Positions 1-16,721 of a stretch of DNA of 16,721 bases are shown here, piece by piece; the first letter of the stretch is position 1; each line of letters starts with the position of its first letter. The translations under genes and the position numbers were made by a program. Origin of the DNA: Methanomassiliicoccales archaeon (lineage in GTDB: Archaea > Thermoplasmatota > Thermoplasmata > Methanomassiliicoccales > UBA472). The notes beneath the pieces are model-generated. The model had not been told where the DNA came from and searched no databases. It saw nothing but the letters and a program-made list of their open reading frames with translations. The DNA lies in the NCBI GenBank assembly GCA_028679935.1, contig JAJRAL010000016.1, positions 1 through 16,721 of the forward strand, given 5' to 3'.

Positions 1-83
1 CGACCCACTGGACCTACCCCCACCGACTAGCCGCCCCCCATCTTCTCATGATGTACATGTGTGTTCATCATTAGCCATAAATG

Positions 84-91
84 CTATATAT
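84..91 (+). promoter_or_regulatory. TATA box of trpB2, suggesting a leaderless transcript
   Basis: The motif CTATATAT is centred about 27 bp before the ATG at 115, the usual archaeal TATA-to-start-site distance. Transcription would therefore begin at or next to the start codon, and no Shine-Dalgarno motif lies before it. A 6-bp inverted repeat (ATGATG at 48-53, CATCAT at 66-71) lies just upstream and could be a regulator site, but this is weak. Confidence 0.6.
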
Positions 92-114
92 GCCTCAGCA
101 GTTATCGTGGTCCC

Positions 115-1440
115 ATGAAGCCACAGGAGTCTGACATCAGGGTCACGCTCGGCATCGAGGACATACCGAGGAAATGGTACAACATCGCCGCGGATCTGCC
201 CGAGAAACTGCCCCCTCCGCTCCATCCAGGGACAAAGGAACCGGCGAAGTTCGAGGACTTCAGGGCGATCTTCCCCGACGAGATAATCCGACAGGAGATG
301 TCGGAGGAGAGGTACATCGACATCCCGGACGAGGTCCGGGACGCTCTGGTCATGCTCAACCGGCCCAGTCCACTCGTGAGGGCGGTCAGGCTCGAGAAGG
401 CATTGAACACCCCGGCGAAGATCTACTTCAAACGGGAAGACCTCAGCCCCGCGGGCAGCCACAAGCCCAACACCGCTATTGCGCAGGTATATTACAACAA
501 GAAGGCGGGGATCGAGAACCTTACAACCGAGACAGGCGCGGGCCAATGGGGATCGGCCTTGGCCCTGGCGTGCAGCCTTTTCAACCTGAACTGCACCGTG
601 TTCATGGTCCGCGTGAGTTATGACCAGAAGCCCTACCGCCGCTACGTCATGGAGACCTACGGCGCGAAGGTCCATCCCTCCCCCAGCCCCCTCACCGACT
701 TCGGCAAGAAGTTGCTGGCGGAGAACCCGAACAACACGGGCTCGCTCGGCATCGCGATCAGCGAGGCAATCGAGACCTGCGTCAAGGGGCAGAATACGAA
801 GTACGCGATCGGCAGCGTGGCGAACCACGTCATGCTCCACCAGACCGTTATCGGGCAAGAGGTCGTGAAGCAGCTGGAGATGATCGACACCGTTCCCGAC
901 TACATGATTGGCTGCGTCGGGGGCGGGAGCAACTTCGCTGGCTTCTCATTCCCGATGATCGGGCTGAAGATCAAGGGGAAGATTCACACGGAGTTCATCG
1001 CCGCCGAGCCGGTGGCTGTCCCGTCGCTTACCAAGGGCGAGTATCGCTACGACTTCGGCGACACCGCTGAGATGACGCCGTTGTTCAAGATGTACACCCT
1101 TGGGCACAACTTCATGCCCTCGCCGATCCACGCCGGCGGGCTGAGATACCATGGCATGGCTCCGACCATCAGCCTGGCGACGAAGCTCGGGCTGATCAAG
1201 CCTATGGCCGTCGACCAGAAGGAGACGTTCTCGGCCGGGATAATGTTCGCCAGGACAGAGGGCATCATCCCAGCGCCGGAGAGCACCCACGCCATCCGTG
1301 CCGCCATCGACCTGGCGCTGAAGGCGAAGAAGGACAACGAAAAGAAGATCATCGTCTTCAACCTCTCGGGCCACGGCCTCCTGGACATGTCCGGGTACGC
1401 CTCCTACCTGAGCGGCAAGATGAACGGCGACAAGAACTGA
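115..1440 (+). CDS. trpB: TrpB2-type tryptophan synthase beta chain (PLP enzyme)
   Basis: This 441-residue protein belongs to the TrpB2 branch of tryptophan synthase beta chains, which condense indole with serine using pyridoxal phosphate. GSHKPNTA carries the Schiff-base lysine (K117), ETGAGQWG carries the catalytic glutamate (E139), and GGGSN at 269-273 is the phosphate-binding loop. The N-terminal extension before NRPSPL (82-87) and the total length fit TrpB2 rather than the roughly 400-residue TrpB1. The open frame begins at GTG 61, but I chose ATG 115 because a TATA box sits 27 bp before it and the protein then starts like its relatives. No other trp gene is nearby, as is common for trpB2. 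A serine deaminase-like activity has been proposed for some relatives. Confidence 0.95.
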
Positions 1441-1543
1441 GCGACCCCTGCCGCGGCCCATCTCCCCCTTTCCCCTATTCCTTTCGCGGTCGCGGCGGGA
1501 AAACCAATTATCCTCCAATCAGATTGCCTGAGCGAGCGATCAG

Positions 1544-2455
1544 ATGAGCCACTGCATCATCGTGCACGGAGGGGCCTGGACTATGCCCAAGCCGGTATTG
1601 GAGGACCATCTAGACGGTTGTCGAAAGGGCGCCGAGGTCGGGAACGATGTCCTCACGGCCAAAGGCTCGGCCCTCGACGCGGTCGAGGCCGCGGTCAGGT
1701 ACATGGAAGAGGACCCCGTCTTCAACGCCGGCCGCGGCGCGCACATGAACGCAAAGGGCGAGGTCGAGCTCGACGCGATGATCATGGAAGGCGGTTCGCT
1801 GCGCTTCGGCTCGGTCGCCTCGGTCCGGCACGTCCTGCATCCAGTCAGCCTTGCTAGGCAGGTTATGGAGCGCACGGAGCACTGCATGCTCGTCGCGGAC
1901 GGCGCCGAGAGCTTCGCCCGCGACATCGGCTTCCCCCTGGTGAGGAACGAGGACTTGCTGGTTGGACCGGAGGTCGAGAGGTGGAGGGAGATCCAGGCGC
2001 GAGAGGGATTCCAATCGAAGGAGGTCTTCGAGCGGAACGAGGGAGACTCCAAGTTCGGTACGGTGGGGGCCGTCGCGCTCGACGACCTGGGTCACATCGC
2101 CGCCGCCACGTCCACAGGTGGAACGCCTAGCAAGATGCCGGGCAGGGTCGGTGACAGCCCTTTGGTGGGATCGGGCTGCTACGCGGACGACAGATCTGGC
2201 GGGGTCTCGGCGACTGGCTGGGGCGAATCGATCATGAAGGTGTGCCTCGCAAGGAAGGTCTGCGAGGGCATCGAGCGCGGCGAGGACGCGAGGTCCGCAT
2301 CCGACGCGGCCATCCGGCACCTCGGGGAGCGGGTCAGCGGGCTCGGAGGGGTCATCACCATCGACCACGAGTGCCGCATGGCCTTCTCGTTCAACACTCC
2401 ACGCATGGCGGTGGCGATGGTCGACCGGAAGGGGAAGAGATCGTCTTTCATCTGA
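1544..2455 (+). CDS. Plant-type L-asparaginase / isoaspartyl peptidase (Ntn hydrolase)
   Basis: The 303-residue protein matches the family 2 (plant-type) asparaginases, which hydrolyse asparagine and beta-aspartyl dipeptides after self-cleavage into two subunits. It opens with IIVHGGAW, carries NAGRGA in the N-terminal subunit, and has the cleavage site G172-T173 in KFGTVGAVALD, where T173 becomes the N-terminal nucleophile. The downstream GRVGDSPLVGSGCYAD segment and SATGWGE are the substrate-binding blocks. Length and motif order are normal, so it should be active. It is a single gene after trpB2, in the same direction with a 103-bp spacer. An AATTAT element at 1507-1512 could serve as its TATA box with a very short leader. 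The choice between amino-acid catabolism and repair of damaged peptides cannot be made from sequence. Confidence 0.93.
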   Translation: MSHCIIVHGGAWTMPKPVLEDHLDGCRKGAEVGNDVLTAKGSALDAVEAAVRYMEEDPVFNAGRGAHMNAKGEVELDAMIMEGGSLRFGSVASVRHVLHPVSLARQVMERTEHCMLVADGAESFARDIGFPLVRNEDLLVGPEVERWREIQAREGFQSKEVFERNEGDSKFGTVGAVALDDLGHIAAATSTGGTPSKMPGRVGDSPLVGSGCYADDRSGGVSATGWGESIMKVCLARKVCEGIERGEDARSASDAAIRHLGERVSGLGGVITIDHECRMAFSFNTPRMAVAMVDRKGKRSSFI

Positions 2456-2566
2456 TGCGCCGCCTCGACCCACTGGCCTGGGGCTATCAACCATGCTGGA
2501 TAGCGTGGAAAGTATTAAGCACAAGACAAGCGCTCCATTTGGTCGCACAGCGATGGCTATGCGAGT

Positions 2567-3100
2567 GTGCCCAGAATGATTGCCGACCCCGAGTTGTCAA
2601 CCGGAAGATACGCCACGGTGACCATCGGCGCCGGCGCCAGGGCGATCGCGCTAGACTTCGGGCGCACCTATCTTGTCGTCGAACAGAGGGTCGACAAAGC
2701 CTTCAGGATCGCCGATGACTTCGTCCGGAACGGCAGCGGCGTGCTCTGCATCTCCAGGCTTCACCCCGACATGGTCCGGGAACGACTGCCGACCGTCAAC
2801 GTCTCGAACATCTGGCTCAGCGAGCGCCCGGGGCCGCAGAACCTCGCACCGGGGGAACTGACGAAACTGGTGCAGAAGGTTATGGATTTCACAAAGGAGA
2901 ACGAGCGCTCGATCGTCCTCATCGACGGCATCGAGTACCTCTCGCTCTACAGCGACTTCCACAAGCTCCAGATGTTCTTCGAGCAGCTGAACGACATAAT
3001 GATGGAGACGGGGTCGATCCTTCTCGTCGCGATGGATCCTAGACTGTTTGACCCGCGCTCATTGGCTCGCTTGAGACGGTTTGCTGAGGTTGTGAGCTGA
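2567..3100 (+). CDS. DUF835 domain protein, copy 1
   Basis: This is a stand-alone DUF835 protein of unknown function, a family common in Thermoplasmata and other Euryarchaeota, often beside or fused to signal-transduction domains. The GTG at 2567 or the ATG at 2576 may be the start (177 or 174 residues); a stop at 2516 limits the frame. It has the family pattern: a YLVVEQRVDKAF opening, GVLCISRLHPDMV, a hydrophobic strand ending in acid (IVLIDGIEYL) and LLVAMDPRLFDPRSL. The LIDGIEYL block resembles a Walker B strand, but there is no P-loop, so a degenerate RecA-like fold is possible (inference). A TATA-like AAAGTATTAA lies at 2509-2518. Its last 62 bp overlap the antisense second DUF835 gene. 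Confidence 0.85.
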   Translation: MPRMIADPELSTGRYATVTIGAGARAIALDFGRTYLVVEQRVDKAFRIADDFVRNGSGVLCISRLHPDMVRERLPTVNVSNIWLSERPGPQNLAPGELTKLVQKVMDFTKENERSIVLIDGIEYLSLYSDFHKLQMFFEQLNDIMMETGSILLVAMDPRLFDPRSLARLRRFAEVVS

Positions 3101-3536
3101 AGGCCGGGGACATCTCCTCGGGGGTCAGCCGGGGGAACTCCGCATAGAGGCGGTCCAGCTCACGTGGCTCGAACGTCAACGGGTCGATCGAGACGAGCAT
3201 CTCCGCGCCGACCCTTGCCAGCGATGCCTCGATCTCCTTGAGGAACGCCAGCACCTTGTTCATTTCGTTGTACAACAGGATGTACTCCAGCCCGTCCAGG
3301 AAGACGACGGCGTCCTCCACGAGCGAGCCGACGATGGCCTTGGACACGGAACCGAGGACCTTCGGCGAGAGCACGTCCTTCCCCTTGCAGCTGCTCAGCC
3401 AGTAACACCTTGCCTTGGGCAAGTCGAACTTCTGCTCGACATACTCAGGGTGAAGGCGGCTGACGCACACGCCCTGCCTGCCTGACTTGAGGATGCTGGA
3501 ATACACCTGGAAGCCTTTCCTCGGGTATCCCTCCAT
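3039..3536 (-). CDS. DUF835 domain protein, copy 2
   Basis: A second stand-alone DUF835 protein (165 residues from the ATG at 3536; a TTG lies directly before it). It follows copy 1 block for block: GVCVSRLHPEYV against GVLCISRLHPDMV, VVFLDGLEYILLYNEMNKV against IVLIDGIEYLSLYSDFHKL, and MLVSIDPLTFEPREL against LLVAMDPRLFDPRSL. Reading upstream in frame gives TIKNGRRISLL before the methionine, which resembles the missing N-terminal part of the domain. The annotated protein may thus be slightly short, with a non-standard start near 3566-3593. The Ser/Gln-rich tail of about 20 residues past the domain is the part that overlaps copy 1. It is divergent from the STAND regulator at 3689. Confidence 0.82.
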   Translation of the reverse strand: MEGYPRKGFQVYSSILKSGRQGVCVSRLHPEYVEQKFDLPKARCYWLSSCKGKDVLSPKVLGSVSKAIVGSLVEDAVVFLDGLEYILLYNEMNKVLAFLKEIEASLARVGAEMLVSIDPLTFEPRELDRLYAEFPRLTPEEMSPAFSSQPQQTVSSEPMSAGQTV

Positions 3537-3614
3537 CAACAGCGAGATCCTTCGACCATTCTTAATCGTGGTTGCTGCCTCCTTGCGCTTGACTCAGAAT
3601 CGAGCGCCCTTGGG

Positions 3615-3625
3615 GATATTTAAAG
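3615..3625. promoter_or_regulatory. Shared AT-rich TATA element between divergent DUF835 and STAND genes
   Basis: GATATTTAAAG reads as a TATA box in both directions. On the minus strand it predicts a start near 3593, about 57 nt before the DUF835 ATG. On the plus strand it predicts a start near 3647, about 42 nt before the GTG of the STAND gene. A T-run at 3659-3667 is another AT-rich patch nearer the plus-strand gene. Only position and composition support this. Confidence 0.45.
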
Positions 3626-3688
3626 CCGATTTGAGCTTGCTACTTTTCGGGGCAGAATCTTTTTTTCTTGGGACTGTGAATCAGGCGC

Positions 3689-6382
3689 GTGAAGAGGACC
3701 TCGAGGATCAACCTGCTGAGCCAACAGGAGAAGGTCCTGCTTCACCTGGTGAACTATCAGAGGTACAGCCTGGACGCCGACGTTCCGAAGGAGGTCACCC
3801 AGGACGGCATCGGCGCCGGGGTCGGCATCGGGCGCAACAACGTCAACAAGCTCGTCTCGGCGCTCATCGACCTCGGATACGTCGAGGTCCTAGAGAGCAG
3901 GCACGTCAAGGGGCTGCCGAATGTTCGCAAGGTCTACTTTCTCACCCAGAAGGGATTCGAAGAGGCCCTCGCGCTGAAGAAGAGCATCGAGCCCCTCATC
4001 ATCCGAGCCAGGAACATGGAAGGCAAAGAGGTGAGGATCGAGCTGGGAAGGCTAGGCTCTCTTCTCCCGAACAAGTACACGCTCGTCGAACTGGCGAATG
4101 CGGTGGAACGGGGGAGGTTCGACGCGATCTCGTTCCACGAGGCCAGGGTCAAGGAGGAGCGGCGGTTCGTCGACTACACCGACCGCAAGCCGACGGTGCG
4201 CGCCTTCTTCGGACGAAGGGATGAGCTAAAGAGGCTCAACGACCTGACCGATTCGCCGACCTGCCGCCTCATCGTCGTCCAAGGGATCGCCGGCATCGGC
4301 AAGACGACCCTCCTAGCGAAATTCGCCCAGGACCGGAGGGAGAAGAGCAACATCTTCTGGTTCCGCATACACGAATGGGTCAACCTCAAGGGCCTCCTCA
4401 GGCCGGTGGCGGAGTTCCTCTCGGAGATGAGGAAGAAAGGACTGGAAGGATACCTTGCCCAGACGGAGACTCCGACCATAGGTGAGGTAACGCACCTGCT
4501 GGAGACAGAGCTGAAGGACACGTCGGCGGTGCTCATCCTCGATGACCTGCAGAAGGCGGACCGGTCCCTGACCGACCTCCTGGCGGCGCTTGTCGTGACC
4601 TTCGAGAACAACCCCGCCCTCAAGATCATCTGCACGACTCGCGAGGCGGTCACGTTCTACAAGCGCAGCGCGGTCGTGAACGGCGTCGTCCAGGAGATCA
4701 TCCTTGAGGGCTTGGACCGCGAAAGCAGCCTGCAGCTCATGCGCAGCCGATCCCTGCCTGAGGAGTCGCTGGACAAGATCTTCCGGGTGACCAACGGCCA
4801 CCCGTTCTTCATGGAGCTGGTCGAGGATCCCAGCCAGGCGCTCGGAAAGAACATGCGGATGTTCATCGAGCAGGAGGTATACTCGAACCTGGAGATATCG
4901 GAGAAGCGGATCCTCGAAATCGCATCCGTCTTCCGCTACCCGGTGCCGACCGACTCGTTCTTCACCATGGAGGAGGAGATAGCGAGGCAGGAGGGTAGAG
5001 TGCGCAAGGACCGGTCGTACGGCGACTACATGGTCGACTACGACACCATCGAGGCGCTGATCCGCAAGTCCCTCCTTAGCGAGAACCTCGGGCGCATGGT
5101 CGGGGTCCACGATGTCATGCGCGAGTTCTTCTACAGCCGGCTCTCCCCGCGCCAGAGGGCGACGTACCATCGTGCCGCCTCCAAGTACTACCTGAGCGAC
5201 GAGAGCGCACCGTCGAAGGTCGAGGCGCTCTACCACTGCATGATGGCCGGGGAGTTCGAGAGCGCGATGGGGATAGCGGCGGCGAACGGCCGGGAGATCG
5301 TCTCCCGAGGCTATGCGAACCTCCTCTCGCCTCTACTCGCGGGGCTCCTCAAGAAGGACGTCGGGGGACGGGGGGAGAGGCTCGAGGTGCTCCTATTGCG
5401 GGCGGAGATACTCGACATCGAGGGAGAGTGGCTAGAGTCGCTGAAGCTGTACACCGAGCTGCTGGAAAAGACCTCGCCTGATAGGGACAGGAGGCTGATG
5501 GCGGAGATTTACCGGCGTCTCGGCGTGCTGCACCTGAGGCGCTTCGAGTATGAGGAGGCGGATGCGTTCCTGGACCAGAGCCTCGAAACGGCTGAGATGA
5601 TGGGGGACTCTCACACCCTGACGCTGGTCCACTACGACAAAGGAGGCCTCGCCGAGCGGGAGGGGTACTACCAGGAAGCGATCATCCACTTCACGAAGGC
5701 AGAGGAACTGGCCAGGTCGATTGGCGACGACATCGGCCGGGGCAAGGCGCTGTACGGCATCGGCAGGACCTACGGCCAGCTCAGGGACCTAGAGAAGTCG
5801 ACGAAGAGCAAGAGGGAGGCGTTGGACGTGCTCGAACGCACCGGGGACAGCGACGAGATCGCCAAGGTCTGCGCGTCCCTCGGCAACGATCTCAGGGACC
5901 TAGGCGACGCGCAAGGCGCCGTCGCCTATCTCGAGAAAGCGGTCGAACTGGCCAATTCAGTGGGGGACCTCTCGACCCTCTGCTACGCGCTATCGAACCT
6001 CGCGGCCTCGTACATCGATGTCGGTGAGCTGGACAAGGCTGATTCCGCCCTGAATGAAGCGAACCTGATAGCAACGAGACTCGAGGACCGCTTCATCATC
6101 GCCGCGTCCCACCTGAACCGCGGCTACCTCTACAACAAGCAGAGGAACTGGGAGTGGGCGAAGATGGAGTTCGCGGCGAGTCTCGAGACGCTCAAGGCAG
6201 CGAACTCGCCCCTCAGGTTATGCCATTGGATGTGCGAGATCGGCAAGGTATACTGCGAGAACTCCGACCCTAGCGGCGCGCGGGAGCTTTTCGAGGGTGC
6301 GATGGCGATCGCAGCCGCCACCGGGCACGAGGGGCTGATCAGGGACGTCGACGAGATGAGACGCGCCGCCAAAGTCAAGTGA
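3689..6382 (+). CDS. Winged-helix / STAND ATPase / TPR signalling protein
   Basis: This is a large multidomain protein of 897 codons with a GTG start. Residues about 10-95 form a MarR-like winged helix, with a wing at GLPNVRKVYFLTQKGF. A linker (FFGRRDELKRL) leads to a STAND/NACHT-like ATPase: Walker A GIAGIGKTT (199-207, K205), Walker B VLILDDLQ (D285, D286) and a sensor-like IICTTRE. A helical arm with HDVMREFF follows, then TPR-like repeats with recurrent GD/Y patterns from about residue 560 to the end. STAND proteins use ATP to switch between a closed monomer and an oligomer after the repeat domain binds an inducer. With a DNA-binding N-terminus, the likely role is a transcription factor like MalT in logic. 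The target is unknown. The neighbouring divergent DUF835 gene is a possible partner. Confidence 0.88.
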   Translation: MKRTSRINLLSQQEKVLLHLVNYQRYSLDADVPKEVTQDGIGAGVGIGRNNVNKLVSALIDLGYVEVLESRHVKGLPNVRKVYFLTQKGFEEALALKKSIEPLIIRARNMEGKEVRIELGRLGSLLPNKYTLVELANAVERGRFDAISFHEARVKEERRFVDYTDRKPTVRAFFGRRDELKRLNDLTDSPTCRLIVVQGIAGIGKTTLLAKFAQDRREKSNIFWFRIHEWVNLKGLLRPVAEFLSEMRKKGLEGYLAQTETPTIGEVTHLLETELKDTSAVLILDDLQKADRSLTDLLAALVVTFENNPALKIICTTREAVTFYKRSAVVNGVVQEIILEGLDRESSLQLMRSRSLPEESLDKIFRVTNGHPFFMELVEDPSQALGKNMRMFIEQEVYSNLEISEKRILEIASVFRYPVPTDSFFTMEEEIARQEGRVRKDRSYGDYMVDYDTIEALIRKSLLSENLGRMVGVHDVMREFFYSRLSPRQRATYHRAASKYYLSDESAPSKVEALYHCMMAGEFESAMGIAAANGREIVSRGYANLLSPLLAGLLKKDVGGRGERLEVLLLRAEILDIEGEWLESLKLYTELLEKTSPDRDRRLMAEIYRRLGVLHLRRFEYEEADAFLDQSLETAEMMGDSHTLTLVHYDKGGLAEREGYYQEAIIHFTKAEELARSIGDDIGRGKALYGIGRTYGQLRDLEKSTKSKREALDVLERTGDSDEIAKVCASLGNDLRDLGDAQGAVAYLEKAVELANSVGDLSTLCYALSNLAASYIDVGELDKADSALNEANLIATRLEDRFIIAASHLNRGYLYNKQRNWEWAKMEFAASLETLKAANSPLRLCHWMCEIGKVYCENSDPSGARELFEGAMAIAAATGHEGLIRDVDEMRRAAKVK

Positions 6383-6418
6383 TAAGGAAGAAGAGGTTTG
6401 GGAAAGGGTTTGGCAGGG

Positions 6419-6434
6419 AAGACCAGAAGGTCTT
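6419..6434. terminator. Short hairpin in convergent spacer
   Basis: AAGACC and GGTCTT form a perfect 6-bp stem around a 4-nt loop between two convergent genes. On the minus strand it is followed by a pyrimidine-rich stretch of about 25 nt, so it may help end the repeat-protein transcript. There is no long T-tract, so function is uncertain. Confidence 0.4.
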
Positions 6435-6440
6435 GGTAAG

Positions 6441-6494
6441 GGCCCGGTCCAGGAACTCATACTTGGGGGTCAAGCCCTGGACAAGAATCGGGCC
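6441..6494. repeat. Strong inverted repeat (3' UTR hairpin) next to the repeat-protein gene
   Basis: GGCCCGGTCCAGG (6441-6453) pairs with CCTGGAC (6476-6482) plus CGGGCC (6489-6494), giving 13 bp interrupted by one 6-nt bulge. A smaller CTTG/CAAG stem (6462-6474) sits at the tip. It begins 14 bp beyond the stop of the minus-strand repeat-protein gene and 58 bp after the STAND gene. It could stabilise or end either mRNA. Confidence 0.55.
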
Positions 6495-6507
6495 GGTACC
6501 TGGTAGT

Positions 6508-6777
6508 TCAGTGAGGATCCATGCCCGGTATGTTGTGCGGATCCATTCCTGGGATGTTGTGTGGGTCCATGCCAGGTATGTTGTGAGGATCCATTCCGGG
6601 GATGTTGTGCGGATCCATTCCTGGGATGTTGTGTGGGTCCATGCCAGGTATGTTGTGAGGATCCATTCCGGGGATGTTCAGATTTGCTGATACGGCACCT
6701 GTGCTAACGACTGCGAGCCCTAGTGCGGCGGACATGAACAGGAACGCCGCCGCTACTGTCACCAACTTGCGATTCAT
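6508..6777 (-). CDS. Secreted octapeptide-repeat protein, 7 x NIPGMDPH
   Basis: I do not recognise this 89-residue protein. Residues 1-31 form a textbook signal peptide: MNRK, a hydrophobic core of about 20 residues, and the cleavage motif AVSA. The mature part is only Asn-Leu followed by seven identical NIPGMDPH units (34-89), with no anchor or other domain. Each unit offers one Met, one Asp and one His, so metal binding is conceivable, but that is inference. The reading frame is well supported: a GGGTGA ribosome-binding site lies 4 nt before the ATG, a TATA box sits upstream at 6823-6830, and every base difference between repeat units is silent in this frame only. It is divergent from the HAD phosphatase and convergent with the STAND gene. 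Confidence 0.82.
   Translation of the reverse strand: MNRKLVTVAAAFLFMSAALGLAVVSTGAVSANLNIPGMDPHNIPGMDPHNIPGMDPHNIPGMDPHNIPGMDPHNIPGMDPHNIPGMDPH
6511..6678 (-). repeat. 24-bp tandem repeat x7 with exact 72-bp duplication
   Basis: Seven 24-bp units lie head to tail. Units 2-4 (6535-6606) and units 5-7 (6607-6678) are identical base for base, so a three-unit block was duplicated recently. The single units differ from each other only at third codon positions of the minus-strand frame. The array encodes the NIPGMDPH repeats. Confidence 0.95.
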
Positions 6778-6822
6778 GGGGTCACCCTTGGTTCTTAGAT
6801 GGCCCCCCGTTCCCCTTTGAAG

Positions 6823-6830
6823 ATATAAAA
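6823..6830 (-). promoter_or_regulatory. TATA box of the octapeptide-repeat gene
   Basis: On the minus strand TTTTATAT is centred near 6826 and predicts a transcript start around 6800, giving a leader of about 22 nt that contains the GGGTGA ribosome-binding site at 6787-6782. The flanking sequence to 6840 is also AT-rich. Confidence 0.6.
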
Positions 6831-6856
6831 TACGTATTTGAGATTGCTACACATAG

Positions 6857-6867
6857 TATTTAATATA
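6857..6867 (+). promoter_or_regulatory. TATA box candidate of the HAD phosphatase gene
   Basis: TATTTAATATA is the clearest TATA-like element before the HAD gene. It predicts a start near 6889 and so a leader of about 87 nt before ATG 6976, longer than for the other genes here. A weaker promoter closer to the gene cannot be excluded. Confidence 0.45.
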
Positions 6868-6975
6868 AGTTCTCAGAACCCAACTGTCTGGCTCATCGCG
6901 CGCGAACACGGAATTTTGGGTACGGGTTCCTGGCAGAAAGCCTCATTTTCCGCCCTCGTAATACCTGGCACGCCT

Positions 6976-7668
6976 ATGTCCGAGAACGGCTCGATCAAGG
7001 CGGTGGTCTTCGACCTCGATAACACGCTCGTCGAGAGCGCGATCAACTTCCGAGAGATGAGGCGGCGCATCGTCCGCGAACTGGAGCTCTCCGGCGCAAC
7101 GAGGGAGGTCGTGGACGAGGAGCGGACCGTCCTCTCGAATATTAGGGCAGGCAGGGATTACATCTCTCGGCTGAGGGACGAGAGGTACGTGCGGGACCTC
7201 GATCTGAGGCTTGGCGGGATATTGACTGACTGCGAGCTCTCGACTGTTCCCACGGTGAGGGCGATAGACGGCGCGAGGCAGACGGTGTGCGATCTGAAGG
7301 TCCGCGGATACGCGGTCGGCATCCTCACCAGAGGCTCGCGGGTGTACGCAGAAGCGGTCTTGGCCAAGACCGAGCTCTCCGATCTCATCCGTGAGACTGT
7401 CTGTCGGGACGACTACCCCCTCGAGGAGGCGAAGCCCAATCCCATCGCCATGGAAAGGATAACGTCTAGGCTCGGCACGGTCCCGGGCTCATCGGTGTAC
7501 GTCGGCGACCATCCGATAGATTACGAGTGCGCAAGGGCCTCAGGCAGCAGATTCATCGGCTTGCTGAGCGGAGCCACGACCGAGGAGAAGTGGATGGAGC
7601 TGGGATGCGATTTCGTGAAGAGCGCGGCCCAGGTACCTGACGCAGTCGAAGCGATGAGGCGCGGTTGA
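6976..7668 (+). CDS. HAD-superfamily hydrolase, phosphoglycolate phosphatase-like
   Basis: The 230-residue protein is a haloacid dehalogenase-type phosphatase. Motif I is VVFDLDNTLVES, with the nucleophile and acid at D13 and D15. Motif II is the ILTRGS block, motif III the lysine in AKPNP, and motif IV GDHPIDYECAR. The helical cap lies between motifs I and II. This layout fits the phosphoglycolate phosphatase/Gph subgroup, but substrates in this family cannot be predicted safely. The open frame runs back to 6838. I chose ATG 6976 because the domain begins eight residues later and the upstream codons do not look like protein. It precedes ridA by 40 bp on the same strand, though ridA seems to have its own promoter. 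Confidence 0.88.
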   Translation: MSENGSIKAVVFDLDNTLVESAINFREMRRRIVRELELSGATREVVDEERTVLSNIRAGRDYISRLRDERYVRDLDLRLGGILTDCELSTVPTVRAIDGARQTVCDLKVRGYAVGILTRGSRVYAEAVLAKTELSDLIRETVCRDDYPLEEAKPNPIAMERITSRLGTVPGSSVYVGDHPIDYECARASGSRFIGLLSGATTEEKWMELGCDFVKSAAQVPDAVEAMRRG

Positions 7669-7708
7669 CGGAGAGTCCTTATCTCCCTTTGTGTCGCTCC
7701 GCATCATC

Positions 7709-8095
7709 ATGGCGAAGTCCGTCGTTTCCGAGAACGCTCCTAGGCCTGTTGGCCCGTATTCGCAAGCGATCGTCACCAATGGATTCGTTTTCTGTTCCGG
7801 CCAGATCGGGATCGACCCGGCGATAGGCAAGCTAGTGCCGGGAGGCTCGGCCGATGAGGCGAGGCAGTGCCTGCGCAACCTGTCGCACGTCCTCGCAACG
7901 GCGGGACTCTCGTTCAAGGATGTGGTCAGGACAACCGTCTTCGTGACGGACCTCTCGGGCTTCAAGGAAATCAACGAAGCATACGGCTCCTTCCTCTCCG
8001 AGCCGTTCCCCGCGAGGACGACCGTCCAGGTCGCGGCCCTTCCGCTGGGGGCGAAGGTCGAGATAGACGCGATAGCGGAGATGCGTGGGCACTAG
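7709..8095 (+). CDS. ridA: RidA family 2-iminobutanoate/2-iminopropanoate deaminase
   Basis: This 128-residue protein is a RidA (YjgF/YER057c/UK114) member. These trimers hydrolyse reactive enamine/imine products of PLP enzymes such as threonine dehydratase. The family blocks are all present: APRPVGPYSQAI, FVFCSGQIGIDP, VVRTTVFVTDL, and PFPARTTVQVAALPLGAKVEIDAIA. The catalytic arginine equivalent is R103 in PARTTVQV, and the glutamate is E118. Length is typical. A GTG at 7691 could add six residues, but ATG 7709 gives the standard N-terminus and lies about 27 bp after a CTTATC element that may act as a TATA box. The gene ends in TAG. Confidence 0.93.
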   Translation: MAKSVVSENAPRPVGPYSQAIVTNGFVFCSGQIGIDPAIGKLVPGGSADEARQCLRNLSHVLATAGLSFKDVVRTTVFVTDLSGFKEINEAYGSFLSEPFPARTTVQVAALPLGAKVEIDAIAEMRGH

Positions 8096-8233
8096 GCATC
8101 GCCTCTGTCGATTGGCCCCGTTCCGACCTCCACCATTTTCGGACGGTCTGCGATCTACAGCGTCATGGGACGTGCCAGATGGGCGTAGGCTGGAACATAA
8201 CGTACTTCTAGATTGTCCTGCAATAGGCGGTCG

Positions 8234-10747
8234 ATGGCCGAAGGAGAAGAGTCGGGCCAGAAGGCGAGGTCGCACTCGGACAAGCGGACGACCTCGTTCG
8301 GTCTCACCGGGATGACCTGCGCGACCTGCGCCGAGACTATCCAGCGCAGCCTCTCCGACGTGATGGGGGTCGACCAGGCGGGGGTCAACTTCGCGACCGA
8401 GAGGGCGACGGTCACCTATGATCCGAACAAGGTCGGCATCGAGAAGCTCACCCAGGCGGTCAAGGAGGTGGGGTACGGGGTCATCGTCAACGACGCGACG
8501 ATCTCGGTCGGAGGGATGACCTGCGCCACCTGCGTCGAGACGATCGAGACGGCCCTGATGGAGCTCGACGGGGTGCAGTCCGCCTCGGCGAACCTCGCCA
8601 CGGAGAAGGTGCGGGTCGTCTACGACCCGTCAAGGGTCAGGATCGCTGACATCAAGCGCAAGATCCGCGAGGTCGGCTACGACGTGCTCGAGGCGGAGAC
8701 GAGGGACGCGGAGAAGGAGGCGAGGCAGAAGGAGATGCTGCGCCAGAGGCGCCTCCTGATCTTCGCCGCGACGCTCTCCGTGCCGACGCTCGCCCTCTCG
8801 CTGCTCATGGCCTTCACCTCCCTCGGGCAGATGGACTTCTTCGTCTCCTACGGCAACTTCATCCTGTTCCTTCTCGCGACCCCGGTCCAGTTCATCGCCG
8901 GCTACCACTTCTACGTCAGCGCCTGGATAGCGCTGAAGAACCGTTCGGCGACGATGGACACCCTGATCGCGGTCGGCACCTCGGCGGCCTACATCTACTC
9001 CCTGGCCGTCGTGTTCGCACCGGGCGCGGTCGCCTTTCATGAGACGTACTTCGACACCGCCGCGATGATCATCACCCTGATCCTCTTCGGCAAGTACCTC
9101 GAGGCGAAGGCGAAGGGCTCGACCTCGGAGGCGATCAGGAAGCTCATCGACCTGCAGGCGAAGACGGCGCGAGTGGTGCGCGAAGGCAATGAGGTCGAGG
9201 TCCCGGTCGACGAGGTAGACGTGGGCGAGATCTTCGTCGTCAGGCCAGGCGAGAAGATCCCGACAGACGGCGTCGTCATCGAAGGCAGCTCGGCCGTCGA
9301 CGAGTCGATGCTGACCGGGGAGAGCATCCCGGTCGAAAAGGGCGTCGACTCGGAGGTCATCGGTGGCTCCCTCAACAAGAACGGGCTGCTAAAGGCGAGG
9401 GCGAGCCGTGTCGGGGCGGACACCGCCCTGGCCCAAATCGTGAGACTGGTCGAGGAGGCGCAGAGCGGAAAGGCGCCTGTCCAGAGGCTCGCGGACCGCG
9501 TGGCCGGCGTGTTCGTGCCGGCGGTCATCGGCATCGCGATCGCCACCTTCCTCGTCTGGTACTTCTTCGCCTACGACCAGTTCGCCATCGCCGCGCCGAG
9601 GTTCATCTTCTCCCTGACCGCGTTCATCTCCGTGCTCGTCATCGCCTGCCCCTGCGCCCTCGGGCTCGCCACGCCGACGGCGATAATGGTCGGGACCGGG
9701 AGGGGGGCGGAGAACGGCATATTGGTCAAGAGCGGTGAGGCGCTAGAGGTCGCCGGCAACATCCAGACCGTCGTCTTCGACAAGACTGGCACGCTGACGA
9801 AAGGCATGCCGGAGGTCACGGACGTCTTCGCGTTCGGCCTGCCCGAGGACGACGTCATCAGGTTCGCCAGCATCGCCGAGAAGGGCTCGGAGCATCCCCT
9901 TGGCCAGGCGATCATGAGGAAGGCCGGCTCGAAGGGAATGGACGTTCCCGACGCGGCGACGTTCGAGGGCCTTCCGGGGTTGGGCGTCAGGGCGGAGCAC
10001 GAGGGGAGATCGATCCTCGTCGGCAACCGCCGCCTCTTCAGCGACCTCGAGATCAAGCTCGACGAGAAGGTCGAGACGGTGGTGCGGAAGGCCGAGGCGA
10101 AGGGCATGACCGCGATGATCCTCGGCGTCGATAGCAGCGTGGTCGGCGTCCTCGCGGTGGCGGACGTCATCAAGCCCGAGGCGGTGGAGGCGGTCGAGGC
10201 TCTCAAGGGCATGGGCATCGAGGTGGCCATGCTGACGGGCGACAACCGGCGCACCGCGGACGTTATCGCGAAGCAGCTCGGCATCACACGCGTCCTCGCG
10301 GAGGTCCTTCCCGAGGACAAGGCGAAGGAGGTCGAGAAGCTTCAGAAGGAGGGGAGGATCGTGGCGATGGTCGGCGACGGCGTGAACGACGCTCCCGCGC
10401 TAGCGAAGGCGGACGTCGGCATTGCGATCGGTTCCGGCACTGACGTCGCCATCGAGACCGGTACGATCGTCTTGGTCAGGAACGACGTGAGGGACGTCGT
10501 TGCGGCGATCCAACTGTCGAGGAGGACGATGCAGAAGATAAGGCAGAACCTCTTCTGGGCGTTCGGCTACAACACCGCCGGGATCCCGATCGCGGCGGGC
10601 ATCCTGTTCCCGTTCTTCAACGTGCTCCTGCCCCCGATCGTCGCGGCCGCGGCGATGGCCTTCAGCTCGGTGACGGTCGTCTCGAACGCGGCCCTGCTCA
10701 AGCGTTACACTCCCGAGATAAAGCGGAGACGTGAGGTGAAGAAATGA
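8234..10747 (+). CDS. copA: Copper-exporting P1B-type ATPase CopA
   Basis: This 837-residue protein pumps Cu(I) across the membrane using ATP. It has two N-terminal heavy-metal domains, each with GMTCATC (Cys29/32 and Cys97/100). These are followed by the P1B membrane helices, the TGES actuator loop (361-364), the CPC metal site (C472, C474), the phosphorylated D516 in DKTGT, HP at 554-555 and GDGVNDAP (714-721). The CPC motif with YN in helix 7 (FGYNTAG) and MAFSS in helix 8 marks the Cu(I)-specific P1B-1 group. The frame opens at TTG 8213, but ATG 8234 matches the family start. The stop overlaps the start of the YHS gene, so both should be translated together. The spacer before it (8096-8233) shows no protein gene. 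Confidence 0.96.
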
Positions 10748-10890
10748 CGGCGATAGACCCGATATGCAAGATGGAAGTGGACGAGAAGACGGCGAAGTGG
10801 AAGAGCCTGTACAAGGGCAAGACGTACTATTTCTGCGCCCCAGGCTGCAAGAAGAAGTTCGACTCAGACCCGGAGAAGTACGCCAAGTAG
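10744..10890 (+). CDS. YHS-domain protein, probable metal partner of CopA
   Basis: This 48-residue gene starts inside the last codon of copA (ATGA overlap), a sign of translational coupling. The protein is a single YHS domain: DPICKMEVD near the start, then [17 protein letters not shown] and a DPEKYAK ending. C8, C31 and C35 are the likely metal ligands. YHS domains are found fused to or encoded beside copper and heavy-metal P-type ATPases. The likely role is binding copper in the cytoplasm or sensing it for the pump. It ends in TAG. If TAG were read through, the frame would stay open to 11229, but that stretch runs antisense to a better small gene and is not counted as coding. Confidence 0.88.
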
Positions 10891-10994
10891 TGCAACCAGC
10901 GAATCGCTAGCAATCGCTGTCCGGTCCTCGGCCAATCGCATCACGGCCTGCCAAATCGGCTCGCATCAGAATGGGTCGGTCAGCGATGCCTCTC

Positions 10995-11153
10995 TCAGGA
11001 TCTTTCCGGCTCGCGGGGCATGAGCGAATTGACTTTCTCGACGAGGCGTCGAATCGCCTCCCGTTCTACGTCCCTCCCGTCATCCCCCGTCGTCATGGCG
11101 AGCTCTTGGACTAGTTCCCGGTCGGTCCATTCGCGGATTCGCTTGGTATTCAT
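10995..11153 (-). CDS. Small hypothetical protein, 52 residues
   Basis: I do not recognise this small gene. Its composition looks like a real protein: charged and helical, with EWTDRELVQELA and VEREAIRRLVEKV segments that would form amphipathic helices. Support is moderate. A G-rich ribosome-binding patch (GGGGGC) lies 5 nt before the ATG, and a TATA-like CATATGTA at about 11204-11211 predicts a leader of about 27 nt. It converges with the copA-YHS pair, separated by 104 bp that show nothing else. The opposite-strand frame at 11020-11229 overlaps it and looks like its shadow. Confidence 0.55.
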   Translation of the reverse strand: MNTKRIREWTDRELVQELAMTTGDDGRDVEREAIRRLVEKVNSLMPREPERS

Positions 11154-11273
11154 CGCCTGCCCCCTTGCGGCACTCTTGACGATTCATCTAGGGCGCGACC
11201 TGTACATATGTCTATCTAGAGAAGGATAGAGTGCTCATCGACGCATTCCGTCATGCAGCTGCTGTGCATTTGA

Positions 11274-11286
11274 CCAATCTGATTGG
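11274..11286. repeat. Perfect palindrome CCAATC-T-GATTGG
   Basis: A 6-bp perfect inverted repeat with a single central base lies between the small gene at 10995-11153 and the 3' end of the FAD oxidase gene. It could be a dimer-binding operator for the small minus-strand gene or a chance palindrome. The rest of the 11154-11357 spacer shows no gene. Confidence 0.3.
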
Positions 11287-11357
11287 CCAGTCGTGGACAA
11301 TCAGAGGGGCAGGAATGGAGTGGCTCAACGCCAATCGGACGACACCGCTTCCACGGT

Positions 11358-12932
11358 CTAGTGCCGGTGCTCTTCCTTCTCCTTCTTCGCCCTCTCGGCC
11401 TCATACACTTCGGCCTTGTCCTCAAACTGCTGCTGGCGCGGGAGCATCTTCTTCGCCACGCCGATGCCGTCCATCGCCAGCTCGAACAGACCCGATGAGA
11501 GGCTGATGCCGAAGCGCGTGTCCATCTCGAGGAGATGGCCCGGGTTCATGATCTCGGCCTTGTCCAGGGCCTTCTTAATCGACTTCATCTCCTCGGTGGC
11601 GTCCTTTCCCCTGACGATCTTCAGGTTCGCCGCGAAGAAGGACCCGAAGCCGAGCGGCCGCCCGCCGTGTTCGTATGCCAGGTCGGAGGTCTTCTTGTTG
11701 TAGGAGAACGACATCAGGCTCAGGAGCGAGTCGTTGTCCATGAAGTAGTACGGCATGAACATGACCGTGTTGCGGTCGCACATGATGCCGATGATCGCCC
11801 CCTCCATCTTGAGGTCGTAGAGGAGCTTGTAGCAGCCGTCGGCCATCGCGTCGAAGTCCTTCAGGCGGGCGACGACCTCTCCAGGGATGTTGCCCAGGCC
11901 GACCTCGCGGGCGCGGAACTCGTAGCACCTCTCGTCCCACTCGTGCTGGCCCGTCTCCTCGGGCATCTTCTTGCCGTTGTGCTTCGCGACGATCGCGTCG
12001 ACGAAGGCGATCTCTCTGTCCACGTCCTCCTTCGTGCCGTCGAAGGCGACGTTGAGGATCGTGCCGACCTCCGGGGCGTGCTTCCCGGCCTTGCGCAGGA
12101 ACTCGAAGTGCCTCCCGTCGGAGAACCCGATGTGCAGCGGGACGACCTGCGAGCGGCATATCTCCCAGAGCGGCTTGGATATCGCCTTCAGATCATCGAA
12201 CGCGTAGGCGACGTTCTTGAGAGTGCCGCCATAGGGGTGCAGTTTGAGCGTGACCTCGGTTATGACCCCGAGCGTGCCCTCCGCCCCTACGAGGAGGGCG
12301 TTGAGGTTGTATCCGGCGGAGTTGTCCGCGACGTCCCTGAAGCCCGTCTCCACGACGTTGCCGTCGGGCATGACGACCTTCATGCTGCGCAGGTTCTGGC
12401 CCGGCCCTCCGTACTTGTAGGAGCCGATGCCGACCCCGTCCTTCGCGAGCCAGCCGCCGATCGTGGCGCTGGGGAAGCTGCTCGGATACGAGCCAAGGAT
12501 GAGGCCCTTCTCCAGGCAGGCGTCGTAGACCTGCTTGTACGAGCAGCCGGCCTCCACGATGCAGCAAAGGTTGTCGACGTCGATGTCGATGATCTTGCTC
12601 ATGCCGCCCGCGATGTCGAGTACGATGCCGCCGAATACCGGCATGGAACCGCCGAGCCCCCAGGACGACGCGCCGCGCGGAGTGATCGGGACGCCCTCCT
12701 CGATGCAGATCTTGACGACCTTCTGGACGTCGGAGGTCGAGCGCGGCCTGACGACCACGTCAGGAACGTTCTTGAAGGCGATTTGGGTCTCCTTCGGCAA
12801 GGGAGCGAGGTCGTGGCTGTAGAGCAGCCTCTCCATCTTGCTCGTCTTGACGTTCTCCTTCCCCACGGCGGCCTCAAGCTTCCTCACGAGCGAGGCCGGG
12901 GCTTCCTGCGCCTTTTCCTGAGCGGCTGCCAT
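11358..12932 (-). CDS. glcD: FAD-binding oxidase, GlcD / D-lactate dehydrogenase type
   Basis: The 524-residue protein is an FAD-linked 2-hydroxy-acid oxidase related to GlcD and D-lactate dehydrogenases. The FAD-binding half contains VVRPRSTSDVQKVVKIC, PRGASSWGLGGS (85-96), a YPSSFPSATIGGWLA block and VGAEGTLG (215-222). The C-terminal half ends with NPGHLLEMD, the cap-domain signature. A tail of about 40 residues rich in Lys, Glu and His follows. Glycolate or D-lactate are plausible substrates; in Methanomassiliicoccales such proteins are often encoded next to HdrD-type Fe-S proteins, but no such gene is present here. The start is fixed by a strong GGAGGT ribosome-binding site at 12946-12941. 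An AT-rich patch at 12976-12996 probably holds the TATA box. It ends in TAG. Confidence 0.9.
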   Translation of the reverse strand: MAAAQEKAQEAPASLVRKLEAAVGKENVKTSKMERLLYSHDLAPLPKETQIAFKNVPDVVVRPRSTSDVQKVVKICIEEGVPITPRGASSWGLGGSMPVFGGIVLDIAGGMSKIIDIDVDNLCCIVEAGCSYKQVYDACLEKGLILGSYPSSFPSATIGGWLAKDGVGIGSYKYGGPGQNLRSMKVVMPDGNVVETGFRDVADNSAGYNLNALLVGAEGTLGVITEVTLKLHPYGGTLKNVAYAFDDLKAISKPLWEICRSQVVPLHIGFSDGRHFEFLRKAGKHAPEVGTILNVAFDGTKEDVDREIAFVDAIVAKHNGKKMPEETGQHEWDERCYEFRAREVGLGNIPGEVVARLKDFDAMADGCYKLLYDLKMEGAIIGIMCDRNTVMFMPYYFMDNDSLLSLMSFSYNKKTSDLAYEHGGRPLGFGSFFAANLKIVRGKDATEEMKSIKKALDKAEIMNPGHLLEMDTRFGISLSSGLFELAMDGIGVAKKMLPRQQQFEDKAEVYEAERAKKEKEEHRH

Positions 12933-13000
12933 CTGAATTAACCTCCGTTGAATATGCGACGTGAGATTGTCTGGGGATTATGTTTTCCCTATTTGAACCC

Positions 13001-13035
13001 TACTCAGTTCAGGTGAGGCCGAACACCGCCTGAAG
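13001..13035. repeat. Hairpin downstream of the second RNA copy
   Basis: On the minus strand TTCAG and CTGAA, with an inner GTG/CAC, form an imperfect hairpin about 33 nt beyond the end of RNA copy 2 and before the FAD oxidase promoter. It may help separate the two transcripts. No T-tract follows, so this is only a structural note. Confidence 0.3.
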
Positions 13036-13067
13036 CGTCTCGTTGGGAGGTCATTCGAGAAGAGGGA

Positions 13068-13369
13068 TGCCCGGAGCTTACGGCGCCTCGGGGTACTTCC
13101 TCGCGGTTTCGATCGGCGGGGACTGCAGGTCCTCGCGGACCGTTGAATCCGCGTTGTCCCAGCTCGCACTTCGGGCTCAGGTCCTTGCTCGGACTTTGGC
13201 TCCGAGGTGGGAACCGTTCGCCTTCCGGGAGGGTCCGCAGACGCCCCTCGCCTTATGGCTCACGGCCGTGGTTTCTGGGCCACGATTGGGATCGGACATC
13301 AGCGGTGTCGTCCTCAAACGACACAGGATCCTATCCGATTTCCCCCAGATGCATTCCGCCTCCGGGCAG
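13068..13369 (-). ncRNA. Structured RNA, copy 2 of a tandem pair (unclassified)
   Basis: The strand and ends come from the sequence. TGCCCGGAG near 13368 pairs perfectly (9 bp) with CTCCGGGCA at 13076-13068, closing a molecule of about 302 nt. Inside, GTGTCGT/ACGACAC (13324-13305) forms a 7-bp hairpin and TCGG pairs with CCGA outside it. Further hairpins include CTCGGA/TCCGAG and CGCGGA/TCCGCG. The ends match copy 1 closely: GGCGGAATGCA near the 5' end and GAGGCGCCGTAA near the 3' end. Minus-strand transcription is supported by a TATA box about 27 bp before the predicted start. Open frames here differ between the copies and are interrupted by indels, so a protein is unlikely. I saw no RNase P GAGGAAAGUC or SRP GGAAG...GCAG motif. 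Confidence 0.65.
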
Positions 13370-13390
13370 CTCGTACTATTGTCCGATGTG

Positions 13391-13400
13391 CCATAAATAA
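13391..13400 (-). promoter_or_regulatory. TATA box of RNA copy 2
   Basis: TTATTTATGG on the minus strand is centred near 13396, about 27 bp before the predicted 5' end at 13369. The same distance is found for copy 1, which is the main support for both promoters. Confidence 0.6.
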
Positions 13401-13473
13401 CCTGTCTTTCCGCCATCTGGCCATGCGAACAAGACGCTGTCGCCGACAACATGACAAATATAGGAAATGAGTC

Positions 13474-13769
13474 GCCCGGGGTTTACGGCGCCTCTGGGTA
13501 CTTCATCAGGCCCCGGCGATCCGACGCATCTGCAGTAGCGTTCGGCCACCGTAAGGGTGACGAACCATCTCGTTTGCCGTCGTGTGCATCCCGAAGGATG
13601 AGCACGCTCAGCGGGCGGAATTCGTGTCAGCTTATCGATGTCGCGGCCGTCGATCGCTTCGACGAATCGAAGTTCTTGGGCTTCGAATGGATCCAGCTTC
13701 CGCGGGTGTTGTCCGCAGACAACACAGGCACTTATCTGGTTTTCCCAGTTGCATTCCGCCCCCGGGCAA
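13474..13769 (-). ncRNA. Structured RNA, copy 1 of a tandem pair (unclassified)
   Basis: GCCCGGGG (13767-13760) pairs perfectly with CCCCGGGC (13481-13474), closing a molecule of about 296 nt. Next inside, CTGGG pairs with CCCAG, then CCAG with CTGG, and GTGTTGTC/GACAACAC (13725-13706) forms an 8-bp hairpin with a TGCG loop. The middle holds CTTCGA-TTCG-TCGAAG and CATCC-TTCG-GGATG, both with UUCG loops on the minus strand, and a CACC/GGTG hairpin inside GTTCG/CGAAC. The UUCG loops and the TATA box point to minus-strand transcription. Compared with copy 2, paired positions change together in the closing helix, the CCAG/CTGG helix and the apical hairpin. T-rich sequence at 13468-13453 may end the transcript. 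Function is unknown. Confidence 0.68.
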
Positions 13770-13790
13770 TCCATCGATAGAGACGAGCGA

Positions 13791-13800
13791 GTTATAAAAC
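13791..13800 (-). promoter_or_regulatory. TATA box of RNA copy 1
   Basis: GTTTTATAAC on the minus strand is centred near 13796 and predicts a start at about 13769, just before the closing helix of RNA copy 1. It is one of the best TATA matches in the window. Confidence 0.65.
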
Positions 13801-13874
13801 GCTGCCGACCCGCTCGAATTATTGAGCGCGTTTTTCACCTCGAAAACGAAGCATCTGGCCTTCGCATTGACCAT

Positions 13875-13995
13875 CTATGTCCAATAGGGCTGTCTGCCCT
13901 CGATCGCCTTCTCGAGAGCCCGCTTCATCTCGCCTCCGGAATCGGCTTTTGCGGACGATCCGCGACACGCCGAATGCGTCCTTTGCACCAACCAT
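13875..13995 (-). pseudogene. Possible short gene with a one-base frameshift
   Basis: From the ATG at 13995 the minus strand reads MVGAKDAFGVSRIVRK with good GC-ending codons, then loses sense. If one A of the four-A run at 13950-13947 is skipped, it continues ADSGGEMKRALEKAIEGRQ and ends at TAG 13877-13875, about 39 residues in all. Both parts look like protein. A GGAGGT motif lies at 14003-13998 but only 2 nt before the ATG. Read without the shift, the frame runs to 13819 as an unconvincing 58-residue Arg-rich peptide. It may be a decayed gene, a sequencing error or chance. The rest of 13770-14032 shows only the RNA promoter. Confidence 0.3.
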
Positions 13996-14032
13996 TTACC
14001 TCCGAACCGGCATGCCTTTTCCGAGGCTTAGG

Positions 14033-14281
14033 ATGAACGAGATGAGGATCGGAGTCTGCGGGATCGCGTGCGAGAAGTGCCCTAGAATGACGAAGGGGAC
14101 GTGCCCGAGCGGCGAGACTGGCTGCATCCCGAAGATCAACCAGTTCTGCGCCGTCGCCACGTGCGCTTTCGAGAAGGGAGTGAGGCTTTGCTTCGAGTGC
14201 CCCTCCTTCCCCTGCGAAACGACGAAGAAGGGGCCAATCTCCTACGGCTACTGCAGTTTCATCTCGGGAAAAGAAGGCTAG
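14033..14281 (+). CDS. Cys-rich DUF3795-like protein
   Basis: This 82-residue protein has eleven cysteines, the first three in GVCGIACEKCP, then a C-x7-C spacing in the middle and RLCFECPSFPCE near the end. The opening and the CFECPSFPCE block match the DUF3795 family, small proteins of unknown function common in methanogens and anaerobes. The cysteines probably bind zinc or an Fe-S cluster (inference). A GAGG ribosome-binding motif at 14023-14026 lies 6 nt before the ATG at 14033; a second in-frame ATG is at 14042. It ends in TAG, 7 bp from the convergent coiled-coil gene. Confidence 0.82.
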   Translation: MNEMRIGVCGIACEKCPRMTKGTCPSGETGCIPKINQFCAVATCAFEKGVRLCFECPSFPCETTKKGPISYGYCSFISGKEG

Positions 14282-14288
14282 ATGAGCT

Positions 14289-14510
14289 TCAGCGGATCGT
14301 CTGGAGCTTCTCCCTCGTGTCGCGTATCTTCTCGTTGATTCGCTCGATGTGCAACTCATTCCTTTGCTTGACTCGCTCGAACTGCTCGCGGTCGATCTCG
14401 TGCCTCTTGAAGGCCTTCTCCGCCTCATCGATATCGCCGCGGTACTCGCCCTTGACCGCGTTCAGCTCCTTGATCTTCTTCTCGAGCCCCTCCCTGCCTG
14501 AGCTGAACAT
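14289..14510 (-). CDS. Small charged coiled-coil protein
   Basis: I do not recognise a family for this 73-residue protein. It is about half Glu, Lys, Arg and Asp, and hydrophobic residues recur every three to four positions (GLEKKIKEL, FERVKQRNELHIERINEKI), so it should form a long two-helix coiled coil. No Cys and no membrane segment are present, so it is probably cytosolic. Support for the gene comes from codon use like its neighbours, a GGGGGA patch 6 nt before the ATG and a TATA-like GATTATCAAT near 14550-14560. It converges with the DUF3795-like gene. Confidence 0.75.
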   Translation of the reverse strand: MFSSGREGLEKKIKELNAVKGEYRGDIDEAEKAFKRHEIDREQFERVKQRNELHIERINEKIRDTREKLQTIR

Positions 14511-14559
14511 GAATCGTCCCCCTACGCGAGATAGCTATTGTCGGGAGCGATTGATAATC

Positions 14560-15021
14560 CTAGCGTCGACTGGACTGACGGATGAGGATCTCAGCGGGGA
14601 GCATCGCGCCGTACAGACGGCCCATCCGCGAGATCGCGGGCGCCTCAACTCGGAACAGATGGGTGATGCAATTGCAGTCCGAGCATCCGAACCCCGGACA
14701 CATGGGATTGGAGCCGTCGAGGTGCCCGAGGGCATCGCTCAGGGCACACTCCTGCCTCTCCATCGATGGGATGACGAAGGCGCCGCGGATGGTCCCGGCG
14801 CGGGTCAGACGGTCGATGTGCCAGTGCACCTTCCTCCCGGGGTTCAGATGCCTGCCGAGCCTTCCTCCCAAGCCTCCCATCGCCGAGCCGACGTAGGCGT
14901 ACGTGCCGGCGGGGAAACGGAATTCACCGAGCTTCCCGACGACCAGCCGCTGGTCGCGGGCCAGGTCGATCACAAGGACATAGGCCCCGGACGATCGGAT
15001 GCCCTCCCCCGCGTTCCTCAT
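14560..15021 (-). CDS. DUF123 (GIY-YIG-like) nuclease-family protein
   Basis: The 153-residue protein is a stand-alone DUF123 domain, an archaeal branch of the GIY-YIG nuclease fold that is fused to endonuclease III in some archaea. The GIY-YIG-like strand pair is GAYVLVIDL and TYAYVGSA (40-47), followed by GGRLGRHL and HWHIDRLT (66-73). A cysteine cluster (C108, C113, C116, C118 in MCPGFGCSDCNC) probably binds zinc. DNA repair or nuclease activity is expected from the fold, but has not been assigned to this branch as far as I know. Its ATG overlaps the stop of mmp7 (ATGA), so it is the last gene of the mmp15-mmp17-mmp7 operon, an unexpected place for a nuclease-like protein. Confidence 0.88.
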   Translation of the reverse strand: MRNAGEGIRSSGAYVLVIDLARDQRLVVGKLGEFRFPAGTYAYVGSAMGGLGGRLGRHLNPGRKVHWHIDRLTRAGTIRGAFVIPSMERQECALSDALGHLDGSNPMCPGFGCSDCNCITHLFRVEAPAISRMGRLYGAMLPAEILIRQSSRR

Positions 15022-15956
15022 CCCTGCGCCTTCGCCTTCCGGGCGTCGAGGTCGGCGACCTGCGCCCTCGTCAGGATCTTGATCATGGTGCTTCCGCCGA
15101 GGCGGGAGGGCCTGATCGTACAGACGTCGCCGAGCCTGCGGCCGAAGATGTCGACGTTCTCCAGGGTCTCGTGGTTCTGCTCATAAGGCACCTTCGCCCT
15201 GAGCCCGTCCAGGTGCAGGACGATCGGCGAGGGACGAAGGCTCTGCTTCACCTGCTCCAGCTGCTCCAGCCTCTGCTTCACCTCGGCGGGGTGCACGAAC
15301 AGCGGGTCTTCGTCCACCTCCCGCTTGCGCTCGGCGATGATCCCCTGGACCCTAGTCGCCGTCTCCTCCAGCTTTGCGATCTCCTCGCTCCGCCTCATCC
15401 TCTCGATCTTGCGTCCGACGCCACAGACGAGGGCCTCGCAGTTAGGCAGGGAGGATATCTCGGGGCCACAGACGACCGCCACCGGCACCTCGATGCTCTC
15501 GAAGAGCCGCACCTTCTCCTTCATGATGCAGTCGGCGAAGTTGCCCAGTACGAACACCGCCGCATCGTACTCCTCGATGAACGCCTTCTCGTCCGCGGTG
15601 ATCTGCGCCGTCGACCTGCCCTTTCCCCTGGCGAGCCCCATCACGACGGTGATTGCCCCGTACCGGCGCAGGTGCTCGGAGATGTCGCAGACCGGGTGGG
15701 GCATGTGGTGCCGTCCCAGGGTCGGGGCCACCACCGCTATCTCCGTCCCGGCGAGCGGGACCTCGACGAGCTTCGCGCCGAGCTCGCGCGTCTTCGCCTC
15801 GACGATCGGACGGTCCTCCTCCGGGATCGCCATAGTGACCGTGATCATGACCTGGAGTTGGGTTTTCTGGATGACGAAGCCGCCGATGTCCTCGATCAGC
15901 TCGTAGAGCTCGTTGATGCGATAGACCCCGCCGTCGAACATCAGGACCTCATACAT
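15018..15956 (-). CDS. mmp7: Methanogenesis marker protein 7
   Basis: This 312-residue protein is methanogenesis marker 7. Mmp7 was found, with Mmp3, Mmp17, McrC and the ATPase component A2, in the component A3a complex that reductively activates methyl-coenzyme M reductase (established for Methanothermobacter). The frame is open upstream to 16061, but that part is an Arg/Ser-rich shadow of mmp17. I chose the ATG at 15956, which starts [13 protein letters not shown] and overlaps the mmp17 stop by 8 bp. Cysteines occur in HPVCDISEH, NFADCIMKE, VVCGPE, PNCEALVCG and GDVCTIR; such residues could carry Fe-S clusters used for electron transfer in activation (inference). It is followed by the overlapping DUF123 gene. 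Confidence 0.92.
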   Translation of the reverse strand: MYEVLMFDGGVYRINELYELIEDIGGFVIQKTQLQVMITVTMAIPEEDRPIVEAKTRELGAKLVEVPLAGTEIAVVAPTLGRHHMPHPVCDISEHLRRYGAITVVMGLARGKGRSTAQITADEKAFIEEYDAAVFVLGNFADCIMKEKVRLFESIEVPVAVVCGPEISSLPNCEALVCGVGRKIERMRRSEEIAKLEETATRVQGIIAERKREVDEDPLFVHPAEVKQRLEQLEQVKQSLRPSPIVLHLDGLRAKVPYEQNHETLENVDIFGRRLGDVCTIRPSRLGGSTMIKILTRAQVADLDARKAKAQG

Positions 15957-16554
15957 CCCCTTCCGCCTCCTCCAAGTCCTCGACGTTGCCCTCGACCTGT
16001 TCCGTTTCCATCTCCTTGTGGAGCTTCTCGGCCATCTCGATGTACTCGGGAAGCATGACATGCTCGGTCGCGACGACGGTCAGCACGTTCTCGGAGAGGA
16101 TGTTGTGCCTCACCTTGAAGCCCTCCGGCATCAGACGCCAGACCGCGTCAAGGACGTCCTTCTTCAATTCGTGCCCCGGGTTCAGCTCCAGCCCGCCGAC
16201 CTCGTCCTCCTTCGAGCGGCGGACCAGAAGCTCGAGCCTGGTCATCTGCTCGATGCGCTCCCGGCCGAAGCGCTTCCACAGCATAGCGAGCAAGGCGGGG
16301 GCGTAGCTCTCGTCGTTGATCACCATGTATGTGTCGACTGCCCTCTGCTCCAGAGTGGCGATGTCCGAGACCTTGACCGCGGTCCTCGCCTGGCGGAGGC
16401 GGACTGAGATCAGGAAGAGGGGCACCTCTGGCTTGACGACCATTCTCGCGCCCTCGATGCGGTTGGTCAGACCGAGGTCCACCAGGATCCGTTCGAACAG
16501 CTGCCCGTAGACCTGGTTTCCCTGCTCCTCCGTCCCCTCCACCCTGATGTTCAT
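15949..16554 (-). CDS. mmp17: Methanogenesis marker protein 17
   Basis: The 201-residue protein matches methanogenesis marker 17, another part of the component A3a complex for methyl-coenzyme M reductase activation. It opens with [20 protein letters not shown] and has a core FRVRHN-like segment ([20 protein letters not shown]). The C-terminus is very acidic ([17 protein letters not shown]). Its ATG overlaps the stop of mmp15 by ATGA, and its stop overlaps the start of mmp7, so all three should be translated from one mRNA. The order mmp15-mmp17-mmp7 resembles the marker clusters of other methanogens, where the genes also lie close together. Confidence 0.9.
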
Positions 16555-16721
16555 CTGTGACCCTCGAGGAAGCCCGACGACAGCAGCGCCGCTCCGACGG
16601 AACCGATGTACTGCGAGTTCGGCGGTACGATGGGCTTCGATCCGACCACCGACCCGACCGCCGTCACCATGCCGCTGATGAGCGACGTCCCTCCGACCTG
16701 GATCACCGGCTGCCGGACGTC
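16551..16721 (-). CDS. mmp15: Methanogenesis marker protein 15, C-terminal part (BadF/BadG-type ATPase)
   Basis: The window edge cuts this gene; only its last 56 residues and stop are present. They read through [35 protein letters not shown] and a short tail. The sugar-kinase-like fold of BadF/BadG activase ATPases ends with such a P-x-SQ-x-x-G-x-x-GAALL segment, and Mmp15 is the member of that family encoded in methanogen marker clusters beside mmp17. It would bind ATP and may drive an activation step, by analogy with dehydratase activases. The stop overlaps the mmp17 start. The match rests on a short segment plus context. Confidence 0.8.

What the first reader, a model, noticed from the sequence alone, without database searches (positions are those of the whole stretch)
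13068..13769. Two tandem, paralogous ~300-nt structured RNAs with their own promoters
Seen: two minus-strand stretches (13769-13474 and 13369-13068) share conserved end blocks (GGCGGAATGCA at the 5' side, GAGGCGCCGTAA at the 3' side) but have diverged middles full of hairpins. Each is closed by a perfect terminal helix. A TATA box lies the same distance (about 27 bp) before each predicted 5' end. A one-base indel in the conserved part argues against a protein. Known: RNase P and SRP RNAs are of this size, but I find neither GAGGAAAGUC nor the GGAAG...GCAG helix 8. Inference: an undescribed or unrecognised archaeal ncRNA family present as a tandem pair.
Basis: partly seen in the sequence, partly recalled or inferred. 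Interest (0 to 1): 0.88.

Follow-up and report, generated by a model that had tools for sequence, protein, structure and literature searches.

The report
Circular structured RNAs in Methanomassiliicoccales archaea
The window carries two genes of a previously unlisted family of roughly 300-nucleotide folded RNAs found in one order of methane-producing archaea, and one RNA-derived public contig suggests that the family is cut at its base stem and closed into RNA circles whose job is still unknown.

Summary
The two minus-strand stretches belong to a structured RNA family with no Rfam match. Relatives occur in 38 of 147 genomes of the order Methanomassiliicoccales (39 hits, one rejected), at one conserved place upstream of a FAD-linked oxidase gene. 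Helices covary (194 compensatory cells against 53 in shuffles). A+T is 0.90-1.00 at -30 to -25 over 48 copies, a TATA box, and a T-rich tract follows the 3' end. Two types exist: I (A and C, both in the window) and II (B, not in the window). The terminal helix resembles a bulge-helix-bulge, the cutting site of the archaeal splicing endonuclease. An RNA-phage contig begins with 102 nt of one family member in permuted order, its 3' part joined to its 5' part at those bulges, the helix gone. I read this as a circular RNA; it is one contig only, and itself chimeric. RNase P and SRP RNAs are separate genes in most of 25 genomes. Function is unproven; loops complementary to the 16S rRNA 3' end in some groups are the best lead.

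The parts
13792..13798 (-). TATA box of RNA A (TTTATAA)
   Evidence: A+T fraction 0.90-1.00 at -30..-25 over 48 family copies
13474..13767 (-). RNA A (type I) precursor from first to last base of the terminal helix, 294 nt
   Evidence: R1, 110.6 bits over the 5' domain; window A is one of the R1 training sequences
13754..13767 (-). RNA A, 5' arm of processing stem and 5' bulge (inferred cut AA^U after 13754)
   Evidence: bulge-helix-bulge fit; cut inferred from the junction in a relative; ambiguous by two A
13474..13482 (-). RNA A, 3' arm of processing stem (inferred cut AA^A before 13482)
   Evidence: as above
13483..13753 (-). RNA A, inferred circular product, 271 nt
   Evidence: inferred by homology with the junction of L004 RNA A in L117
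13664..13768 (-). RNA A, conserved 5' domain with helices P2, P3, P4 (model R1/R2 match)
   Evidence: covariation
13530..13535 (-). RNA A, P9 hairpin loop CUGCAG
13393..13400 (-). TATA box of RNA C (TTATTTAT)
13069..13367 (-). RNA C (type I, second copy) precursor, 299 nt
   Evidence: R1, 112.1 bits; also a training sequence of R1
13078..13353 (-). RNA C, inferred circular product, 276 nt
   Evidence: inferred as for RNA A
13263..13368 (-). RNA C, conserved 5' domain (model match)
13123..13128 (-). RNA C, P9 hairpin loop CUGCAG
12990..12997 (-). separate TATA-like box of the downstream oxidase gene (TTCAAATA), which argues against the RNAs being its leader
   Evidence: read by eye
11358..12932 (-). 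FAD-linked (GlcD-like) oxidase gene; fixed downstream neighbour
14289..14510 (-). 73-aa charged protein F9, upstream neighbour, found almost only in genomes with the RNA
   Evidence: no Pfam or NCBIfam match

Best explanation
The window holds two genes of a new family of stand-alone, trans-acting structured RNAs of Methanomassiliicoccales. Each is transcribed from its own TATA promoter as a linear precursor of about 300 nt (promoter and T-rich end: shown in sequence; transcription itself inferred). The precursor folds so that its ends form a processing stem with a bulge-helix-bulge-like motif (sequence and pairing: shown). The tRNA/rRNA splicing endonuclease cuts in the two bulges and the ligase joins the cut ends to a circle of about 270 nt (one permuted junction seen in RNA-derived sequence of a relative; enzymes inferred). 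The circle, protected from exonucleases, keeps a multi-branched fold (P2/P3, P4, P5 domain, P9) and acts in trans as an RNA or RNP, in many genomes as a pair of type I and type II. My best guess for the target, marked as inference and given about 0.2-0.25 on its own, is the 3' end of 16S rRNA, approached by the P9 loop of type I, in small-subunit maturation or in control of its availability. The confidence below is for the structured, independently transcribed, circularised family, not for the target; I lowered it from 0.77 to 0.73 when I rechecked how the observed join fits the motif of that very RNA.
For: Covariation: 154 (35 rows) and 194 (40 rows) cells with compensatory change against 42 and 53 in shuffles; covariation score 0.670 against 0.245, and at most 0.118 when slid (the alignments were fitted to the model, which leans towards it). 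On a free MAFFT alignment of six RNAs, 27 of 61 predicted pairs have a two-sided change. Terminal helix: 44 of 49 copies have 7 of 7 Watson-Crick matches against 1.2% in shuffles searched the same way, with several pair types. Promoter and T-tract geometry. One syntenic place: oxidase F1 called in 21 of 24 loci. Processing stem: strict fit (3-nt 3' bulge, 4-bp central helix, 2-3-nt 5' bulge) in 22 of 49, both window RNAs included, against 37 of 9800 shuffles (0.4%); loose fit 36 of 49 against 13%. The central helix covaries: GCGG:CCGU, GCAG:CUGU, UCGG:CCGA, GCGA:UCGC. Circle: L117, a contig with Phage_mat-A and RNA_replicase_B genes, starts with bases 240-288 joined to 15-67 of L004 RNA A, 102 nt exact, implying a 274-nt circle. 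Splicing-endonuclease circularisation of pre-rRNA and of SRP RNA is established in other archaea (PMC7714728 and PMC7038931, passages; PMC4731332, abstract).
Against: The circle rests on one contig, which is itself chimeric: RNA-phage sequence follows after nt 102. Eight viral-collection scans gave no contig with a junction other than L117 (L118 and L119 were unrelated matches); they covered few types, and the pattern was too strict to find even L117. The L004 RNA A stem itself fits only loosely (3-bp central helix, 5' bulge CAA): canonical cuts there would leave one more A than observed, so the join fits only if the bulge is read as AAU with a C-C mismatch, or if one cut is a base off. 13 of 49 copies do not fit even loosely: 6 of 10 type B, 3 of 8 g1, 3 of 5 g3, 1 of 11 g4; no g1 or g3 copy fits strictly. 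The copies are related, so counts are not independent. Enzymes, expression in this organism and function were not tested. The 16S complementarity is absent in g2 and B and weak in the window's own group.
Confidence: 0.73

Rival explanations
1. Same RNA family, but the working form is linear and the terminal helix simply closes the mature RNA, as in RNase P or SRP RNA; the permuted junction in L117 is an assembly or template-switching artefact.
For: Only one junction contig, chimeric with phage sequence; the join is a base off the canonical cuts in the simplest reading of that stem; 13 of 49 stems do not fit the motif; the T-rich tract right after the helix fits a linear end too.
Against: Both segments are exact, come from one RNA, and meet within one base of the places predicted for splicing-endonuclease cutting on both strands; the strict motif is about 100-fold above shuffles, related copies counted singly.
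Confidence: 0.2
2. Type I RNAs bind the 3' end of 16S rRNA (helix 45 strand and anti-Shine-Dalgarno) through the P9 loop and act in 30S maturation or in keeping subunits from initiating: an archaeal analogue in function, not in descent, of assembly snoRNAs or hibernation factors. This is a more specific form of the best explanation, not exclusive with it.
For: The 16S 3' end reads CCUGCAGAUGGAUCACCUCCU in 11 of 12 genomes searched. P9 loops match its complement: CCAUCUGCAG (g1, 10-12 nt in 7 of 8), AUCUGCAG or AGGUGAUC (g3, 8-9 nt), GAGGUGAU (g4, 11 of 11). With 12-nt P9 segments the 16S 3' end is the best of 729 windows in 8 of 8 g1, 5 of 5 g3, 11 of 11 g4 and 3 of 9 gA. In 24 of 49 RNAs scanned throughout, 28 of about 144 12-mers starting at -72 to -55 have that site as best against 22 of about 2052 elsewhere (tally by hand, range set afterwards).
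Against: 0 of 5 g2 and 0 of 10 B; the window's own RNAs A and C rank 16 and 46. With longer flanks g4 falls to ranks 14-51 in 10 of 11 and gA has one rank 1 of 9. Taken singly, an 8-nt match to the last 40 nt of 16S is reached by 4-15 of 100 shuffles. CUGCAG is palindromic and may just be a C-UGCA-G hairpin. g1 and g3 share the loop by descent, so there are about two independent events. Overall similarity to 16S is not above shuffles. 23S could not be tested.
Confidence: 0.22
3. The RNAs are dimers or larger RNA-only assemblies held by palindromic loops (CUGCAG/UGCA), like GOLLD or ROOL.
For: CUGCAG near the tip of the P9 hairpin in groups gA, g1, g3; homo-oligomeric large RNAs are known in bacteria (PMC12286853, start of abstract in the listing).
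Against: No palindromic P9 loop in g2, g4, B.
Confidence: 0.12
4. Cis-acting leader or attenuator of the FAD-linked oxidase gene.
For: Same strand and immediately upstream of it in the loci read.
Against: The oxidase has its own TATA-like box after the RNA in the six loci read by eye; up to three separate RNA units precede it; T-rich ends; the oxidase is kept in 34 of 36 genomes that model R1 had missed, many of them without a recognisable RNA.
Confidence: 0.06
5. Diverged member of a known RNA family (RNase P/MRP, SRP, box C/D), a mobile element pair, or protein-coding repeats.
For: Size of RNase P/SRP; inverted ends.
Against: No Rfam match on the RNAs; separate RNase P RNA in 20 of 25 and SRP RNA in 23 of 25 of the same genomes; family matches at one place per genome apart from G145, where the same RNA lies at the ends of two contigs; lengths not multiples of three.
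Confidence: 0.03

Closest known systems
Circular SRP RNA of Thermoproteus tenax (PMC4731332, abstract read)
   Different: That is a permuted SRP RNA. Here there is no SRP similarity, SRP RNA is a separate gene in 23 of 25 genomes, and there are several paralogues in tandem.
Circular pre-16S and pre-23S rRNA intermediates (PMC7714728, PMC7038931, passages read)
   Same: Terminal processing stem with bulge-helix-bulge motif, cut and ligated.
   Different: There the circle is an intermediate towards rRNA; here it would be the product, and the RNA is not similar to 16S.
Circular omega RNAs and other archaeal circRNAs (PMC12558985, passages read)
   Same: Archaeal ncRNAs with circular isoforms.
   Different: Those are tied to insertion sequences or to rRNA and tRNA; the passages and the term search in that paper show no mention of Methanomassiliicoccales.
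Large structured ncRNAs of unknown function: OLE, GOLLD, ROOL (listing)
   Same: Large, intricate, conserved RNA of unsolved function.
   Different: Described there from bacteria; no Rfam relation found.
U3-type or box C/D guide RNAs that pair with pre-rRNA (recalled)
   Same: Possible base pairing with 16S rRNA.
   Different: No box C/D match in Rfam on the RNAs; complementarity unproven and not in all groups.

Membership tests
RNase P RNA (RF00373) | covariance-model match | tested here: not met
   no match up to E 5 or E 1 on 19 loci of relatives; separate RNase P gene in 20 of 25 genomes
Archaeal SRP RNA (RF01857) | covariance-model match | tested here: not met
   separate SRP RNA gene in 23 of 25 genomes
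Box C/D guide RNA | Rfam C/D-box match on the RNA | tested here: not met
   two sub-threshold C/D-box hits lie outside the RNAs (L020 461-556, L012 1470-1518)
Splicing-endonuclease (BHB) circularised RNA | bulge-helix-bulge motif at the joined ends (4-bp helix between two 3-nt bulges) | tested here: inconclusive
   strict fit, which allows a 2-nt 5' bulge, 22 of 49 against 0.4% of shuffles; loose 36 of 49 against 13%; window A and C fit strictly but with a 2-nt 5' bulge; 13 of 49 do not fit
Splicing-endonuclease (BHB) circularised RNA | 3'-to-5' junction present in RNA | tested here: inconclusive
   one RNA-phage contig with the junction of a relative, 102 nt exact; no second case in eight scans
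Splicing-endonuclease (BHB) circularised RNA | cutting depends on EndA and joining on the RNA ligase | not testable with these tools
   needs biochemistry
16S-pairing assembly or regulatory RNA | conserved complementarity to rRNA in all members | tested here: not met
   met in g1, g3, g4, partly gA; absent in g2 and B
cis-regulatory leader | transcription continues into the downstream gene | tested here: inconclusive
   separate TATA-like box of the oxidase gene in six loci read; no transcripts available

The most novel reading that the evidence does not exclude
A dedicated family of circular RNAs of one archaeal order, produced, often in pairs, by the tRNA/rRNA splicing machinery, that pairs with the 3' end of 16S rRNA and serves small-subunit maturation or silencing in a lineage whose 16S and 23S genes are unlinked: a trans-acting assembly RNA of a kind not known in Archaea (as far as I recall).
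Probability: 0.16. Interest if true: 0.95.

Novelty: categorically new. Interest (0 to 1): 0.85.

Why it matters
Large structured RNAs outside the universal set are few, and I recall hardly any in Archaea. This family has covarying helices, paralogous types, a defined promoter-to-T-tract unit and a circularisation stem written in the sequence, so it can be tested directly in culture. If the circles are the working form, archaea would use the splicing machinery to make a dedicated class of stable circular RNAs, not only intermediates. The P9 loops give a specific target hypothesis. The order includes methanogens of animal guts and other anoxic places (PMC4153887, start of abstract).

Tried and rejected
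Protein-coding reading: rejected (covariation; lengths not multiples of three). Known RNA families: rejected. Mobile element: rejected, since family matches lie at one place per genome apart from G145. Descent from 16S rRNA: local similarity not above shuffles except slightly in g1 (mean 27 against a shuffled mean of 21 and a mean shuffled maximum of 26). Complementarity of the junction motif GAAGUACC to 16S (862 from the 3' end, 17 of 49 RNAs): an 8-mer match in 1480 nt is expected about 2% of the time per motif and the motif is partly in a helix, so set aside. Kissing dimers: not in g2, g4, B. Members outside the order: two weak hits (G317, G184) are without TATA box or terminal helix, rejected; G090 likewise. 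Searches over 40 genomes used strict filters, so absence elsewhere is soft. Script failed (mafft-qinsi not usable), so L-INS-i was used. A pattern for 23S found nothing in 5 genomes, so 23S was not tested. Viral contigs L118 and L119 were unrelated matches. G019 (L064, about 1149-1336, 188 nt) may hold a short diverged member, seen by eye, not counted.

Novelty searches in the held PMC library (no preprints), each seen as a capped listing: 15 of 1,276 papers; 1 of 1; 15 of 15,984; 12 of 128; 12 of 16; 12 of 14; 15 of 44; 6 of 6; 6 of 15,673. None of the listed titles and abstract starts describes this family. The nearest, PMC4153887, was seen as two passages that name a group II intron, SRP and RNase P RNAs and unlinked rRNA genes; its supplementary table of ncRNAs was not looked up (no such look-ups allowed), so a mention there cannot be excluded.

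Rows dropped or limits: A5 had 39 rows, of which the last three were left out of full-length work as chance, and L028 because a contig end cuts it; L101 (G090) was left out. From and 81 one g2 RNA (L020) fell out for lack of the motif. One search scanned 24 of 49 RNAs, the first four of each group. In some searches the 16S of one genome stood for each whole group, and one shared tail for all. Group folds cover 34 RNAs of five groups; g4 was not folded as a group, its P9 was read by eye.

Full report
Observation. The minus strand of the window carries two stretches with shared ends and diverged middles, RNA A (13767-13474) and RNA C (13367-13069), 106 nt apart. Their end blocks have no other exact match in the window; both fold better than all their shuffles. 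Rfam gives no match in either (the one sub-threshold hit lies at 9627-9720).

Relatives. A scan of one genome per species (84,980 in the collection) for an 18-base motif of the 3' end found four contigs: three of Methanomassiliicoccales and one of Chloroflexi that lacks the rest of the RNA and is taken as chance. One of them (L004) carries three tandem RNAs, A, B and C, at the same place as the window. A covariance model of the 5' domain from six type I sequences, both window copies included (R1), matched in 25 of 147 genomes of the order. A second model from 40 sequences (R2) matched in 39 of 147, of which one was rejected on inspection. In samples of 400 genomes of the class and 389 of the phylum, which include members of the order, the only further hits were two weak ones without promoter or terminal helix. 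Runs over 40 genomes use strict filters, so absence elsewhere is not proven.

Structure. On 40 aligned 5' domains, 21 of 22 pairs have a compensatory change; 194 cells changed on both sides against 53 in shuffles, and sliding the partner by 1-3 columns drops the covariation score from 0.670 to at most 0.118 (the alignment was fitted to R1). A free alignment of six RNAs gives two-sided changes in 27 of 61 predicted pairs. Folds of five groups (34 RNAs) show a common plan: terminal helix P1; arm P2/P3; hairpin P4; a closed domain (P5) with further hairpins; hairpin P9 near the 3' end. In gA, g1 and g3 the junction mostly reads GGGGAAA or close to it and GAAGUACC. The facing GAA and AGUA next to a GGG/CCC helix look like a bulged-G (sarcin-ricin) module; that is a recalled consensus, not a test. 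P1 varies with compensation across 49 copies.

Types. Type I (A, C and groups g1-g4) and type II (B, with the hairpin CAUUUUGNGGAAUG, once one base off) were recognised. The type II motif was found at the locus of 21 of the 38 genomes (counted by hand); in 18 of these type I was seen too, while in G004, G130 and G131 only B was found. None was found in g4 loci or in the window, where A and C stand alone.

Transcription units. Over 48 copies the A+T fraction is 0.90-1.00 at -30 to -25 from the first base of P1, and T is raised (0.43-0.67) at +4 to +14 after its last base in 49 copies. The oxidase downstream has its own TATA-like box after the RNA in the six loci read by eye. So each RNA appears to be its own gene.

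Place. In 24 loci compared, the RNAs lie next to an FAD-linked oxidase, called in 21 of them (two contigs, L001 and L003, end there; in L042 it was not called); a copper-type P-ATPase gene lies beyond it (called in 21), and genes for methanogenesis marker 7 (just under the NCBIfam cut-off, over Pfam's) and marker 17, a DUF123 gene and a 73-aa protein (F9) lie on the other side in the window. Of 36 genomes missed by R1, 34 keep the oxidase; of 30 of these loci scanned, 7 showed a promoter-plus-helix candidate, a few more were seen by eye, and in many there was none. F9 was found in 26 of 147 genomes, 25 of which have the RNA (38 with, 109 without); the exception, G147, has its oxidase at a contig end. 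This is confounded by kinship, but F9 is a candidate partner.

Circle. P1 has an outer helix, a 3-nt bulge on the 3' side, a central helix (GCGG:CCGU and covarying versions), a 2-3-nt bulge on the 5' side and an inner helix. This resembles the archaeal bulge-helix-bulge motif, a four-nucleotide helix between two 3-nt bulges (PMC7714728, passage). Strict fits, with a 2- or 3-nt 5' bulge: 22 of 49 against 37 of 9800 shuffles; loose: 36 of 49 against 13%. No g1 or g3 copy fits strictly. A scan of viral contigs with the same 3' motif found L117, two of whose proteins match phage maturation protein and RNA replicase; leviviruses have no DNA stage (recalled), so the contig comes from RNA. Its first 102 nt are bases 240-288 and then 15-67 of L004 RNA A, exact, with P1 missing. 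The join is ambiguous by two A: GU^AAA with C^AAU, GUA^AA with CA^AU, or GUAA^A with CAA^U, each a 274-nt circle. It fits the canonical cut after the second bulge base on both strands if the bulges are AAA and AAU; in the simplest pairing of that RNA, where the 5' bulge is CAA, one of the two cuts is a base off. In the genome these parts stand in the opposite order, so the sequence cannot be read from the DNA as it stands. The following join to phage sequence is probably an assembly chimera, and the first join could in principle be one too; its position on both strands makes that unlikely. Seven further scans found no second case (two unrelated matches), but they covered few types. I infer the same for the window: circles 13753-13483 (271 nt) and 13353-13078 (276 nt).

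Function. The 16S 3' end in the order reads CCUGCAGAUGGAUCACCUCCU in 11 of 12 genomes. The P9 loop of type I matches its complement by 10-12 nt in 7 of 8 g1 RNAs, 8-9 nt in g3, and 8 nt (GAGGUGAU, the anti-Shine-Dalgarno complement) in 11 of 11 g4 RNAs. Singly, only the g1 matches stand out from shuffles (0-1 of 100); 8-nt matches are reached by 4-15 of 100. With 12-nt segments the 16S 3' end is the best of 729 windows in 8 of 8, 5 of 5 and 11 of 11 of these groups, but in 3 of 9 of the window's group (window A and C rank 16 and 46) and 0 of 15 in g2 and B. With longer segments it holds in 6 of 8 g1 and 4 of 5 g3 but in 1 of 11 g4 and 1 of 9 gA. Across 24 RNAs scanned throughout, 12-mers whose best site is the 16S 3' end concentrate at P9 (28 of about 144 against 22 of about 2052, tallied by hand with the range set afterwards). 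Two independent loop sequences support it, two groups contradict it, and CUGCAG may be only a hairpin loop. I rate this at 0.2-0.25. That the 16S and 23S genes are unlinked in this order (PMC4153887, passage) and that the 16S processing stem of Thermoplasma lacks the motif (PMC7038931, passage) make a trans-acting aid thinkable, no more.

Verdict. A new RNA family: real, found in about a quarter of the sampled genomes of one order, probably circular. Function open.

Noticed in passing
L117 (IMGVR_UViG_3300037661_000005) 1-110: Levivirus-like contig whose 5' end is 102 nt of a permuted archaeal ncRNA; probably an assembly chimera, in principle RNA recombination.
   Followed up: partly
window 14289-14510 (-): 73-aa charged protein without Pfam or NCBIfam match; found in 26 of 147 genomes of the order, 25 of them with the RNA.
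   Followed up: partly
window 6508-6777 (-): Short ORF with a signal-peptide-like start and tandem NIPGMDPH repeats (24-bp unit, 7 copies).
   Followed up: no
window 2567-3100 (+) and 3039-3539 (-): Two DUF835 genes on opposite strands whose 3' ends overlap.
   Followed up: no
L064 about 1149-1336: Possible short (188 nt) diverged family member with TATA-like box and terminal helix in a genome without model hits.
   Followed up: no
window 13068-13769: No type II (B) RNA between A and C, although L004 and G133 have A, B and C in this order.
   Followed up: partly
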